DNA of 64,000 bases from positions 1,612,001 through 1,676,000 of the forward strand of contig NZ_CP045245.1 in the NCBI RefSeq assembly GCF_009720485.1, in the 5' to 3' direction. Each line of letters begins with the position of its first letter. Within the stretch, counting starts at the first letter, position 1. Below, one piece after another: positions 1 to 64,000 of this stretch. A program made the position numbers and the translations under genes. This DNA comes from Cellulomonas sp. JZ18 (GTDB lineage Bacteria; Actinomycetota; Actinomycetes; Actinomycetales; Cellulomonadaceae). The notes under the pieces were generated by a model. The model did not search any database. It was not told the origin of the DNA and saw only the letters and a list, made by a program, of their open reading frames with translations.

Positions 1-599
1 TACCCGAACCGGCCCGCGTACTTCTCGATGACACGTCCGATCACGTTGATCTCGCGGCCCGGCTTCACCGCCCGGATCCCGCGCTCGAGCGCCTCGCGGG
101 TCCGCTCGACGAGCAGCCGCGACTCCTCGTCGACGTCGCCGGCGAGGAAGGTGGCGTTCGTGTCACCGTGCACGCCGTCGACGTAGGCGGTGACGTCGAC
201 GTTCACGATGTCGCCGTCCTGCACGACCGTCGTGTCCGGGATGCCGTGGCAGATCACCTCGTTGAGGGAGGTGCAGATCGACTTCGGGAAGCCGCGGTAG
301 CCGAGGGTCGACGGGTACGCGCCGTGGTCGACGAGGAACTGGTGCCCGATCGCGTCGAGCTCGTCGGTCGTCACACCGGGGCGCACGTGCGCGCCGATCT
401 CCTCCAGCGCTCGGGCCGCGAGACGGGCCGCCACGCGGATGCGGGCCACGGTGTCGGCGTCGAACACGTCGGGACCGCGCCACGGCGCGGGCGCCGGGCG
501 GTCGACGTACTCGGGGCGCGGGATGCTCGGGGGCACCGGGCGGCGCGGGCTGACCTGCCCGGGGACGAGGGCGGCGCGCGACGCGTGGACCGGCGGCAT
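1..599 (-). CDS. map: Type I methionine aminopeptidase (3' end outside window)
   Basis: This enzyme removes the initiator methionine from nascent cytosolic proteins using two metal ions. Only the first 199 residues are visible (family length about 285), because the C-terminus lies beyond the left edge. A Pro-rich N-terminal stretch ([11 protein letters not shown], about residues 21-31) resembles the extension of actinobacterial MetAP type 1c. H118 in CHGIP is the conserved substrate-site histidine, and D135 (NVDVT) and D146 (HGDTNATF) are the first two metal ligands. The other ligands are off the window. The ATG at 599 lies 7 nt after a TAGACT -10 hexamer (607-612) with no Shine-Dalgarno sequence, so a leaderless transcript is likely. 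Confidence 0.95.
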
Positions 600-673
600 G
601 CCTGGCAGTCTACGGAAGGTACGGCCCGTCACCCGCCGGGGGACGGCGGGCCCCGCCAGGACGGAGAGGACCG

Positions 674-844
674 ATGGCCGACTACTGGTACAACATCCGC
701 ACCGGCCAGGTCGAGGAGGGCCGGCGCAGCGACTGGTCCCAGCGGATGGGGCCCTACAAGACGCGCGAGGAGGCCGAGCAGGCCCTCGACCGCGCCCGGC
801 GCCGGACCGAGGCCTGGGACGCCCAGGACGCCGAGGACCGCTGA
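674..844 (+). CDS. Small conserved SPOR-like protein, 56 aa
   Basis: This 56-residue protein is rich in Trp, Tyr and charged residues. It reads [12 protein letters not shown], then [14 protein letters not shown], then a basic/acidic helical tail. The MGPY-TREEAE segment resembles the second half of a SPOR repeat, and I recall very similar small actinobacterial proteins named SPOR-domain proteins, sometimes mis-annotated as methionine aminopeptidase because they sit beside map. The ATG is preceded by a good GGAGAGGA ribosome binding site (664-671). It lies divergent to map and convergent with the next gene. The function is unknown; peptidoglycan binding is only a guess from the SPOR resemblance. 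Confidence 0.75.
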
Positions 845-864
845 GGCCCGGCCGTCGCGTCGCC

Positions 865-1866
865 TCAGCGGCGGGCGAGGACCGCCACGAGCGGACGGTG
901 GTCGCTCGCACCGACGCGGGGGAGCACCCGCGCGTCCACGACGCGCCAGGCACGCTCGTCGACGAGGACGTGGTCGATCGGGGCCGCGAGCAGCGTCGGC
1001 GCCGCCGCCGGCCACGTGCCGTGCGCGCCGGCCCCGGCCGCGCGGGCCGCGTCGACGCAGGGGCCGGTGTCGCGCAGCGCGGGGTGGTCGAGCGTCGCGT
1101 TGAGGTCGCCCGCGACCACGACGCCCGGCGTCGAGCGGCACACGGCGGCGACCGCCTCGCCCTCGGTGCGCCACGCGCGCATCACGGCGCGCCCCGTCGG
1201 CGCGAGCGGGTGGGCGGCGACGAGCACCGGTCCGTCACCGTCGGGCCGCGCCCGCAGGCTGCCGAGCCGGTGGTCGAGCGGCTCGACGTCGGGGTAGGTG
1301 CCCACGTGCGCGGCGACGACGAGGGACGTCCCCGCGACGTGCGGCACCCGGCTGGGGGCGTGCAGCACCTGCCACCCCGCGGGCGGGAGCCGGTCGGCGA
1401 GCGCCCCGGCGGTGGTCCGCGAGGTCTCGGGCAGCGCGACGACGTCGGCACCGACGCCCGTCACCAGGTCGGCGAGCGTCGAGGCCGGGACCGCGTCGAG
1501 CGTGTTGAACGTGAGCACGACGAGGTCGCCGCCGCCGCCCTGCGGTCCGGCGGCCGCAGCCTCGGCGTCCGTTGTGGGGACGGACCGGACCGCGAGGACG
1601 GCTCCGTGCGCCGCCGCGACCACCGCGCAGGCCACCGCGAGCGGGACCAGGGTGCGTCGTGCGCCGCGCACGAGCAGCAGCGCCACGAGCAGCGTCGCGG
1701 CCGCGGCGGCGGCGAGCGCGGCGAGCAGCCCGCGCAGCGCGACGACCTGGGCGACGGGCCAGGCGCCGGCGCCCAGCGGCACCAGCGTGAGCACGCCGAC
1801 GCCGAGCACGGCCGTGGTCCCGACCGCCACCGCTACGCCGACCGGCGCGGCGGGCCGGCGGCTCAC
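865..1866 (-). CDS. Membrane-anchored endonuclease/exonuclease/phosphatase family protein
   Basis: The 333-residue protein has three hydrophobic N-terminal segments (about residues 8-32, 38-67 and 72-95) followed by an extracytoplasmic EEP (DNase I-like) domain. Catalytic motifs are present in order: LTFNTLD with N121, LPETS with E147, [10 protein letters not shown] with the Asp/Asn pair, and a terminal SDHRPL Asp-His. These fit a Mg-dependent phosphodiester or phosphomonoester hydrolase. The substrate cannot be told and could be nucleic acid or a phospholipid. The GTG start overlaps the panB stop by 4 bp (GTGA), so it is translationally coupled downstream of panB. Confidence 0.85.
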
Positions 1867-2735
1867 GCGTCGAACGAGTGCGCCGCCGTCGGGAAGGTGC
1901 CGGACCGCACCTCGTCGGCGTAGGCCCGCGCGGCGGCGGTGAGTGCCGCGCCGACCTCTCCGAACCGCTTCGCGAAGCGCGGGGACCAGTCGCCCATGCC
2001 CGCCATGTCGACCCAGACCAGGACCTGGCCGTCACACTCGGGACCGGCGCCGATGCCGATCGTGGGGACGGGCACGACCTCGGTGACGCGCGCCGCGACC
2101 TCGGCCGGCACCATCTCGAGCACGATCGCGACCGCACCGGCCTCCGTCACCGCGACGGCGTCGTCGCTGAGCCGCTGCGCCGCGTCGCCGCGCCCCTGGA
2201 CCCGGGGCCCGCCCAGCAGGTTCTCCGACTGCGGCGTGTACCCGAGGTGCGCGACGACGGGGATGCCGGCCGCGGTCAGCGCACGGATCTGCGGGACGAC
2301 GCGCTGGCCGCCCTCGATCTTCACCGCCGCGACGCCCGTCTCCTTCATCATCCGCACCGCGCTCGCGAGCGCCTGCTCCGGCCCTGCCTCGTAGGAGCCG
2401 AACGGCAGGTCCGCGACCACGAAGGCACGGCGCGCCGCGCCCGCCACCGCGCGGGCGGCGACCACGAGCTCGTCGAGCGTCACCGGCAGCGTGGTGGCGT
2501 GCCCGTGCATCGTGTTCCCGATCGAGTCGCCCACCAGGAGCATGTCGATCCCGGCGTCGTCGAACAGCCGGGCCGTGACCGCGTCGTACGCGGTGAGCAT
2601 CGTCAGCCGCTCGCCGCGCTGCTTCGCGGCCTGCAGGTGGTGCACGCGCACCCGGGACGGGCGTGCCGGCGCCGCGGCGCCCCCGGTCGTCGGTGCGCCG
2701 GTCGTGCCGGCGCCGGGCTGGTCGCTCGTGGCCAT
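1863..2735 (-). CDS. panB: 3-methyl-2-oxobutanoate hydroxymethyltransferase
   Basis: PanB transfers a hydroxymethyl group from 5,10-methylenetetrahydrofolate to 2-oxoisovalerate, giving ketopantoate, the first committed step of pantothenate and CoA synthesis. The protein is 290 residues. After a Gly/Ala/Thr-rich N-terminal tail of about 25 residues, conserved blocks include [25 protein letters not shown] (metal-binding Asp), the [15 protein letters not shown] segment and [10 protein letters not shown]. The ATG at 2735 lies 6 nt after a TAGGCT -10 element (2742-2747), so it is probably leaderless. The 3' end overlaps the EEP gene. No other pan gene is in the window. Confidence 0.95.
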
Positions 2736-2840
2736 GCGCCGAGCCTAGTGCGGGACGACCGGCGCGCCCGGGGGACGTGCGCCTCGCCACACGCACCGCC
2801 TGCGCCCGCGGCGGACGTGTCATCAGGCAGGATGTACGCC

Positions 2841-4178
2841 ATGGACAGGCAGCAGGAGTTCGTGCTCCGGACCGTCGAGGAGCGGGACATCCGCTTCATC
2901 CGTCTGTGGTTCACCGACGTGCTCGGGATCCTCAAGTCGGTGGCGGTCGCGCCGGCCGAGCTCGAGTCGGCGTTCGCGGAGGGCATCGGCTTCGACGGCA
3001 GCGCCATCGAGGGGCTCACGCGCGTGTTCGAGGCGGACATGATCGCCAAGCCCGACCCCACGACGTTCCAGATCCTGCCGTGGCGCGGCGAGCGGCACGG
3101 CACGGCGCGGATGTTCTGCGACCTGCTGACCCCCGACGGTGAGCCCTCGCTCGCCGACTCGCGGCACGTGCTCAAGCGTGCGCTCAACCGCGCGAGCGAC
3201 CGCGGCTTCACCTTCTACACGCACCCGGAGGTCGAGTTCTACCTGTTCGACGCGCCGGCGGACCCCGCGCAGCCGCTGCGGCCCGTCGACCACGGCGGGT
3301 ACTTCGACCACGTCCCGCGCGGGACGGCCCACGACTTCCGCCGGGCCGCCATCACGATGCTCGAGTCGATGGGCATCTCGGTGGAGTTCTCGCACCACGA
3401 GGCCGGGCCGGGGCAGAACGAGATCGACCTGCGCTACGCCGACGCGCTCACGACCGCCGACAACATCATGACGTTCCGCACGGTCGTCAAGGAGGTCGCG
3501 CTCGAGCAGGGCGTGTTCGCGTCCTTCATGCCCAAGCCGCTGGCGGACCAGCCGGGCTCGGGCATGCACACGCACGTGTCCCTGTTCGAGGGTGACCGCA
3601 ACGCCTTCCACGAGCCGGGTGCGGAGTTCCAGCTGTCGAAGGTGGCGCGGCAGTTCATCGCGGGCCTGCTGCGCCACGCGGCGGAGATCACCGCCGTGAC
3701 GAACCAGTTCGTCAACTCCTACAAGCGGCTGTGGGGCGGTGCCGAGGCGCCCAGCTTCATCTGCTGGGGCCACAACAACCGGTCCGCGCTCGTGCGGGTG
3801 CCCATGTACAAGCCGGGCAAGGGCAACTCGAGCCGCGTCGAGTACCGCGCCATCGACTCCGCCGTGAACCCGTACCTCGCGTTCGCGGTCGTGCTCGCCG
3901 CCGGCCTCAAGGGCATCGAGGAGGGCTACGAGCTCCCCGAGGGTGCGGACGACGACGTGTGGGAGCTCACGGACGCGGAGCGGCGCGCGCTCGGCATCGA
4001 GCCGCTGCCGACGTCGCTCGAGGCCGCCATCCAGGTGATGGAGCGCTCGGAGCTCGTCGCGGAGACGCTCGGGGAGCACGTGTTCGACTACTTCCTGCGC
4101 AACAAGCGGCAGGAGTGGGCGGAGTACCGCGCCCAGGTGACCCCGTACGAGCTGCAGCGGTTCCTGCCGCTGATCTGA
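2841..4178 (+). CDS. glnA2: Glutamine synthetase type I, GlnA2-like, without adenylylation Tyr
   Basis: The product is a 445-residue cytosolic glutamine synthetase (glutamate + NH3 + ATP to glutamine). It carries the beta-grasp domain and the catalytic motifs of the family: FDGSAIEGL, PEVEFYLFD, the GSGMHTHVSLF ATP-site segment, NSYKRL and RVEYRAIDSAVNPYLA. The loop that holds the adenylylated tyrosine in GlnA1 (DLYELPPEE there) reads DDVWELTDAE here, so the modifiable Tyr is Trp. Position immediately upstream of glnE (2 nt gap) matches mycobacterial glnA2-glnE. I chose ATG 2841 over ATG 2832 because the AGGCAGG ribosome site (2825-2831) has proper spacing only for 2841. Confidence 0.93.
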   Translation: MDRQQEFVLRTVEERDIRFIRLWFTDVLGILKSVAVAPAELESAFAEGIGFDGSAIEGLTRVFEADMIAKPDPTTFQILPWRGERHGTARMFCDLLTPDGEPSLADSRHVLKRALNRASDRGFTFYTHPEVEFYLFDAPADPAQPLRPVDHGGYFDHVPRGTAHDFRRAAITMLESMGISVEFSHHEAGPGQNEIDLRYADALTTADNIMTFRTVVKEVALEQGVFASFMPKPLADQPGSGMHTHVSLFEGDRNAFHEPGAEFQLSKVARQFIAGLLRHAAEITAVTNQFVNSYKRLWGGAEAPSFICWGHNNRSALVRVPMYKPGKGNSSRVEYRAIDSAVNPYLAFAVVLAAGLKGIEEGYELPEGADDDVWELTDAERRALGIEPLPTSLEAAIQVMERSELVAETLGEHVFDYFLRNKRQEWAEYRAQVTPYELQRFLPLI

Positions 4179-4180
4179 CC

Positions 4181-7100
4181 GTGGTGAGCGGCGCGCCGAC
4201 GGGGCGGGGCTCGTCCCTGGCCGGACGGCTGCGGCGCGCGGGGGTCGACGACGTGCCGCGCGCGGAGCGGCTGCTGGCGGACGCGGCCCTCGTCGACGTC
4301 GCGCCCGACGCCGCCGAGACGCTCGTCGCGCCCCTGCGCGACGTGGGCGACCCCGACGAGTCCCTGCTCGCGCTGGCCAAGGTCGCGGGCGCGGTGCAGC
4401 GCGACCCGGAGCTGCGCGCGCTGCTGCACGACGTGCTCGCCGAGGACGGTCCCGCACGCGCCCGGCTCCTGGCGGTCACGGGAGCGTCGTCCGCGCTCGG
4501 GAACACGCTCGCGGCGCACCCGGCCACGCTGCGCGTCGTGGCCGACCCGACGCCGGGCACGGCCGTGCCCGTCGCCCAGGTGCGCGCCGAGCTGCTCCGC
4601 GCGGTGGGCGCCGACCCCGACGCCGCCGTCCCCGTCGCGGGCCTCACGGGCGGCGACGCCACCGACGCCCTGCGGCGCGCCTACCGCGCGCGCCTGCTGC
4701 GCGTGGCGGCGAGCGACCTCACCGCCGAGGACCCCCTCAGCCGGTTGCCGGGCGTCGCGGCCGCCCTCGCGGACCTCGCGGGCGCCGCGCTCGAGGCGGC
4801 CCTCGCGGTCGCGCGCGCCGACCTCGACGACCACGGCCGCGACGTGCGGCTCGCGGTCATCGGGATGGGCAAGGCCGGTGGGCGCGAGCTCAACTACGTC
4901 TCCGACGTCGACGTCGTCTACGTCGCCGAGCCCGTCGAGGGAGCCGACGAGGACGCCGCGCTCGCCGCGGGCGCGCGCCTGGCAGCGGGCCTCGCCCGGG
5001 CGTGCGCGAGCCCGAGCGGCTCGGAGCCGGCGCTGTGGCCCGTCGACGCGGCGCTGCGCCCCGAGGGCAAGGACGGGCCGCTCGTGCGCACGCTCGCGAG
5101 CCACCGCGCGTACTACGAGCGCTGGGCGAAGACGTGGGAGTTCCAGGCGCTGCTCAAGGCCCGCCCGCTCGCCGGGGACCGTGCGCTCGGGGAGGCGTAC
5201 GTCGCGGCGACGAACCCGCTGGTGTGGCAGGCGGTCACGCGCGAGAACTTCGTCGAGGACTCGCAGGCGATGCGCCGGCGCGTCGAGCAGCACGTGCCGC
5301 GCGCGGAGGCGGACCGCCAGCTGAAGCTCGGCGTGGGCGGGCTGCGCGACGTCGAGTTCACCGTGCAGCTGCTGCAGCTGGTGCACGGCCGCGCGGACGA
5401 GTCGATCCGGAGCGGGAACACGCTGACCGCGCTCGCCGCCCTGGCCGCGGGCGGGTACGTCGGCCGCGAGCACGCGGCCCAGCTCGCCGTCTGCTACCGC
5501 TGGATGCGGACGATGGAGCACCGCATCCAGCTGCACCGGCTGCAGCGCACGCACCTCGTCCCGACCGCCGAGGCGGACCTGCGGCGGCTGGCCCGCACCA
5601 TGGGGCTGCGCGCCGAGGGACCCGAGGGCCTGCTCGAGCGCTGGCGGCAGACGCGCCGCGACGTGCGGCGCCTGCACGAGGAGCTCTTCTACCGGCCGCT
5701 GCTGCCGGCGACCGCGCGCCTGTCGACGGAGGAGGCGGTGCTCGCGCCCGAGGCGGCGCGCGCGCGGCTCGCCGCGATCGGCTACCGCGACCCGGCCGGC
5801 GCGGTGCGGCACCTCGCGGCGCTCACGGACGGGGTGACCCGCCGCGCGGCGATCCAGCGTCAGCTGCTGCCGGTCATGCTCGGGTGGTTCGCGGACGGCG
5901 CTGACCCCGACGGCGGGCTCCTCGCGTTCCGGCGGCTGTCGGACCAGCTGGGCACCACGCACTGGTACCTCAAGCTGCTGCGGGACTCCGGCACCGCGGC
6001 GCAACGGCTCGCGCGCGTGCTCTCGACGTCGCGCTACGTCGCCGACGCCCTCAGCCGCTCGCCGGAGTCGGTCGCCTGGCTCGCCGACGACGCCGAGCTC
6101 GAGCCGCGCAGCGCCGAACGGCTGGCGGCCGAGGCGGACGCGGTGCTGCGCCGGGCCGACGAGCCGGTGCCCGCCGTGACCGCGCTGCGCGCGCTGCGCC
6201 GTCGCGAGCTCGCGCGCACGGCGGCCGCCGACGTGCTGGGCGTCGTCACCGGCATCCGGGCCTCGCAGAGCCTGACGGACGCCGCCGACACGCTCCTCGC
6301 CGGGGCTCTGCGGGTCGCGGAGGTGGAGGCGCGCGCCGAGCGTGGTCTCGACGCCTCGCCCACCCGCCTGCTCGTCGTCGCGATGGGCCGCCTCGGTGGC
6401 CGCGAGATGGGCTACTCGTCCGACGCCGACGTGCTGTTCGTGCACGACCCGTGCCCCGGTGCCGACCCGCGCCTCGCGCAGGAGTTCGCCGTGTCCGCCG
6501 CGACGCGCGTGCGCCAGCTGCTCGGCGCGGTGGGACCGGAGCCGGCGCTGGCGGTCGACGCCGACCTGCGGCCCGAGGGACGCAACGGCCCCCTGACGCG
6601 CACGTTCGCGGCGCACGCCGAGTACTACGCGCGCTGGTCCGCGCCGTGGGAGAGCCAGGCGCTGCTGCGGGCCCGGCCCGTCGCGGGCGACCCCGCGCTG
6701 GGGGAGCGGTTCGTGGCGCTGGTCGACCCGCTGCGCTACCCGGCGGGCGGCCTGGACGCGGGCGTGGTGCGCGAGGTGCGGCGCATCAAGGCCCGCGTCG
6801 AGGCCGAGCGGCTGCCGCGCGGGGTCGACCCGACACGCCACCTCAAGCTCGGACGCGGCGGCATCGCCGACGTCGAGTGGACCGCGCAGCTGCTGCAGCT
6901 GCAGCACGCGCACGCGGTCCCCGCGCTGCGGACGACCTCGACCCTGGGCGCGCTGGACGCCGCGGCGGCCGCCGGGCTGCTCGCCGAGGACGACGCGCGC
7001 GTCCTGCGCGAGGCGTGGGAGCTCGCCTCGCGCCTGCGGGACGCGAACGTGCTCTGGACCGGACGTGCGGAGGGCGCGCACGCGGACGTCCTCCCGCACG

Positions 7101-7231
7101 ACCGCCGGGCCCTCGCGGGCGTCGCGCGCGTCGTCGGCTACCCGGCGGGGTCGGGCAGCGCGCTGGAGGAGGACTACCTGCGCACGGCGCGACGGGCACG
7201 CGCGGTCGTGGAGCGCGTCTTCTACGGCTGA
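4181..7231 (+). CDS. glnE: Bifunctional glutamine synthetase adenylyltransferase/deadenylylase
   Basis: GlnE adds AMP to a tyrosine of glutamine synthetase and removes it, tuning its activity to nitrogen supply. The 1016-residue protein has the expected two tandem nucleotidyltransferase domains: one with IGMGKAGGRELNYVSDVD (about residue 225, deadenylylase half) and one with VAMGRLGGREMGYSSDAD (about residue 732, adenylyltransferase half), each followed by a helical regulatory bundle (KLGVGGLRDVEF and KLGRGGIADVEW). The GTG start is 2 nt after the glnA2 stop, which indicates co-transcription and coupling. Its likely substrate is GlnA1 (13258-14682), which keeps the target loop; GlnA2 does not. 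Confidence 0.96.
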   Translation: MVSGAPTGRGSSLAGRLRRAGVDDVPRAERLLADAALVDVAPDAAETLVAPLRDVGDPDESLLALAKVAGAVQRDPELRALLHDVLAEDGPARARLLAVTGASSALGNTLAAHPATLRVVADPTPGTAVPVAQVRAELLRAVGADPDAAVPVAGLTGGDATDALRRAYRARLLRVAASDLTAEDPLSRLPGVAAALADLAGAALEAALAVARADLDDHGRDVRLAVIGMGKAGGRELNYVSDVDVVYVAEPVEGADEDAALAAGARLAAGLARACASPSGSEPALWPVDAALRPEGKDGPLVRTLASHRAYYERWAKTWEFQALLKARPLAGDRALGEAYVAATNPLVWQAVTRENFVEDSQAMRRRVEQHVPRAEADRQLKLGVGGLRDVEFTVQLLQLVHGRADESIRSGNTLTALAALAAGGYVGREHAAQLAVCYRWMRTMEHRIQLHRLQRTHLVPTAEADLRRLARTMGLRAEGPEGLLERWRQTRRDVRRLHEELFYRPLLPATARLSTEEAVLAPEAARARLAAIGYRDPAGAVRHLAALTDGVTRRAAIQRQLLPVMLGWFADGADPDGGLLAFRRLSDQLGTTHWYLKLLRDSGTAAQRLARVLSTSRYVADALSRSPESVAWLADDAELEPRSAERLAAEADAVLRRADEPVPAVTALRALRRRELARTAAADVLGVVTGIRASQSLTDAADTLLAGALRVAEVEARAERGLDASPTRLLVVAMGRLGGREMGYSSDADVLFVHDPCPGADPRLAQEFAVSAATRVRQLLGAVGPEPALAVDADLRPEGRNGPLTRTFAAHAEYYARWSAPWESQALLRARPVAGDPALGERFVALVDPLRYPAGGLDAGVVREVRRIKARVEAERLPRGVDPTRHLKLGRGGIADVEWTAQLLQLQHAHAVPALRTTSTLGALDAAAAAGLLAEDDARVLREAWELASRLRDANVLWTGRAEGAHADVLPHDRRALAGVARVVGYPAGSGSALEEDYLRTARRARAVVERVFYG

Positions 7232-7259
7232 CGGTCGGCGACGGGACCGAGCGCGGGAC

Positions 7260-7289
7260 CTTCACCCGTGGTGCGGCGCACTTCACCCG
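7260..7289 (+). promoter_or_regulatory. Direct repeat CTTCACCCG x2, 21-bp period
   Basis: Two identical 9-mers, CTTCACCCG, start at 7260 and 7281, two helical turns apart, about 90-120 bp upstream of the lectin gene start. This spacing would put two bound proteins on the same face of the DNA, so the site may be a tandem activator or repressor site. No regulator is assigned. Confidence 0.4.
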
Positions 7290-7379
7290 GACGATCGTTC
7301 AGGACCGGGGGCGGGCGGGCGATGGGACGAGGACGAGGGCTCTGCCGCCCTCTACCGTCCCTCCGACGCAAGGACTGGT

Positions 7380-10300
7380 ATGCGTTCCCTCCTCCCGCAG
7401 GCACTGCGTGCGCGGGCCCGCTCGGCAGGTGCCCCGCGCGCCCGCCACCGCGGCGCCCCCGACCGCCGCTGGCAGGCCCTCGCCGCGGTGACGGCCGTCG
7501 TGGCCGTCGCCGTGGCCGCGGCCGGGCTCGGTCGGCCCGACGCAGCCGTCGCCGCCGGTACCGGCACGGTCCTGCTCACCGACGACTTCCGCTCCGCGAC
7601 GACCCTCGCGTCGAGCTACGTCGTGGGCGGCACGAACTTCACGCCCTGCCTCACCGCGGGCACCAGCACGTCCAGCCGACCCGTCCCCGGCTGCGGCAGC
7701 GCGGCGGACCCCAACGGCGAGGGTGCGCTGCGCCTGACGGCGAACGTGAACGACCAGGCCGGCTTCCTGCTCTACGACAAGGCGCTGCCGACGAAGGCGG
7801 GCCTCGACATCACGTTCAACCAGTACCAGTGGGGCGGCACGCTCGCCGACGGCATCACGTTCTTCCTCACGGACGGGCGCTACACCCTGAGCCGCGCGGG
7901 CGCGTTCGGCGGGTCGCTGGGCTACCACCACCAGACGACCGGTGCGGACGGCGTCGCGAACGCACTGCTGGGCATCGGCCTCGACGTGTACGGCAACTAC
8001 ACGCGTGAGACGAACGACACCGCACGCTGCGGCACGCAGCACACGAGCTCGGTGCTGCAACCCAACACCGTCGCGATCCGCGGCCCCGGCAACGGCAAGC
8101 AGCGCTACTGCCTCCTCGGCCCTGCGGTCGCGGCGCCCGAGCTGGCCACGCGGAGCGGCTCGACGCGGCCGTCGCCCGTCACGGTGCGGATCGTCGTCGA
8201 CCCGCCGAGCACGGCGAACCCGCGCGTCTCCGTCTACCTCAACACGCGTCTCGTGACGAGCGTGCCGCAGCCGGCCGAGCTCGCCACCGCGCCGACGTTC
8301 AAGTTCGGCTGGGGCGCCTCCACGGGCGGCCAGAACGACTTCCACGAGATCAACTTCCTGCAGGTGGAGTCGGTCCAGCCGATCCGCTCCGACCTCGCCC
8401 TGACCGCCTCGACGACGCCCGTCGCGAGCGGTGACACCGCCACGGTCTCGCTGACCGCACGGACCGACGCGGCGTCCGGGCCCGTCCCGGCGAACGAGCC
8501 GGTGGTGGTCACGGCGGACGCGCCCGAGGGCACGTCCTACGGCACCGCGACCGGCGCGGGCTGGGACTGCTCCGCGAGCACGCCCACGCGCGTCAGCTGC
8601 ACCCGTACGTCGACCACCGCGGTCGACCCCGGCACGACGCTGCCGACCGTGACGGTGCCGCTGACCCGGACGGCGGTCGGCTCGAGCGGTCGCTCCACGG
8701 TGGTCGCGCAGGTCTCGGCCGCGTCCGACGACACCGAGCTCGCGCTCGACAACACGGCCTCGGCCGAGGTGCGCTGGAACCCGGTCGTGGCACCGGTCGA
8801 GGCGCCCGCGACGGTGGCGAGCGCCACCCCGGCGGACGCCGTGGTCGAGCCCGCCGTCGTCGGCACCGCGCCGTTCACGGTCGAGGTCGTGGAGAACCAG
8901 ACCCCCGCGGTCGGGACCGTCGTGGTCGTCGACGGCCGGCTCGTCCTGCGCCCCGCGGCGGGCGCGAGCGGCGACCTGCGCGCCACCTACCGGGTCACGG
9001 ACGCCGACGGTGGCGTGAGCGGCACGGCCACCGTGTCGATGCGGGTCGCCCCCGTCGCACCGGCGGGCACCGCGACGACCACGGCCGGCCGGGACGCGTC
9101 GACGACCCTCGACGCCGTCGTCGGCACCGGCCCCGTCACCGCGCAGGTCGTGGCGCGCGGCGCGCACCTGTCGGCGGCGTCGGTGTCGGTCGACGGCAGC
9201 GGGCGTCCCGTCGTCGTCGTCACGCCGGAGGAGGGCTGGAGCGGCACGGAGACCGTGACCTACCGCGTGCTCGACGCCACCGGCGTGCCGAGCGCACCCG
9301 CGACCGTCACGGTCCTCGTCCGCCCCGTCGCCGGCGACGCCGCCCTCGAGGGCGTGCTCGACGCCGACGGCGAGGCGACCGTCACCGCGACGCTGCCCGC
9401 CGGCACCGGCACGGGCCCGCTGACGTACACGCTGGTCGGCGACGGCGACCTCGGCGGGGCGCGCGCGACGCTCACGCCCTCGGGCACGCTCACCGTCGTC
9501 GCGGACACCGGCGCGAGCGGTGCGAGCACCGTCCGCTACACCGTGAGCGACGGGAGCGGCACGAGCGACGAGGCCACCGTCGACGTCGTCATCCGTCCCT
9601 ACCTGGGGACCGTGCCGGACGTCGCGGGCATCGCGGACGCCCCGGCCACGTCGCAGGCTCCCGCCCTGCGCGGCACCGGACCGGTCACGTGGGAGACCTC
9701 CACGCCCACCGGGACGTCGGTGTCCGTCGCGCCCGACGGCGCCGTGACCCTCGACCCGCGCGGTCGCAGCGGGACGTTCGACGTGTCGCTCGTCGCCCGG
9801 GACGCCGACGGCGAGCCGAGCGCGACCCGCGTCGTGCGGTTCGTCGTCGCCCCCGTGGCGGTCCCCGTCGACGGCGAGACGACCGCCGCGCAGGAGCCCG
9901 CGGCCACGGTGCTGACCCCGGCCGCCCCGACGGGCACCGGGCCGTTCACGCTGTCCGTCGCCACGGGTCTGCCGCCGGCGCTGGGCACCGTCGCCGTGGA
10001 CGCGGCGGGGACGGGGCTGGCGATCACGCCCGCTCCCGGTGTCTCCGGCACGCTGTCCGCGACCTACGTCGTCGTCGACGCCGCCGGTCTGACGAGCGCA
10101 CCGGTCCGCGCCGAGCTGCGGGTCCGTCCCGCGGTCGCCGGCTCGTCGGCGCACGTCCCCTCCGGCGCGGCGACGGCCGTCCCGCTGCCGGTCCCGACGG
10201 GCACGGGGCCGTTCACGTGGACGGTCACGTCGGCCGGCCCGGACGAGGCGTGCACCGTCGAGGTCGTCGACGGCGTGGCGACGGTCCGGGCGGCGGCGAC

Positions 10301-11354
10301 GTACTCCGGTCCGTACGACGTGCGCTGGACCGTCACCGACGGGTCCGGCCTGGTCAGCGCCGAGGCCCTGCTGGCCGTGACGGTCGACCCGGTCGCGCCC
10401 GACGAGGGCACCGGCGGGCCGGCCCGGCAGCCGGGCACCACGGGCCGCCCTGTCGCCGGTCCGACCCCGCAGCCGTCCGGCACGGGTCCCTTCCGGTTCG
10501 TCATCGTCACGCCGCCCGCGCCCGCGCAGGGCACCGCGACGATCGACCCCGACACGGGTGTCGTCACGTTCGACCCGGCGCCGGGCTTCAGCGGCGAGGT
10601 CGACGTGGAGTACGCCGCGACGGACGCCCGGGGCGTGACGTCGGACCCCGCGACGGTGACGTTCCGCATCGCGCCGCTCGCGGCGCCGACGGGGGACACG
10701 TCCCCGGGCTCGCCGGGCACGCCGGCCCGGACGGGTGCGGGCACGCCGACGACGCTGCCGCTGCCGGCCCCGGTCGGCACCGGCCCGTTCACCTGGGAGC
10801 TCGTGGACGGCCCGACGTCGGACCAGGGCACCGCGACGATCGACCCGCGCACCGGTGAGGTCACCTTCGTGCCGGCGCCCGGCTTCAGCGGCGAGGTCGC
10901 GCTGCGGTACCGGGTGGTCGACGGCGCGGGGGTGCCGAGCGCACCGCAGACGCTGCGGATCGACGTCGCCCCGACGGTGACGCCGGGGCCGACGACGGGC
11001 ACCGTGGTCTCCGGCGGGAGCACCACGCTGCAGCTCCCGACGCCCGTGGGTCGCGCACCGTTCACGTGGACGGTGATCGACGGGCCCACCTCCGAGCAGG
11101 GGACCGTGACGATCGACCCGGCGACGGGACGGCTCACGTTCGTCGCGGCCCCGGGCTACACCGGCACCGTGCGCATCACGTACGCCGTCAGCGACGCGGA
11201 CGGTGTGCGCAGCGAGGTCCTGTCGGCGGCGGTCGAGGTCCGGGCCGCACTGGCGGTGACGGGCGCGGGCGCGCTCGTGCCCGCGGGGCTGGCGGTGCTC
11301 CTGCTCGCGCTCGGCGCGGGCCTGGTGGTGACGGTCCGGCGCCGGCAGGCCTGA
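7380..11354 (+). CDS. Secreted L-type lectin/Ig-repeat surface protein with LAVTG sorting signal
   Basis: The 1324-residue protein is exported and probably attached to the cell wall. Residues 1-60 are an Arg-rich leader plus hydrophobic core ending near AVAAGTG. Residues 63-335 resemble an L-type (legume) lectin fold (GLDITFNQYQWGG, DGITFFLTDG, IGLDVYGNY, ending EINFLQVE). Residues 338-471 resemble a DUF11-type beta domain with an odd Cys pair. Nine Ig/cadherin-like repeats of about 86-100 residues follow (about 495-1289), each opening with G(T/R)(G/A)P and most closing with a YxVxDxxG strand. The C-terminus is LAVTG (1291-1295), a hydrophobic helix and RRRQA, the pattern used by class E sortases. 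AAGGA (7370-7374) is the ribosome site. A carbohydrate-binding or adhesion role is inferred; the ligand is unknown. Confidence 0.85.
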   Translation: MRSLLPQALRARARSAGAPRARHRGAPDRRWQALAAVTAVVAVAVAAAGLGRPDAAVAAGTGTVLLTDDFRSATTLASSYVVGGTNFTPCLTAGTSTSSRPVPGCGSAADPNGEGALRLTANVNDQAGFLLYDKALPTKAGLDITFNQYQWGGTLADGITFFLTDGRYTLSRAGAFGGSLGYHHQTTGADGVANALLGIGLDVYGNYTRETNDTARCGTQHTSSVLQPNTVAIRGPGNGKQRYCLLGPAVAAPELATRSGSTRPSPVTVRIVVDPPSTANPRVSVYLNTRLVTSVPQPAELATAPTFKFGWGASTGGQNDFHEINFLQVESVQPIRSDLALTASTTPVASGDTATVSLTARTDAASGPVPANEPVVVTADAPEGTSYGTATGAGWDCSASTPTRVSCTRTSTTAVDPGTTLPTVTVPLTRTAVGSSGRSTVVAQVSAASDDTELALDNTASAEVRWNPVVAPVEAPATVASATPADAVVEPAVVGTAPFTVEVVENQTPAVGTVVVVDGRLVLRPAAGASGDLRATYRVTDADGGVSGTATVSMRVAPVAPAGTATTTAGRDASTTLDAVVGTGPVTAQVVARGAHLSAASVSVDGSGRPVVVVTPEEGWSGTETVTYRVLDATGVPSAPATVTVLVRPVAGDAALEGVLDADGEATVTATLPAGTGTGPLTYTLVGDGDLGGARATLTPSGTLTVVADTGASGASTVRYTVSDGSGTSDEATVDVVIRPYLGTVPDVAGIADAPATSQAPALRGTGPVTWETSTPTGTSVSVAPDGAVTLDPRGRSGTFDVSLVARDADGEPSATRVVRFVVAPVAVPVDGETTAAQEPAATVLTPAAPTGTGPFTLSVATGLPPALGTVAVDAAGTGLAITPAPGVSGTLSATYVVVDAAGLTSAPVRAELRVRPAVAGSSAHVPSGAATAVPLPVPTGTGPFTWTVTSAGPDEACTVEVVDGVATVRAAATYSGPYDVRWTVTDGSGLVSAEALLAVTVDPVAPDEGTGGPARQPGTTGRPVAGPTPQPSGTGPFRFVIVTPPAPAQGTATIDPDTGVVTFDPAPGFSGEVDVEYAATDARGVTSDPATVTFRIAPLAAPTGDTSPGSPGTPARTGAGTPTTLPLPAPVGTGPFTWELVDGPTSDQGTATIDPRTGEVTFVPAPGFSGEVALRYRVVDGAGVPSAPQTLRIDVAPTVTPGPTTGTVVSGGSTTLQLPTPVGRAPFTWTVIDGPTSEQGTVTIDPATGRLTFVAAPGYTGTVRITYAVSDADGVRSEVLSAAVEVRAALAVTGAGALVPAGLAVLLLALGAGLVVTVRRRQA
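8862..11245 (+). repeat. Nine diverged Ig/cadherin-like repeat units inside the lectin gene
   Basis: Repeat starts, marked by codons for GTGPF-type motifs, fall near 8862, 9121, 9403, 9672, 9943, 10201, 10480, 10778 and 11046, a period of about 260-300 bp. The units are clear at protein level but diverged in DNA. The last two (ELVDGPTSDQGTATIDP and TVIDGPTSEQGTVTIDP) are the most alike, suggesting the most recent duplication is at the C-terminal end. Confidence 0.75.
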
Positions 11355-11365
11355 CCCACGCGTAC

Positions 11366-11399
11366 GACGGCGGGCGGCCCTCCGGGGTCGCCCGCCGTC
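11366..11399 (+). terminator. Hairpin terminator after the lectin gene
   Basis: Perfect 11-bp stem (GACGGCGGGCG at 11366-11376 pairing with 11389-11399) with a 12-nt loop, 12 nt after the stop codon. It has no T-run, as is common for GC-rich actinobacterial terminators. Confidence 0.6.
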
Positions 11400-11460
11400 C
11401 TGCTGTCCGGACCACGCCGCCGGCTGGTGCCGCACGGAGGCCGGACCTACGCTCGATCGG

Positions 11461-12711
11461 GTGACGGCGCAGACGCAGGGGCCCACGCCGGTCGCGGCGG
11501 CTGCCGCCACCTGCCCCGTGCGCAAGCTCGCCCAGCCCGACGACGCGCTGACCCCGGACCTGGAGCCCGTGGACGGGCCGGGGGAGCGGTGGCGCATCCG
11601 CTCGTTCGAGCTCGCGCGGGCGGTGCTGCGCCACGCCGACGCGACCCGCCAGGCCGGGTTCAACGCGGAGGACTTCGGCAGCGGCGGCGGCCTCGCCATC
11701 CGGCCGCCGATCCTCTACCTCGAGGGCGACCCGCACCACGCGCAGCGCCGGGCCGCGGCCCGCTTCTTCGCCCCGCGCACGGTCGAGGGCTACCGGCCGT
11801 GGATGGAGGAGACCGCCGAGCGGCTGGTCGCGCAGGTGCGCACGGACGGCTGGACGGACCTGACGCGGCTGGCGATGCGGATGGCGATGGAGGTCGCCTC
11901 GCGCGTGATCGGCCTGGACCGCGCCGCGTCGGGCGGGATGCACCGTCGTCTCGACACCTTCTTCGAGCCCGACGCGTCCACGGCACGCACACCGCTCGCC
12001 CGGTGGCGCGCGCTGAACCGCAGCACCGCCATGCTGCGGTTCTTCCTGCTCGACGTGAAGCCGGCCGTCCGGGCGCGGCGTCGGCAGCGCCGCGACGACC
12101 TCATCAGCCGCCTCCTGGACGACGGCTACAGCGACGTCGACATCCTCACCGAGTGCGTGACGTACGCGGCCGCCGGCATGGTGACCACGCGCGAGCTCAT
12201 CTCCGTCGCCGTGTGGCACCTGCTCGACGACGACGCGCTGCGCGCCCGCTACCGCGCGGCGGACCGGGAGGGCCGCGTCTCCGTGCTCGACGAGGTGCTG
12301 CGGCTCGAGCCGGTCATCGGGCACATCCTGCGGCGCACGACCGCGCCGCTGACCCTCGACGGCCCGCAGGGCCCGGTGGAGGTGCCGGTCGGCACGCTGC
12401 TCGACATCGACGTCCGTGCGGCCAACGCGGACGCCCGCACGGCCGGGGCGCAGCCGCTGGCCCTCTGCCCGGCGCGGCCCCTGCCGCGCGCGGTCCCGCC
12501 GTCGCTGCTCGGCTTCGGCGACGGGCACCACAAGTGCCCCGGTGCACCGCTCGCGCTCATGGAGTCCGAGATCTTCGTCAGCGCGCTGCTGCGCGACGAC
12601 CTCGCCGCCGCCGGCCCGCCGCACGTGCGGTGGAACGACGTCAGCCAGGGCTACGACCTCGTGCGGCTGCGGGTGCGGCGCGTCCCGGCGAGGGTGCGCC
12701 GGGGAGGATGA
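11461..12711 (+). CDS. Cytochrome P450-like monooxygenase
   Basis: The 416-residue protein has P450 hallmarks: an I-helix motif AAGMVTTRE (about residue 237), ExxR in EVLRLEP (about 277), and the haem loop GFGDGHHKCPG with C359 as the expected thiolate ligand. It has no signal peptide or membrane anchor, so it is a soluble class I bacterial enzyme needing external ferredoxin and reductase, neither encoded nearby. The meander segment before the haem loop (AGAQPLALCPARPLPR) lacks the usual FDPxRF pattern, so it belongs to a divergent family. The GTG start lies 7 nt after a TACGCT -10 element (11448-11453), likely leaderless. The substrate is unknown. Confidence 0.85.
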   Translation: MTAQTQGPTPVAAAAATCPVRKLAQPDDALTPDLEPVDGPGERWRIRSFELARAVLRHADATRQAGFNAEDFGSGGGLAIRPPILYLEGDPHHAQRRAAARFFAPRTVEGYRPWMEETAERLVAQVRTDGWTDLTRLAMRMAMEVASRVIGLDRAASGGMHRRLDTFFEPDASTARTPLARWRALNRSTAMLRFFLLDVKPAVRARRRQRRDDLISRLLDDGYSDVDILTECVTYAAAGMVTTRELISVAVWHLLDDDALRARYRAADREGRVSVLDEVLRLEPVIGHILRRTTAPLTLDGPQGPVEVPVGTLLDIDVRAANADARTAGAQPLALCPARPLPRAVPPSLLGFGDGHHKCPGAPLALMESEIFVSALLRDDLAAAGPPHVRWNDVSQGYDLVRLRVRRVPARVRRGG

Positions 12712-12723
12712 CGCGGGTCCGTG

Positions 12724-13086
12724 TCAGGTCTGCACTGCCGCGCGGAACGCCTCCCACCGGCCGGCGTCCGCCGCCTCGTGGTCCAGCCGGTCGAGGTGCT
12801 GCGCGAACGCGGAGGCGATGCCCTCGCGGTTCCACGTCGAGCCCCAGTCGGCGCCCAGGTGGCGCAGCGCCCGGCGGAGGTCGAGGGGCTGCGTGCCGGG
12901 CGCGGTCGAGCGCAGGTTCCCGTCGAGCTCGCCGTGGAAGACCCACGCCAGGAGCGTCAACCGGTCCGTCGCCGCCGTGCACGCCGGGACGCCGTGGTCG
13001 CCGACGTGCGACTCGACGAGCCGGAGCCGGCCCGCCGCGAGGTGGGACGCGCACGCCTGTGCGATGACGGTCTCGACCTCGTGCAT
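12724..13086 (-). CDS. Hypothetical protein, 120 aa
   Basis: I do not recognise this family. The predicted 120-residue protein is soluble, with a His/Cys-containing N-terminal half (MHEVETVIAQACASHL, ESHVGDHGVPAC) and a helical C-terminal half (GIASAFAQHLDRLDHEAADA). No membrane segment or signal peptide is visible. ATG 13086 was chosen because a GAGGAG ribosome site precedes it at normal spacing; a longer in-frame ORF to 13191 lacks such support. It is convergent with the P450 gene (12 nt apart) and upstream of nothing on its strand, so it looks monocistronic. Confidence 0.6.
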   Translation of the reverse strand: MHEVETVIAQACASHLAAGRLRLVESHVGDHGVPACTAATDRLTLLAWVFHGELDGNLRSTAPGTQPLDLRRALRHLGADWGSTWNREGIASAFAQHLDRLDHEAADAGRWEAFRAAVQT

Positions 13087-13173
13087 GCGGCTCCTCGTCC
13101 GGTCGCCGGCGGTGCCCGGCCACGCGCGAGCGTAGCGGGGGCGGCTGCCCGGCAGCACCACGGCCGGAGACGA

Positions 13174-13210
13174 CGGCACCCCCGCCGCCACGCGGGCGAC
13201 GGGGGTGCCG
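13174..13210 (-). terminator. Hairpin terminator of glnA1
   Basis: Perfect 11-bp stem (CGGCACCCCCG at 13174-13184 with 13200-13210) and a 15-nt loop, 47 nt past the glnA1 stop codon. Confidence 0.65.
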
Positions 13211-13257
13211 GTACTGCGGGCCCACGGCCCCTGGGAGCAGCCAGGGACCGCGGACGA

Positions 13258-14682
13258 TCACACGTCGAAGTAGAGCTCGAACTCGTGCGGGTGGGGCCGC
13301 AGACGGATCGGGTCCACCTCGGCGGAGCGCTTGTAGTCGATCCAGGTCTGGATCAGGTCGGGCGTGAACACGTTGCCCGCCGTCAGCCAGTCGTGGTCGG
13401 CCTCGAGGTTGTCCAGGACCTCGGCGAGCGTGCCGGGGACCTGCTGGATGAGCGCGTGCTCCTCGGGGGGCAGCTCGTACAGGTCCTTGTCGACCGGCTC
13501 CGGCGGCTCGATGCGGTTCTGGATGCCGTCGAGACCGGCCATGAGCATGGCCGCGAACGCGAGGTACGGGTTGCTCGACGGGTCCGGCACGCGGAACTCG
13601 ATGCGCTTGGCCTTCGGGTTCGAGCCCGTGACGGGGATGCGGATGCACGCGGAGCGGTTGCGCGCCGAGTACACGAGGTTGACCGGGGCCTCGAACCCGG
13701 GGACCAGGCGGTGGTAGGAGTTCACCGTCGGGTTGGTGAACGCGAGCAGCGCCGGCGCGTGCTTGAGCAGGCCGCCGATGTACCAGCGGGCGATGTCCGA
13801 GAGGCCGCCGTAGCCCTTCTCGTCGAAGAACAGCGGCTCGCCGTCCTTCCACAGCGACTGGTGCACGTGCATGCCCGACCCATTGTCACCGAAGAGCGGC
13901 TTCGGCATGAAGGTCGCCGTGCGGCCGTTGGCGTGCGCGACGTTCTTCACGACGTACTTGAACAGCTGCACCTTGTCGGCCGACTTGGCGAGCGTGTCGA
14001 AGCGGTAGTTGATCTCCGCCTGGCCGGCCGTGCCGACCTCGTGGTGCGCGCGCTCGACCTGCAGGCCCAGGGCGTCGAGCTGCAGCGAGATCTGGTCGCG
14101 CAGGTCGGCGAAGTGGTCGACCGGCGGGACGGGGAAGTAGCCGCCCTTGTAGGGCGTCTTGTGGCCGAGGTTGCCACCCTCCTCGACGCGGCCCGTGTTC
14201 CAGGCGGCCTCGATGGAGTCGATGTAGTAGTACGACGCGTTCTGCTTCGTCTCGAAGCGGACGTCGTCGAAGATGTAGAACTCGGCCTCGGGCGCGAAGA
14301 ACGCGGTGTCCGCGATGCCCGTCGACTTCAGGTACGCCTCGGCCTTCGCGGCGACCTGGCGGGGGTCGCGGCTGTACGGCTCGTCGGTGTACGGGTCGAC
14401 GATGTGGAAGTTGATGTTGAGCGTCTTCTCCGTGCGGAACGGGTCGACGTAGGCCGTCGTCACGTCCGGCACGAGCTTCATGTCCGACTCGTGGATGGCC
14501 TGGAAGCCGCGGATGGACGAGCCGTCGAACATCTGGCCGTCCGTGAAGAAGTCGGCGTCGAGCGAGGCGGCGGGCACGTTGAAGTGCTGCATGACGCCCG
14601 GCAGGTCGCAGAACCGCACGTCGACGAACTTGACGTCCTCGTTCTTGATGAACGCCAGGACTTCCTCTGGCTTGGTGAACAT
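13258..14682 (-). CDS. glnA: Glutamine synthetase type I (adenylylatable GlnA1)
   Basis: The main ammonium-assimilating glutamine synthetase, 474 residues, expected to form a cytosolic dodecamer. Family motifs are complete: [64 protein letters not shown] and the adenylylation loop DLYELPPEE, whose Tyr is the GlnE target. ATG 14682 ([11 protein letters not shown]) was chosen over an upstream in-frame start at 14778 because GAGGAG precedes it at proper spacing and it matches the family N-terminus. A GlnR-type operator lies at 14768-14803, about 85-120 bp upstream, so transcription is probably nitrogen-controlled. A strong hairpin follows the gene. Confidence 0.97.
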
Positions 14683-14767
14683 CCGCTGCTCCTCGGGTGG
14701 GGGGTGCCCGGTCGGCCCGGGCGTCCCCGAGGCTAGGAGTGCAGGGTTTCCCGGCCGTGCCGCGCTT

Positions 14768-14803
14768 GTTTCCGTCACGTTACGCAGGCTGCCGCCGTGT
14801 AAC
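14768..14803 (-). promoter_or_regulatory. GlnR-type operator upstream of glnA1
   Basis: On the glnA1 strand, positions 14783-14768 read GTAACGTGACGGAAAC, an exact match to the GlnR half-box pair gTnAC-N6-GaAAC. A second, weaker pair (GTTAC-N6-GCAGC, 14803-14788) lies 20 nt upstream, giving the tandem four-box layout known from Streptomyces and mycobacterial nitrogen genes. GlnR itself is not in the window. Confidence 0.75.
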
Positions 14804-14860
14804 GATCGGTCGAACTCCTGGTCGGGCGTCCGACCCGTGGACGCGACCTAGGCTGGGGGC

Positions 14861-15364
14861 ATGGCGACGCGCGACTCCATGGGCTCCTGGCTCGACGGCG
14901 GGCCCGGCGGTCCCGGCGGGGGCGACGACCGCGAGGGGACGGGGCTCGACCTGCCGGCCGAGGGCCCGGGGTCGCTCGCGCGTCTGCCGCGGCGCCTCGC
15001 CGCGCTCGCGGTCGACTGGGTCGCGTGCCTCGCCGTGTCGGCCGTGCTGTTCCCCGTCGCGTCCGACGGCCTGTACCTGCTCCGCGGGCACCAGCTCGCG
15101 ACGCTCGGCGTCTTCGCGGTGGAGAACCTCGTGCTGGTGGGGGCGCTCGGGACGACCCTCGGGCACCGGCTGCTCGGCATGCGCGTCGTCCCGGTCGACG
15201 GCACCGCCCGCGGGGGAGGGGCCGTCGCGGCGGGCGTCCCGGGCCTGCTGCGCGGGCTCGTGCGGTCGGTGCTGCTGTGCCTCGTCATCCCCGCGGCGGT
15301 GTGGGACGCGGACGGCCGCGGACTGCACGACCGCGCCGCCGGAACGGCGCTCGTCCGGCGCTGA
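14861..15364 (+). CDS. RDD family membrane protein
   Basis: The 167-residue protein has a Gly/Asp-rich cytosolic N-terminus (about 1-40), then RLPRRLAALAVDWVACLAV (Arg-Arg-Asp type RDD signature at the start of the first membrane helix), a second helix around residues 75-95, GHRLLGMRVV and a third helix (GLVRSVLLCLVIPAAVW) ending in LHDRAAGT. RDD proteins are small membrane proteins of largely unknown function, some linked to ion homeostasis. Its place beside glnA1 is shared with mycobacteria. ATG 14861 lies 6 nt after TAGGCT (14849-14854), likely leaderless. Confidence 0.85.
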   Translation: MATRDSMGSWLDGGPGGPGGGDDREGTGLDLPAEGPGSLARLPRRLAALAVDWVACLAVSAVLFPVASDGLYLLRGHQLATLGVFAVENLVLVGALGTTLGHRLLGMRVVPVDGTARGGGAVAAGVPGLLRGLVRSVLLCLVIPAAVWDADGRGLHDRAAGTALVRR

Positions 15365-15384
15365 CGAGGGGGCGCGCACCGCAC

Positions 15385-16143
15385 TCACGCACGCGTCGGT
15401 GCGACCTCCGCGAGGAACGCGTCCACGGCCTCGTGGTAGAGGTCCGACTGGTCGCGGCGCACGCAATGGCCCGCGCCCGGGACGACGACGCGGCGCACCA
15501 GGTCGTTCACGAGGGCGCCGGGAGCCATGGGCGCGTCCGGTGGCACGACGAGCAGGGTCGGCACCCGGAGCGCCTCGAACAGCTCCTCCCAGGCGGGGTC
15601 GCCCAGCCACAGCCCGTGCCGCACGTACGCGCGGTCGACGAGCGGCTTGCACGCGGCCCACGCCTCCGCCTCGGCACGGCTCCAGCGGACCTCGTCCACC
15701 ATCCGGCGCACCGCGGCCGGGAGGTCGCCCAGCGAGTCCAGGAACTGCTCCTGCCCGGCGACGAACACCGGGTCGGGGACGTCCCCCGACGGCCGCGCCG
15801 GGTCCTCCAGCACGAGCGCCGCGACGCGGTCGGGGCACGCGAGCGCCGCGCGCAGTGCGAGCAGCCCGCCGAGCGAGTGGCCGACGAGGACGGCCGGCGC
15901 GGGCAGGGTGCCCACCAGCCGGACGACGTCGCCCAGCAGGACGTCCGGGGCGGCGACCAGCTCCTCGGCGGTGAACCGCGGCGACCGGCCGTGCCCGCGC
16001 AGGTCCGGGGCGTGCACGTCCCAGCGGTCGCCCCAGTGCCGCACGAGGTCCGGCCACGCCGTGCCCGCGTCGGTCAGCCCGTGCACGAGCACGAGCGGGG
16101 GAGCGACGGGACTGCCGTACCGGTGGACCGTCAGGGGCAGCAC
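15385..16143 (-). CDS. Alpha/beta hydrolase
   Basis: The predicted 252-residue cytosolic hydrolase shows the classic order of active-site elements: LVHGLTDAGTAW (oxyanion HG), DLRGHGRSP, the nucleophile elbow GHSLGG, an acidic segment VVPPDAPMAPG and the catalytic His in AGHCVRRD. This is a typical esterase/lipase-like fold; the substrate cannot be predicted. The start is uncertain: GTG 16143 (VLPLTVHRYG) is the best in-frame codon downstream of the DUF4191 stop, although no good ribosome site precedes it. It is the last gene of a rightward-to-leftward run DUF4191-hydrolase with a 29-nt gap. Confidence 0.8.
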   Translation of the reverse strand: MLPLTVHRYGSPVAPPLVLVHGLTDAGTAWPDLVRHWGDRWDVHAPDLRGHGRSPRFTAEELVAAPDVLLGDVVRLVGTLPAPAVLVGHSLGGLLALRAALACPDRVAALVLEDPARPSGDVPDPVFVAGQEQFLDSLGDLPAAVRRMVDEVRWSRAEAEAWAACKPLVDRAYVRHGLWLGDPAWEELFEALRVPTLLVVPPDAPMAPGALVNDLVRRVVVPGAGHCVRRDQSDLYHEAVDAFLAEVAPTRA

Positions 16144-16172
16144 GACGAGGAGGCTACCGGGGCGCCCCGGGG

Positions 16173-16922
16173 TCAGCGGCCGCGCATGCCCTTGCGGTCG
16201 GGGCGCGCGCGCGTGGGGTCGATGCCCTTCGGCACCGGGAGCCGGGCGCCGCCCAGCGCGGTGAGCCGGCGCAGGACCTCGGCGACCTCCTGCTTGGTCA
16301 GCTGGGGCTTGAGCTTCTGCACCGTGCGGGGCAGCTTGCGCAGCGACACCTGGCCCTCGCCGTTGCCGACCTGGATGACGTGCACGGGCGCACCGGAGAC
16401 CACGCGCGCGGTGCGCTTGCGCTCGGACTCGAGCAGCTTGGCGATGCGGTGCGCGGGGCCCTCGCCGACGAGCACGACCCCGGGCCGGCCGACGCCGCGG
16501 AACACCATGTCCTGCGTGCGGGGGTCGACGGCGACGGGCTCGTCGCCGAACGTCCAGCCGCGGCGCAGCGTGCCGAGCGCCGCCAGGGCCGCGCCGGGCT
16601 GGCCCTCGATGCGCGAGTACGCGGCGGTCTCCGCACGGCGTGCCAGCACGAACAGCGCGCCGAGCACCGCGAACGGGATGCTGAGCAGCAGCACGTAGAC
16701 GACGCTCTCGGTCAGCAGGCCGATGACGAGGCCGAGGGCGATGACGCCGACGAACACCGCGAGCACGATCCAGGTGACCGCCGGGTCGACCTGGCGCGTC
16801 ATCGTGTAGGCCTGCCACACCTGGTGGTACCAGCGGGTCTTCTTGACCTTGCCCGTCTTGCCCGTCCCCGTGCCGGCGCCGGCGGGGGAGCCCTGCGGGG
16901 AGGTGGAGCGCTCGCGTGCCAT
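16173..16922 (-). CDS. DUF4191 membrane protein
   Basis: The 249-residue protein has a basic, Gly-rich N-terminus (KTGKVKKTRWYHQVWQAY), two adjacent membrane helices (about residues 48-70 and 74-94: TWIVLAVFVGVIALGLVIGL and YVLLLSIPFAVLGALFVLA) and a cytosolic domain with a nuclease-like basic C-terminus. It matches the actinobacterial DUF4191 family found beside glnA1/lipA (Rv2219-like in mycobacteria). Function is unknown. ATG 16922 follows TAGACT (16931-16936) by 8 nt, so it may be leaderless. Confidence 0.8.
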   Translation of the reverse strand: MARERSTSPQGSPAGAGTGTGKTGKVKKTRWYHQVWQAYTMTRQVDPAVTWIVLAVFVGVIALGLVIGLLTESVVYVLLLSIPFAVLGALFVLARRAETAAYSRIEGQPGAALAALGTLRRGWTFGDEPVAVDPRTQDMVFRGVGRPGVVLVGEGPAHRIAKLLESERKRTARVVSGAPVHVIQVGNGEGQVSLRKLPRTVQKLKPQLTKQEVAEVLRRLTALGGARLPVPKGIDPTRARPDRKGMRGR

Positions 16923-16973
16923 GGGCCGTGAGTCTACCGGCGGGCGGGGTGGACCCGGCCCGCCGGCGGCGGC

Positions 16974-17987
16974 TCAGCGGGCCGGCGTGCGCGCGAGCAG
17001 CGCCGACGCCTCCTGGCGGGACGTCGTCGGCTCGCCCAGGTGCGCGAGCGCGTCCGGGATCGGCAGGCCGCGGCGCCGCATCGCCTGGCCCCACAGGCGT
17101 CCGGCCCGGTACGACGAGCGGACCAGCGGGCCGGACATGACGCCGAGGAAGCCGAGGCGCTCCGCCTCGGCGGAGAGCTCGACGAACTCCTCGGGGCGCA
17201 CCCACCGGTCGACGGGGTGGTGCCGCACCGACGGGCGCAGGTACTGCGTGATCGTCACGAGGTCGCACCCGGCCTCGTGCAGGTCGCGCAGCGCGTCGGC
17301 CGCCTCCTGCGTGGTCTCGCCCATGCCGAGGATGAGGTTGGACTTCGTCACCAGGCCCGCCTCGCGTGCCCGCGTGATCACGGACAGGGACCGCTCGTAG
17401 CGGAAGCCAGGACGGATCTGCTTGAAGATGCGCGGCACGGTCTCGAGGTTGTGCGCGAGGACCTCCGGGCGGGACTCGTTGACGACGTCCAGCAGCTCGG
17501 GGACCGCGTTGAAGTCGGGGATGAGCAGCTCGACGCCCGTGCCCGGGTTGAGCGCATGGATCTGGCGGACCGTCTCCGCGTACAGCCACGCCCCGCCGTC
17601 GGGCAGGTCGTCACGCGCGACGCCCGTCACCGTGGAGTACTTCAGGCCCATCGCCTGCACGGACTCCGCGACGCGCCGCGGCTCGTCGGCGTCGAAGGCC
17701 GCCGGCTTGCCGGTGTCGATCTGGCAGAAGTCGCACCGGCGCGTGCACTGGTCGCCGCCGATGAGGAACGTCGCCTCGCGGTCCTCCCAGCACTCGAAGA
17801 TGTTGGGACAGCCCGCCTCCTCGCACACCGTGTGCAGGCCCTCGCGGCGGACCAGGCCCTTGAGCTCGCTGTACTCGGGGCCGGTCGTGGCGCGCGTGCG
17901 GATCCACTCGGGCTTCTTCTCGATGGGGGTGGCGGCGTTGCGCGCCTCCACCCGGAGCATCCGGCGTCCCTCGGGGGCGATCGTCAC
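16974..17987 (-). CDS. lipA: Lipoyl synthase
   Basis: LipA is a radical-SAM enzyme that inserts two sulfur atoms into the octanoyl chain on lipoyl domains of E2 and glycine-cleavage proteins. The 337-residue protein has both clusters: the auxiliary cluster cysteines C55, C60 and C66 ([12 protein letters not shown]) and the SAM cluster cysteines C81, C85 and C88 (CTRRCDFC), plus the C-terminal RSSY serine ligand motif (VRSSYRAG). The GTG start lies 6 nt after TAGTCT (17994-17999), likely leaderless. It works after LipB (18704-19393); an obvious substrate, SucB, is encoded 8 kb away. Confidence 0.97.
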
Positions 17988-18173
17988 GTGGTCAGACTAA
18001 CCCGGGGCACCCGGACGGGAGCGGTGCCGGGGTGTGACGGCGGCCTCGCCCGCGGCGACCCCGGCGAGGACCTCGGTCCCAGGTCCGCGCACCGCGGGCG
18101 ACGGACCCTGGAGGGGAGCCGGGGGCCCGACGACGTGCACCTCCCCGGTGGACCCAGGGGACGAGGTGGCGAC

Positions 18174-18677
18174 ATGCGGGTACTGGTGAGCGTCGCGTCG
18201 CGGCACGGTGCGACGCGCGAGATGGGGACGGTCGTGGCGGAGGAGCTCCGCGCGGCCGGGCACGACGTGGCCGAGGTGGAGCCGGAGGACGTCGAGCGTG
18301 TCGACGCGTACGACGCCGTCGTGCTCGGCTCGGCCGTCTACGTCGGACGGCTCGCGCTGGGCCTGCGGGCCCTCGTGGACCGGCAGGGCGGACAGCTGCG
18401 CGGGCGTCCCACCTGGCTGTTCTGGTCGGGGCCGATCGGGGACCCGCCGGTGCCGACCACCGTCCCGGACGACGTCACGGCGCTGGCCACGGCGGTCGGG
18501 GCCCGGGGCGTCGCGATGTTCCCCGGCCGTCTGGAGCGCACGGGCCTGGACCTGTCGGAGCGTGCCCTCGTGGCGCTCACGCGCGCCGAGGCGGGCGACT
18601 TCCGCGACCTCGACGCGGTGCGTGCGTGGGGGCGCGAGGTGGCGCAGGCGCTCGTCGCGCACGGCGCCGACGCCTGA
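18174..18677 (+). CDS. Flavodoxin-domain protein
   Basis: The 167-residue cytosolic protein starts with a flavodoxin-like strand and phosphate loop (MRVLVSVASRHGATREMG), followed by VVLGSAVYVGRLALGLRALV and a Trp-containing loop WLFWSGPIGDPP, as in the protoporphyrinogen oxidase HemG/flavodoxin group. It probably binds FMN and transfers electrons; a partner is not evident. The ATG has a GAGG ribosome site. It sits between lipA and lipB, which are usually adjacent in relatives, and is divergent from lipA. A role in feeding electrons to LipA is only a positional speculation. Confidence 0.8.
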   Translation: MRVLVSVASRHGATREMGTVVAEELRAAGHDVAEVEPEDVERVDAYDAVVLGSAVYVGRLALGLRALVDRQGGQLRGRPTWLFWSGPIGDPPVPTTVPDDVTALATAVGARGVAMFPGRLERTGLDLSERALVALTRAEAGDFRDLDAVRAWGREVAQALVAHGADA

Positions 18678-18703
18678 CGCCGGTCGGCTCGCCGCGCGGC
18701 CGC

Positions 18704-19393
18704 TCAGACCGCGGCGGGGCGCGCCGCCGAGCCCGCCGCGAGCAGCGGGCCGAGCACGTCCCGCAGGTGCCCCTCGACGAGCGGGGCGACCTCGCTGACG
18801 GCGACGTGCCGGCCGGCCTCCGCCGAGAGGGACGTGACGTCCGCGTCGTCGATCCCGCAGGGCACGATGCGCTCGTACCAGGTCAGGTCGGGGCAGCAGT
18901 TGAGGGCGAAGCCGTGCATCGTCACGCCGCGGGCCACCCGCGCGCCGATCGCGGCGACCTTGCGGGCGCGCCGCGGGGCGGGGGTCCTCCCGGGCTCGTC
19001 CGCCGGGAGCCAGACGCCGCTGCGGCCCTCGACCCGCTCGGTGCGCACGCCGACGTCCGCGCACGCGCGGATGAGCGCCTCCTCCAGGGCCCGCACGTAG
19101 CGCACGACGTCCACCGGCTCGGCGAGGCGGACGATCGGGTACCCGACCAGCTGGCCGGGCCCGTGCCACGTGATCCGGCCGCCGCGGTCGACGTCGACCA
19201 CCGGTGTGCCGTCGGTGGGGCGGTCGCTGCGCGCCGTGCGCTTGCCGGCGGTGTAGACGGGCTCGTGCTCGAGCAGCAGGACGACGTCCTCACGGGTGCC
19301 CGCCTCGACGGCCGCGTGCAGCTCGCGCTGCAGCGCCCACGTCGGCTCGTACGGCTGCAGGCGGGTGCCGAGGTCGAGCGGTTCGACGCGCAT
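18704..19393 (-). CDS. lipB: Octanoyl-[ACP]:protein octanoyltransferase
   Basis: LipB moves octanoate from acyl carrier protein to the lysine of lipoyl domains, the first step of lipoate assembly. The 229-residue protein shows [15 protein letters not shown], catalytic Lys145 ([12 protein letters not shown]) and catalytic Cys179 ([14 protein letters not shown]), the known dyad. A 13-residue acidic/Pro insertion ([13 protein letters not shown]) precedes the Lys. ATG 19393 follows TAGCCT (19401-19406) by 7 nt with no ribosome site, likely leaderless. It supplies LipA and, through it, SucB. Confidence 0.96.
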
Positions 19394-19403
19394 GCGAGCC
19401 AGG

Positions 19404-19925
19404 CTAAGCCCTCGCCGCGGCGTCGTCCGACGGCGGCGCGGGCGACGGGACGGGGGCCGGGCCGCCGGTCGGGTCGCCTGTCGACGAGGCGAGGTCGTCG
19501 GGCTGCACGACCAGCAGCAGCAGCTCGCGCAGCTGGTCGCGCTGGCGTTCGTCGAGCACCCCGAGGACGCGCTCCTGGGCGGGTCGGGGGTCGGCCGAGG
19601 CGACGAACGCGGCCGTGCCGGCGTCGGTGATGGCGATGACGTGCCGGCGCCGGTCGTCGGGGTCCGGACGCCGGCTGACGTAGCCGGTGCGCTCGAGGCG
19701 GGCGACGACGCGGCTCATGGTCTGCTCGGTCACGCCGCACGCCTCGGCCAGCTCGCGCTGGGACATCGGGCGCGTCGTCAGGTGCACGAGCACGGGGTGG
19801 CTCGCGTGGTTGAGGTCCCACGCCGCGAGGTGGGCGTTCCACTCCCGCTCCATGCGCCGGGCCGCTGCCGACAGCAGCCGGCCGACCGGCCAGTGGTCGA
19901 CCTCGCCACGCGTGACGTCCTGCAC
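19404..19925 (-). CDS. MarR-family transcriptional regulator
   Basis: The 173-residue regulator has a winged helix: [33 protein letters not shown] is the helix-turn-helix region, followed by the wing [12 protein letters not shown]. It lies divergent from an MMPL transporter, and a 14-bp palindrome (19975-19988) sits in the shared promoter, so it most likely represses the transporter and responds to a small ligand. I chose GTG 19925, which has a GGAAGGGCGGGG ribosome region at correct spacing; in-frame ATG codons further upstream fall inside the promoter/operator. The C-terminal 25 residues are Pro/Ala-rich. Confidence 0.88.
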
Positions 19926-19944
19926 CGCAACCCCGCCCTTCCGC

Positions 19945-19988
19945 TTGCCGGGTCGCGCGCCACGACCCATGATGCTCAGCATGCTGAG
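19945..19988 (+). promoter_or_regulatory. MMPL promoter with MarR-type palindromic operator
   Basis: On the + strand TTGCCG (19945-19950), a 17-bp spacer and CATGAT (19968-19973) form a promoter whose start point would fall at the MMPL ATG (19981). The perfect palindrome CTCAGCATGCTGAG (19975-19988) covers that start, so a bound repressor would block transcription initiation directly. Confidence 0.7.
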
Positions 19989-22244
19989 GAAAGCGTGGGC
20001 GCGCGCCCTGGCGGTGACCGTCGCGCTGCTCGTCTGGCTGGCCGTCGGCGGCGTGGGCGGCATGGCCCAGGGCCGGCTGGCTCAGGTGCAGACGAACGAC
20101 GCGGCGGCGTTCCTCCCGTCGTCGGCCGAGTCCACGCGGGCCGCGGACGCGTCGCGGGACCTGGTCGACAGCCAGACCCTACCCGCGCTCGTCGTGCTCG
20201 CCCCCGCGGCCGGGGAGGCGTCACCCCCGAGCAGCTCGAGGCCGCACGCGACGTGGCCGCGGCGGTTGCCGACCGACGGGTGCCCGGCGGGGAGGGGACG
20301 TGGGCGGACGTGCTGACCGGCGACGTCGTGCCGGTGCCGGCCGAGGACGGCGAGGCGGTCCTGCTCGCCGTGCCGCTCGACGCCGACCGCGGCGAGGAGC
20401 GCATCGGCGAGGAGCGCGTGTCCGCGCTGCTGGTCGAGGACCTGCGCGAGCTCCTGGCCGACGACCTCGGGGCCACCGCCGACGACGCCGGCGAGCTCGG
20501 GCTGAAGGCGTGGGTGACCGGTCCCGCGGGCTTCGTCACCGACCTCAGCGGCGCGTTCGCCGGGATCGACGGGATCCTGCTGCTCGTCGCGCTCGGGGCC
20601 GTCCTGCTCATCCTCGTGGTCGTCTACCGCTCGCCGTTCCTGCCGCTCGTCGTCATCGTCACCGCGGTCTTCGCGCTCGCGCTCGCGGGCCTCGTCGTCT
20701 ACCACCTCGCCGACGCCGGCGTGCTCGTGCTCAACGGGCAGTCGCAGGGCATCCTCTCGATCCTCGTCGTCGGTGCGAGCGTGGACTACGCGCTGCTGCT
20801 CGTGGCGCGCCACCGCGAGGAGCTGCGCCGGCACGAGCACCCCGCCGACGCGCTGCGCCGGGCCTGGCGGCGCTCGCTCGAGCCGATCCTCGCGAGCGCG
20901 GGGACGGTGGTCGCCGGCCTGCTCTGCCTCCTGCTCTCCGAGCTCGCGTCCAACCGCAGCCTCGGGCCCGTCGCCGCGGTCGGGATCGGCGCCGCGGTGC
21001 TGTCCGCGCTCACGCTGCTGCCGGCGCTGCTCCTCGTCGCGGGGCGCCGCTCGCGCGTGCTGTTCTGGCCGCGCGTGCCGCGTCCCGAGCCCGCGGTCGT
21101 GCCCGCGACGCACGGTGCCCACGCCGCCGCGGGCGCGGACCTGGCGGACGCCTCGCACCTGTGGTCGCGCTGGGCGCGCTGGGTCGCCCGGCACGCGCGA
21201 CCCGTGTGGGTCGTCAGCGCGGTGGCGCTGCTCGGGCTCGCCGCCTTCGTGCCGACCCTGCGTGCCGGTGGCACGAGCCAGACCGACGTCTTCCTCACGC
21301 CCGTCGACTCCGTGGCGGGCGAGGAGGTCCTGGCCGAGCACTTCCCCGCCGGCGCCGTGCAGCCCCTGACCGTCGTCGTCGACGAGGCGCAGGTCGAGGA
21401 CGTGGTCGCGGCGGCCGAGGACGTCCCGGGTGTCGCCGCGGCCGCGCCCTACACCGGTGCGCCGGCCGGTGCGCCGACGGCGGACGCGGCCCCTGTCGTG
21501 GCCGACGGCGTGGCACGCGTCGACGTCGTGACGGAGGCGCCCTCCGACAGCCAGGAGGCCGTCGACGTGGCGGCCGACGTCCGGACCGCGGTGCGGGAGG
21601 TCGCGCCGCAGGCCCTCGTCGGCGGCGCCGCGGCCGAGACGCTCGACACGCAGCTCGCCGGCGAGCGGGACCTGCGCGTGATCGTCCCCGTCGTCCTGCT
21701 GGTGATCCTCCTCATCCTGGTCGTGCTGCTGCGCTCCCTCGCGGCCGGGCTGCTGCTCATGGCGGCGAACGTCGCGTCGTTCGCGGCCGCGCTGGGCGTC
21801 GCGGCGATCGTGTTCGACCTGCTCGACCTGCCCGACGCCGACCCCGCGGTCCCGCTGTACGGGTTCGTCTTCCTCGTCGCCCTCGGCGTCGACTACACGA
21901 TCTTCCTCATGACGCGCGTGCGGGAGGAGTCGCTCGCGCACGGGACGCGGGCGGGCGTCGTGCGTGGGCTCGCCGTCACCGGAGGCGTCATCACGTCGGC
22001 CGGCCTCGTCCTCGCGACCACGTTCGCCGCGCTCGTCGTGATCCCGCTGCTGTTCCTCGCGCAGATCGCGTTCATCGTCGCCTTCGGGGTGCTGCTCGAC
22101 ACGTTCGTGGTGCGCAGCCTCCTCGTGCCCGGGCTCGTGCACGACATCGGTCCGCGCACGTGGTGGCCGAGCGCGCTGTCGCGTCGCCCCGAGGGCGGGG
22201 CGCACGCGGCGGCGCCCGCCGCACCGGGACGCACCGCCGGGTGA
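19981..22244 (+). CDS. MMPL-family (RND-type) membrane transporter; 1-nt loss breaks frame
   Basis: This proton-driven exporter of the MMPL family carries two copies of a loop-plus-membrane module. The first starts MLRKAWARALAVTVALLVWL and has helices around GILLLVALGAVLLILVVVY and VGASVDYALLLVARHREE; the second ends with VALGVDYTIFLMTRVREE. The VDY motifs are the proton-relay Asp-Tyr pairs. Reading frame 1 (19981 to about 20215) must join frame 0 (about 20216-22244). Adding one G to the run 20212-20215 restores a 754-residue protein reading APAAGGGVTPEQLE. I regard it as an intact gene with a sequence error. The substrate may be a lipid or drug; the divergent MarR suggests inducible efflux. 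Confidence 0.85.
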
Positions 22245-22302
22245 CCGGCGCACCGGGGCCGGACGCGCGGCCGGCCCCGCTCCGACGCCTAGAGTGACGC
22301 GC

Positions 22303-23349
22303 ATGGAGCCCCTGCGCGTCGGACTGGTCGGCTACGGCGGGGCCGGGCGTGGCATCCACGCCCGGCTGCTGCGCGCCACCGGGCACGTGGTCGTCGCCGT
22401 CGTCACCCGGCACCGCGGCGACGCGGTCCGCGAGGACTGGCCCGACGCGCGCGTCGTCCCGGACCTGCCGGCGCTGCTCGAGCGCCCGCAGGACCTCGAC
22501 CTCGTGGTCGTCGCGAGCCCGACCGGTGAGCACGTCGCGCACGTGCGCGCCGTGCTCGAGGCCGGCGTGCCCGTGCTGGTCGACAAGCCGCTGGCGACGA
22601 CCGAGCAGGAGGCGGCCGCGCTCGTGCGCCTCGCCCAGGAGCGGGACGGTCGGCTGACCGTGTTCCAGAACCGCCGCTGGGACCCCGAGCAGCTGACCCT
22701 GCGCGGCCTCCTCGACGTGGGGGAGCTGGGCCGCGTGCACCGCTTCGAGCGTCGGTGGGAGAGGTTCCGGCCGGAGCCGCAGCGGCGCTGGAAGGAGGAG
22801 GACCCGGTCGGCGGGGGTCTGCTGCTCGACCTCGGCGCGCACCTGGTCGACTCCGCCGTCCAGCTGTTCGGTCCGGTGCGGCGCGTGCACGCCGAGCTGC
22901 GGGCGCTGACGACCCCGGCCGTCGACGACGTCTTCCTCGCCCTCGAGCACGTCCCGGACGCCGACGGCCACGTCGTGCTCTCGCACCTGCAGGCGGGCGG
23001 CCTGGTCGGCGCGCCCGGCCCCCGGACCCGCGTGCTCGGCGACCGGGGCGCCTACCTCGTCACGAGCTTCGAGGGCGAGCCGACGCCGTTCGCGGCGCTC
23101 GACGACGCGTACGAGCAGGCCCGACGACCCGAGGAGCCGCCGCACGAGGGCTGGCTGGTGCGCGGGGGCGACCGCACCCCGGTGCCACGCGCCGCGGGCG
23201 GGCACGAGGACCTGTACCACGCCGTCGCCCGGTGGGTGCGCGGTGCGGGCCCGGTGCCCGTGGACCCGCGGGACGCCGTGGTCACGGCCCGCGTCCTCGA
23301 CGCGGCCCGGCGTGCGGCGGCGACGGGGACGCCGGTCGTCCTCGCCTGA
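22303..23349 (+). CDS. Gfo/Idh/MocA family NAD(P)-dependent oxidoreductase
   Basis: The 348-residue enzyme has an N-terminal Rossmann fold (RVGLVGYGGAGRGIHARLL), the DKP motif of the family (VLVDKPLATT) and a C-terminal beta-sheet domain with the GGGLLLDLGAHLVDSA active-site helix. Members oxidise or reduce sugars, inositols or bile pigments; this one cannot be assigned a substrate. ATG 22303 lies 7 nt after TAGAGT (22290-22295), so it likely starts a leaderless mRNA rather than being read from the MMPL gene 58 bp upstream. Confidence 0.9.
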   Translation: MEPLRVGLVGYGGAGRGIHARLLRATGHVVVAVVTRHRGDAVREDWPDARVVPDLPALLERPQDLDLVVVASPTGEHVAHVRAVLEAGVPVLVDKPLATTEQEAAALVRLAQERDGRLTVFQNRRWDPEQLTLRGLLDVGELGRVHRFERRWERFRPEPQRRWKEEDPVGGGLLLDLGAHLVDSAVQLFGPVRRVHAELRALTTPAVDDVFLALEHVPDADGHVVLSHLQAGGLVGAPGPRTRVLGDRGAYLVTSFEGEPTPFAALDDAYEQARRPEEPPHEGWLVRGGDRTPVPRAAGGHEDLYHAVARWVRGAGPVPVDPRDAVVTARVLDAARRAAATGTPVVLA

Positions 23350-23401
23350 GGGCTGTGGACGACGCCGGACGCCACGCCCGTGCCGGCGGTTGGATGGCGC
23401 G

Positions 23402-24784
23402 GTGCAGCCCGCCCTGGTCCCCGACGACGTCGTCCGCCTCCTCGAGGACCGCGGTCTCGCGGTCGTCGCCGCCGTGGGTACCGACGGTGCGTGGTGGGTC
23501 GCGCACCCCGCCGCCGGGTGCGCGGGCGAGCCGCTCGAGGTGCAGGTCGTGCGCGTGCCGGCCGACGACGACCTGCGGGCGCGCGCGGCCCGGCTGCGCG
23601 GCGCCGCGCACCCCCACCTCGCGGCCGTGCGCGACGTCGTCCCGCTCGACGCCGGACGCGTGGCGGTCGTCGTCGCGCACGTGCCCGGGCCCACGCTCGC
23701 CGCGCTCCGTGCCGCCCGGCCGCCGCTGAGCAACGGCGAGGCCGTCACGGTCGCCGTGCCCGTGGCCCAGGCGCTGGGCGCGCTGCACGCCGCCGGGCTG
23801 ACGCACGCCGCCGTCGCCGCGGACCGGGTCGTCGTGCGCCCCGACGGCTTCCCCGTCCTGGTCGACGTCCGCGGCGTGCTCGCCGGGTCGGGCACGCCCG
23901 ACGGCGACGTGCGCCGGCTCGTCGCGACCGTGCTCGGCGTGCTGCCGCCCGTCGAGGCCCAGCTCGCCGCCGACCTCCCCGAGCTCGACCGGCTGCGCGG
24001 TGCGCTCGAGGAGGTGGCCCGGCGGCCGTCACCCCGGGCGCAGGACGTGGTCGAGGCCGCCTTCGCCGCGGCGCACCCGCAGGCCGTCCAGGTCCCCGAC
24101 CCCGACGCGCTGGCCGGGGCGCAGGTGGCGCTCGCGGCGGGTCGGGCGCTGCCGCGCGCGTCCGCCCGGACCCCGCCCTCGCGCCGCGCGCGCCGGCCCC
24201 GGGCGCGGCGCGGACGCCTGGTCGTCGTGCTGACGGCGGGGCTCGTCCTCGCCGCCGGCGGGACGCTCGCCGCGGCGCGCGTGGCCGGCGCCCCGGACGA
24301 CGGCCCGTCCGCGGCGCCGACGGCGGCGGCACCGACGCCGACCGACCCGGCACGCGGTGGCGGCGCCCCGACGCCGCAGCCCGCCGACCGTGCCGCCGAG
24401 GACCCCGTCGCCGCGGCCGCGGTGGACCTGACGCGTCGACGCGCGCAGGCGCTCGCCGACGCGTCGTCGGCCGGTCTCGCGGACGTGCACGTCGCCGGCT
24501 CACCGGCCCTCGCGCGCGATGTCGCGCTCCTCGAGCGCCTCGCCGGCGCCCGGTCACAGGGGCTGGTCGTGCACGTCGCGGAGGTGGTGCGGGCGGGGGA
24601 GACCACCGACGGCGACACCGTCGTCGCCGTCCGCTCCTCGGTCGGCGCCCACGCGCGCGTGGCACCGTCGGGCGAGCGGACGAGCGTGCCGGCCGGGGAG
24701 GAGCGCACGGTCGAGCTGGTGCTCAGGAGCACCCCGGACGGTTGGCGCGTCTGGGACGTCAGGGCACCGGACGCGCCGTCCTGA
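23402..24784 (+). CDS. Membrane-anchored pseudokinase-like protein
   Basis: The 460-residue protein has the layout of a receptor Ser/Thr kinase: an N-terminal kinase-like domain (about 1-260), a basic stretch RRARRPRARRGR, one membrane helix (about 271-292) and an extracytoplasmic domain of about 165 residues. The catalytic loop position reads ALHAAGLTHAAVAADRVVV, where active kinases have HRD..N, and the DFG position reads LVDVRGV; there is no glycine-rich loop or obvious catalytic Lys. It should therefore be catalytically dead and act as a scaffold or binding protein. The GTG start is in-frame with no strong ribosome site. It is convergent with the next gene, overlapping by 26 bp. Confidence 0.72.
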   Translation: MQPALVPDDVVRLLEDRGLAVVAAVGTDGAWWVAHPAAGCAGEPLEVQVVRVPADDDLRARAARLRGAAHPHLAAVRDVVPLDAGRVAVVVAHVPGPTLAALRAARPPLSNGEAVTVAVPVAQALGALHAAGLTHAAVAADRVVVRPDGFPVLVDVRGVLAGSGTPDGDVRRLVATVLGVLPPVEAQLAADLPELDRLRGALEEVARRPSPRAQDVVEAAFAAAHPQAVQVPDPDALAGAQVALAAGRALPRASARTPPSRRARRPRARRGRLVVVLTAGLVLAAGGTLAAARVAGAPDDGPSAAPTAAAPTPTDPARGGGAPTPQPADRAAEDPVAAAAVDLTRRRAQALADASSAGLADVHVAGSPALARDVALLERLAGARSQGLVVHVAEVVRAGETTDGDTVVAVRSSVGAHARVAPSGERTSVPAGEERTVELVLRSTPDGWRVWDVRAPDAPS

Positions 24785-25670
24785 CCCACCGGGCCACCTC
24801 GTCGGGCGTGGCGTGCTGCGGCACGAAGCCCGACTCGCGCAGCACCCGCGGGTCGGCGCGGATCGACCCGAGCACCTCGGAGGAGAAGTCGCCGAGCGCG
24901 AGGCGCAGTGCGGGCGCGGGCACCGGCACCGTCACGCGGGCGCCGAAGGCGCGGCGCAGCGCGTCCAGCAGGACGACGTGCCGGTCGGCCCGCGCGACCA
25001 GGTTGGCCGGGCCGTGCACCGGGGCGGTGAGCAGGTGCTCGATGGCCGCGACCTCGTCCGCGAGGCTGATCCAGCTCCAGAACTGCCGCCCGTGCCCGAG
25101 CCGCGTGGCGACACCGGCGCGCATCGGCAGCAGCAGCCGCCCCAGCGCGCCCCCGCCGGGGCTGAGGACGACGCCCGTGCGCAGGTGCACCACCCGCACG
25201 CCCGCGTCCTGCGCGGGCCGCGTCTCGGCCTCCCACTGGCGCACGACGTCCGCGAAGAAGGTGCGCCCGAGCGGCTCCTCCTCGGTCAGCAGCGTGTCCC
25301 CGCGGTCCCCGTAGGCGCCGATCCCGGACGCCTGCAGCAGCACGCGCGGGCCGTCCGCCCGCTCGGCGAGGGTGCGAGCGAGCAGCCCGGCGGTCTGCAG
25401 GCGCGACGCCAGGATCGCGTCCTTGCGCGCCGGCGTGAGCGGCCGGGACCCGGCGTTCACGCCCGCGAGGTCGACGACCGCGTCGGCGCGCGCGACGGCG
25501 TCGGCGTCGATCCTGCCCGCCGCCGGGTCCCACCCGATCTCGTCGCCGCCGCGGGGCGCGCGTCGCACGAGCCGGCGTACCTCGTGGCCCCGGTCCACCA
25601 GGTGGCGCACGAGCGCCGTCCCGATCAGCCCGGACGACCCGGCCACCACCACGCGCATGCCACCGCTCAC
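24759..25670 (-). CDS. TIGR01777-family NAD-dependent epimerase/dehydratase
   Basis: The 303-residue protein is an atypical short-chain dehydrogenase of the TIGR01777/DUF1731 group: nucleotide motif VVVAGSSGLIGTALVRHL, VVDLAGVNA, LLQASGIGAYGDRG and a C-terminal DUF1731 tail (SSEVLGSIRADPRVLRESGF). The cell-division inhibitor SulA-like name often used for this group is unsupported. GTG 25670 was chosen because GGGAGGG precedes it at normal spacing; the ATG 12 nt downstream is less well placed. Its 3' end overlaps the pseudokinase gene by 26 bp on the other strand. Confidence 0.85.
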   Translation of the reverse strand: MSGGMRVVVAGSSGLIGTALVRHLVDRGHEVRRLVRRAPRGGDEIGWDPAAGRIDADAVARADAVVDLAGVNAGSRPLTPARKDAILASRLQTAGLLARTLAERADGPRVLLQASGIGAYGDRGDTLLTEEEPLGRTFFADVVRQWEAETRPAQDAGVRVVHLRTGVVLSPGGGALGRLLLPMRAGVATRLGHGRQFWSWISLADEVAAIEHLLTAPVHGPANLVARADRHVVLLDALRRAFGARVTVPVPAPALRLALGDFSSEVLGSIRADPRVLRESGFVPQHATPDEVARWVRTARPVP

Positions 25671-25690
25671 GTGCACACCCTCCCGGTACG

Positions 25691-25728
25691 GCGCGGGCCG
25701 CGCACCCCGAGGGGTGCGCGGCCCGCGC
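25691..25728 (-). terminator. Very strong hairpin after the lpdA-sucB operon
   Basis: Up to 18 perfectly paired positions (25691-25708 with 25711-25728) and a minimal loop, 20 nt past the sucB stop and 21 nt before the GTG of the next gene. It should stop read-through into the epimerase gene. Confidence 0.75.
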
Positions 25729-25747
25729 GCGTGCTCGTCGTCCGGCG

Positions 25748-27673
25748 TCAGAGGCCGAGCTCGGCCTCGAACGCGCCCTCCTCGAGGCGGTTCTTCACCG
25801 CGGTGAGGTAGCGCGAGGCGTCCGCGCCGTCGACCAGGCGGTGGTCGTAGGACAGGCAGAGGTAGCACATCGACCGGATGGCGATGACCTCCTCGCCGTC
25901 CGCGTCCTTGACGACGACCGGGCGCTTGACGATCGCGCCCGTGCCGAGGATCGCCGACGTGCCGCCGGGGACGATCGGCGTGTCGATGATCGCCCCGCCC
26001 GAGCCGGTGTTCGTCACCGTGAAGGTGGCGCCGCTCAGCTCGTCCGGCGTGATCTTGTTCGACCGCGTGCGGGTCGCGAGGTCGTTGATCTTGCGCGCGA
26101 TCCCGGCGAGGTTGAGGTCGCCGGCCTCGCGGATCACCGGCACGACGAGGCCGCGCTCGGTGTCGACCGCGATGCCCACGTTCTCCTGCCCGTGGTACGT
26201 GATCGTCGTGCCCTCGAGCACGCCGTTGACCTTCGGGTAGGTCTTGAGCGCCTCGACGGCCGCCTGCACGAAGAACGGCAGGAAGGTGAGGTTGACGCCC
26301 TCGCGCTTGGCGAAGTCCGCCTTCGCGCGGGCGCGCAGGCGGGCGATCTTCGTGACGTCCACCTCGACGACGGTCGTCAGCTGGGCCTGCGTGTGCAGGG
26401 CCTCGACCATCCGCTCGGCGATGATCTGGCGCAGGCGGCTCGCCTTCTCGGTCGTCCCGCGCAGCGGCGAGACGGCCGGCGGAGCGGCCTTCGCCGCCGG
26501 CGCGGCGGCCGGTGCGGCCGCAGGGGCGGGGGCGGCCTTGGCGGCCTCCTCGGCCTTGCGCGCCTCCTCCGCCTTGCGGGCGGCCTCGAGGACGTCCTCC
26601 TTGCGGATGCGTCCGCCGACGCCCGTGCCGGTCAGCGTGGCGACGTCGACGCCCTTCTCGGCCGCGAGCTTGCGCACGAGCGGCGTGAGGTAGGAGCCGC
26701 CGGCCGTCGCGGTCGACGAGGTCTGGGCCTGCTGCGAGGTCGGCTGCCGGGCCGCGGCCTCCTGCGCGGCCGGGGCCTGCCCGGCCGCCTGCGCCGACTC
26801 GACCTCGGGCGCCGGGGCCTCGTAACCGCCCGGCTGCGGGGCCGCCTCCGCCTGCGCGGGCTCCTGCTGCGCGGGCTCGGGCGTCGCCGCCGGCTTGGGC
26901 TCGGGCTGCGCCTGCTGGGGCTGGGCCTGCTGCGGCTGCTCGGGAGCGGACTGCGCCGGGGCGGACGGCGTGGCCGCACCGGACCCGACGACCGCGAGCA
27001 CGGCACCGACCTCGACGGTCTCGTCCTCCTGCACCCGGATCTCCTGGACCGTGCCGGCGACCGGCGAGGGGATCTCGGTGTCGACCTTGTCGGTCGAGAT
27101 CTCGAGCAGGGGCTCGTCGACCTCGACGGTGTCGCCGACCTGCTTGAGCCAGCGGGTGACGGTGCCCTCGGTGACCGACTCGCCGAGCGCGGGGAGACGG
27201 ACCTCCTCGCCCCCGCCCTGACCGCCCGACGCCGGGGCGTCGCCGGACGGCTGCGCGTCGGCGGCGGGCTGCGAGGACTGCGACGGCGCCGGGGCGTCCT
27301 CGTGCTCCTCGACGCTCTGCACGGCCGACGTCTCCGCCGCGGTCTCCTCGACCTGCGACTGCTGCGCGGGCTCGTCCTGCTGCCCGGACTGCTGCGGGGC
27401 CGCGTCGGACGCCTGGTCGCCGGCGCCGGCGCCGTCGCCGGAGCCGATCACGGCCAGCGTGGCGCCGACCTCGACGGTCTCGTCCTCCTGGACGAGGATC
27501 TGCTCGAGCACGCCCGCGACGGGCGAGGGGATCTCGGTGTCGACCTTGTCGGTCGAGATCTCGAGCAGGGGCTCGTCGACCTCGACGGTGTCGCCGACCT
27601 GCTTCAGCCAGCGGGTGACGGTCCCCTCGGTGACGGACTCACCGAGGGCGGGGAGCTGCACGTTCTCGGACAT
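25748..27673 (-). CDS. sucB: Dihydrolipoamide acyltransferase (2-oxoacid dehydrogenase E2), two lipoyl domains
   Basis: The E2 core of a 2-oxoacid dehydrogenase complex, most likely 2-oxoglutarate dehydrogenase and/or pyruvate dehydrogenase as in other actinobacteria. The 641-residue protein has two lipoyl domains with lipoylated K43 and K196 (both in [14 protein letters not shown]), long Gln/Pro/Ala-rich linkers, a peripheral-subunit-binding domain ([19 protein letters not shown], about residues 334-352), another Ala/Lys linker and a catalytic domain ending in [20 protein letters not shown] precedes the ATG. It follows lpdA by 27 nt in one operon. The two lipoyl-domain coding segments are nearly identical in DNA. 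Confidence 0.95.
27064..27604 (-). repeat. 82-nt identical lipoyl-domain segments in sucB
   Basis: Positions 27064-27145 and 27523-27604 are identical for 82 nt, including third codon positions, at an offset of 459 bp (153 codons), and similarity continues beyond. The linkers between them differ completely. This points to a recent duplication or ongoing gene conversion between the two lipoyl domains. Confidence 0.85.
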
Positions 27674-27700
27674 GACCGCTCGTCTCTCCTTCGAATCAGG

Positions 27701-29083
27701 TCAGTTGTGGGCGTGCAGCGGCTTGCCGGCCAGGGCCAGGAAGGCCTCGCCGAGCGCCTCGTTCTGCGTCGGGTGGGCGTGCACGAGGGCGGCGACGTCC
27801 TCGGGGTACGCCTCCCAGTTCACGATCAGCTGGCCCTCGCCGATGAGCTCGCCGACGCGCGCACCGATCATGTGCACGCCGACGACCGGGCCGTCCTTCT
27901 GGCGGACGAGCTTGACGAAGCCCTGCGTGGCGAGGATCTGGCTCTTGCCGTTCCCGCCGAGGTTGTACTCGAGGGTCTCGACGTTCTCGGCGCCGTGCAC
28001 CTCGATCGCCTTGGCCTCGGTGAGGCCGACGGACGCGACCTCCGGCTCGGAGTACGTCACGCGCGGGATGCCGGACTCGACGATGACCGGCGGGTTCAGC
28101 CCCGCGATCTCCTCGGCCACGAAGATGCCCTGCTGGAAGCCGCGGTGCGCGAGCTGCAGGCCCGGGACGATGTCGCCGACCGCGTAGATGTTGGCGACGC
28201 CCGTGTGCAGGCGCTCGTCGGTGATGACGAAGCCGCGGTCCATCGTCAGGCCCTGCTCCTCGTAGCCCAGGCCCGAGGTGCTCGGCCCGCGGCCGACGGC
28301 CACGAGCAGGAGGTCGGCGTCGAACGTCTTGCCGTCCTCCAGCGTGACGTGCACGCCGTTGTCGTCCTGGGTCACGCCGGAGAAGCGGACGCCGAGGTTG
28401 AACTTGATGCCGCGCTTGCGGAACGCGCGCTCGAACGCCTTCGACAGGGCCTCGTCCTCGTTGGGGACGAGGTGGGGGAGCGCCTCGATGATGGTGACGT
28501 CGGCGCCGAAGGACTTCCACACGCTCGCGAACTCGGAGCCGATGACACCACCGCCGAGGATGATCGCGGACTTCGGGACGAAGTCGAGCGTGAGCGCCTG
28601 GTCCGACGTCATCACGCGGCCGCCGATCTCCAGGCCGGGCAGCGAGCGGGCGTAGGAGCCGGTGCCGAGCACGATGTGCTCACCGGTGAGCGTGCGGTCG
28701 CCGACCTGCACGGTGTTCGGGCCGGTGAGCTTGCCCCAGCCCTCGACGACCTCGATCTTGCGCGACTTGATGAGTCCCTGCAGGCCCTTGTAGAGCCGGC
28801 CGATCACGGCGTCCTTGTACTTGTTGACGCCGTTCATGTCGATGCGCTCGAGGTGCGTGTGGACGCCGAACGCCTCACCCTCGCGTGCGACGTCCGCGAC
28901 CTCGGCCGCGTGCAGGAGGGCCTTGGTGGGGATGCACCCCCGGTGGAGGCACGTGCCGCCCACCTTGTCCGCCTCCACCAGGGCGACGGTCTTGCCGAGC
29001 TCCGCGGCGCGCAGCGCGGCTGCGTAGCCGCCGCTGCCTCCGCCCAGGACGACGATGTCGAAAGCGGTGCCGGTGTCGGCCAC
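27701..29083 (-). CDS. lpdA: Dihydrolipoamide dehydrogenase (E3)
   Basis: The FAD-containing E3 subunit reoxidises dihydrolipoamide on SucB with NAD. The 460-residue protein shows the FAD motif IVVLGGGSGGYAAALRA, the redox-active disulfide GGTCLHRGCIP, the NAD motif AIILGGGVIGSEFASV, a second FAD motif YAVGDIVPG and the C-terminal catalytic HPTQNE. The GTG start has a GAGGAG ribosome site. It is the first gene of the lpdA-sucB operon, which is unusual because E3 commonly follows E2. Confidence 0.97.
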   Translation of the reverse strand: MADTGTAFDIVVLGGGSGGYAAALRAAELGKTVALVEADKVGGTCLHRGCIPTKALLHAAEVADVAREGEAFGVHTHLERIDMNGVNKYKDAVIGRLYKGLQGLIKSRKIEVVEGWGKLTGPNTVQVGDRTLTGEHIVLGTGSYARSLPGLEIGGRVMTSDQALTLDFVPKSAIILGGGVIGSEFASVWKSFGADVTIIEALPHLVPNEDEALSKAFERAFRKRGIKFNLGVRFSGVTQDDNGVHVTLEDGKTFDADLLLVAVGRGPSTSGLGYEEQGLTMDRGFVITDERLHTGVANIYAVGDIVPGLQLAHRGFQQGIFVAEEIAGLNPPVIVESGIPRVTYSEPEVASVGLTEAKAIEVHGAENVETLEYNLGGNGKSQILATQGFVKLVRQKDGPVVGVHMIGARVGELIGEGQLIVNWEAYPEDVAALVHAHPTQNEALGEAFLALAGKPLHAHN

Positions 29084-29270
29084 GTGCTACTCCTCGCAGG
29101 CTGTGGGATCGGGCTGCCGCCCCATCTTGGCATCCTCCCTGCGTGCGGACGAACCCGCCGCCGACGCGCGTCGTGTGAGTCGGGCGACAGTCGTCCCATG
29201 ACTCGGCCGGGGTCGGAACGGGTGAAGGGCGTCCAGGTGACGTCCAGCCGCGCTGGGTAGGGTGCCGCGC

Positions 29271-29630
29271 ATGGGCCTGTTCTCCCGTCGTCGCCGCAGC
29301 GCGCCCGCGCCCGCCCCGGACGCGGTCCCGGAGAAGCAGGCGCGCGCCGCGACGCTCGCGTACCTGGCCGACTTCGTCGCCACGCGCGTCGGCGTCGAGG
29401 CGTACGTCGAGCCGCGCACGAACGTCACGCAGACGACGATCATGCTCGTCGCGACCGACGGGGAGTGGACCCGGCGCAAGGTGCCGGACGAGCGCACGGC
29501 CGGTGCCCTCGCCCGCGAGCTCGGCATCCCGGTGTACGACGTGCAGCGCACCGGCTACCCGCAGCGCGTGCGCGACTGGAACGCGCGGCAGCGCATCGAG
29601 CGGCAGCGCCGGGCGGCCGAGCGCGGCTGA
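29271..29630 (+). CDS. Conserved hypothetical protein, 119 aa
   Basis: The small basic protein starts MGLFSRRRRSAPAPAP and continues with a compact domain: LAYLADFVATRVGVEAYVEP, TIMLVATDGEWTRRKVPD, LGIPVYDVQRTGYPQRVRDW. I recall similar short actinobacterial proteins near lpd/pepA, with no known function. ATG 29271 was chosen because TAGGGT (29258-29263) lies 7 nt upstream and no ribosome site exists, indicating a leaderless mRNA; a GTG 9 nt upstream would overlap that promoter element. Confidence 0.75.
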   Translation: MGLFSRRRRSAPAPAPDAVPEKQARAATLAYLADFVATRVGVEAYVEPRTNVTQTTIMLVATDGEWTRRKVPDERTAGALARELGIPVYDVQRTGYPQRVRDWNARQRIERQRRAAERG

Positions 29631-29645
29631 CCGCTCGCGCACCGC

Positions 29646-29673
29646 CCCGGTGCCGGGCGTGCCCGGCACCGGG
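29646..29673. terminator. Bidirectional terminator between convergent genes
   Basis: A 13-bp perfect stem (29646-29658 with 29661-29673; tip probably opens to form a loop) between the 119-aa gene and pepA, which converge here. Confidence 0.65.
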
Positions 29674-29680
29674 CCTCTCG

Positions 29681-31159
29681 TCAGGCGCGCTGCTCGAGCA
29701 GGCGCAGGAGGGTGCGCACGCCGACGCCGGTCCCGCCGACCGGCGTGTAGCCGTACGCGCTGCGCTCGTTGAACGCCGGGCCCGCGATGTCGAGGTGCGC
29801 CCACGGCGTGGAGCCGACGAACTCCTGCAGGAAGACGCCGGCGGTGAGCATCCCGCCGAAGCGGTCGCCGATGTTCGCGAGGTCGGCGACCTTCGACTTC
29901 AGCCCGGCGCGCAGGTCGGCCGGCAGCGGCATGGGCCAGAACTGCTCGCCCGCGTCCTGCGCGGCGGCGACGACCTCCGCCCGCACGTCGTCGGTGCCCA
30001 TGACGGCGGAGACCCGGTTGCCGAGCGCGACCATCTGGGCACCGGTGAGCGTGGCGATGTCGATGACGGCGTCCGGCGACTCCTCGACGGCGGCGACGAG
30101 CCCGTCCGCCATGACGAGGCGGCCCTCGGCGTCGGTGTTGAGCACCTCGACCGTCTTCCCGCCGCGGATGGTCAGGACGTCGGAGGGGCGCTGGGCCGTG
30201 CCGGAGGGCATGTTCTCCGCGAGGCAGAGCCACCCCGTGACGGCGACGGGCAAACCGAGTCGGGCGGCGGCGAGCACGGTGTGCAGGACCGCGGCGGCGC
30301 CGGCCATGTCCGACTTCATCGCCTCCATGCCCGCGGCCGGCTTGATGGAGATGCCGCCGGAGTCGAACGTGATGCCCTTGCCGACCAGCGCGACCGTCCC
30401 GCGCGCACGCGACGGGGCCCAGGCGACCCGCACGAGCCGGGGCCCGCGCGCCGAGCCCTGGCCGACGCCGACGAGCCCGCCGTAGCCGCCCGCCGCGAGC
30501 GCCTTGTCGTCGAGGACCGAGACCTTCAGCCCCCGGATGCCGGCCTCCTTGACCGCGGCCTTCGCCAGGTCGGCGAACGCCGCCGGGTAGAGGTCGTTGG
30601 GCGCGGTGTTCACCAGGTCGCGCGTGCCGTGCACGGCGGCGGCGACGACCTCGGCGCGCGCGACGGCCTGCGTCGCGGCCCGGTCCTTGGCGCGGGGCGT
30701 GACCACCTGCACGCGCGCGGCGGGCGCGGCGGTCTCGGGGCCGTCGCCGGTGCGGTAGCGCGTGTACGCGTAGGCACCGAGCAGCGCGCCCTCGGCGACG
30801 GCGGCCACGTCCTCCACACGCTCGGCGGGCAGCGCGAGCGCGACGGAGCCCGTCCCGGCGAGCTCGCGGGTCGCGGCGCCGGCGGCGCGGCGCAGCGTCT
30901 CCGGCCCCAGCCCGTCGACCGGGCCGACGCCGGTGAGGACGAGCACCGCCGCCGCGAGGCCCGTCGCGGGCAGGCGGCGCACCTCGTCCGGCGTGCCGGT
31001 CAGCCCCAGCGTGCGCGCGTCGCGCAGCAGGGCCGCCCGCAGGTCGGCCGGCAGCGCGTCGCCGTCGAGCAGCTGCACGGCGCCGTCGCGCGTGCCCGTC
31101 GCGACCACGAGGGCGTCGACGGCGAGGCGGGCGGGGTCCTGGCTGGTCAGCGAGATCAC
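29681..31159 (-). CDS. pepA: Leucyl aminopeptidase (M17)
   Basis: A cytosolic dizinc (or Mn) exopeptidase releasing N-terminal residues from peptides, active as a hexamer. The 492-residue protein has the M17 catalytic domain with the metal/Lys motif VGKGITFDSGGISIKP, the AAVLHTVLAAARLGLP helix, the signature NTDAEGRLVMAD and the active-site DIATLTGAQ. The N-terminal third is a macro-like domain. The GTG start lies 8 nt after TACGAT (31168-31173), so it is likely leaderless. Confidence 0.96.
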   Translation of the reverse strand: MISLTSQDPARLAVDALVVATGTRDGAVQLLDGDALPADLRAALLRDARTLGLTGTPDEVRRLPATGLAAAVLVLTGVGPVDGLGPETLRRAAGAATRELAGTGSVALALPAERVEDVAAVAEGALLGAYAYTRYRTGDGPETAAPAARVQVVTPRAKDRAATQAVARAEVVAAAVHGTRDLVNTAPNDLYPAAFADLAKAAVKEAGIRGLKVSVLDDKALAAGGYGGLVGVGQGSARGPRLVRVAWAPSRARGTVALVGKGITFDSGGISIKPAAGMEAMKSDMAGAAAVLHTVLAAARLGLPVAVTGWLCLAENMPSGTAQRPSDVLTIRGGKTVEVLNTDAEGRLVMADGLVAAVEESPDAVIDIATLTGAQMVALGNRVSAVMGTDDVRAEVVAAAQDAGEQFWPMPLPADLRAGLKSKVADLANIGDRFGGMLTAGVFLQEFVGSTPWAHLDIAGPAFNERSAYGYTPVGGTGVGVRTLLRLLEQRA

Positions 31160-31240
31160 GCCCCGATCGTAGACGCCGGTGCGGCGCGTGCGGGTCGTGC
31201 CTGCGCGGGCGCCTGCCGGCCGCGGGTACGGTGGGGCACC

Positions 31241-31600
31241 GTGCTCGCCCCCGTCTCCTGGCTCGTCGCCGCCACGTGCGTCGCGCTCGCCGCGTGGGCG
31301 GCCTGGTTCGTCGTCCGGGACCGGGCCGTCGTCCTGCGCCAGCTGTGGGGCGGTGCGGTGGTCGAGGGGCTGCTCGTGGTGCAGGCCCTCGTCGCGGGCG
31401 TGCTGCTCGTGACGGGCCGCGGCGACGTCGACGGCGTGCTCTTCTGGGGCTACGTCGCCACGCAGCTCATCGTGCTGCCGATCGCGGCGGCGTGGGCGTT
31501 CGCGGAGCGCACGCGGTGGAGCTCGGTCGTCCTGCTCGTGGCCTCGCTGACCGTGGCGTTCCTGCAGTACCGGCTCGTGCAGATCTGGGGTGCGTCGTGA
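31241..31600 (+). CDS. Small membrane protein, four helices
   Basis: The 119-residue protein is almost entirely hydrophobic, with four predicted membrane segments (about residues 5-24, 38-58, 66-88 and 92-110). I recognise no enzyme motif, and family membership is unknown. The GTG start lies 8 nt after TACGGT (31227-31232), so transcription probably begins at the start codon. Its stop overlaps the next start (GTGA), so the two membrane proteins are made together and may form a complex. Confidence 0.72.
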   Translation: MLAPVSWLVAATCVALAAWAAWFVVRDRAVVLRQLWGGAVVEGLLVVQALVAGVLLVTGRGDVDGVLFWGYVATQLIVLPIAAAWAFAERTRWSSVVLLVASLTVAFLQYRLVQIWGAS

Positions 31601-32028
31601 GCGCCCGGACGGGTGCCGGCCCGGGCCGTCTGCTCGTGGCCGTCTACGGCGTGCTCGCGCTCGCCGCGACCGCGCGCGGCCTCTACCAGGTGACGACGAA
31701 GCTCGCCGAGGCGCCGCTCGCGTACGTGCTCTCGCTCGTCGCGGGCGTCGTGTACGTCGTGGCCACCGTGGCGCTCGCGACCGACCGGCGCCGGCTCGCC
31801 TGGGCGACCGTGCTCGTCGAGGCCGCCGGCGTGCTCGTCGTCGGGACGCTCTCGCTCGTCGACGTCGGAGACTTCCCGGACGAGACGGTGTGGTCCGGCT
31901 TCGGTCGGGGCTACGGGTACGTGCCGCTCGTGCTGCCGCTCCTCGGGCTGGTGTGGCTGTGGCGGACCGGACGGGCGCCCGCGGCCCGCGAGGCGGACGC
32001 GCCGGACGGCGGGCGCGGCCTCGACTAG
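31597..32028 (+). CDS. Small membrane protein, four helices, coupled to its neighbour
   Basis: The 143-residue protein has about four membrane helices (LLVAVYGVLALAATA, AYVLSLVAGVVYVVATVALA, WATVLVEAAGVLVVGTLSLV, YVPLVLPLLGLVWLW) and an acidic loop DVGDFPDETVWSGFG, ending in a short cytosolic tail. Function is unknown. It starts at a GTG overlapping the upstream stop by 4 bp. Its own TAG stop forms the first half of the -10 element used by pyrD. Confidence 0.72.
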   Translation: MSARTGAGPGRLLVAVYGVLALAATARGLYQVTTKLAEAPLAYVLSLVAGVVYVVATVALATDRRRLAWATVLVEAAGVLVVGTLSLVDVGDFPDETVWSGFGRGYGYVPLVLPLLGLVWLWRTGRAPAAREADAPDGGRGLD

Positions 32029-32031
32029 GTT
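32026..32031 (+). promoter_or_regulatory. -10 element of pyrD, embedded in the upstream stop codon
   Basis: TAGGTT begins with the TAG stop of the preceding gene and ends 6 nt before the pyrD GTG, giving a leaderless transcript for pyrD. Confidence 0.6.
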
Positions 32032-32037
32032 GGTCGC

Positions 32038-33090
32038 GTGTACCGCCTGCTCTTCGACCTCGTCCTGCGCCGTCTGGACCCCGAGCAGGCGCACCGTCTC
32101 GCCTTCGGGCTGATCCGTGCCGTCGCGGCCGTGCCCGGGCTGTCCCACGTCGTCCGCGCGGTGCTCGCGCCGCCGCCCGGCGGCGAGATCGAGCTGTGGG
32201 GGCGGCGCTTCCCCTCCCGGTTCGGGCTCGCGGCGGGCTTCGACAAGGACGGGCACGGCGTGCGGGGCATGACCATGCTCGGCTTCGGCTTCGTCGAGGT
32301 CGGCACGGTGACCGCCGAGCCGCAGCCGGGCAACGAGCGGCCGCGGCTGTGGCGCGTGCTGGAGCGCCGCGCGCTGCGCAACCGGATGGGCTTCAACAAC
32401 GACGGCTCGGCCGCCGTCGCCGCGCGGCTGCGCCGGCTGCGCGCGACGCCGGGCGGGCGCCGGCTCGTCGTCGGCGTCAACATCGGCAAGACCAAGGTGA
32501 CGCCCCCCGAGCTCGCGGCGGCCGACTACGCCACGAGCGCGGGCCGGCTCGCGCCCTACGCGGACTACCTCGTGGTCAACGTGTCCTCGCCCAACACGCC
32601 GGGCCTGCGCGACCTGCAGGCCGTGGAGGCGCTGCGTCCCGTGCTCGAGGCGACGCGCGTCGCGGCGGACGAGGCGACGACCCGGGCGGGCCGTGCCCCG
32701 GTGCCCGTGCTCGTGAAGATCGCCCCGGACCTGTCCGACGAGGACGTCGACGCGGTCGCCGACCTCGTCGCCGAGCTGGGGCTCGACGGCGTCGTCGCCG
32801 TCAACACCACGGTCGGGCACGACCTCGGTCCGGGTGGCCTGTCCGGTCCGCCGGTGCTGGCCCGGGGCCTCGACGTCGTCGCGCGGCTGCGCACCCGCCT
32901 GGGCGAGGAGGCCGTCGTGGTGGGGGTCGGTGGCATCAGCGGCCCGGCGGACGCGCGGGAGTACGTCGCGGTGGGCGCGACGCTCGTCCAGGGCTACACG
33001 GGTCTGGTCTACGAGGGGCCGGGCTACGCGGCGCGCATCGCCCGCGCACTCGCCCCGGCCGCCGTGCACCCGCCGGCGGTGCGCCGATGA
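32038..33090 (+). CDS. pyrD: Dihydroorotate dehydrogenase (quinone), class 2
   Basis: PyrD oxidises dihydroorotate to orotate in pyrimidine synthesis and passes electrons to the quinone pool at the membrane. The 350-residue protein has the class 2 N-terminal helical extension (MYRLLFDLVLRRLDPEQAHRLAF), AAGFDKDGHGVRGM, NRMGFNNDG, the catalytic Ser segment VVNVSSPNTPGLRDLQ and the FMN phosphate motifs VVGVGGISGPADA and VQGYTGLVYEGPG. The GTG start is leaderless (see the -10 element). The stop overlaps the next ATG. Confidence 0.96.
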   Translation: MYRLLFDLVLRRLDPEQAHRLAFGLIRAVAAVPGLSHVVRAVLAPPPGGEIELWGRRFPSRFGLAAGFDKDGHGVRGMTMLGFGFVEVGTVTAEPQPGNERPRLWRVLERRALRNRMGFNNDGSAAVAARLRRLRATPGGRRLVVGVNIGKTKVTPPELAAADYATSAGRLAPYADYLVVNVSSPNTPGLRDLQAVEALRPVLEATRVAADEATTRAGRAPVPVLVKIAPDLSDEDVDAVADLVAELGLDGVVAVNTTVGHDLGPGGLSGPPVLARGLDVVARLRTRLGEEAVVVGVGGISGPADAREYVAVGATLVQGYTGLVYEGPGYAARIARALAPAAVHPPAVRR

Positions 33091-33299
33091 CGCTGCGTCC
33101 CCGCTGGCGCTGGCGCCTGCGCACCGAGGCCGGGGCCGAGGTGGACCGTCCCACCAGCCCGGTGTTCCTGGCGCGGTTCGAGGCCGAGCAGTGGCTCGGC
33201 GAGCACTGGCGCGGGCTGGCGGCACAGGGCGTGCGCAGCGTCGTCCTCGAGCACGACGGCGACGAGGCGGGCGCGCCGCTGCGGCTGCCGCCCGTCTGA
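33087..33299 (+). CDS. Small conserved hypothetical protein, 70 aa
   Basis: The 70-residue, Trp- and Arg-rich protein (TLRPRWRWRLRTEAGAEVD, then a helix FLARFEAEQWLGEHWRGLA and a strand VRSVVLEHDG) overlaps the pyrD stop by 4 bp (ATGA), so it is translated by coupling. Membership of the pyrD transcript is clear; the function is unknown. No membrane segment is visible. Confidence 0.7.
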   Translation: MTLRPRWRWRLRTEAGAEVDRPTSPVFLARFEAEQWLGEHWRGLAAQGVRSVVLEHDGDEAGAPLRLPPV

Positions 33300-33327
33300 C
33301 CCGCCGCAGAGCGGGACCGCTCGCAGC

Positions 33328-34778
33328 TCAGACGAGCGCGGCGGCCGGGCGCGCCGCACCCCAGGACCCCGACGGGTCGAGGACCGCCCACGCGGCGGCG
33401 AGGCCGTCCACCGCCCGGCGCAGCTCGGCCGGCGGACGGGAGAACGGCACCCGCAGGCGGTCCTCGAACGTGCCGTCCACGCCGAACGCCGTCCCCGGCA
33501 CGATGCGGACGCCGTGCGCGTGCGCGAGCGCGCTCAGCGCGGAGGACACGGGGGCGCCGAGGTCGACCCAGGCGGACAGGCCCCCGGCCGGCACGGGCAC
33601 GCGCCAGGACGGCAGCCGCTCGCGGAGGGCGCCGAGCAGGACCTCGCGCTGCGCGCGCACGGCGTCGACCCGCGCGGCGAGCACCTCCTCGGCACGGCTC
33701 AGGAGCGCGGCCGTGACGAGCTGGTCGAGCACGGACGACCCGATGTCGACGTGCGCGCGCCGCTGCGCGAGCCGGCCGACGAGGTCCGGGTGCGCGCGCA
33801 CCCAGCCGACGCGCAGGCCGCCCCAGAAGGACTTGGAGGCCGAGCCGACGCACACGACCAGGTCGTCGGCGGGACCGCCCGCGAACGGCGGGGCGGCGGC
33901 CCGTCGAGGGTCAGGTCCGTCAGCGTCTCGTCGCCCACGACGACGGTCCGTGTGCGGCGTGCGAGGTCGCGGACGCGGGCGCGCGCCTCGAGGTCCAGGC
34001 TCGTGCCGGTGGGGTTGTGGTGGTCCGGCACGAGGTAGACGAGCCGGGGCGAGGTCTGCCGCACGGTCGACGCGAGCAGGTCGACGTCGAGGCCGTGGGC
34101 CCCGACCGGCACCGGGACCGGGCGCGCGCCCGCACCGCGCGCCGCGTCGATGGCGTGGGGGTAGGTCGGGTGCTCGACGACGACGCGGTCGCCGGGCCCG
34201 GCGAGGGTCGTCATGAGCAGGTGGATCGCCTGCTGGGCGCCCGTCGTGACGAGCACCTGGTCCGGCCGCGTCGGCACGCCGCGCGCCGTGTAGCGGTCCG
34301 CGACCGCCTGCCGCAGCGCGGGCAGGCCGAGCGGCAGGTACCCGGTGTGGTCCAGGTGCCGGGGGAGCTGGTCGAGCGCGGCGGCGCAGGCCTCCGCGAG
34401 CTGCGGGGGAGCCGTCGGGGCGGCCGCCGAGAGGTCGACGAGCCCGTCGTCCACGGTGCCGAGGGTCGCGGGTGCGCGGTCGCCCGCGCCGGGCGGCAGC
34501 GTGGTGACGGTCCCCGAGCCGCGGCGGCTGACGAGGAAGCCCTCGTCCCGCAGCAGGTCGTACGCCGCGGTCACGGTGGTGCGGGAGACGCCGAGCGTGT
34601 CCGCGACCTCGCGCTCGCCCGGCAGGCGCGTGCCGAGCGGGAGGGCACCGGTCCGCACGAGCGCGCGCACCCCGTCCGCGAGGGCCTGGTAGGCCGGACC
34701 CCTGCCCTCCCACGCCCCGAGCAGGACGCGCAGGCGTGCGCCGCTGACGCGGCGGTCGACGGGAGACGGGGCGGCCAC
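33328..34778 (-). CDS. MocR/GntR-family PLP-binding regulator; 1-nt loss breaks frame
   Basis: A winged-helix DNA-binding domain (GPAYQALADGVRAL, LPGEREVADTLGVSRTTVTA) is fused to a fold-type I aminotransferase domain (TTGAQQAIHLLMTTL, VEHPTYPHAIDAA, PDHHNPTGTSLD) with PLP Lys in GSASKSFWGGLRVGW. The first part lies in one frame and the last part, from about 33893 down, in another. Adding one base to the run 33890-33893 gives DGPPPPPFAGG and a 483-residue protein, so a sequence error is more likely than a pseudogene. The GTG start at 34778 faces a YczE-like membrane gene. MocR proteins sense PLP-linked amino compounds; the effector is unknown. Confidence 0.82.
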
Positions 34779-34781
34779 ACG

Positions 34782-34801
34782 GCCACTATCCTCGAAGTGG
34801 C
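34782..34801. promoter_or_regulatory. Inverted repeat in MocR/YczE divergent region
   Basis: GCCAC-N10-GTGGC (34782-34786 and 34797-34801) lies between the divergent MocR and membrane genes, only a few nt from the MocR start. It is a plausible autoregulatory operator. Confidence 0.45.
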
Positions 34802-34839
34802 TATGGAGGACAAGGCCTCTCGGCCGCCAAGGTCTCACC

Positions 34840-34983
34840 ATGGCCCTGTTCCTCGTCGTCCTCGCCGCCGCCGGGGTCGTCGCCCTCGTCGTCGCGCTCG
34901 TGCGCGTCGTGCGGGCCGACGGCCTCGGGCACCGTCCACCGCCGCCCTCGCGGCCCCTACCCCCGGGAGGCACCGCGTGGTGA
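34840..34983 (+). CDS. Single-helix membrane microprotein, 47 aa
   Basis: A 47-residue ORF begins ATG GCC CTG and encodes one membrane helix (about residues 2-21, MALFLVVLAAAGVVALVVAL), a short basic patch RVVRADGLGHR and a Pro-rich tail ending PGGTAW. Its TGA overlaps the GTG of the YczE-like gene by 4 bp, the strongest evidence that it is real and translated with it. No ribosome site is obvious. It may be a small accessory subunit of the downstream membrane protein; that is inference. Confidence 0.55.
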   Translation: MALFLVVLAAAGVVALVVALVRVVRADGLGHRPPPPSRPLPPGGTAW

Positions 34984-35642
34984 CCACCGACCCCGCCCGT
35001 CACCCGCACGCCGTCCGCAGGGGCGTGCAGCTGCTCGGCGGGCTGGTCCTGTACGCGGCGTCCATCGTCATGCTGGTGCGCGCCGAGCTCGGGTCGATGC
35101 CCTGGGACGTGCTCTCCCAGGGGGTCGTCCGCGTCACCGGCTGGTCGTTCGGGACGGTGACCGTCGCGCTGTCGTTCCTGGTGTTCGCCTGCTGGGTGCC
35201 GCTGCGGCAGCGTCCCGGCATCGGGACCGTCGCGAACGTGGTGGTCATCGGGGCGCTCCTCGACCCGTTCCTCGCGCTCGCCGCCCACCTGCCGGACCCG
35301 TTGCCCCTGCCGCTCGCCGTGGGGCTCGTCGTCCTCGGGGTCGTCACGAACGCGCTCGCCACCTCGCTCTACGTGGGGGCGCGGCTGGGGCCGGGGCCGC
35401 GGGACGGCCTGATGACCGGCATCGTCGCCCGCACCGGGTGGCCCCTGCGGCTCGTGCGCGGGTCGATCGAGGTCGTCGTCGTGGCCGTCGGGTGGGCCCT
35501 CGGTGGCGTCCTCGGGTTCGGGACGCTCGCCTACGCGCTCGCGATCGGGCCCCTCGTGCAGGTGCTGCTGCCGCGGCTCACCGTGCCGGTGCCACGGCCG
35601 AGCGGCACGCCCGACGTCCCCGCCGAGCCCGTCGCCCGCTGA
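34980..35642 (+). CDS. YczE/YitT-like integral membrane protein
   Basis: The 220-residue protein has about five or six membrane helices (GVQLLGGLVLYAASIVMLV, FGTVTVALSFLVFACWVPL, IGTVANVVVIGALLDPFLAL, LPLAVGLVVLGVVTNALA, VVVVAVGWALGGVLGFGTLA) and the family segments RAELGSMPWDVLSQG, YVGARLGPGPRDGLM and RLVRGSIEVVV. YczE proteins are often encoded beside MocR regulators, as here. Transport of an amine-like or PLP-related compound is a reasonable guess only. The GTG start overlaps the microprotein stop (GTGA). Confidence 0.82.
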   Translation: MTTDPARHPHAVRRGVQLLGGLVLYAASIVMLVRAELGSMPWDVLSQGVVRVTGWSFGTVTVALSFLVFACWVPLRQRPGIGTVANVVVIGALLDPFLALAAHLPDPLPLPLAVGLVVLGVVTNALATSLYVGARLGPGPRDGLMTGIVARTGWPLRLVRGSIEVVVVAVGWALGGVLGFGTLAYALAIGPLVQVLLPRLTVPVPRPSGTPDVPAEPVAR

Positions 35643-35648
35643 CACGCC

Positions 35649-35675
35649 GCGGGCACGGGCCCCGCCGGTGCCCGC
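35649..35675 (+). terminator. Probable terminator of the YczE-like gene
   Basis: An 8-bp stem (GCGGGCAC at 35649-35656 with GTGCCCGC at 35668-35675) and an 11-nt loop directly follow the stop codon. Confidence 0.45.
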
Positions 35676-35682
35676 CGTGCGG

Positions 35683-35724
35683 TCAGGAGGGGTGGCTCAG
35701 GAGGGGGCGCTCAGGAGGGGTACT
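35683..35724 (-). repeat. Three 14-bp tandem repeats giving stops in all three frames
   Basis: TCAGGAGGGG-type units start at 35683, 35697 and 35711. On the minus strand each contains TCCTGA, the first being the DUF3043 stop. Because 14 is not a multiple of 3, the three TGA codons fall in three different frames. Confidence 0.75.
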
Positions 35725-36312
35725 GCCCGTGCTTGACCTGCGGCTTCGGCAGACGCGACGGGCGGACCTGGAAGGCGCGCAGGACGGCGTACATGGCCAT
35801 GCCGCGCGGGACCTCCGCGCTGTCGAACCGCCGGTTCAGCCGGCGCTTGAGCCCCCGCCACAGCAGCCACGCGTCCACGATCATCGCCAGGATGAACACG
35901 TAGAGGACGAGCATCGAGACCAGCGCGACGTCCGGGGCGGTCGCGGCCGTGACCATCTGCAGCACGAGGAACACGGCGGCCGTCGGCAGGAAGAACTCGC
36001 CGAGGTTCCAGCGCGCGTCCACGTGGTCACGCACGTAGCGGCGCACCGGGCCCCGGTCACGCAGCGGCATGTGGCGCTCGTCGCCCGTGCGCATCGCCTG
36101 GTACTCGAGCTCCCGCTGCTCGCGGACCTTCAGCTTGGCCGAGCGGGCGGCGGCGCGACGGTCCTCGGGGACCAGCGGACGGCGGTTGCGCGCCTCCGCC
36201 TCCTTGCGGGTGGGCGTCGGACGGCCCTTGCCGGCGCGGACCTCGTCGGTCGGCGGCTTCTCCGGCGTCGTCGCCGGGGCGGTCAGCGGGGGTCCTGCTT
36301 GCGTCCGAACAC
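35711..36312 (-). CDS. DUF3043 membrane protein; 1-nt loss near start
   Basis: The corrected protein is about 200 residues: a start MFGRKQDPP, a basic N-terminal region (KGRPTPTRKEAEARNRRPLVP, DRRAAARSAKLKVREQREL), two membrane helices (FFLPTAAVFLVLQMVTA and VSMLVLYVFILAMIVDAWLL) and a basic tail (KRRLNRRFDSAEVPRGMAMY). This matches actinobacterial DUF3043; function unknown. The true N-terminus starts at GTG 36312, 6 nt after TACCCT (36319-36324), but the frame is lost unless one G is added to the G run 36288-36292. I read this as a sequence error. The stop codon lies in a 14-bp tandem repeat. Confidence 0.8.
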
Positions 36313-36344
36313 CCGCCCAGGGTAGTCGAGTAGCGTGGCGGGAC
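36313..36344. promoter_or_regulatory. 32-bp back-to-back leaderless promoters
   Basis: The minus-strand -10 TACCCT (36319-36324) serves DUF3043 (GTG 36312) and the plus-strand -10 TAGCGT (36331-36336) serves the dipeptidase (GTG 36345). The two -10 elements are 6 bp apart, so polymerases should exclude each other. Confidence 0.6.
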
Positions 36345-37751
36345 GTGACGCCCAGCAACGCACCCACCGGTACCCCGTCCCCGCTGCCCGCCGACCGCGT
36401 GGCCGCCCTGCGCGCGCGGACCGCCGACCTCTTCGCCGACGTGCGCGCCGACCTCGAGGCGCTCGTCCGCATCCCCAGCGTCTCCAACGCCGAGTTCGAC
36501 CAGGCGCACGTCGAGGCGTCGGCGTCGGCCGTCGCAGAGCTCCTGCGCGGCGCGGGCCTGCCCGAGGTCCAGGTGCTGCGCGTCGCCCGCGCGGACGGGT
36601 CGCCCGGCGCCCCGGCCGTCGTGGCGCGCCGCCCCGCGCCCGCCGGCGCCCCGACCGTCCTGCTCTACGCCCACCACGACGTCCAGCCGCCCGGCGACGC
36701 CGACGAGTGGCAGACGCCGCCGTTCGAGCCGACCCAGCGCGGCGAGCGCCTGTTCGGGCGGGGTGCGGCGGACGACAAGGCGGGCGTGATGGCGCACGTC
36801 GGCGCGCTGCGCGTGCTCGCGGACGAGCTCGCCGTGGGCGTCACCGTCTTCGTCGAGGGGGAGGAGGAGGTGGGGTCGCCGACGTTCGTCGACTTCCTGC
36901 GCACGCACCGCGAGCTGCTGGCCGCCGACGTGATCGTCGTCGCCGACTCGAGCAACTGGAAGGTCGGGGTCCCGGCGCTGACGACGTCGCTGCGCGGCCT
37001 CGCCGACCTCGTGGTCGAGGTCGCGGTGCTCGACCACGCGGTGCACTCCGGCATGTTCGGCGGGCCCGTGCTCGACGCGCCGACGCTGCTCGCGCGCCTG
37101 CTCGCCACGCTGCACGACGAGCACGGCGACGTGGCGGTCGAGGGCCTCGTGCGGGCCGACGACCCCACCGTCGACATGGACGAGGACGCCCTGCGCGCCG
37201 ACGCCGGTGTGCTGCCGGGGGTGCGCCTGGCCGGGACGGGCCCCCTCACCGCCCGCCTGTGGACGCGGCCGGCGATCGGCGTCATCGGTATCGACGCACC
37301 GCGGGTCGCGAGCGCCTCGAACACGATCACGCCGCGCGCGTCCGCGAAGCTCTCCGTGCGGCTGGCGCCCGGTCAGGACCCGGCCGCCGCGCTCGCCGCG
37401 GTGAAGGACCACCTGCTCGCCCACGCGCCGTTCGGCGCGCGGGTGACCGTCCACGACGGCGAGCTCGGGCGCCCGTTCCAGGCGGCCGGCGACTCCACGG
37501 CGGCGCGCACCGCGCGGTGGGCGCTGGGGGAGGCGTGGGGGACGCCGTCGGTCGACGTCGGCGTCGGCGGCTCGATCCCGTTCATCAGCGACCTGCTCGA
37601 CGTCTACCCCGACGCCGCGATCCTGGTCACGGGCGTCGAGGACCCCGACTCGCGCGCGCACGGTGCGAACGAGTCGGTGCACCTCGGGGAGCTCGAGCAC
37701 GTCGTGCTCGCCGAGGCGCTGCTGCTCGCGGCGCTCGCACCGCGCGCCTGA
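36345..37751 (+). CDS. M20-family dipeptidase/metallopeptidase
   Basis: The 468-residue cytosolic zinc peptidase carries the M20 metal and catalytic motifs in order: LLYAHHDVQPPGD (metal His and Asp), GRGAADDKAGVMAHV (bridging Asp), VEGEEEVGSPTF (catalytic Glu and metal ligand), VVADSSNW, the dimerisation-domain HSGMFGG and the terminal metal ligand in GANESVHL. It resembles actinobacterial dipeptidases of the carnosinase/CNDP group, which split small dipeptides. The GTG start lies 8 nt after TAGCGT (36331-36336). Confidence 0.93.
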   Translation: MTPSNAPTGTPSPLPADRVAALRARTADLFADVRADLEALVRIPSVSNAEFDQAHVEASASAVAELLRGAGLPEVQVLRVARADGSPGAPAVVARRPAPAGAPTVLLYAHHDVQPPGDADEWQTPPFEPTQRGERLFGRGAADDKAGVMAHVGALRVLADELAVGVTVFVEGEEEVGSPTFVDFLRTHRELLAADVIVVADSSNWKVGVPALTTSLRGLADLVVEVAVLDHAVHSGMFGGPVLDAPTLLARLLATLHDEHGDVAVEGLVRADDPTVDMDEDALRADAGVLPGVRLAGTGPLTARLWTRPAIGVIGIDAPRVASASNTITPRASAKLSVRLAPGQDPAAALAAVKDHLLAHAPFGARVTVHDGELGRPFQAAGDSTAARTARWALGEAWGTPSVDVGVGGSIPFISDLLDVYPDAAILVTGVEDPDSRAHGANESVHLGELEHVVLAEALLLAALAPRA

Positions 37752-37778
37752 CCCTCGCACCGGACGCCTGACGCCCGG

Positions 37779-37818
37779 GCCGTCCCCGCCGCGCCGGACC
37801 GGAGCCGGCGGGGACGGC
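37779..37818. terminator. Bidirectional terminator between dipeptidase and thioesterase genes
   Basis: A perfect 13-bp stem (37779-37791 with 37806-37818) and 14-nt loop lie between two convergent genes. Confidence 0.65.
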
Positions 37819-37834
37819 GCACCGCGACCGCACG

Positions 37835-38362
37835 TCAGCGGTGCGCCACGTCCACGGCACGCGCCCACGCCGTCACGTCGGAGGGCAGCTGCGGGCTCTC
37901 GCCCTGCGCCGCGTCGAGCAGCGTCACGACGTCCCGCGCAGGGACGCGCGTGCCGTCCCGCGCCAGGAACCGACCGGCCACCCAACCACGGGCCACGTGG
38001 TCCTCGCCGCGCGTGAAGACCTGCTCGAGGTACACCACCCGCTCGTCCCAGCCGAGCACCCGCGTCGTGATCGCGAATCGCTGCCGCCAGGTCAGCGACC
38101 GGCGGTACTTCACGGTCGAGGCGGCCACCACGGGGTACCAGCCGCGCGACGCGAGCAGCCCGAACGCCCCCAGGTCGGCGAGGTAGTTCGTCCGCGCCAC
38201 GTCCATCATCTGCAGGTAGACGCCGTTGTTGACGTGCCGGTAGAGGTCGAGGTCGCCCAGGCGCACGCGCAGGTGCGTCACGGACGGCTCGAGCACGTGC
38301 CGGCCGGGCACGGGCCGGCGGGGGCGCGCGACGGCGAGCGCGAGCTGCAGCGTGCGGGTCAC
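37835..38362 (-). CDS. Acyl-CoA thioesterase-like (hot-dog fold) protein
   Basis: The 175-residue protein carries a 4HBT-type hot-dog domain: VRLGDLDLYRHVNNGVYLQM (with the DxxxHVNN motif), ASTVKYRRSLTWRQRFAI and VYLEQVFTRGEDHVARGWV. Members hydrolyse acyl-CoA thioesters; the chain specificity is unknown. The His-Val-Asn-Asn motif and the loop with DLYRH are conserved in the eukaryote-like THEM6 group. The GTG start follows TACCGT (38369-38374) by 6 nt, probably leaderless. Confidence 0.83.
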   Translation of the reverse strand: MTRTLQLALAVARPRRPVPGRHVLEPSVTHLRVRLGDLDLYRHVNNGVYLQMMDVARTNYLADLGAFGLLASRGWYPVVAASTVKYRRSLTWRQRFAITTRVLGWDERVVYLEQVFTRGEDHVARGWVAGRFLARDGTRVPARDVVTLLDAAQGESPQLPSDVTAWARAVDVAHR

Positions 38363-38432
38363 GGTGCGACGGTACCGGCCGGGCGCTGCGGCCGAGCGGG
38401 GGCCGACCCGGCGCGGCGGCCGGCCGGCGGGC

Positions 38433-39032
38433 TCAGACCGGGGGAGCGGGGTCGTACTGGATGCCGCGCCGCACGCCGCGCGCCACGTCCGCCGACTCGA
38501 GCCGCGCGACCAGGTGCAGCGCCATGTCGATCCCCGCGGACACCCCGGCCGACGTCACGACGTCGCCGTCGTCGACGAAGCGCGCCTCGGTGTCCACGAG
38601 CACGCTGGGGTCCGCGGCCACGAGCGCGTCCAGGGACGCCCAGTGCGTCGTGGCGGGCCGTCCTGCCAGCACGCCGGCGGCCGCGTACACGAGCGCGCCC
38701 GTGCACACGCTCGCCAGCAGCGGCGTCGTCGCCCGCATGCCCCGGACCCACGCGAGGTGCTGCTCGTCGGTCATGAGCGTGCGCGTGCCGGGGCCGCCGG
38801 GGTGGACCAGCACGTGCAGCGCGCCGACGTCCTGCGCGCTCGTGCCCGGGACGATGCTCATCCCCTTCGCGCAGCGCACGCCGCCGCCGTCGGGCGAGAA
38901 CGTGACCACCTCCGGCCGCAGGGCGCTGTGCGCCGCCCACGCCGCGAGGACCTCCCACGGCCCGACGACGTCCAGCTCCTCGGCCCCGTCGAAGACCAGG
39001 ACGCCGACGCGCAGCGGCCTCTGCGTGCTCAT
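38433..39032 (-). CDS. DJ-1/PfpI family protein
   Basis: The 199-residue protein has a class I glutamine amidotransferase-like fold of the DJ-1/PfpI superfamily: VGVLVFDGAEELDVVGPWEV, VHPGGPG and the nucleophile elbow ASVCTGALVYAAAG with the reactive Cys. It resembles the isonitrile-hydratase/transcription-regulator amidase-like subgroup but has no DNA-binding domain. The substrate is unknown. ATG 39032 has a strong GGAGAGG ribosome site. It lies 49 bp downstream of the nadA stop and may be co-transcribed. Confidence 0.88.
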   Translation of the reverse strand: MSTQRPLRVGVLVFDGAEELDVVGPWEVLAAWAAHSALRPEVVTFSPDGGGVRCAKGMSIVPGTSAQDVGALHVLVHPGGPGTRTLMTDEQHLAWVRGMRATTPLLASVCTGALVYAAAGVLAGRPATTHWASLDALVAADPSVLVDTEARFVDDGDVVTSAGVSAGIDMALHLVARLESADVARGVRRGIQYDPAPPV

Positions 39033-39081
39033 GCGCCTCTCCGTCCTCCCGCTCGCCCGGCGGTCCCGCCGGGCGCCGACG

Positions 39082-40287
39082 TCAGTGGCCCGGCAGGGCC
39101 AGCATCTGGTCGAGCGCGACGCGTGCCCAGTGCGCGTCGTCGGCGTCGACGACGATGCGGTTCGGCACCCGACCCGCGACGAGCTCCTCGAGCGACCACA
39201 CCAGGTGCGGCAGGTCGATCCGGTTCATGGTGGAGCAGAAGCACACCGTCGAGTCGAGGTAGTGCACCGACAGCTCGGGGTGCGCCTGCGCGAGGCGGCG
39301 CACCAGGTTGAGCTCCGTGCCGATCGCCCACGACGAGCCGGGCGCGGCGGCGTCGAGGCCCTTGATGATGTACTCCGTCGAGCCCACCATGTCGGCGGCC
39401 GTGACGACCTCGTGCCGGCACTCCGGGTGGACCAGCACCGTGACGTCGGGCACCGCGGCCCGCACGTCCTCGACGTTGCGCGCCGAGAAGCGCCCGTGCA
39501 CCGAGCAGTGCCCCCGCCACAGGATCATGCGCGCGTCACGCAGCTGCTGCGCCGTCAGGCCGCCGCCCGGCTTGCGCGGGTCGTAGACGACGCAGTCGTC
39601 CAGCGAGAGCCCCAGCTGCAGGACGGCGGTGTTGCGTCCCAGGTGCTGGTCGGGCATGAACAGCACCTTGCCGCGGCCGGCGACGCCCCCGACCCGCTCG
39701 AACGCCCAGCGCAGGGCCACGTGCGCGTTCGACGACGTGCACACCGTCCCGCCGTGCCGACCCGTGAACGCCTTGATGGCGGCCGTCGAGTTCATGTACG
39801 TCACCGGCACCGTGTCGTCCGCGACACCGGCGTCGACCAGCACGTCCCACGCGTCCTCGACCTGGTCGATCGCGGCCATGTCGGCCATGGAGCAGCCCGC
39901 GGCGAGGTCCGGCAGGACGACCTGCTGGGAGTCGGCGGTGAGGATGTCGGCGGACTCGGCCATGAAGTGCACGCCGCAGAAGACGACGAACTCGGCGTCG
40001 GGACGCGCCGCCGCCTCCCGCGCGAGCTTGAACGAGTCACCCGTGACGTCCGCGAACGCGATGACCTCGTCGCGCTGGTAGTGGTGGCCGAGCACGAACG
40101 CCCGCTCGCCGAGCGCGGCACGCGCGACGCGGGCCCGCTCCACGAGGGTCGGGTCGCTCGGGTCCGGCAGCGCGCCCGCGCACTCGACGCCCCGCTCCGA
40201 GGCGAGGTCGGCGCCTCGTCCCAGCAGCAGCAGCGCGGACGGAGCAGGCTCGGCGAACGTCCCGGTCGTGGGCAGGGTGAGGCTCAC
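39082..40287 (-). CDS. nadA: Quinolinate synthase A
   Basis: NadA condenses iminoaspartate with dihydroxyacetone phosphate to quinolinate for NAD synthesis, using a [4Fe-4S] cluster. The 401-residue protein shows HHYQRDEVIAFADVTGDS, VVFCGVHFMAES (first cluster Cys), TYMNSTAAIKAFTG, VCTSSNA (second Cys), FMPDQHLGRNTA and a C-terminal STVCFCSTMNRIDLP with the third. GTG 40287 was chosen: GATCAT (40294-40299) lies 6 nt upstream, consistent with a leaderless start, and it matches the family N-terminus. nadB and nadC are not adjacent. Confidence 0.95.
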   Translation of the reverse strand: MSLTLPTTGTFAEPAPSALLLLGRGADLASERGVECAGALPDPSDPTLVERARVARAALGERAFVLGHHYQRDEVIAFADVTGDSFKLAREAAARPDAEFVVFCGVHFMAESADILTADSQQVVLPDLAAGCSMADMAAIDQVEDAWDVLVDAGVADDTVPVTYMNSTAAIKAFTGRHGGTVCTSSNAHVALRWAFERVGGVAGRGKVLFMPDQHLGRNTAVLQLGLSLDDCVVYDPRKPGGGLTAQQLRDARMILWRGHCSVHGRFSARNVEDVRAAVPDVTVLVHPECRHEVVTAADMVGSTEYIIKGLDAAAPGSSWAIGTELNLVRRLAQAHPELSVHYLDSTVCFCSTMNRIDLPHLVWSLEELVAGRVPNRIVVDADDAHWARVALDQMLALPGH

Positions 40288-40431
40288 GGCGCGATGATCC
40301 CACACGCGTCACGCCCGGGCGCAGGGCCGTCCGTCCCGTCCGGACGCGGGCGCTGCGCGGGCCTCGCCCGGGTCCTCGGCGCGTGTGCGTCGACGTGACC
40401 GGGCGGCCCCCGGCCGTGCCACCATCGCCCG

Positions 40432-41655
40432 GTGCGCGTGCTCCTCGCCCCCGACTGCTTCGGCACCGCCCTGACGGCGGCGCAGGCCGCGGACGCCCTC
40501 GCGGCCGGCTGGCGGGGCGGGGCCCCGCACGACGAGGTCACCACCTGCCCGATGGCCGACGGGGGTCCGGGCTTCGTCGCCACGCTGCGCACGAGCCTCG
40601 GGGGCGACGTCGACGCGGTCACGGTCACCGGTCCGCTCGGCGACCGCGTGCCGGCCGCGGTGCTCCGCCTCGGCACGACGGCGTACGTGGAGTCGGCCCA
40701 CGCGCTCGGGCTCGACCTGGTGCCGCCCGCGCGGCGCGACCCGACGCGCACGACGAGCGCCGGCGCGGGCGTCCTGCTCGCGGCCGCCCTCGCCGGCGGG
40801 GCGCGGCGGGTCGTCGTGGGCCTGGGCGGCTCGGCCACCAACGACGCCGGTGCCGGTCTGCTGGCCGAGCTGGCGGACACGCTGCTCGGGGAGGGGGCGG
40901 TCGGCACCGCGGGGGCCGTCCTGCGCCGCGGCGGGGGTGCGCTGCACGACGTGCGCGAGCAGGACCTGCGGTGGCTGCCCGCGCTGCGCGACGCCCTGCG
41001 GGACGTCGACCTGGTCGCCGCCGTCGACGTCGACGTCCCGCTGCTCGGTCTGCAGGGGGCGTCCGCCGGGTTCGCACCGCAGAAGGGGGCGACGCCCGAG
41101 CAGGCGCAGGACCTCGAACGGGCCCTCGGGGTCTTCGCGCACGCGGCGGCGGCAGCGCTCGGACCGGACCCGGTCCGCCGCGACCTGCTCGCACCGCCGG
41201 CGGCACGGCCTGGCGCACGGCCGGGCGCACGGTCGGGCGCCTCGCGCTGGACGGCTCTGCCGGGGGCGGGGGCCGCGGGCGGGGTGGGGTTCGCGCTCGC
41301 GCTGCTCGGCGGCCGCCTCGTCCCCGGCGCCTCCCTCGTCGCGGACGCGCTCGGGCTGCCGGACCGGATCGCCGCCCACGACCTGGTGGTCACCGGGGAG
41401 GGGCGCACGGACTGGCAGTCGCTGCACGGCAAGGTCGTGGCCGAGGTCGCCGCGCGGGCCCTCCCGCTCGCCGTGCCGACCGTGGTGGTCGCCGGCGAGG
41501 TGCTGGTCGGCCGGCGCGAGCTGTCCGCGGCGGGCGTCGCGGCGGCGTACGCGGTGGCCGACGGCGCCGAGCAGGTGGCGGCCGCGCTGGCCGACCCGGC
41601 CGGCACGCTGGCTGCCCGGGCCGCCCGGGTCGCCCGGACGTGGTCGCCGGCCTGA
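40432..41655 (+). CDS. Glycerate kinase
   Basis: The 407-residue protein matches the GlxK/GarK glycerate 2-kinase family: MRVLLAPDCFGTALTAAQAA, DGGPGFVATL, GLGGSATNDAGAGLL (nucleotide/glycerate loop), GAAGGVGFALALLGG and VTGEGRTDWQSLHGK. It phosphorylates glycerate for entry into lower glycolysis. The usual DGGEGT motif is DGGPGF here. An Ala/Arg/Pro insertion (PAARPGARPGARSGA) sits before the C-terminal domain. The GTG start follows CACCAT (40420-40425) by 6 nt; promoter assignment is tentative. Confidence 0.88.
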   Translation: MRVLLAPDCFGTALTAAQAADALAAGWRGGAPHDEVTTCPMADGGPGFVATLRTSLGGDVDAVTVTGPLGDRVPAAVLRLGTTAYVESAHALGLDLVPPARRDPTRTTSAGAGVLLAAALAGGARRVVVGLGGSATNDAGAGLLAELADTLLGEGAVGTAGAVLRRGGGALHDVREQDLRWLPALRDALRDVDLVAAVDVDVPLLGLQGASAGFAPQKGATPEQAQDLERALGVFAHAAAAALGPDPVRRDLLAPPAARPGARPGARSGASRWTALPGAGAAGGVGFALALLGGRLVPGASLVADALGLPDRIAAHDLVVTGEGRTDWQSLHGKVVAEVAARALPLAVPTVVVAGEVLVGRRELSAAGVAAAYAVADGAEQVAAALADPAGTLAARAARVARTWSPA

Positions 41656-41782
41656 CCGTCGGCGCGCTGCGACACAGGTCACCGCCGTGCGCGGTGCGGC
41701 GGGCGTACGCTGGGCGGGAACAACGGCCCGGTCGGCGGTGTTGCGACCGTCGAGGACCGTCTCTGGCTGAACCGGGAGTGAC

Positions 41783-42133
41783 ATGAGCGAGACCACGCAG
41801 ACCGCGACCCACGGCGTCCAACTCACGGACGTGGCGGCCGACAAGGTGCGCGCCCTGCTCGAGCAGGAGGGTCGTGACGACCTGCGCCTGCGCGTGGCGG
41901 TGCAGCCCGGCGGGTGCTCCGGCCTGATCTACCAGCTGTACTTCGACGAGCGCCTGCTCGACGGCGACGCGACGCGCGACTTCGACGGCGTCGAGGTCGT
42001 GGTCGACCGCATGAGCGTGCCGTACCTCGAGGGCGCCACGATCGACTTCGCGGACACGATCGAGAAGCAGGGCTTCACGATCGACAACCCGAACGCGGGC
42101 AGCTCCTGCGCCTGCGGTGGCTCGTTCGCCTGA
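41783..42133 (+). CDS. erpA: A-type iron-sulfur cluster insertion protein
   Basis: The 116-residue A-type carrier delivers Fe-S clusters to apo-proteins. It has the three conserved ligands C45 (QPGGCSGLIY), C109 and C111 (SSCACGGSFA). The GGGAG ribosome site precedes ATG 41783, and a -10 TACGCT at 41706-41711 suggests a leader of about 65 nt. The location near ctaC and a desulfurase-like gene is conserved in actinobacteria. Clients in this window include LipA, NadA and the Rieske protein QcrA. Confidence 0.95.
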   Translation: MSETTQTATHGVQLTDVAADKVRALLEQEGRDDLRLRVAVQPGGCSGLIYQLYFDERLLDGDATRDFDGVEVVVDRMSVPYLEGATIDFADTIEKQGFTIDNPNAGSSCACGGSFA

Positions 42134-42150
42134 GCCCCTGCGCCCTGCCC

Positions 42151-42187
42151 CACGGGCCCGCGACCGGACACCGGTCGCGGGCCCGTG
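42151..42187. terminator. 17-bp perfect hairpin between erpA and tusA-like genes
   Basis: Positions 42151-42167 pair perfectly with 42171-42187 around a 3-nt loop (ACA). It lies between convergent genes and should terminate both. Confidence 0.75.
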
Positions 42188-42214
42188 CGCGTGCGGGGCG
42201 TCCGCCGGCCGGCC

Positions 42215-42457
42215 TCAGCCGGTCAGGCGGACCGTGACGACGACGAGGTCGCCGGTGCCCTCGCACGTCACGAGCTCGTGACCGCGCATGCGCGCCCAGG
42301 CGGGCAGGTCGACGGCCGCGGCCGGGTCGGTGGCGGTCACGCGCAGCAGCGCGCCGGCGGGCAGCGTGCGCGCTGCGGCCGCGGCGCGCAGCACCGGCGC
42401 GGGGCAGCGGAGCCCCCGCGCGTCGACCTCGGCGGCGTCGCCGCCCGGCCCGCTCAC
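42215..42457 (-). CDS. TusA-like sulfurtransferase/sulfur carrier, 80 aa
   Basis: The 80-residue protein is a SirA/TusA-fold sulfur carrier with the conserved persulfide-forming Cys in VDARGLRCPAPVLRA (C18), followed by GALLRVTATDPAAAVDLPAW and a terminal strand DLVVVTVRL. TusA proteins accept sulfur from a cysteine desulfurase. Its GTG start overlaps the stop of the desulfurase-like gene by 4 bp (GTGA), so the two are coupled and probably interact. In some actinobacteria I recall the two as one fused protein. Like its partner, it contains no lysine. Confidence 0.85.
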   Translation of the reverse strand: MSGPGGDAAEVDARGLRCPAPVLRAAAAARTLPAGALLRVTATDPAAAVDLPAWARMRGHELVTCEGTGDLVVVTVRLTG

Positions 42458-43608
42458 AGCCCGACCGCGCCGGCGGCGGCCCGGACCTGCGCGACGACAC
42501 CGGGGAGCGCGTCGCAGAGGCGGTGCACGTCCTGCTCGCGCACGTCGACCGGCAGCGAGAGGCGCACGTTGCCGTGCGTGAGCGCACCCATCGCCGCCAG
42601 CACGTGGCTGGGCTCCAGCGCCCCCGACGTGCACGCCGATCCCGAGCCGACCCCCAGGCCGAGCCGGTCGAGCTGCGTCACGAGCGCCTCGCCGTCGACG
42701 TAGAGGCACGAGAACGTCGCGACGTGGGGGAGCCGCGCCTCGGGGTCGCCGACGACGTCGACGTCGGGCACCTCGGCGGCCACCCGCGCCCGCACGACGT
42801 CGACCAGCGCGCGCCGGTGGGCGTCCGCCCGCGCGCGGTCGGCGACCGCGTCCTGCAGCGCGACGGCGGCGGCGAGGGCGAGCGGGACGGGGACGCCGCC
42901 GGGCGACCAGCGGTCCTCGTCCTCCGGCCAGTCGGGGGAGCGACGCACACCGGTGCGCGTCACGAGGACGCCGAGGGGAGGTGCGCCCCAGTCGCCGGCG
43001 TCCGCCGCCAGCAGGTCCCACGCCGCCCCGACGTCGACGTGCCCGAGACTCGCACCGGCGTCGACGAGCAGGGGGACGCCCCGCCGGCGCAGCCCGTCGT
43101 GGACCGGCCCGACGGGCTGCAGCGTGCCGACCTCGCCGTTCGCGTGCTGCAGCGCGGCGAGGGCCGTGCCCGGCCCGACGGCCGCGTCGAACGCCTCCGG
43201 GTCGACCCGTCCCGCGCGGTCGACCGGGACCGTCGTCACGGTGCCCTCACCGCGCGCGGCCACGAACGCCGCGGCGGCGTGCACGGCGGCGCGCTCGACG
43301 GCGCCGACGACGACGTCCGCACCCTGCCGGCGCCGGCCCCGCGCGACCGCGCGGACGGCCCCGTGCAGCGCCGCCGTGTGCGTCCCGAAGAGGTCCACCT
43401 CCTCGGTGCGGGCGCCGACGACACCGGCGACGGCCTCCCGCGCGCCGTCGAGGAGCATGCGGGCACGGCGTGCCTCGGCGAAGAGCCGGCGCGGGTCGGC
43501 CCAGCCCTGGTCGAGAGCCTCGAGCAGGGCCGCTCGGGCGCGAGGACGCAGGGGGGCGTGCCCGGCGACGTCCAGGACGGCGCGGGCGGCGGGCGCGGAC
43601 GCGTTCAC
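42454..43608 (-). CDS. Cysteine desulfurase-like protein lacking the PLP lysine
   Basis: The 384-residue protein has the NifS/IscS-like aminotransferase class V fold: LDVAGHAPLRPRARAALLEA, FGTHTAALHGAV, QHANGEVGTLQPV, LLVDAGASLGHVDV and the catalytic-Cys loop GSGSACTSGALEPSHVL. The position of the PLP-binding Lys (SAHK in homologues I recall) reads DAGD before WGAPP, and no lysine occurs anywhere in the protein. It therefore cannot form the normal Schiff base, although the persulfide Cys is kept. GTG 43608 follows TAGCGT (43616-43621) by 7 nt. It is coupled to a TusA-like gene. Confidence 0.82.
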   Translation of the reverse strand: MNASAPAARAVLDVAGHAPLRPRARAALLEALDQGWADPRRLFAEARRARMLLDGAREAVAGVVGARTEEVDLFGTHTAALHGAVRAVARGRRRQGADVVVGAVERAAVHAAAAFVAARGEGTVTTVPVDRAGRVDPEAFDAAVGPGTALAALQHANGEVGTLQPVGPVHDGLRRRGVPLLVDAGASLGHVDVGAAWDLLAADAGDWGAPPLGVLVTRTGVRRSPDWPEDEDRWSPGGVPVPLALAAAVALQDAVADRARADAHRRALVDVVRARVAAEVPDVDVVGDPEARLPHVATFSCLYVDGEALVTQLDRLGLGVGSGSACTSGALEPSHVLAAMGALTHGNVRLSLPVDVREQDVHRLCDALPGVVAQVRAAAGAVGL

Positions 43609-43630
43609 GTCCGGCACGCTAGTGCCGGAC
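43609..43630 (-). promoter_or_regulatory. 9-bp perfect dyad over the -10 of the desulfurase-like gene
   Basis: GTCCGGCAC-GCTA-GTGCCGGAC (43609-43630) abuts the GTG start and contains the -10 hexamer TAGCGT (43616-43621, minus strand). A regulator bound here would occlude the promoter. The binding protein is unknown. Confidence 0.6.
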
Positions 43631-43798
43631 GCCCCCGGGGACGACGTGTGACGGTGCTGACACCGCGTCGCCAAAGGAGCGCCGCGGCACGTCACCCCGC
43701 GTGGGGCGCGCTAGGCTGCACGGGTCGAGGACGAAGGTCCCGCACGACCGCGCGCCGGTACGGGGCGTGGTCGGCAGGGACGCGAGTGGAAGGCCCCC

Positions 43799-44671
43799 GT
43801 GCACCCGGATTCCCCCCGCCGCGCCCGGCGCGTGACCGCGGCCCTGCTGGCCTCGGCCCTCGTGCTGGTGCTCAGCGGCTGCTCCGAGACGGTCCAGCGT
43901 GGCTGGCTCCCCGGCGACTCCGACCAGGAGGTCACCGACCAGACCGGTCGTGTCGTCCAGCTCTGGGTCGGCTCCTGGATCGCCGCGCTGATCGTCGGCA
44001 TCATCACCTGGGGCCTGATCCTCTGGTGCGTCGCCGTCTACCGGAAGCGCAAGGACGACGACACCCTGCCCGTGCAGCTGCGCTACCACGTGCCGCTCGA
44101 GGTCATGTACGTCCTGCTCCCGATCGTCATGATCGGCGTGCTCTTCTACTACACGAACCGCGACACGATGGCGATGCAGGACACGTCCGCCGAGCCGGAC
44201 GTGAACATCCAGGTCATCGGCAAGCAGTGGAGCTGGGACTTCAACTACCTCGACGACGACGTCTACGAGACCGGTCAGCACGCACGCGCCGTCGGCGAGG
44301 ACCCCGAGACCCTCGACCGTCAGGTCACGCTCTACCTGCCGGTCGACCAGCGCGTCGAGTTCATCGTCGAGTCGCGCGACGTCAACCACTCGTTCTGGAT
44401 CCCCGAGTTCCTCTACAAGATGGACATGATCCCGGGCGTCACGAACACGTTCCAGGTGACCCCGACACGTGAGGGCTTCTACCGCGGCAAGTGCGCGGAG
44501 CTCTGCGGTGAGGAGCACTCCTCGATGCTCTTCAACGTCGCGGTCGTCTCGCAGGAGGAGTACGACGCCCACATGGACGAGCTCCGCGAGAAGGGCCAGA
44601 CCGGTGCGCTGAGCCTCGAGTACAGCCGTCAGCAGAACCTCAACGAGGTCGCGGGGGAGGACGAGAACTGA
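43799..44671 (+). CDS. ctaC: Cytochrome c oxidase subunit II (CuA, lipoprotein)
   Basis: Subunit II of the aa3 oxidase receives electrons through its binuclear CuA centre. The 290-residue protein has a lipoprotein signal with lipobox LSGC (C28), two membrane helices (about residues 57-80 and 98-118), the Trp-rich [12 protein letters not shown] segment, [10 protein letters not shown] with a CuA His, and [12 protein letters not shown] with the two Cys, Glu, His and Met ligands. GGAAGG precedes the GTG; a TAGGCT -10 (43712-43717) suggests a leader of about 75 nt. It heads ctaC-ctaD-ctaF. Confidence 0.97.
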
Positions 44672-46491
44672 TGGTCGCCCAGGCAGAGCGGATCCCGGGT
44701 CTGGCGCCGCGCCGTCAGACGCTCGGCCGCACGGTCGTCCGGTGGATCACCTCCACCGACCACAAGACGATCGGCTACATGTACCTGATCACGTCGTTCG
44801 TGTGGTTCGCGATCGGCGGGATCCTGGCGCTGCTCATCCGCGCCGAGCTGTTCACGCCGGGCATGGACCTGTTCCAGTCCAAGGAGCAGTACAACCAGGC
44901 GTTCACGATGCACGGCACGATCATGCTGCTGCTGTTCGCGACGCCCCTGTTCGCCGGCTTCGCCAACATCGTCATGCCGCTGCAGATCGGTGCGCCCGAC
45001 GTGGCGTTCCCGCGGCTCAACATGTTCGCGTACTGGCTGTACCTCTTCGGCGGCCTCATCGCCGCCGGCGGCTTCCTCACCCCGCAGGGTGCGGCGTCGT
45101 TCGGGTGGTTCGCCTACACGCCGCTCTCGAGCACGGTGTACTCACCGGGCGTCGGGGGCGACCTCTGGGTGTTCGGCCTCGCGCTGACCGGTTTCGGCAC
45201 GATCCTCGGTGCCGTCAACTTCATCACCACGATCGTCACGATGCGCGCGCCCGGCATGACGATGTTCCGGATGCCGATCTTCACCTGGAACATCCTCATC
45301 ACGTCGCTGCTCGTGCTGATGGCGTTCCCGCCGCTGGCCGCCGCGCTGTTCGCGCTCGGTGCGGACCGGCGCCTCGACGCGCAGATCTTCAACCCGGAGA
45401 ACGGTGGCGCCCTGCTGTGGCAGCACCTGTTCTGGTTCTTCGGGCACCCCGAGGTGTACATCATCGCGCTGCCGTTCTTCGGCATCGTGACCGAGATCCT
45501 GCCGGTGTTCAGCCGCAAGCCGATCTTCGGCTACAAGGGCCTCGTCTACGCGACCATCGCGATCGCGGCGCTGTCCGTCACGGTGTGGGCGCACCACATG
45601 TACGTCACGGGCTCGGTCCTGCTGCCGTTCTTCTCGTTCATGACGATGCTCATCGCGGTGCCGACCGGTGTGAAGTTCTTCAACTGGATCGGCACGATGT
45701 GGCGCGGCAAGCTCACGTTCGAGACGCCGATGCTGTGGTCGATCGGGTTCCTCGTCACGTTCCTCTTCGGCGGTCTGACCGGGATCATCCTGTCCAGCCC
45801 GGCGCTCGACTTCCACCTGTCCGACACCTACTTCGTGGTGGCGCACTTCCACTACGTGGTGTTCGGGACGGTCGTCTTCGCGATGTTCGCCGGCTTCTAC
45901 TTCTGGTGGCCGAAGTTCACCGGGCGGATGCTCGACGAGCGCCTGGGCAAGATCCACTTCTGGCTGCTGTTCATCGGCTTCCACATGACCTTCCTGGTCC
46001 AGCACTGGCTGGGTGTGGTCGGCATGCCGCGCCGGTACGCGGACTACTCGCCGGCGGACGGCTTCACGTGGATGAACCAGCTGTCGACGGTGGGCTCGGT
46101 GATCCTCGCGGCCTCGACGCTGCCGTTCCTCTGGAACGTGTACGTGACGTGGCGTCGCGCGCCGCTCGTGGCCGTCGACGACCCGTGGGGCTACGGGGGC
46201 TCCCTCGAGTGGGCCACCAGCTGCCCGCCCCCGCGGCACAACTTCACGTCCCTGCCGCGCATCCGCTCCGAGCGCCCGGCGTTCGACCTGCACCACCCCG
46301 AGGTGGCTGCGATGGACCAGGTCGAGCCGGCCGATCCCGGGCCGCTCGACTGGACGTCGGAGCGCACGGGGCAGCGTGAGCAGGCGGAGCAGCGGGTCGC
46401 CAGCGGCAGCGGCGAGGAGCAGAAGTCCTCGGCCACGGTCGTCGAGGACAGCATCGAGGACGTGCAGGACCGGCAGGAGGACGAGCGATGA
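44671..46491 (+). CDS. ctaD: Cytochrome c oxidase subunit I
   Basis: The catalytic subunit contains haem a and the haem a3/CuB oxygen-reducing site. The 606-residue protein has about twelve helices and the expected ligands: haem a His in FTMHGTIML, CuB and cross-linked Tyr in [11 protein letters not shown], the CuB pair in [10 protein letters not shown], and the haem a3/haem a His in [12 protein letters not shown] hydrophilic C-terminal tail of about 60 residues is rich in Glu, Gln and Ser. Its ATG shares one base with the ctaC TGA (TGATG), and its stop overlaps ctaF by 4 bp. Confidence 0.98.
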
Positions 46492-46886
46492 AGTTCGAGG
46501 CGCGGCTCTTCCTCTACGGGATCATGTTCTTCATCCCGGTCGGCCTGATCTACGCGTTCTGGAGCGGCGGGGAGGCCGTCGGCACCGTCGGCATCCCGCT
46601 CGTGGGTGGGCTCGTCGGCATGATCGGCGGCTACTTCGCCCTGCTGGCGCGGCGCATCGACGCCCGTCCCGAGGACGACGAGCTGGGTGAGATCGAGCAG
46701 GGCGCCGGCAACCAGGGCGTGTTCAGCCCGTGGTCGTGGTGGCCCCTGGTGATCGGTCTCGCGGCCTCGGTCGCGTTCCTCTCGATGGCGGTCGGCTGGT
46801 GGCTCATGGCCCCGGCCCTGCTGCTCGGGGCGATCGGCCTCGTCGGCTGGGTGTTCGAGTTCTCGCGGGGGCAGCACGCCCACTGA
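46488..46886 (+). CDS. ctaF: Cytochrome c oxidase subunit IV (actinobacterial)
   Basis: The 132-residue subunit IV has four membrane helices ([78 protein letters not shown]) and an acidic loop [20 protein letters not shown], as in the family specific to actinobacterial bc1-aa3 supercomplexes. The ATG overlaps the ctaD stop by 4 bp. A hairpin terminator follows. Confidence 0.95.
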
Positions 46887-46907
46887 GGCATCAGCGGCAC
46901 GCACGCG

Positions 46908-46941
46908 GACGGCCCGTCACGACTCGTCGTGGCGGGCCGTC
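46908..46941 (+). terminator. Terminator of the ctaCDF operon
   Basis: A 9-bp stem, one T-G wobble and a further 6-bp inner stem (46908-46923 with 46926-46941), followed by a short T-rich stretch (GCCGTCTTT). Confidence 0.7.
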
Positions 46942-46973
46942 GCCGTCTTTCGCTACGCACTGTGGGGCGTTCG

Positions 46974-46990
46974 TCACCACGTCGCGGTGA
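46974..46990. promoter_or_regulatory. 17-bp near-palindrome upstream of the GNAT gene
   Basis: TCACCACGTCGCGGTGA is a palindrome with one mismatched pair, 27-44 bp upstream of the GNAT start. It could be an operator; nothing more can be said. Confidence 0.3.
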
Positions 46991-47017
46991 TGCATCCCGG
47001 TACGGCAGGGTGGGGGC

Positions 47018-47518
47018 GTGCCCGGCTCGTCGCCCCCGTGGTCCGTCCGTCGCGCGTCCCCGGACGACGCCGCCGCCTGTGCGGCCGTCCACCACGCGTC
47101 GTGGGTGGAGACGTACGCGACGCTGCTGCCGGCCGGCCACTGGCGGTCGGACACGCAGGAGCGCCGCACGGCGACCTGGCGTCGCTGGCTCGCAGGCGAC
47201 GGGGTCGTGCCCGTGGTGGAGTCGGGGGCCCGGATCGTCGGGCTCGCCTTCGCGGCCGCGAGCCGGCACGTGGGGGAGCACCAGCCGGTGCGGGTCCGGG
47301 AGGTGTACCTCCTGTACGTCCTCGCGTCGTACCACGGGACCGGCGCGGGTCAGGCACTGCTGGACGTGGTCGTCCCGCCGCACGAGCCCGGCCAGCTGTG
47401 GGTCGCCGAGAGCAACCCCCGGGCGCGGCGCTTCTACGAGCGCAACGGGTTCGTCCCCGACGGGGCCCGGACCGTCGACGAGCAGCTCGGCCTCGCCGTC
47501 GTGCGGCACGTCCGGTGA
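47018..47518 (+). CDS. GNAT-family N-acetyltransferase
   Basis: The 166-residue protein has a GNAT fold: [20 protein letters not shown] at the start, the central strand [26 protein letters not shown] with the acetyl-CoA pyrophosphate loop (YHGTGAG), and the motif [17 protein letters not shown]. It acetylates an amine of unknown identity. The GTG is preceded by GGGTGGGGG. It is monocistronic between two terminators and convergent with sodA. Confidence 0.9.
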
Positions 47519-47589
47519 GGACGGTGGCGACGGCGCGAGGGGTGCGTCGTCACCGACGCGTCGAGCGCGCGGACCGGGCGTAGGAACGG

Positions 47590-47625
47590 CGACGGCCGCG
47601 CCCCACCGAGGGGACGCGGCCGTCG
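47590..47625. terminator. Bidirectional terminator between the GNAT gene and sodA
   Basis: An 11-bp stem (47590-47600 with 47615-47625) continues as a 4-bp inner stem with one bulged base. Confidence 0.65.
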
Positions 47626-47641
47626 TGCGACTGCGGTCGGC

Positions 47642-48270
47642 TCAGACCGTCGGGACGATGAGCCCGGCCGTCTGCGAGCGGGCGCGCGTGAAGCGCTGCT
47701 CCGCGTCCGCCCAGTTGACGACGTTCCACCACGCCTTGACGTAGTCCGCCTTGACGTTGACGTAGTCGAGGTAGAACGCGTGCTCCCACATGTCCAGCAT
47801 GACGACGGGGACGACGCCGAGCGGGAAGTTGCTCTGCTGGTCGTAGAGCTGGAAGATCGCGAGCTTCTGGCCCACCGAGTCCCACGCGAGGACGGACCAG
47901 CCCGAGCCCTGGATACCCACGGCGTTGGCCGCGAAGTGCTTCTGGAAGGCGTCGAACGAGCCGAAGAACTCGTCGATGGCCGCGGCCAGCTCGCCCGTCG
48001 GACGGTCGCCGCCCTCGGGGAGAGGTTCTGCCAGAAGACGGAGTGGTTGACGTGCCCGCCGAGGTTGAAGGCGAGGTTCTTCTCGTGCAGGTTCACCGCG
48101 GCCAGGTCGTCGGCCTCGCGCGCCGCAGCGAGCTTCTCCAGCGCCGTGTTGGCGCCGGCGACGTAGGTGGCGTGGTGCTTGTCGTGGTGCAGCTCCATGA
48201 TCCGGCCGGAGATGTGCGGCTCGAGCGCCGCGTAGTCGTAGGGCAGGTCCGGAAGCGTGTAGTCAGCCAT
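47642..48270 (-). CDS. sodA: Superoxide dismutase (Fe/Mn type); 1-nt loss breaks frame
   Basis: SodA converts superoxide to peroxide and oxygen. Metal ligands are visible in [13 protein letters not shown] (first His), [15 protein letters not shown] (second His) and [13 protein letters not shown] (Asp and third His); [13 protein letters not shown] carries the second-sphere Gln typical of Mn enzymes. The N-terminal part (48270 to about 48020) and the rest lie in different frames. Adding one C (minus strand) to the run at 48017-48020 gives [13 protein letters not shown] and a normal 209-residue enzyme, so a sequence error is far likelier than a pseudogene. AGGAAGG precedes ATG 48270. Confidence 0.92.
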
Positions 48271-48398
48271 CTGTTGCCTTCCTGCGTCGGGCCGCAGCCG
48301 CGTGCTGCGGCGTCCTGGTATGCCGACGCGGTGCCCTCCCACCGGAGCGGGAGGACACCGCGTGCGACATGTCCGACCTGGTCAACGGTCGCGCGGGG

Positions 48399-50174
48399 TC
48401 ACTTCTTCCGCGCGTCGTCGCCCGTCTCGTCCACCGGCGCGACCAGGCGCGTACCGCCACCGGTCGGGGCCGGCTCCCCGGCGGGTGCCGCGGCACCCAC
48501 CTGGGCGTGCTCCTGGTGCACCGAGCCGAGGGAGTCGTGGTTGCCGCCGTGGGCGTGCGCCGCCTCCAGCTCGGCCGGCGTCACCGGCTCCACGCGGTCC
48601 TCGTAGAACATCCGCGAGATCCGCTGCCGCATGCGGTCCTTGCGGTAACCGGGCCGGCGCACACCGCGCGAGTCCTCCGCCGGCTCGATCTCCAGCGGAC
48701 GCACCGGGTCGTGCTGGACCCGCAGCCACCGCTCGTGCGCGTCGAGGGGCTTGTGCACCTCGATGTACTCGCCGGACGCGAAGCGCACGATCTGACCGGT
48801 CTCGTGCCCGTGCAGCACGAGCTCGCGGTCCTTGCGCTGCAGCGCGAGGCAGATGCGCTTCGTGATGACGAACGTCGCCCACGGACCCACGAAGAACAGG
48901 ATCCGGAACACCCACGTGATGTCGTTGATCGACAGGTGGAAGTGCGTGGCGATGAGGTCGTTCGACCCGGCGAGCACCAGGATGAAGAACGCCATGAGCA
49001 GCGCGGAGCCGAACGCGGTGCGGAACGGCCGGTTGCGCGGACGGTCCAGCACGTGGTGCTCACGCTTGTCGCCGGTCGCCCACGCCTCGACGAACGGGTA
49101 GAGCGCCAGCAGCATGAACAGCACGCCGGGCACGACCACCGCGGGCACGAGCACGTTGAGCGAGACGGTGAACCCGTTGTCGCCCCCGATGACGAACTCC
49201 GTGCCGCCGCCGGGCATGAGACGCAGCGATCCCTCGAGGAAGAGCATGTACCAGTCCGGCTGGGCGCCGGCGGACACGGGGGAGGGGTCGTACGGCCCGT
49301 AGTTCCAGACCGGGTTGATCGACATCGTGGCGCCCATGAGCGCGATCACGCCGAACACGATGAAGAAGTAGCCGCCGGCCTTCGCGACGTAGATCGGGAA
49401 CAGCGGGTACCCGACGACGTTCGCGTTCGTGCGCCCCGAGCCCGGGTACTGCGTGTGCTTGTGCAGCACCACGAAGAACAGGTGCAGGGCGATGAGCGCG
49501 AGGATCAGGCCGGGCACGAGCAGGATGTGCACGGTGAACAGGCGCGGGATGATGTCGTGGCCCGGGAACTCGCCGCCGAAGATGAAGTACGACAGGTAGC
49601 TGCCGATGATCGGGATCGAGCGGACGACGCCGTCGGTGATGCGCAGGCCGTTGCCGGAGAGCACGTCGTCCGGGAGCGAGTAGCCCGAGAAGCCGGCGGC
49701 GAGGCTGAGGATCAGGAGGATGAACCCGACCAGCCAGTTGATCTCGCGCGGCTTGCGGAACGCGCCCGTGAAGAACACGCGCATCATGTGCGTCACGATC
49801 GACGCGACGAAGATCAGGGCCGCCCAGTGGTGGATCTGCCGCATGAGCAGACCGCCGCTGACCTCGAAGGAGAGCCGCAGCGTGGAGGCGAAGGCCTCCG
49901 ACATCTCGACGCCGTCCAGCGCCGGCCACGGGCCGTGGTAGTGCACCTCGGTCATGCTCGGGACGAAGAACATCGTCAGGAACACGCCCGAGATGAGCAG
50001 CGTGATGAAGCTGTACAGGGCGATCTCGCCCAGCAGGAACGACCAGTGGTCGGGGAAGATCTTGCGCGCGAACTCCTTGACCGCGGTGCCGATGCCGGTC
50101 CGCTGGTCCAGGTAGTCCGCGGTCCCTGCGGCGGCGCGGGCGCCGCGCGAGGGCGCGGTGGTGGTGGTGCTCAT
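48399..50174 (-). CDS. qcrB: Cytochrome bc1 complex, cytochrome b subunit
   Basis: The di-haem membrane subunit oxidises menaquinol. The 591-residue protein has the N-terminal cytochrome b domain with haem-ligand His pairs (LLMRQIHHWAALIF and VHILLVPGLILALIALHLFF), the quinol-site region NPVWNYGPYDP (PEWY-equivalent reads PDWYMLFLEG) and a long cytosolic C-terminal extension rich in charged residues, typical of actinobacteria. Its ATG overlaps the qcrA stop by 4 bp. It is the last gene of ctaE-qcrC-qcrA-qcrB. Confidence 0.97.
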   Translation of the reverse strand: MSTTTTAPSRGARAAAGTADYLDQRTGIGTAVKEFARKIFPDHWSFLLGEIALYSFITLLISGVFLTMFFVPSMTEVHYHGPWPALDGVEMSEAFASTLRLSFEVSGGLLMRQIHHWAALIFVASIVTHMMRVFFTGAFRKPREINWLVGFILLILSLAAGFSGYSLPDDVLSGNGLRITDGVVRSIPIIGSYLSYFIFGGEFPGHDIIPRLFTVHILLVPGLILALIALHLFFVVLHKHTQYPGSGRTNANVVGYPLFPIYVAKAGGYFFIVFGVIALMGATMSINPVWNYGPYDPSPVSAGAQPDWYMLFLEGSLRLMPGGGTEFVIGGDNGFTVSLNVLVPAVVVPGVLFMLLALYPFVEAWATGDKREHHVLDRPRNRPFRTAFGSALLMAFFILVLAGSNDLIATHFHLSINDITWVFRILFFVGPWATFVITKRICLALQRKDRELVLHGHETGQIVRFASGEYIEVHKPLDAHERWLRVQHDPVRPLEIEPAEDSRGVRRPGYRKDRMRQRISRMFYEDRVEPVTPAELEAAHAHGGNHDSLGSVHQEHAQVGAAAPAGEPAPTGGGTRLVAPVDETGDDARKK

Positions 50175-51232
50175 CGCAGTCGCTCCCAGAAGCTCGGACC
50201 GACGGGCTCGTGGAAGTCGCTCTGCGCGACCAGGTAGCCCTCGTCGTCGACGGTGATCGGCAGCTGAGGCAGCGGCCGCGAGGCGGGGCCGAAGACGACC
50301 TTGCAGGCGTCGGCCACGTCGAACGTGCTCTGGTGGCACGGGCACAGCAGGTGGTGGGTCTGCTGCTCGTAGAGGGCGACGGGGCACCCCACGTGGGTGC
50401 ACACCTTCGAGTAGGCGACGATGCCGTCGTACGACCAGCCCTCGCCCTGCTCGGAGACGATGTCGCGCGGGTCGAGACGGATCAGCAGGACGATGGCCTT
50501 GGCCTTCTCGTCCAGCGGCGCCTCGGCCTCGTCGAGGTCCTCGGGGATGACGTGCACGACGGAGCCGATGGTCACGTCGGAGGCCTTGATCGGCTCGCCC
50601 GTCGGGTCGAGCACGAGCTTCTTGCCGCGCGCCCAGAGGGTCCGCTTGAACTTGTTGATGTTCCAGTCCTCGCCGATCTCGCCGATGAGCGGGAGGGCGA
50701 TCGTGAGCGGGAACAGCGCGAGCGAGGAGACGAGCGCGCCCTTGAGCACGCCGCGGCGGCCGATCGCGGAGTCCTCGGCACCGTCCTTCAGCGCCTGCAC
50801 GGCCTCGGCACGGACGGTGTCCGTGCTGCGCTGGGCGTGCCGGTGCTCGAACTTCTCGTGGTCGTTCATGAGCGTCTTCGCCCAGTGGACGGCCGCGAGG
50901 CCGATGCCGAGGAGGGCGAAGGCGAGGCCGAGCCCGAGCGCGAGGTTCGAGACCCGCATCGAGTCCACCGTCTCGCCCGGACGCAGCGCGAAGTACGCGA
51001 CGATGAAGCCGATCGTGCCCAGGATCGAGATCGTGAACAGCGCGACGACCTGGCGCTCGGACTTCTTGTTCGCCGCCGGGTCGACGTCGCCCTTGCGCGG
51101 GCGGTGCGGGCCGAACCCGGGGTTCTCGAACTTCTCCGGCGTCGCGTCGCCCTCGCGCAGGACGAGGTCCGAGCCCGCGAAGTCGGCGGCGTCGTGCCCG
51201 CCGTCGTGGCCGTGACCGTGGGGGGTGCTCAC
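50171..51232 (-). CDS. qcrA: Cytochrome bc1 complex, Rieske iron-sulfur subunit
   Basis: QcrA moves electrons from menaquinol to the QcrC haems. The 353-residue protein has three membrane helices (about 62-82, 96-116 and 165-185), as in actinobacterial Rieske proteins, the third preceded by an RR (R159-R160) Tat-like signal. The [2Fe-2S] ligands are C278 and H280 (CTHVGC) and C297 and H300 (CPCHQS), with C283-C299 as the disulfide. The N-terminus is His-rich (HGHGHDGGH). The GTG start overlaps the qcrC stop (GTGA). Confidence 0.97.
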   Translation of the reverse strand: MSTPHGHGHDGGHDAADFAGSDLVLREGDATPEKFENPGFGPHRPRKGDVDPAANKKSERQVVALFTISILGTIGFIVAYFALRPGETVDSMRVSNLALGLGLAFALLGIGLAAVHWAKTLMNDHEKFEHRHAQRSTDTVRAEAVQALKDGAEDSAIGRRGVLKGALVSSLALFPLTIALPLIGEIGEDWNINKFKRTLWARGKKLVLDPTGEPIKASDVTIGSVVHVIPEDLDEAEAPLDEKAKAIVLLIRLDPRDIVSEQGEGWSYDGIVAYSKVCTHVGCPVALYEQQTHHLLCPCHQSTFDVADACKVVFGPASRPLPQLPITVDDEGYLVAQSDFHEPVGPSFWERLR

Positions 51233-52014
51233 GAGGACCGTGCTCCAATCCAGACTGCTGCGCCGATGAGGAGGCCCATGCCGACCACCCAGGCCCACAG
51301 GCCCTCGCTGACCGGGCCGAGGCTGCCGAGGTCGATGCCGCCCGGGGAGCCGTCACCCTGCAGCTCGAGGAACGCGATGATGTCGCGCTTCTGGTCCGGC
51401 GTCAGCGTGGCGTCGTTGAAGACGGGCATCGACTGCGGGCCGGTGACCATGGCCTCGTAGACGTGCGTCGGGCTGGTCGCCCAGAGGTTCGGCGCGTACT
51501 TGCCCTGCGTCAGGGCGCCGCCGGCGCCGACGGCGTTGTGGCACATGGCGCAGTTCGTGCGGAACAGCGACTGGCCGCTCGCGGGGTCGCCCTGGGCGGG
51601 GTCGACCTGGTCCGCGGTGGGCACCGACGGGCCCGGGCCGAGCGAGGCCACGTAGGCGGCGAGGGCGGCGATCTGCTCCTCGTCGAACTGGACGGGCTTG
51701 GCCTGGACCTGCGGTCCGTTCATCTGCGCGGGCATGCGCCCGGTGCCGACCTGGAAGTCGACGGCGGCGGCACCGACGCCCACGAGGGACGGGTACTCGT
51801 CCGTGCCGGTCGCGTCCGGCCCGTGGCAGGTCGCGCAGTTGGCCTGGAACAGCTTCTCACCGAGCTCGACCTGGTCGGCCGTCGCGGCAGGGGCGGCGGC
51901 GTCTGCGGAGGTCGGCGCCAGCACGGCGTACAGCGCGCCGGTGAGCAGCAGCGCCAGCAGGAGCAGCACGGCCGGCGCCCGCCGGTCGTGCCTGCGGGCT
52001 GCGAGTGCCTTCAC
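51229..52014 (-). CDS. qcrC: Cytochrome bc1 complex, di-haem cytochrome c subunit
   Basis: QcrC links bc1 directly to the aa3 oxidase in actinobacteria, replacing soluble cytochrome c. The 261-residue protein has a signal/anchor helix (AVLLLLALLLTGALYAVLA), two c-type haem sites (C60-A-T-C63-H64 and C155-A-M-C158-H159) and a C-terminal helix (LWAWVVGMGLLIGAAVWIGA). Met ligands are likely in GRMPAQMNG and QSMPVFND. GTG 52014 has a GAGGA ribosome site. Both haem domains are in the expected order. Confidence 0.97.
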   Translation of the reverse strand: MKALAARRHDRRAPAVLLLLALLLTGALYAVLAPTSADAAAPAATADQVELGEKLFQANCATCHGPDATGTDEYPSLVGVGAAAVDFQVGTGRMPAQMNGPQVQAKPVQFDEEQIAALAAYVASLGPGPSVPTADQVDPAQGDPASGQSLFRTNCAMCHNAVGAGGALTQGKYAPNLWATSPTHVYEAMVTGPQSMPVFNDATLTPDQKRDIIAFLELQGDGSPGGIDLGSLGPVSEGLWAWVVGMGLLIGAAVWIGARSS

Positions 52015-52082
52015 GGATCGGTCCTCGTCTCGCTGTCGGGGATGTGCGGGTGGGGGCGGTGGCGGCGACGACGCCGCCGTCG

Positions 52083-52721
52083 TCATCGGACCAGGTAGAT
52101 GACCGCGAAGAGCGCGATCCAGACCACGTCGACGAAGTGCCAGTAGTAGGAGGTGACGATCGCCGTCGTCTCCTCGTGCTGCGTGAACCGCTTCGCGGTG
52201 AACGAGCGGCCGAGCAGGAACAGGAAGGCCAGCAGGCCGCCGACGACGTGCAGGCCGTGGAAGCCGGTCGTCATGTAGAAGACGGAGCCGTACGGCGAGG
52301 ACGAGATGGTCAGGCCCTCGTGGACGAGCTCGGCGTACTCGTAGATCTGCCCGCCGATGAAGATCGCGCCCATGACGTAGGTGAGCGTGATCCACTCGTT
52401 CATGCCCCAGCGCCAGAACTGGAGCAGCGAGCCGCTGCGCACGGGCTGCAGGCGCTCGGCGGCCCACACGCCCATCTGGCAGGTGACCGACGAGAGCACC
52501 AGGACGGTGGTGTTCGCGAGCGCGAAGGGCAGGTTCAGCTTCTCCGTCTGGAGCGCGAACTCCTCGGGAACCGCCTGCCGGATCGTGAAGTACATGGCGA
52601 AGAGCCCGGCGAAGAACATGAGCTCGCTGGCCAGCCACACGATGGTGCCGACCGACACCGGGTTCGGGCGGTTCACGGTCACATGGGGCGCGGGGCGCGA
52701 GGCAGCCGTTGCGGTCGACAC
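52083..52721 (-). CDS. ctaE: Cytochrome c oxidase subunit III
   Basis: Subunit III stabilises the aa3 oxidase. The 212-residue protein has about five helices and family motifs [37 protein letters not shown] and [23 protein letters not shown] 52721 was chosen because a strong -10 element CATAAT (52728-52733) lies 6 nt upstream; this makes the transcript leaderless. It heads ctaE-qcrC-qcrA-qcrB, with qcrC 68 bp downstream. Confidence 0.96.
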
Positions 52722-52727
52722 GTCGCC

Positions 52728-52733
52728 ATTATG
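52728..52733 (-). promoter_or_regulatory. -10 element of the ctaE-qcrCAB operon
   Basis: CATAAT on the minus strand matches the TATAAT consensus at five of six positions and ends 6 nt before the ctaE GTG. No convincing -35 is visible. Confidence 0.6.
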
Positions 52734-52948
52734 GCTGACGCCGCGCATGCGTGGGTCGTAGGGCCCGGGTGCGGCGGGTGGGTATATGTCACACCGTCAC
52801 CTCGTGCCGCTCCCGGTGGTCCGGCCGACGGCGTCCGCGGGCCCCGACGACGGGCTGCGGGCGGCGCGGCGGGCACCCTCCCCGCGCGCGGGGGTGGTCG
52901 TGCCAAGATCCTCCCGGAGCACGTCGACGAGGAGTGAGGGGCCGAGCC

Positions 52949-53371
52949 ATGAGCACCGCAGGGTCGGGGGACGTCGCGCGAGGGCCGCGCATCCTGCTGT
53001 ACAGCGACGACGTGGACGCGCGCGACCAGGTGCGCCTGGCCGTCGGCCGCCGGCTGGGCAGGGGCGAGCCCGACGTCGCGTGGGTGGAGGTCGCGACCGC
53101 GGCCGCCGCGATCACGGCGGCGGAGGCGGGCGGGCTCGACCTGCTCGTGCTCGACGGCGAGGCCGACAAGGTCGGCGGCATGGGCCTGTGCCGCCAGCTC
53201 AAGGACGAGGTGTACGACTGCCCCCCGGTGCTCGTGCTGACCGGGCGCCCCCAGGACGCCTGGCTCGCCTCCTGGTCGCAGGCGGACGCCGTCGTCAGCC
53301 GGCCGCTGGACCCCGTCGTGCTGCACGACGCCGTCGCGCGGCTCGTGCGTGAGCGCGCCGCCGCTCGATGA
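52949..53371 (+). CDS. Receiver-like (response regulator fold) protein without output domain
   Basis: The 140-residue protein is a stand-alone receiver-like domain: [11 protein letters not shown] gives the acidic pair, [18 protein letters not shown] the phosphoacceptor-type Asp, and VLVLTGRPQ the conserved Thr. The invariant Lys is replaced: AVVSRPLDP has Arg where receivers have KP. Phosphorylation-dependent switching may be altered or absent. No kinase is adjacent. GAGGGG precedes ATG 52949, and its stop overlaps the trpD ATG (ATGA), so it is coupled to tryptophan synthesis, not to ctaE, which is divergent. Confidence 0.78.
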
Positions 53372-54416
53372 GCGCGACGACCACCTGGCCCGACCTGCTG
53401 ACGGCGCTGGTCCAGGGGCGGGACCTCGACGCGGCGAGCACCGCGTGGGCGATGGACCGGATCATGAGCGGCGAGGCGTCGCCGTCGCAGGTCGCCGGGT
53501 TCCTCGTCGCCCTGCGGGCGAAGGGGGAGACGTCCGAGGAGCTCGCCGGGCTCGCGGAGACGATGCTCGTGCACGCGCGGCGGTTCGAGGTGCCCGGCCG
53601 CTCGGTCGACGTCGTCGGGACGGGCGGGGACCGGCTGCACACGGTCAACATCTCCACGATGGCGTCGCTGGTCGTGGCCGGTGCCGGCCTGACGGTCGTC
53701 AAGCACGGCAACCGCGCGGCGTCGTCGTCGACGGGCACGGCCGACGTCCTGGAGGAGCTCGGGATCCGGCTCGACCTCCCGCTCGAGCGCGTCGCGGCGC
53801 TCGCCTCGGAGGTCGGCATCACGTTCTGCTTCGCGGGGCCTTCCACCCCTCGATGCGCCACGCGGGCGTGCCGCGGCGCGACCTCGGCATCCCGACGGCG
53901 TTCAACTTCCTCGGCCCGCTCACGAACCCCGCGCAGCCGACGGCGAGTGCGATCGGGGTGGCCGACGCGCGGATGGCGCCGCTCGTCGCCGGTGTGCTCG
54001 CGCGCCGCGGTCGCGACGCGCTGGTCTTCCGCGGCGAGGCGGACGGGCTGGACGAGGTCGCGTCGACCGGGCCGACCCGGTTCTGGGAGGTGCGCGACGG
54101 GCAGGTGCGCGAGGAGCTGGTGGTGTGGGCGGACGTCGGTGTCGCCCCCGTGACCATCGCGCAGCTGCGTGGCGGCGACGCGGCGGTCAACGCGCAGGTC
54201 GTGCGCGCGCTCGTCGCCGGCGAGCGTGGGCCGGTGCGTGACACGGTCGCGCTCAACGCGGCCGCCGCGCTCGTAGCCGACGGCACGCTGCCCGGCACGG
54301 CGGACGGCTCGCTGGTCGAGCGTCTGCTGGCCGCTCGCACCATCGTGGAGCGGTCCATCGACGAGGGCCGCGCCGCGGACGTGCTCGAGCGCTGGCGGGC
54401 CGCGGCCGCCCTCTGA
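53368..54416 (+). CDS. trpD: Anthranilate phosphoribosyltransferase; 1-nt loss breaks frame
   Basis: TrpD joins anthranilate to PRPP in tryptophan synthesis. Motifs: [19 protein letters not shown] (PRPP loop), [19 protein letters not shown], then FHPSMRHAG and [15 protein letters not shown]. The first part is in one frame (53368 to about 53838) and the second in another. One G added to the run 53835-53838 gives [13 protein letters not shown] and a 349-residue enzyme, so I treat the gene as intact with a sequence error. The ATG overlaps the receiver-like gene. It stands apart from other trp genes, as in relatives where trpD is beside ctaE. Confidence 0.93.
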
Positions 54417-54504
54417 CGTCGGCGCCGCGTCGGCGTGGTCGCGCTCGCGCCGGGACCCCGCTGGGCAGCACGCGCCAGCCCCGCGGGAGCCCGCGGAGCT
54501 CGGG

Positions 54505-54798
54505 CTAGTCCTCGAGGCCCAGCGCGAACGCCTGCTCCAGGTCGTGCCGCGAGTACGCGCGGAACGCGATGTAGGTCTGCGTCCGCAGCACCCCCGGCAC
54601 CTTGCTGACGTGGTCCGCGATGACGTCGGCGAGCGTCTCGTGCTCGCGCACGCGCACGAGCGCGATGAGGTCGACCTCGCCGGTGACCGAGTACACCTCG
54701 CTGACGCCGTCGATCTCGGCGATCTGCGCGGCGGCCTCCGGGATCCGTGCGGCGTCGCAGTCGATGTGGACGATGGCCGTGAGCATGGGAGCCATCAT
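54505..54798 (-). CDS. Lone Lrp/AsnC ligand-binding (RAM) domain protein
   Basis: The 97-residue protein is only the RAM (ACT-like) half of an Lrp/AsnC regulator: LTAIVHIDCDAARIPEAAAQ, IDGVSEVYSVTGEVDLIALV and VPGVLRTQTYIAFRAYS. There is no DNA-binding domain. Stand-alone RAM proteins can bind amino acids and form mixed oligomers with full-length Lrp proteins. ATG 54798 was chosen because it overlaps the upstream nuclease stop by 4 bp (ATGA); an in-frame ATG at 54786 is also possible. Confidence 0.85.
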   Translation of the reverse strand: MMAPMLTAIVHIDCDAARIPEAAAQIAEIDGVSEVYSVTGEVDLIALVRVREHETLADVIADHVSKVPGVLRTQTYIAFRAYSRHDLEQAFALGLED

Positions 54799-56660
54799 GC
54801 CGTGCGCTGCGCCCCGCGCACGGGTGCGGAGAGGTCCGTCGCGCCGGCACCGCCGGGCACGTCGTCGAGGAGCGGCGGCCGGGGGGTGACGAGGTCGACC
54901 GCGACCGCGGCCACGGCGTCGCGCACGGACTGGGCGGAGCGGGCGGGGGAGGCCCAGGTCCCGTCGACCTCGACCAGGCGCACGCCGGGCTGCTCCAGCC
55001 AGGCCAGCACCAGGTCCGTCTCCTCGGGGTGCGCGGCCGTCGACGGTGCCGTCGCCGCCGCGACGTGCTCGCCCGTCCGCTGCAGGGTCGCGACCGCCGG
55101 TCGCGGGTCCGTGCGACGGTCCACCCGTGCGGTGCCGGCGAGGCGGCCGTACCGCACGAGGACCAGCTCCCAGCCGCCGTCGTCGTCCCGCCGCGCCGCG
55201 ACGAGCTCCCGGCACTGCGCCAGCGGCCGGTGCCGCTGGGCGCGTGCGGCGCCCCGCGCGAAGGCCAGGAGCCGGTCGCGCACGGTCGCCGCCTCCTCGA
55301 ACCGCTCCTGGGTGACCAGCGTGCGGATGCGTGCGGCGTGGGCGGCGACGACGGCGGCGGGGTCGCCGGTCATCGCCTGCCGCACGTCGTCGGCGACCGC
55401 CGCGTACGCGTCGTGGTCCTGGCCGCCGACGCACGGCGCGCCGCAGCGGCCGAGCTCGGCGAGGACGCACGCGTGGGCGTCGGACGCGGGGACGAGGGGC
55501 AGACGTCGCGTGCAGCGGCGGACCGCGAACGTCTCGTGCAGCGCCTCGACGGCCTGCTGCGCGGCGGCCTGCGAGGAGAAGGGGCCGATGTGCGCCGTGC
55601 CCGCGCGCACGTCCCGCACGACGGACAGCCGCGGGAAGGCCTCGTCGGTGAGCCGGACCCACGGCATGCGTTCCGGCGCGCGCGAGCGCCGGTTGTAGCG
55701 GGGGGCGTGCTCGGCGATGAGGCGCAGCTCGCGCACGCGCGCTTCCAGCGGTGTCGCGCACACGACGGGGTCGACGCGCACCGCGAGACGGACCATCTCG
55801 GTCATCCGCGCGCGCTTCTCCGACGACGTGAAGTAGGTGCGCACGCGGCGGCGCAGCGACGTCGTCGACGTGCCGACGTAGAGGACCTCCTCGCGCGGGC
55901 CGCGGAAGAGGTACACGCCCGGCGCGTCGGGGAGCGCGTCGGCGAGGGAACGGCGACGCCGCACGTCCGACGGGACGGGGTCGGCTGCGCCCGCGAGGTC
56001 CTCGAGGTGCGTGACGCCGAGCGGCGCGAGCCGGCCGAGGAGCGCGTGCAGGACGTCGACCGTCGCCCGCGCGTCGGACAGCGCCCGGTGGTTGGGCGTC
56101 ACCTCGGCCCCGAACAGTGCGGCGAGCGTCCCCAGCTTGTGGTTCGGCGCCTCGTCGCGCAGGACGACGCGGCGCGCGAGCCGGACGGTGTCGACGACCT
56201 GGAACCCGGGCCAGGCGCGCCCGGAACGGGCGGCCGCGGCGCGCAGGAAGCCGACGTCGAAGGGGGCGTTGTGCGCGACGAGCACCGACCCGCGCGCGAA
56301 CTCCAGGAAGCTCGGCAGCACCTCCTCGATGCGCGGCGCGCCGAGCAGCATCGACGTCGTGATGCCCGTGAGCACCTGGATGAAGGCAGGCACCGGGCCG
56401 CCGGGGTCGACCAGCGTCTGGAACTCTCCGAGCACCTCGCCACCGCGCACCTTCACCGCGCCGATCTCGGTGATGGCGTCCTGGCCCGCCCGTCCGCCGG
56501 TGGTCTCCAGGTCGACGACGACGAACGTGACGTCGGACAGCGGGGTGCCGAGCTCGTCGAGCCCGGGCTGGACCGCGATCCGAGGGGCCGCACCGGACGG
56601 GGGCGGCGGGGCCCCCGGGTCCTCGGCCCAGACGGGTCGCAGGCGGCGCACGCTCGACAT
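54795..56660 (-). CDS. DEDDh exonuclease fused to GIY-YIG (UvrC/Cho-like) endonuclease
   Basis: The 621-residue protein joins two nucleases. The N-terminal domain (about 40-210) is a DnaQ-like 3'-5' exonuclease with VVVDLETTGG (DxE), VLVAHNAPFDVGF and NHRALSDARATVD (His-Asp). The next domain (about 245-330) is GIY-YIG: APGVYLFRGPREEVLYVGTS with RRRVRTYF. A Cys-containing UvrC-like region (CTRRLPLVPASDAHAC, GRCGAPCVGG) and an UvrB/C-like EERFEEA-type helix (QERFEEAATVRDRL) follow. A role in DNA repair is likely. ATG 56660 follows TACCGT (56668-56673) by 7 nt, probably leaderless. Confidence 0.9.
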   Translation of the reverse strand: MSSVRRLRPVWAEDPGAPPPPSGAAPRIAVQPGLDELGTPLSDVTFVVVDLETTGGRAGQDAITEIGAVKVRGGEVLGEFQTLVDPGGPVPAFIQVLTGITTSMLLGAPRIEEVLPSFLEFARGSVLVAHNAPFDVGFLRAAAARSGRAWPGFQVVDTVRLARRVVLRDEAPNHKLGTLAALFGAEVTPNHRALSDARATVDVLHALLGRLAPLGVTHLEDLAGAADPVPSDVRRRRSLADALPDAPGVYLFRGPREEVLYVGTSTTSLRRRVRTYFTSSEKRARMTEMVRLAVRVDPVVCATPLEARVRELRLIAEHAPRYNRRSRAPERMPWVRLTDEAFPRLSVVRDVRAGTAHIGPFSSQAAAQQAVEALHETFAVRRCTRRLPLVPASDAHACVLAELGRCGAPCVGGQDHDAYAAVADDVRQAMTGDPAAVVAAHAARIRTLVTQERFEEAATVRDRLLAFARGAARAQRHRPLAQCRELVAARRDDDGGWELVLVRYGRLAGTARVDRRTDPRPAVATLQRTGEHVAAATAPSTAAHPEETDLVLAWLEQPGVRLVEVDGTWASPARSAQSVRDAVAAVAVDLVTPRPPLLDDVPGGAGATDLSAPVRGAQRTA

Positions 56661-56747
56661 GGGCGGGACGGTACCGACGGGGTCCGACAGCACCGCGCCG
56701 CCGCGCCGCCCCGCACCGCCCGGCCGCCCCGCCCCTAGGCTGACGGG

Positions 56748-58111
56748 ATGCCCCCGCCGACGACGCACCACGCACGGCGGGTGACGCGGGCGCGGAGCGG
56801 GGAGCTGCGCCCTCGCCGGGAGCGCAGCACCTCCCGGAGGCGGCGCAGGAGCCGGTGCCCGAGGCGCTGCGCGCGCTGCTCGTGCGCGTCGCCGCCGACG
56901 TGCTCGGCGGCACCGAGCCCGCCGAGGTCCCGGCCGCCCTGCAGGCGGTGCGGCGTTTCGCCCCCCGCCGCCGGGCGTCCGCGGGTGCGGGGCCGCTGTG
57001 GCGAGCCCTGCGCGACGACGCGGCCTTCCGTGCGCGGGTGGCACGGGCCTGGGCGGCTGCGCACGAGGACGTCGGCGCGGCCGAGGAGGGGTCCGGGGAC
57101 GACGTCGGGTCCGGCGGTGCGCCGGCGGGTCTCGAGGCGGCCGCCGCGGCGTGGCTGGCGGGGCGCGCGTGGCAGCACCTCCTGCCGGCGGTCGTCGGGG
57201 AGGAGGAGGTCGCAGGGCCCGGCGGGAACGACCGCGTGGACGCCCTGCGCCGCGAGGTGGAGCAGCTGCGGGCCGCGCTCGGCGTCGCCCGGGAGGACGA
57301 GCGCGCCGCCCGCGAGGAGGTGGCCGCGCTGCGCCGTGAGCTGCGTCGCCTGCGCTCGGACGCCGACCGCGCGCGCAGCGAGGCGCGCCGGCTCGCGCAG
57401 GAGGCGGCGGCCGACGCGTCCCGGGCCGCGCAGGAGCGCAGCGCCGCAGCCGAGGACGTGCGACGGGCGCAGGAGGACCGCCGCGCGGCGGCCGCCGAGC
57501 GGAGCGCGGCACGCGACCAGGCCCGCACGGGGCGCGAGCTCACCGACGCCCGGACCCGGCTGCTGCTCGACACGCTCGTCGACGCGGCCGCCGGCCTGCG
57601 GGCCGAGCTCGCGCTGCCGCCCGTCGGACGGGGCCCGGCGGACCTCGTCGCGCCGGCCGCCGCCGGGACCGCGACCCGGCCCACCTCGCGCGGGCGCTCC
57701 GTGGACGACCCCGCGCTCGTCGACGACCTGCTGCGCATGCCCCGCGCCCACCTGCTCGTGGACGGGTACAACGTGAGCAAGACGGCGTGGCCCGCCCTGC
57801 CGCTCGCCGACCAGCGCCGCCTGCTCGTCGACGCCCTCGCGCACCTGTCCGCGCCGACCGGGGCGGAGGTGACCTGCTGCTTCGACGGCGTCGAGGGGTA
57901 CGCCGCGCAGGCCGCGCGCCGCGACGTGCGGGTCCTGTTCTCGGCGGGGGAGACCGCCGACGACCTGCTGCGGCGTCTCGTCGCCGCGGAGCCGCCGGGG
58001 CGGGTGCTCGTCGTCGTCACGAGCGACCGGGAGGTCGCGCACGACGTCGAGGCCGACGGTGCGTGGGTGCTGCCGTCGGCCGTCCTCGTCGCGCGCCTGC
58101 GCCGCCGCTGA
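56748..58111 (+). CDS. NYN-domain (YacP-like) ribonuclease-like protein with coiled coil
   Basis: The C-terminal domain is a NYN/PIN-like nuclease: LLVDGYNVSKTAWP, VTCCFDGVEG and VVVTSDREVAHD supply the acidic metal ligands. The middle part (about 160-270 of the protein) is a long Arg/Glu/Ala coiled coil. The frame open from GTG 56855 (418 residues) is secure. The ATG at 56748 has a TAGGCT -10 (56736-56741) at leaderless spacing, but it is in another frame unless one C is added to the run 56751-56755; then the protein is 454 residues starting MPPADDAPR. I favour the longer form. RNA processing is inferred from the domain. Confidence 0.8.
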
Positions 58112-58129
58112 CGCGCGCCGGCACGACGA

Positions 58130-58161
58130 CGCCCCCGAGACCCCGGCAGGGGTCGGGGGCG
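58130..58161. terminator. Bidirectional terminator between NYN and acyl-CoA ligase genes
   Basis: A 9-bp stem (58130-58138 with 58153-58161), a 2-nt bulge and a 4-bp inner stem lie between the convergent genes. Confidence 0.65.
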
Positions 58162-58171
58162 CCGTGGTCCG

Positions 58172-59980
58172 TCAGTGCTCGCCGGCGGACTGGTACAGGG
58201 CCTCCACGTCGGCCGCGAAGTCCTTGAGGACCTCCGCACGGCGCACGCTCAGCTTCGGCGTGAGGTACCCGTCGGCGATGGTCAGGTCCCGGTCGAGGAT
58301 CCGGTACTTGCGGATCGACTCCGCGCGCGAGACGGCCCGGTTCGTCCGCTCGACCGCCTTGTCGAGCGAGGCGAGCACGTCGGGGTCCTGGGCGGCCTCG
58401 GCCAGGGACATCGGCGGCTTGCCGTGCGCCGAGAGCCAGCCGGGGACCCCCTCGGGGTCGAGCGTGATCAGGGCCCCGATGAACGGACGCTGGTCGCCGA
58501 CCACGACGACCTGGCTCACGAGGGGGTGCGCACGCAGGCGGTCCTCGAGCACGGCCGGGGCGACGTTCTTGCCGCCGGCGGTGACGATGATCTCCTTCTT
58601 GCGCCCCGTGATCCGCAGGTACCCGTCCTCGTCGAGCGTGCCGAGGTCACCGGTCCGGAACCAGCCGTCGTGCAGCGCCTCGGCCGTGGCGGCCTCGTTG
58701 GCGTGGTACCCGCGGAAGACCTGGATGCCCTTGATCTCGATCTCGCCGTCGGCGGCGATGCGCAGCGAGGTGCCGGGCAGGGCGGGGCCGACGGTGCCGA
58801 TCTTCGTGCGCTCGGGCAGGTTGACGGTGGCCGGTGCGGTGGTCTCCGTCAGGCCGTAGCCCTCGAGCACCTTCAGGCCGACGCCCCGGTAGAAGTGGCC
58901 GAGCCGCTCGCCGAGCGGCGCGCCTCCGGAGATCGCCCACTCGACCTGGCCGCCGAGGACCTTGCGGATCTTCGACAGGACGAGGACGTCCGCGACCTTG
59001 TGCTGCAGGCGCAGCCACGGGCTCGGACCGGAGGGCGTGTCGAGCGCGCGCGAGTAGACGATCGCGGTCTTCGCGGCGCGCTGGAAGATCGCGCCCTTGC
59101 CGCCGGCCGCGGCCTTCTGCTCGGCCGAGTTGTAGACCTTCTCGAACACGCGCGGCACGGACAGGATGAAGGTCGGCCGGAACGTGCCGATGCCCTCGAC
59201 CAGGGTCTTGGTGTCGGGCCAGTGCCCGAGCACCGCCCCCGCGGGGATCGTCAGCACGTGCACGAACCGCGCGAACACGTGGGCGAGCGGCATGAACAGG
59301 AACGTGCGGGCGTTCGGCGTCGAGACGACGACGCCGAGCTTCTCGACGGCGTTCGTCGTCAGCAGCGAGAAGTTGCCGTGCGTGAGCTCGACGCCCTTCG
59401 GCCGGCCCGTCGTGCCCGAGGTGTAGATGATCGTCGCGACGTCGTCCCGCGCGGCGAGCCCCCTGCGCCGCACGATCTCGTCGTCGGGCACGTCGGCGCC
59501 CGCGGCCACGAGCGCGTCGACCGCGCCCTCGTCGATCACCAGCACGTCGCGCAGCGACGGCGCCTGGTCCCGGACCTCGGCGACCACCGCGGTGTGCGCG
59601 GGCGCCTCCACGACGAGCAGGCTGACGTCCGCGTCCGTGAGGATCCAGGCGACCTGCTCCGCGGACGACGTCTCGTACAGCGGCACGGGGACGGCGCCGA
59701 CGGCCCAGGCGGCCCAGTCCAGCAGGGACCACTCGTACCGCGTGCGGGACATGATCCCCACGCGGTCGCCCGGCTGCACGCCTCGGGCCACGAGGCCCTT
59801 CGCGACCGCGACGATGTGCGCGTCGTACTCGCGCGCCGTGATCGGCTCCCACGTGCCCGACGCGGTCGCCCGCTCGACCACCACCCGGTCCGGGGTGCTG
59901 CGGACCCGCGCGGCGAGCAGGTCGTTGAGGTTGTCGGCGGCGTCGACCTCGACGAGCAGGGGGGTGTGGACCTCGTCCAT
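58172..59980 (-). CDS. Long-chain fatty acid-CoA ligase (AMP-binding)
   Basis: The 602-residue enzyme activates fatty acids to acyl-CoA through an acyl-adenylate. It has the P-loop motif TIIYTSGTTGRPKGVELTHG, the A5 motif LEGYGLTETTAPATV, WFRTGDLGTLDEDGYL and the C-terminal GRKKEIIVTAGGKNVAP hinge and catalytic Lys region, in the FAA1/FadD15-like layout of actinobacteria. Exact chain length is unknown. ATG 59980 has GGAG at proper spacing. It is monocistronic and divergent from the glucokinase gene. Confidence 0.95.
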   Translation of the reverse strand: MDEVHTPLLVEVDAADNLNDLLAARVRSTPDRVVVERATASGTWEPITAREYDAHIVAVAKGLVARGVQPGDRVGIMSRTRYEWSLLDWAAWAVGAVPVPLYETSSAEQVAWILTDADVSLLVVEAPAHTAVVAEVRDQAPSLRDVLVIDEGAVDALVAAGADVPDDEIVRRRGLAARDDVATIIYTSGTTGRPKGVELTHGNFSLLTTNAVEKLGVVVSTPNARTFLFMPLAHVFARFVHVLTIPAGAVLGHWPDTKTLVEGIGTFRPTFILSVPRVFEKVYNSAEQKAAAGGKGAIFQRAAKTAIVYSRALDTPSGPSPWLRLQHKVADVLVLSKIRKVLGGQVEWAISGGAPLGERLGHFYRGVGLKVLEGYGLTETTAPATVNLPERTKIGTVGPALPGTSLRIAADGEIEIKGIQVFRGYHANEAATAEALHDGWFRTGDLGTLDEDGYLRITGRKKEIIVTAGGKNVAPAVLEDRLRAHPLVSQVVVVGDQRPFIGALITLDPEGVPGWLSAHGKPPMSLAEAAQDPDVLASLDKAVERTNRAVSRAESIRKYRILDRDLTIADGYLTPKLSVRRAEVLKDFAADVEALYQSAGEH

Positions 59981-60197
59981 GCTGACTCCAGTGGCAGGGG
60001 GGCGACGGGTGCGACGAGCATAGGGGACCTCCGCCCTGGACAGCAGCACCCGCGCGGGTCGCGTCCCCCGTCCGCCGGTACGGGGGACGGGCCTCGTGCG
60101 CGTGGCCGCGTGCGTACGCCCGCACCCGGAACCGCTAGCGTGGGCCGGGCGCTCGCGGGGGTCGTGGGCGCGGACGACGGCAGGAGCGGACGAGGAC

Positions 60198-61143
60198 ATG
60201 CACGCGATCGGTGTCGACATCGGCGGGACGAAGATCGCGGCCGGGGTCGTGGACGACGACGGCGTCATCGTCGCCCAGACGCGTCGGGACACCGACCCGG
60301 ACGACGTCGCGAGCATCGACGCCGCGATCGCCGACGTGTACCGGGAGCTCTCCGCCTCGTACGAGGTCCGGGAGATGGGTCTGGCCGCGGCCGGGTTCGT
60401 GGCCGCGGACCGGTCGGGCGTGCTGTTCGCGCCGAACATCGCGTGGCGCGACTACCCCTGCGGGACAAGGTCGCCGCGCTCATCGGCGACCCGGGCGTGC
60501 GCATCGTCGTCGAGAACGACGCGAACGCCGCCGGCTGGGCGGAGTTCCGCTACGGCGTCGCGCGCGACGTGCAGGACATGGTCATGCTCACCCTCGGCAC
60601 GGGGCTGGGCGGTGCGGTCGTGACCCACGGCCGGCTGGTGCGCGGGGCGTGGGGGGTGGCCGCCGAGATCGGCCACATGCGCGTCGTGCCCGGGGGCACT
60701 ACTGCGGCTGCGGCCACGAGGGCTGCTGGGAGCAGTACGTGTCCGGCACCGCCCTCGTGCGGGACGCGCAGGCGGCGGCCATCACCCAGCCCGACCGTGC
60801 CGCGCGGCTGGTCGAGCTCGCCGGCGGCCGGCCGGAGAAGATCACCGGTCCGCTCGTCACGCACTGCGCCCAGGAGGGCGACCCGCTGGCCGTCGACCTG
60901 CTCGCGGACGTCGCCCGCTGGGTCGGCGAGGGCGCGGCGACGGTCGCGGCGCTGCTGGACCCCGAGATGTTCGTGATCGGCGGCGGCGTGAGCGCGGCCG
61001 GGGACCTGCTGCTCGTGCCCGCGCGCAAGGCCTTCGGCGAGCAGCTGTCGGCGCGCGGCCACCGGCCGGAGGCGGCGATCGTCATCGCGTCGATGGGCAA
61101 CGACGCCGGCATGGTCGGCGCGGCCGACCTCGCCCGGGTCTGA
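60198..61143 (+). CDS. ROK-family glucokinase; two 1-nt losses break frame
   Basis: The corrected 315-residue kinase phosphorylates glucose, most likely with ATP. It has the nucleotide motif GVDIGGTKIAAGVV, the substrate segment VVENDANAAGWAEFRYG, GTGLGGAVV and the ROK zinc motif CGCGHEGCWEQYVSG. Three frames are needed: one C added to 60455-60458 gives WRDYPLRDKVAAL, and one G added to 60693-60697 gives VVPGGHYCGCG. Both breaks lie in G/C runs and the joined protein is otherwise complete, so errors in sequence are likely. A TAGCGT -10 (60136-60141) gives a leader of about 50 nt. Confidence 0.9.
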
Positions 61144-61162
61144 CCCCGGCTCACCACGGTCC

Positions 61163-61780
61163 TCAGACCACCGCGCCCGGGTCGTCGTCGGACGGGTCGC
61201 GCCGGTGCGGCATCCGCCAGACCAGGACGCCGACCGCGACGACGAACAGGCCGACGGCGGTGCGCACGAGCAGCGGCGGGGCGTCGCGCCACACGACGAC
61301 GACGACCAGGAGGAACAGCGGCACGCCCACGGCCGCGGCCCACGCCATCGTGAGCAGCGGGTCGCCGCCGAGCACGGGCCCGGGATCGGGCGGCACGAAG
61401 TGCTCGGCCTCGTCCACGGCCTCCTCGGCCGCGTCGTACTGGTCCGAGCCCTCCCAGTCGCGGCCCGTCAGTCGCGGCGCGGGGTCCGGCGGCGCCTCGG
61501 CGGCGGGCTCGGCAGCGGCGGGACGCACCACGCGACCGGGCCCCGTCGCGCCTCCGGCGCCCTCCGCGTCGCCCGCGCGGTCGACGTCCTGCAGCCGCGC
61601 GACGATCGACGCCCACACGGCCTCGTCGTCCTGCCCGGTCGCGTCCCCGGTGCCGGGCGCCGGCGCCGCGTCGTCCCGGGGAGCGTCGGCGTCCTGCGCC
61701 CGCGCGCGCTCGTCCGGTGCGGAGCCCTCCGCGGGGGACGTGTCGTCGGCACCGGCGGCGTCGTCGGGGCGTGCGGCCAT
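61163..61780 (-). CDS. Hypothetical membrane protein with acidic N-terminal domain
   Basis: The 205-residue protein has a long, disordered, Asp/Ala/Gly-rich cytosolic part (about 1-140; contains WASIVARLQDVDRA and RLTGRDWEGSDQYDAAEEAV) and two membrane helices near the C-terminus (MAWAAAVGVPLFLLVVVVVW and LLVRTAVGLFVVAVGVLVW), then a short charged tail. The segment around DWEGSDQYDAAEEAVDEAEHF is similar to conserved actinobacterial small membrane proteins I cannot name. ATG 61780 follows TAGAGT (61787-61792) by 6 nt, so it is leaderless. Confidence 0.7.
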   Translation of the reverse strand: MAARPDDAAGADDTSPAEGSAPDERARAQDADAPRDDAAPAPGTGDATGQDDEAVWASIVARLQDVDRAGDAEGAGGATGPGRVVRPAAAEPAAEAPPDPAPRLTGRDWEGSDQYDAAEEAVDEAEHFVPPDPGPVLGGDPLLTMAWAAAVGVPLFLLVVVVVWRDAPPLLVRTAVGLFVVAVGVLVWRMPHRRDPSDDDPGAVV

Positions 61781-61786
61781 GGGAGC

Positions 61787-61796
61787 ACTCTAGAGT
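61787..61796. promoter_or_regulatory. Symmetric shared -10 element, ACTCTAGAGT
   Basis: This 10-bp palindrome reads TAGAGT on both strands. On the minus strand it lies 6 nt before the ATG of the membrane protein gene; on the plus strand it could start a plsC transcript near 61803, with a leader of about 100 nt. Confidence 0.5.
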
Positions 61797-61901
61797 CGGA
61801 CCCGGCGTGCCGACCCCCGTGGGTCGGTGGCCGGTCGGCACGGCGCCCGTGACCACGGGCCCACGCGGCGTCGGCGGGGGCCGTCGGGACGAGGAGACAC
61901 G

Positions 61902-62693
61902 TTGTTCTACTGGTTGATGAAGCGGGTGTTCGTCGGACCGCTGCTGCGCCTGGTGTACCGGCCCTGGGTGCGCGGGGCGGAGCACGTCCCCGCGGACGGT
62001 CCCGCGATCCTCGCGAGCAACCACCTCGCGGTCATCGACTCGTTCTTCCTCCCGCTCGTCCTCGAGCGCGAGATCGTGTTCATCGGCAAGCAGGAGTACT
62101 TCACCGGACGCGGGCTCAAGGGACGCCTCACGGCGGGGTTCATGCGCGGCGTCGGCACCATCCCCGTGGACCGCGGCGGCGGCAAGGCCAGCGAGGCCGC
62201 GCTGCGCACCGGGCTCAAGCGCCTGCGCGAGGGCGGGCTGTTCGGCATCTACCCCGAGGGCACGCGCAGCCCCGACGGGCGGCTGTACCGCGGCAAGACG
62301 GGCATCGCGCGGCTCGCCCTCGAGTCGGGCGCGCCCGTCGTGCCGGTCGCGATGGTCGGCACCGACGTCGCGCAGCCGCTGGGACGCAAGATCCCCAAGG
62401 TCATGCGGATCGGGGTGGTCATCGGTGAGCCGCTCGACTTCAGCCGCTACCGCGGCATGGAGAACGACCGCTTCATCCTGCGCTCGGTCACCGACGAGAT
62501 CATGTACGCGATCATGAGCCTCTCGGGCCAGGAGTACGTGGACGTGTACGCCGCGACGCAGAAGGCGCGCATCGCGACCGGCCACCCCGAGTCGGCCAGC
62601 GGCGACGGGCGGCTGCCCGACGCCCCCGGAGGCCGCCCCGCCCCGATGTCCAGGTTCCGGGCCCTCCCGAGGACGGTCCCGCGACGTCAGTAG
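61902..62693 (+). CDS. 1-acyl-sn-glycerol-3-phosphate acyltransferase-like
   Basis: The 263-residue protein is a PlsC-type acyltransferase making phosphatidic acid at the inner membrane. It has the NHx4D motif (ASNHLAVIDSFF), GTIPVDRGGG, the FGIYPEGTRSPDG block and VVPVAMVGT. I chose the unusual start TTG 61902 (FYWLMKRVFVGPLL follows): GAGGAG (61891-61896) sits 5 nt upstream and the family begins with FYW. A longer in-frame ORF from 61827 lacks such support. The TAG stop forms part of the next gene's -10. Confidence 0.9.
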   Translation: MFYWLMKRVFVGPLLRLVYRPWVRGAEHVPADGPAILASNHLAVIDSFFLPLVLEREIVFIGKQEYFTGRGLKGRLTAGFMRGVGTIPVDRGGGKASEAALRTGLKRLREGGLFGIYPEGTRSPDGRLYRGKTGIARLALESGAPVVPVAMVGTDVAQPLGRKIPKVMRIGVVIGEPLDFSRYRGMENDRFILRSVTDEIMYAIMSLSGQEYVDVYAATQKARIATGHPESASGDGRLPDAPGGRPAPMSRFRALPRTVPRRQ

Positions 62694-62727
62694 GATGACG
62701 ACGGTCCCGGCCGCGCGCCGGGCCCGA

Positions 62728-62746
62728 GCGCACCGCGCCGGTGCGC
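62728..62746 (+). terminator. Hairpin in the plsC-pfp intergenic region
   Basis: An 8-bp stem (62728-62735 with 62739-62746) and a 3-nt loop lie 35 nt after plsC. It may end plsC transcripts or fold in the long pfp leader that would start near 62703. Confidence 0.4.
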
Positions 62747-62879
62747 CCACCGCGTCGCACGCTCCCGCCGCCCCGCCCGGACCTCGGTCCCGCGCCCCGG
62801 CCCCACGGGGGAGGCGCGCTGGGCGCGCCCGCCGACGCGGGCGCCCCGTTCCGTGCTCGACCAACGAGAGGTGTCTCCC

Positions 62880-64000
62880 ATGTCGGTCCGTCGCGTCGCC
62901 CTCCTGACCGCCGGCGGTTTCGCTCCGTGCCTGTCCTCCGCCGTCGGCGGGCTCATCGAGCGCTACACGGAGATCGCCCCCGAGGTCGAGATCATCGCCT
63001 ACCAGCACGGCTACCACGGCCTGCTGCTGGGCGAGAAGGTCGTCGTGACGCCCGAGGTCCGCGCCAAGGCGGGCGTGCTGCACCGGTTCGGCGGCTCGCC
63101 GATCGGCAACTCGCGCGTGAAGCTCACGAACGCGGCCGACTGCGTCAAGCGCGGCCTCGTGCAGGAGGGCGAGGACCCGCTGCGGGTCGCGGCCGAGCAG
63201 CTCAAGGCGGACGGCGTCGACGTCCTGCACACCATCGGCGGCGACGACACGAACACCACGGCGGCCGACCTCGCCGCCTACCTGCACGAGAACGGCTACG
63301 AGCTCACGGTCGTCGGCCTGCCCAAGACGATCGACAACGACGTCGTGCCGATCCGCCAGTCGCTCGGCGCGTGGACCGCGGCCGAGGAGGCCGCCGGGTT
63401 CGCGGCGAACATCATCGGCGAGCACCGCTCCGGTCCGCGCATGCTCATCGTCCACGAGGTCATGGGCCGGCACTGCGGGTGGCTCACCGCCGCCGCCGCG
63501 GCCGAGTACCGCAGGTGGCTCGACCAGCAGGAGTGGGTCCCCGGCATCGGCCTGACGCGCGAGCGCTGGGACGTGCACGCGGTCTTCCTGCCGGAGCTCG
63601 CGCTCGACATCGACGCCGAGGCCGAGCGCCTGCGCAAGGTGATGGACGAGCAGGGCAACGTCAACATCTTCCTGTCCGAGGGTGCGGGCATGCACGAGAT
63701 CGTCGAGCAGCTCGAGTCGGCGGGCGAGACGGTGCAGCGGGACCCGTTCGGCCACGTGAAGCTGGACACCATCAACCCGGGGCAGTGGTTCGCGAAGCAG
63801 TTCGCCGCGAAGCTCGGCGCCGAGAAGGTCATGGTGCAGAAGTCCGGCTACTACTCGCGGGCGGCGGCGCCGAACGCGGAGGACCTCCGCCTCATCAAGT
63901 CGATGACCGACCTGGCCGTCGAGTGCGCGCTGCGCGCCGAGTCCGGCGTCATCGGCCACGACGAGGAGCAGGGCGACCGGCTGCGCGCCATCGAGTTCCC
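62880..64000 (+). CDS. pfp: Phosphofructokinase, probably pyrophosphate-dependent (cut by window end)
   Basis: The first 373 residues are visible; the gene continues past the right edge. It phosphorylates fructose 6-phosphate. The nucleotide/PPi site reads TIGGDDTNTT (D122-D123) and LPKTIDND (K149): Asp after GGD and the Lys are the known marks of PPi-dependent enzymes, whereas ATP enzymes have Gly at the second position. MGRHCGWLTA and LLTAGGFAPCLSSAVGG are also family motifs. ATG 62880 has GAGAGG; a -10 TAGGAT (62691-62696), which overlaps the plsC stop, predicts a leader of about 175 nt. It is next to plsC and near the glucokinase gene. Confidence 0.92.
   Translation, partial: MSVRRVALLTAGGFAPCLSSAVGGLIERYTEIAPEVEIIAYQHGYHGLLLGEKVVVTPEVRAKAGVLHRFGGSPIGNSRVKLTNAADCVKRGLVQEGEDPLRVAAEQLKADGVDVLHTIGGDDTNTTAADLAAYLHENGYELTVVGLPKTIDNDVVPIRQSLGAWTAAEEAAGFAANIIGEHRSGPRMLIVHEVMGRHCGWLTAAAAAEYRRWLDQQEWVPGIGLTRERWDVHAVFLPELALDIDAEAERLRKVMDEQGNVNIFLSEGAGMHEIVEQLESAGETVQRDPFGHVKLDTINPGQWFAKQFAAKLGAEKVMVQKSGYYSRAAAPNAEDLRLIKSMTDLAVECALRAESGVIGHDEEQGDRLRAIEF

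Follow-up and report, generated by a model that had tools for sequence, protein, structure and literature searches.

A widespread actinobacterial cysteine desulfurase-like protein without the catalytic lysine, predicted to handle sulfur or iron-sulfur clusters

Organization of the tusA/pseudo-desulfurase locus

The window, i.e. the whole 64,000-nucleotide stretch of Cellulomonas sp. JZ18 DNA analysed here, carries on its reverse strand a gene (42454..43608; GTG start at 43608 or 43617) encoding a protein of the IscS fold with 384 amino acids, none of which is a lysine, hereafter designated the pseudo-desulfurase. The GTG at 43617 gives 387 amino acids, the length found in the protein database. 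The stop codon of this gene and the start codon of the following one overlap in the four bases GTGA (42454..42457, reverse strand). The following gene (42215..42457, reverse strand) encodes an 80-amino-acid TusA-like protein, also devoid of lysine, which matches PF01206 (69.8 bits; cut-off 28.6) and possesses its CPxP cysteine, Cys18, in a GLRCPAP motif. On re-check, the coordinates, reading frame, motifs and four-base overlap given in the original prediction were all correct.

The convergent neighbour (41783..42133, forward strand) is, judged by its sequence, presumably erpA, encoding an A-type Fe-S carrier; a strong GC-rich hairpin (42130..42220, no strand assigned; −67.4 kcal/mol, z −5.06) located between erpA and tusA is likely their shared terminator. 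The divergent neighbour (43799..44671, forward strand) is presumably ctaC, for oxidase subunit II, and a further gene (39082..40305, reverse strand) is presumably nadA, for quinolinate synthase. Quinolinate synthase is an Fe-S enzyme.

Gene order was compared at the loci flanked by 4 kb on both sides, i.e. 60 with and 22 without the codon for the catalytic lysine (hereafter Lys+ and Lys−, respectively). The ctaC gene lies upstream in divergent orientation at all 60 Lys+ loci and at 21/22 Lys− loci; erpA is convergent downstream in 56/60 and 21/22; nadA is present in 49/60 and 14/22; and a glycerate kinase gene in 20/60 and 16/22. The erpA neighbour also occurs in 22 of the 25 TusA-less Lys− loci examined. 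The nadA - glycerate kinase - erpA - tusA/pseudo-desulfurase - ctaC block (window 39082-44671) is largely kept in both Lys+ and Lys− lineages, and from nadA to ctaC it appears to be a gene arrangement of long standing in actinobacteria. The predicted placement beside erpA and the aa3 oxidase genes is thus real and, judging from the ctaC counts, a very old synteny. An oxidase or copper maturation role, which rests on this synteny common to Lys+ orthologues, is possible.

Active-site residues and predicted structure

The pseudo-desulfurase matches Pfam Aminotran_5 (100.6 bits), and its best NCBIfam match is FeS_nifS (196.1 bits), under a curated cut-off (530.75) that is not discriminating, as a Lys-bearing MnmA-linked paralogue (391.7) and Lys+ orthologues (264-269 bits) also score below it. 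These matches bear out the class V aminotransferase/NifS fold that had been claimed, i.e. fold type I as in IscS. The DAGD motif aligns with SGHK(206) of Escherichia coli IscS, placing Asp206 (codon 42991..42993, reverse strand) in the column of the PLP-lysine; both this substitution and the lack of any lysine had been correctly predicted, and with no lysine at the normal site the claim that a normal PLP Schiff base cannot form is supported. Other residues of the IscS PLP site are replaced as well, His104, Gln183, Ser203 and His205 being Arg106, Ala186, Asp203 and Gly205 in the pseudo-desulfurase.

The persulfide cysteine is present at Cys326 (codon 42631..42633, reverse strand; IscS Cys328), in the GSGSACTSG loop already noticed in the original prediction. 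Also present are the equivalents of IscS Asp180 and Arg354, namely Asp183 and Arg349. In IscS, Asp180 pairs with PLP N1 and Arg354 with the substrate carboxylate; given their conservation, some residual ligand binding could persist. The structure model has a pLDDT of 92.8, falling below 50 in the Cys loop (326-331), as would be expected of a mobile class I loop.

Sequence error and composition as explanations of the lysine loss

A protein search with the pseudo-desulfurase (E 1e-20) yielded 4140 matches, of which the 120 listed include the window's own protein (P0001). All 119 other listed nearest proteins, the named entries being Cellulomonas, have Asp at the site and the persulfide Cys, and 115 of them have no lysine whatever. 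The agreement on Asp rules out a sequence error, and a compensating lysine elsewhere is ruled out by the 115 lysine-free proteins and the lack of a common lysine column.

At the 1.31% lysine rate of five neighbour proteins, the chance of finding no lysine is 0.006 for 384 residues and 0.35 for the 80 residues of TusA. The TusA partners of Lys+ orthologues have no lysine in their matched stretch in 45 of 121 cases, so that the lysine-free TusA, which had been regarded as noteworthy, mainly reflects composition. The total absence of lysine from the pseudo-desulfurase is also partly a matter of high-GC composition, because Lys+ orthologues average only 2.6 lysines each. The real signal is the loss of the one catalytic lysine.

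Composition is ruled out as the cause at the catalytic site by the Lys-rich proteins of the Nanopelagicaceae type (120 listed of 1761 matches to the L292 protein, a few of them named Candidatus Nanopelagicaceae). Despite their 5-14 lysines each, none of these 120 has a lysine at position 206, which is Ser in 98, Ala in 11, Thr in 9 and Phe in 2, so that the loss cannot be put down to base composition. The residue just before the site is a lysine in 45 of these proteins, but it is not conserved. The Cys and Arg354 equivalents are both kept in 120/120 listed proteins.

Distribution and conservation of the Lys− form

The family was defined by a profile score > 280, with identical matched stretches counted once, giving 243 rows from 242 records; L248-L263 were left out as outside the family, and one species may be counted twice, as a named record and as a numbered genome. 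The catalytic lysine is present in 126 and absent from 117 of these rows, its replacements being Asp, Ser, Ala, Thr, Gly, Gln, Met and Glu. Tabulating this position in homologues, as the original prediction had proposed, showed that the lysine is absent from 95/95 rows of the window's own order, whereas orthologues of other orders keep it in a normal site reading VEHS, DAAQS and SAHKWGG in the commonest form. The two ways in which the original prediction might have failed, a lysine at another position lost here by error or a lone degraded copy among Lys-bearing homologues, were tested and neither held.

Named Lys+ organisms include Streptomyces, Kitasatospora, Micromonospora, Nonomuraea, Actinomadura and Kribbella, and the named Lys− organisms are Cellulomonas, Sediminihabitans, Actinotalea, Terrabacter, Janibacter and Knoellia; the named loci are the best 80 of 544 confirmed, an uneven sample. 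Matches to the pseudo-desulfurase occur in 33/39 whole genomes at E 1e-20 and, at the level of the class, in 204/394 genomes at E 1e-45. In the window's own genus, 21 of 24 other genomes hold both a pseudo-desulfurase (67-78% identical) and a second desulfurase (35-39%). The gene seems to be missing from many families of the order, in the rough picture obtained by scoring the best four candidates per genome, and given this apparent absence it seems dispensable there.

The Cys328 column holds Cys in 126/126 Lys+ rows and in 116/116 of the Lys− rows that could be read (the remaining one is truncated), and the Arg354 equivalent is found in the same 126/126 and 116/116 rows. Expressed as the share of Lys− rows keeping the typical Lys+ residue, conservation is 100% for Cys328 and Arg354 and 98% for Asp180 (His in two Lys− rows, L270 and L279); the values are 49% for T76, 29% for H104, 8% for S203, 3% for Q183, 2% for H205 and 0% for K206. 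The replacement of His104 by Arg accompanies that of Lys206 by Asp in 62 of the 70 Asp rows, a covariation which suggests that an Arg104-Asp206 salt bridge may fill the emptied cofactor site. One genome also harbours a second, very divergent family member with a GCGCTC loop (L067; G182 C6).

By tree and synteny, the Lys+ desulfurase-TusA proteins of actinobacteria (Streptomyces, Micromonospora, Nonomuraea, etc.) are orthologues of the Lys− proteins, unlike which they keep Lys, His104, Ser203 and mostly Gln183. A literature search for experiments on these Lys+ proteins found none.

Selection and history of the lysine loss

Lys− family members are under purifying selection in the sampled pairs. 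Estimated by NG86 on close pairs only, dN/dS is 0.08-0.25 for Lys− pairs (12 listed of 19), similarly to the 0.10-0.25 of Lys+ pairs (12 listed of 18), and relaxed selection or decay was thus not seen.

A quick ML tree built on 101 rows placed 46 of 47 Lys− rows together in a single clade (SH-aLRT 98); one lysine loss fell outside it, and the fewest changes were two. The fewest changes were six in a tree of 99 rows sampling more lineages, where the own-order clade comprised 37 rows (SH-aLRT 93), and eight in a tree with added members of one family. The survey of that one family (25 loci minus the unreadable L307 and L308, leaving 23 rows) showed the lysine absent from 4 of 23 rows and the Cys kept in 23/23. 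The lysine is replaced by Gln in one of the four members of one genus and by Arg in one of the three members of a second, in both cases beside Lys-bearing sisters, and by Ala in the two remaining, single-genus rows. The formal tests speak less clearly against a single origin: one clade of all Lys− rows was rejected only narrowly (p-AU 0.043), and the clade of own-order rows plus L228, with a p-AU of 0.355, was not rejected. Because of the variation within genera and the count of fewest changes in the one family, the lysine was likely lost repeatedly, an uncertain number of times.

The TusA partner

A same-strand TusA is adjacent or fused in 121/126 Lys+ rows (27 fused) and in 84 of the 115 Lys− rows with room for it (4 fused), and its Cys motif is kept in 120/121 and 83/84 cases, respectively, the matches without the motif being those of L220 (Lys+) and L067 (Lys−). 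No adjacent TusA was found in the other 31/115 Lys− rows, 13 of which are among the 31 rows of the window's own genus, and the Cys and Arg354 equivalents are kept in all 31 rows without it. The two proteins had been presented as a coupled pair; the 13 own-genus rows do not bear out an obligatory unit. Adjacent TusA is not the sole acceptor, because the 31 rows without it keep the Cys protein. Own-genus loci with a pseudo-desulfurase and no adjacent TusA include L010-L013, L022, L023 and L027-L030.

The window's genome gave only one PF01206 match, the 80-amino-acid neighbour. The PF01206 search covered 18 genomes, 12 of them own-genus genomes with no neighbouring TusA; 11 of these 12 have only weak matches elsewhere (27-34 bits), and the twelfth (G001) has a further match at 66 bits. 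In another family, two genomes with no neighbouring TusA (G032 and G350) likewise have a match elsewhere, at 66-67 bits. Lys− fusions to TusA with both cysteines kept occur at L062, L180, L285 and L288. The model of the L062 fusion (mean pLDDT 75.3, linker < 50) is uninformative on the docking of TusA at the Cys loop.

Other desulfurases of the genome

The window's genome encodes a SufS (552.5 bits vs a curated cut-off of 475.1) in a SUF region that also holds SufU, SufC and SufD matches. A second desulfurase, linked to MnmA (L082; G000:C1, about 2871650-2872840), reads in two frames; its gene is open in the relative L085, and broken in the window's assembly. With a completeness rating of 96.66% for the single-contig assembly, assembly errors are possible.

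Discussion

The best solved-structure match of the pseudo-desulfurase (phmmer) is Archaeoglobus fulgidus IscS (PDB 4eb5/4eb7/4hvk; about 30% identical), whose SSNDIYG motif aligns with DAGDWG so that Asp occupies the same column, the Lys to Asp change being common to both proteins; in keeping with this alignment, the title of PDB 4r5f refers to a D199K mutant of A. fulgidus IscS. The original prediction was right about a Lys-less desulfurase-like protein, but overlooked this precedent. Similarly to the pseudo-desulfurase, A. fulgidus IscS has altered Gln183 and His205 equivalents; it keeps those of His104 and Ser203, where the pseudo-desulfurase has Arg106 and Asp203. It is archaeal and complexed with IscU, whereas the pseudo-desulfurase is encoded next to TusA and has numerous orthologues that retain the lysine. 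A. fulgidus IscS is reported to have no desulfurase activity (PMC7585200) and, when complexed with IscU D35A, to ligate the cluster through Cys321; a figure legend indicates that its crystal contains PLP (PMC9769115). Methanosarcina acetivorans IscS1, from an archaeal iscSU cluster, is also reported as an IscS homologue without the essential lysine (PMC7585200), and is likened here by description, not by sequence. Our search of the literature, which few subscription papers entered, found no description of the Lys-less actinobacterial group, nor is it mentioned in the accessible parts of PMC12192291 and of the review PMC8300815.

From the conserved Cys loop and the altered PLP site, we consider it fairly probable that the protein is a conserved pseudo-desulfurase, non-desulfurating, which acts through Cys326 with a persulfide or Fe-S hand-over. 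It would form no internal aldimine at the normal site, probably binds no PLP and, with most of the PLP pocket gone, would extract no sulfur from cysteine. Because the Cys loop is strictly retained, we propose a persulfide-acceptor or thiolate-ligand role: Cys326 would most likely take a persulfide, or hold an Fe-S intermediate, that a genuine desulfurase of the cell has made, the candidate donors being SufS and the desulfurase beside mnmA. This load would be handed to TusA where it is present, or else to an Fe-S carrier encoded nearby, such as ErpA, which the synteny makes the natural acceptor candidate where there is no TusA. E. coli IscS is an active PLP enzyme. The sulfur relay that it forms with TusA (PDB 3lvj) differs from the one proposed here, in that E. 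coli IscS has Lys206 and the pseudo-desulfurase does not.

By analogy with A. fulgidus IscS, which is inactive and ligates a cluster through Cys321 (PMC7585200, PMC9769115), the cysteine might instead serve mainly as a ligand for a nascent [2Fe-2S] on ErpA/SufU, and not in a persulfide relay. The conserved erpA neighbour, found also in most of the TusA-less Lys− loci examined, speaks for this role, but the usual neighbour is a TusA with its Cys kept and not an IscU, and erosion of the PLP pocket has gone further than in A. fulgidus IscS, so that we regard it as rather unlikely. Desulfurases of the IscS class are dimers, and the nearly universal ctaC synteny in the loci examined could likewise point to a non-catalytic partner without Cys chemistry, i.e. 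a heterodimer or mask of an active desulfurase, or an oxidase assembly chaperone. Such a partner need not retain the Cys and the SGS-x-C loop so strictly, however, and since the synteny is equally strong in Lys+ orthologues it predates the lysine loss; we hold this explanation to be improbable.

The lysine of desulfurases also serves as acid-base in the known mechanism, and most other PLP-site residues are gone along with it, which makes a slow desulfurase with non-covalent PLP very improbable in spite of the Asp180 and Arg354 equivalents in 98-100% of Lys− rows. The PLP in the A. fulgidus IscS crystal (PMC9769115, figure legend) also speaks for such an enzyme. We give equally little credence to a decaying relic heading for loss: the lysine was probably lost repeatedly and the gene seems absent from many families of the order, but dN/dS in the sampled pairs is as low as in Lys+ orthologues, the frames are open with an invariant Cys over many families, and the gene is retained in small genomes of the Nanopelagicaceae type. 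The pseudo-desulfurase is probably, then, a conserved non-enzymatic protein of sulfur or iron-sulfur handling. As regards its origin, we are slightly inclined to view it as an ancient actinobacterial Cys-loop protein for which PLP chemistry was never essential or was dropped several times, leaving a PLP-independent hand-over from Cellulomonas to the Nanopelagicaceae type.

Two archaeal IscS proteins had already been reported without the lysine; here a change of this kind has become fixed in numerous families of bacteria, some of them related to abundant freshwater groups, while the Cys is strictly retained. As read from the sequences compared, the Lys− protein is real, widespread and functionally constrained, a variant of the pseudo-IscS kind whose function is predicted. 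These data suggest that a large group of proteins is misnamed when automatically labelled cysteine desulfurase. The Lys− family uncouples what IscS-like proteins do with a persulfide or as a ligand from their PLP chemistry, in bacteria that are cultured and where this separation can be tested.
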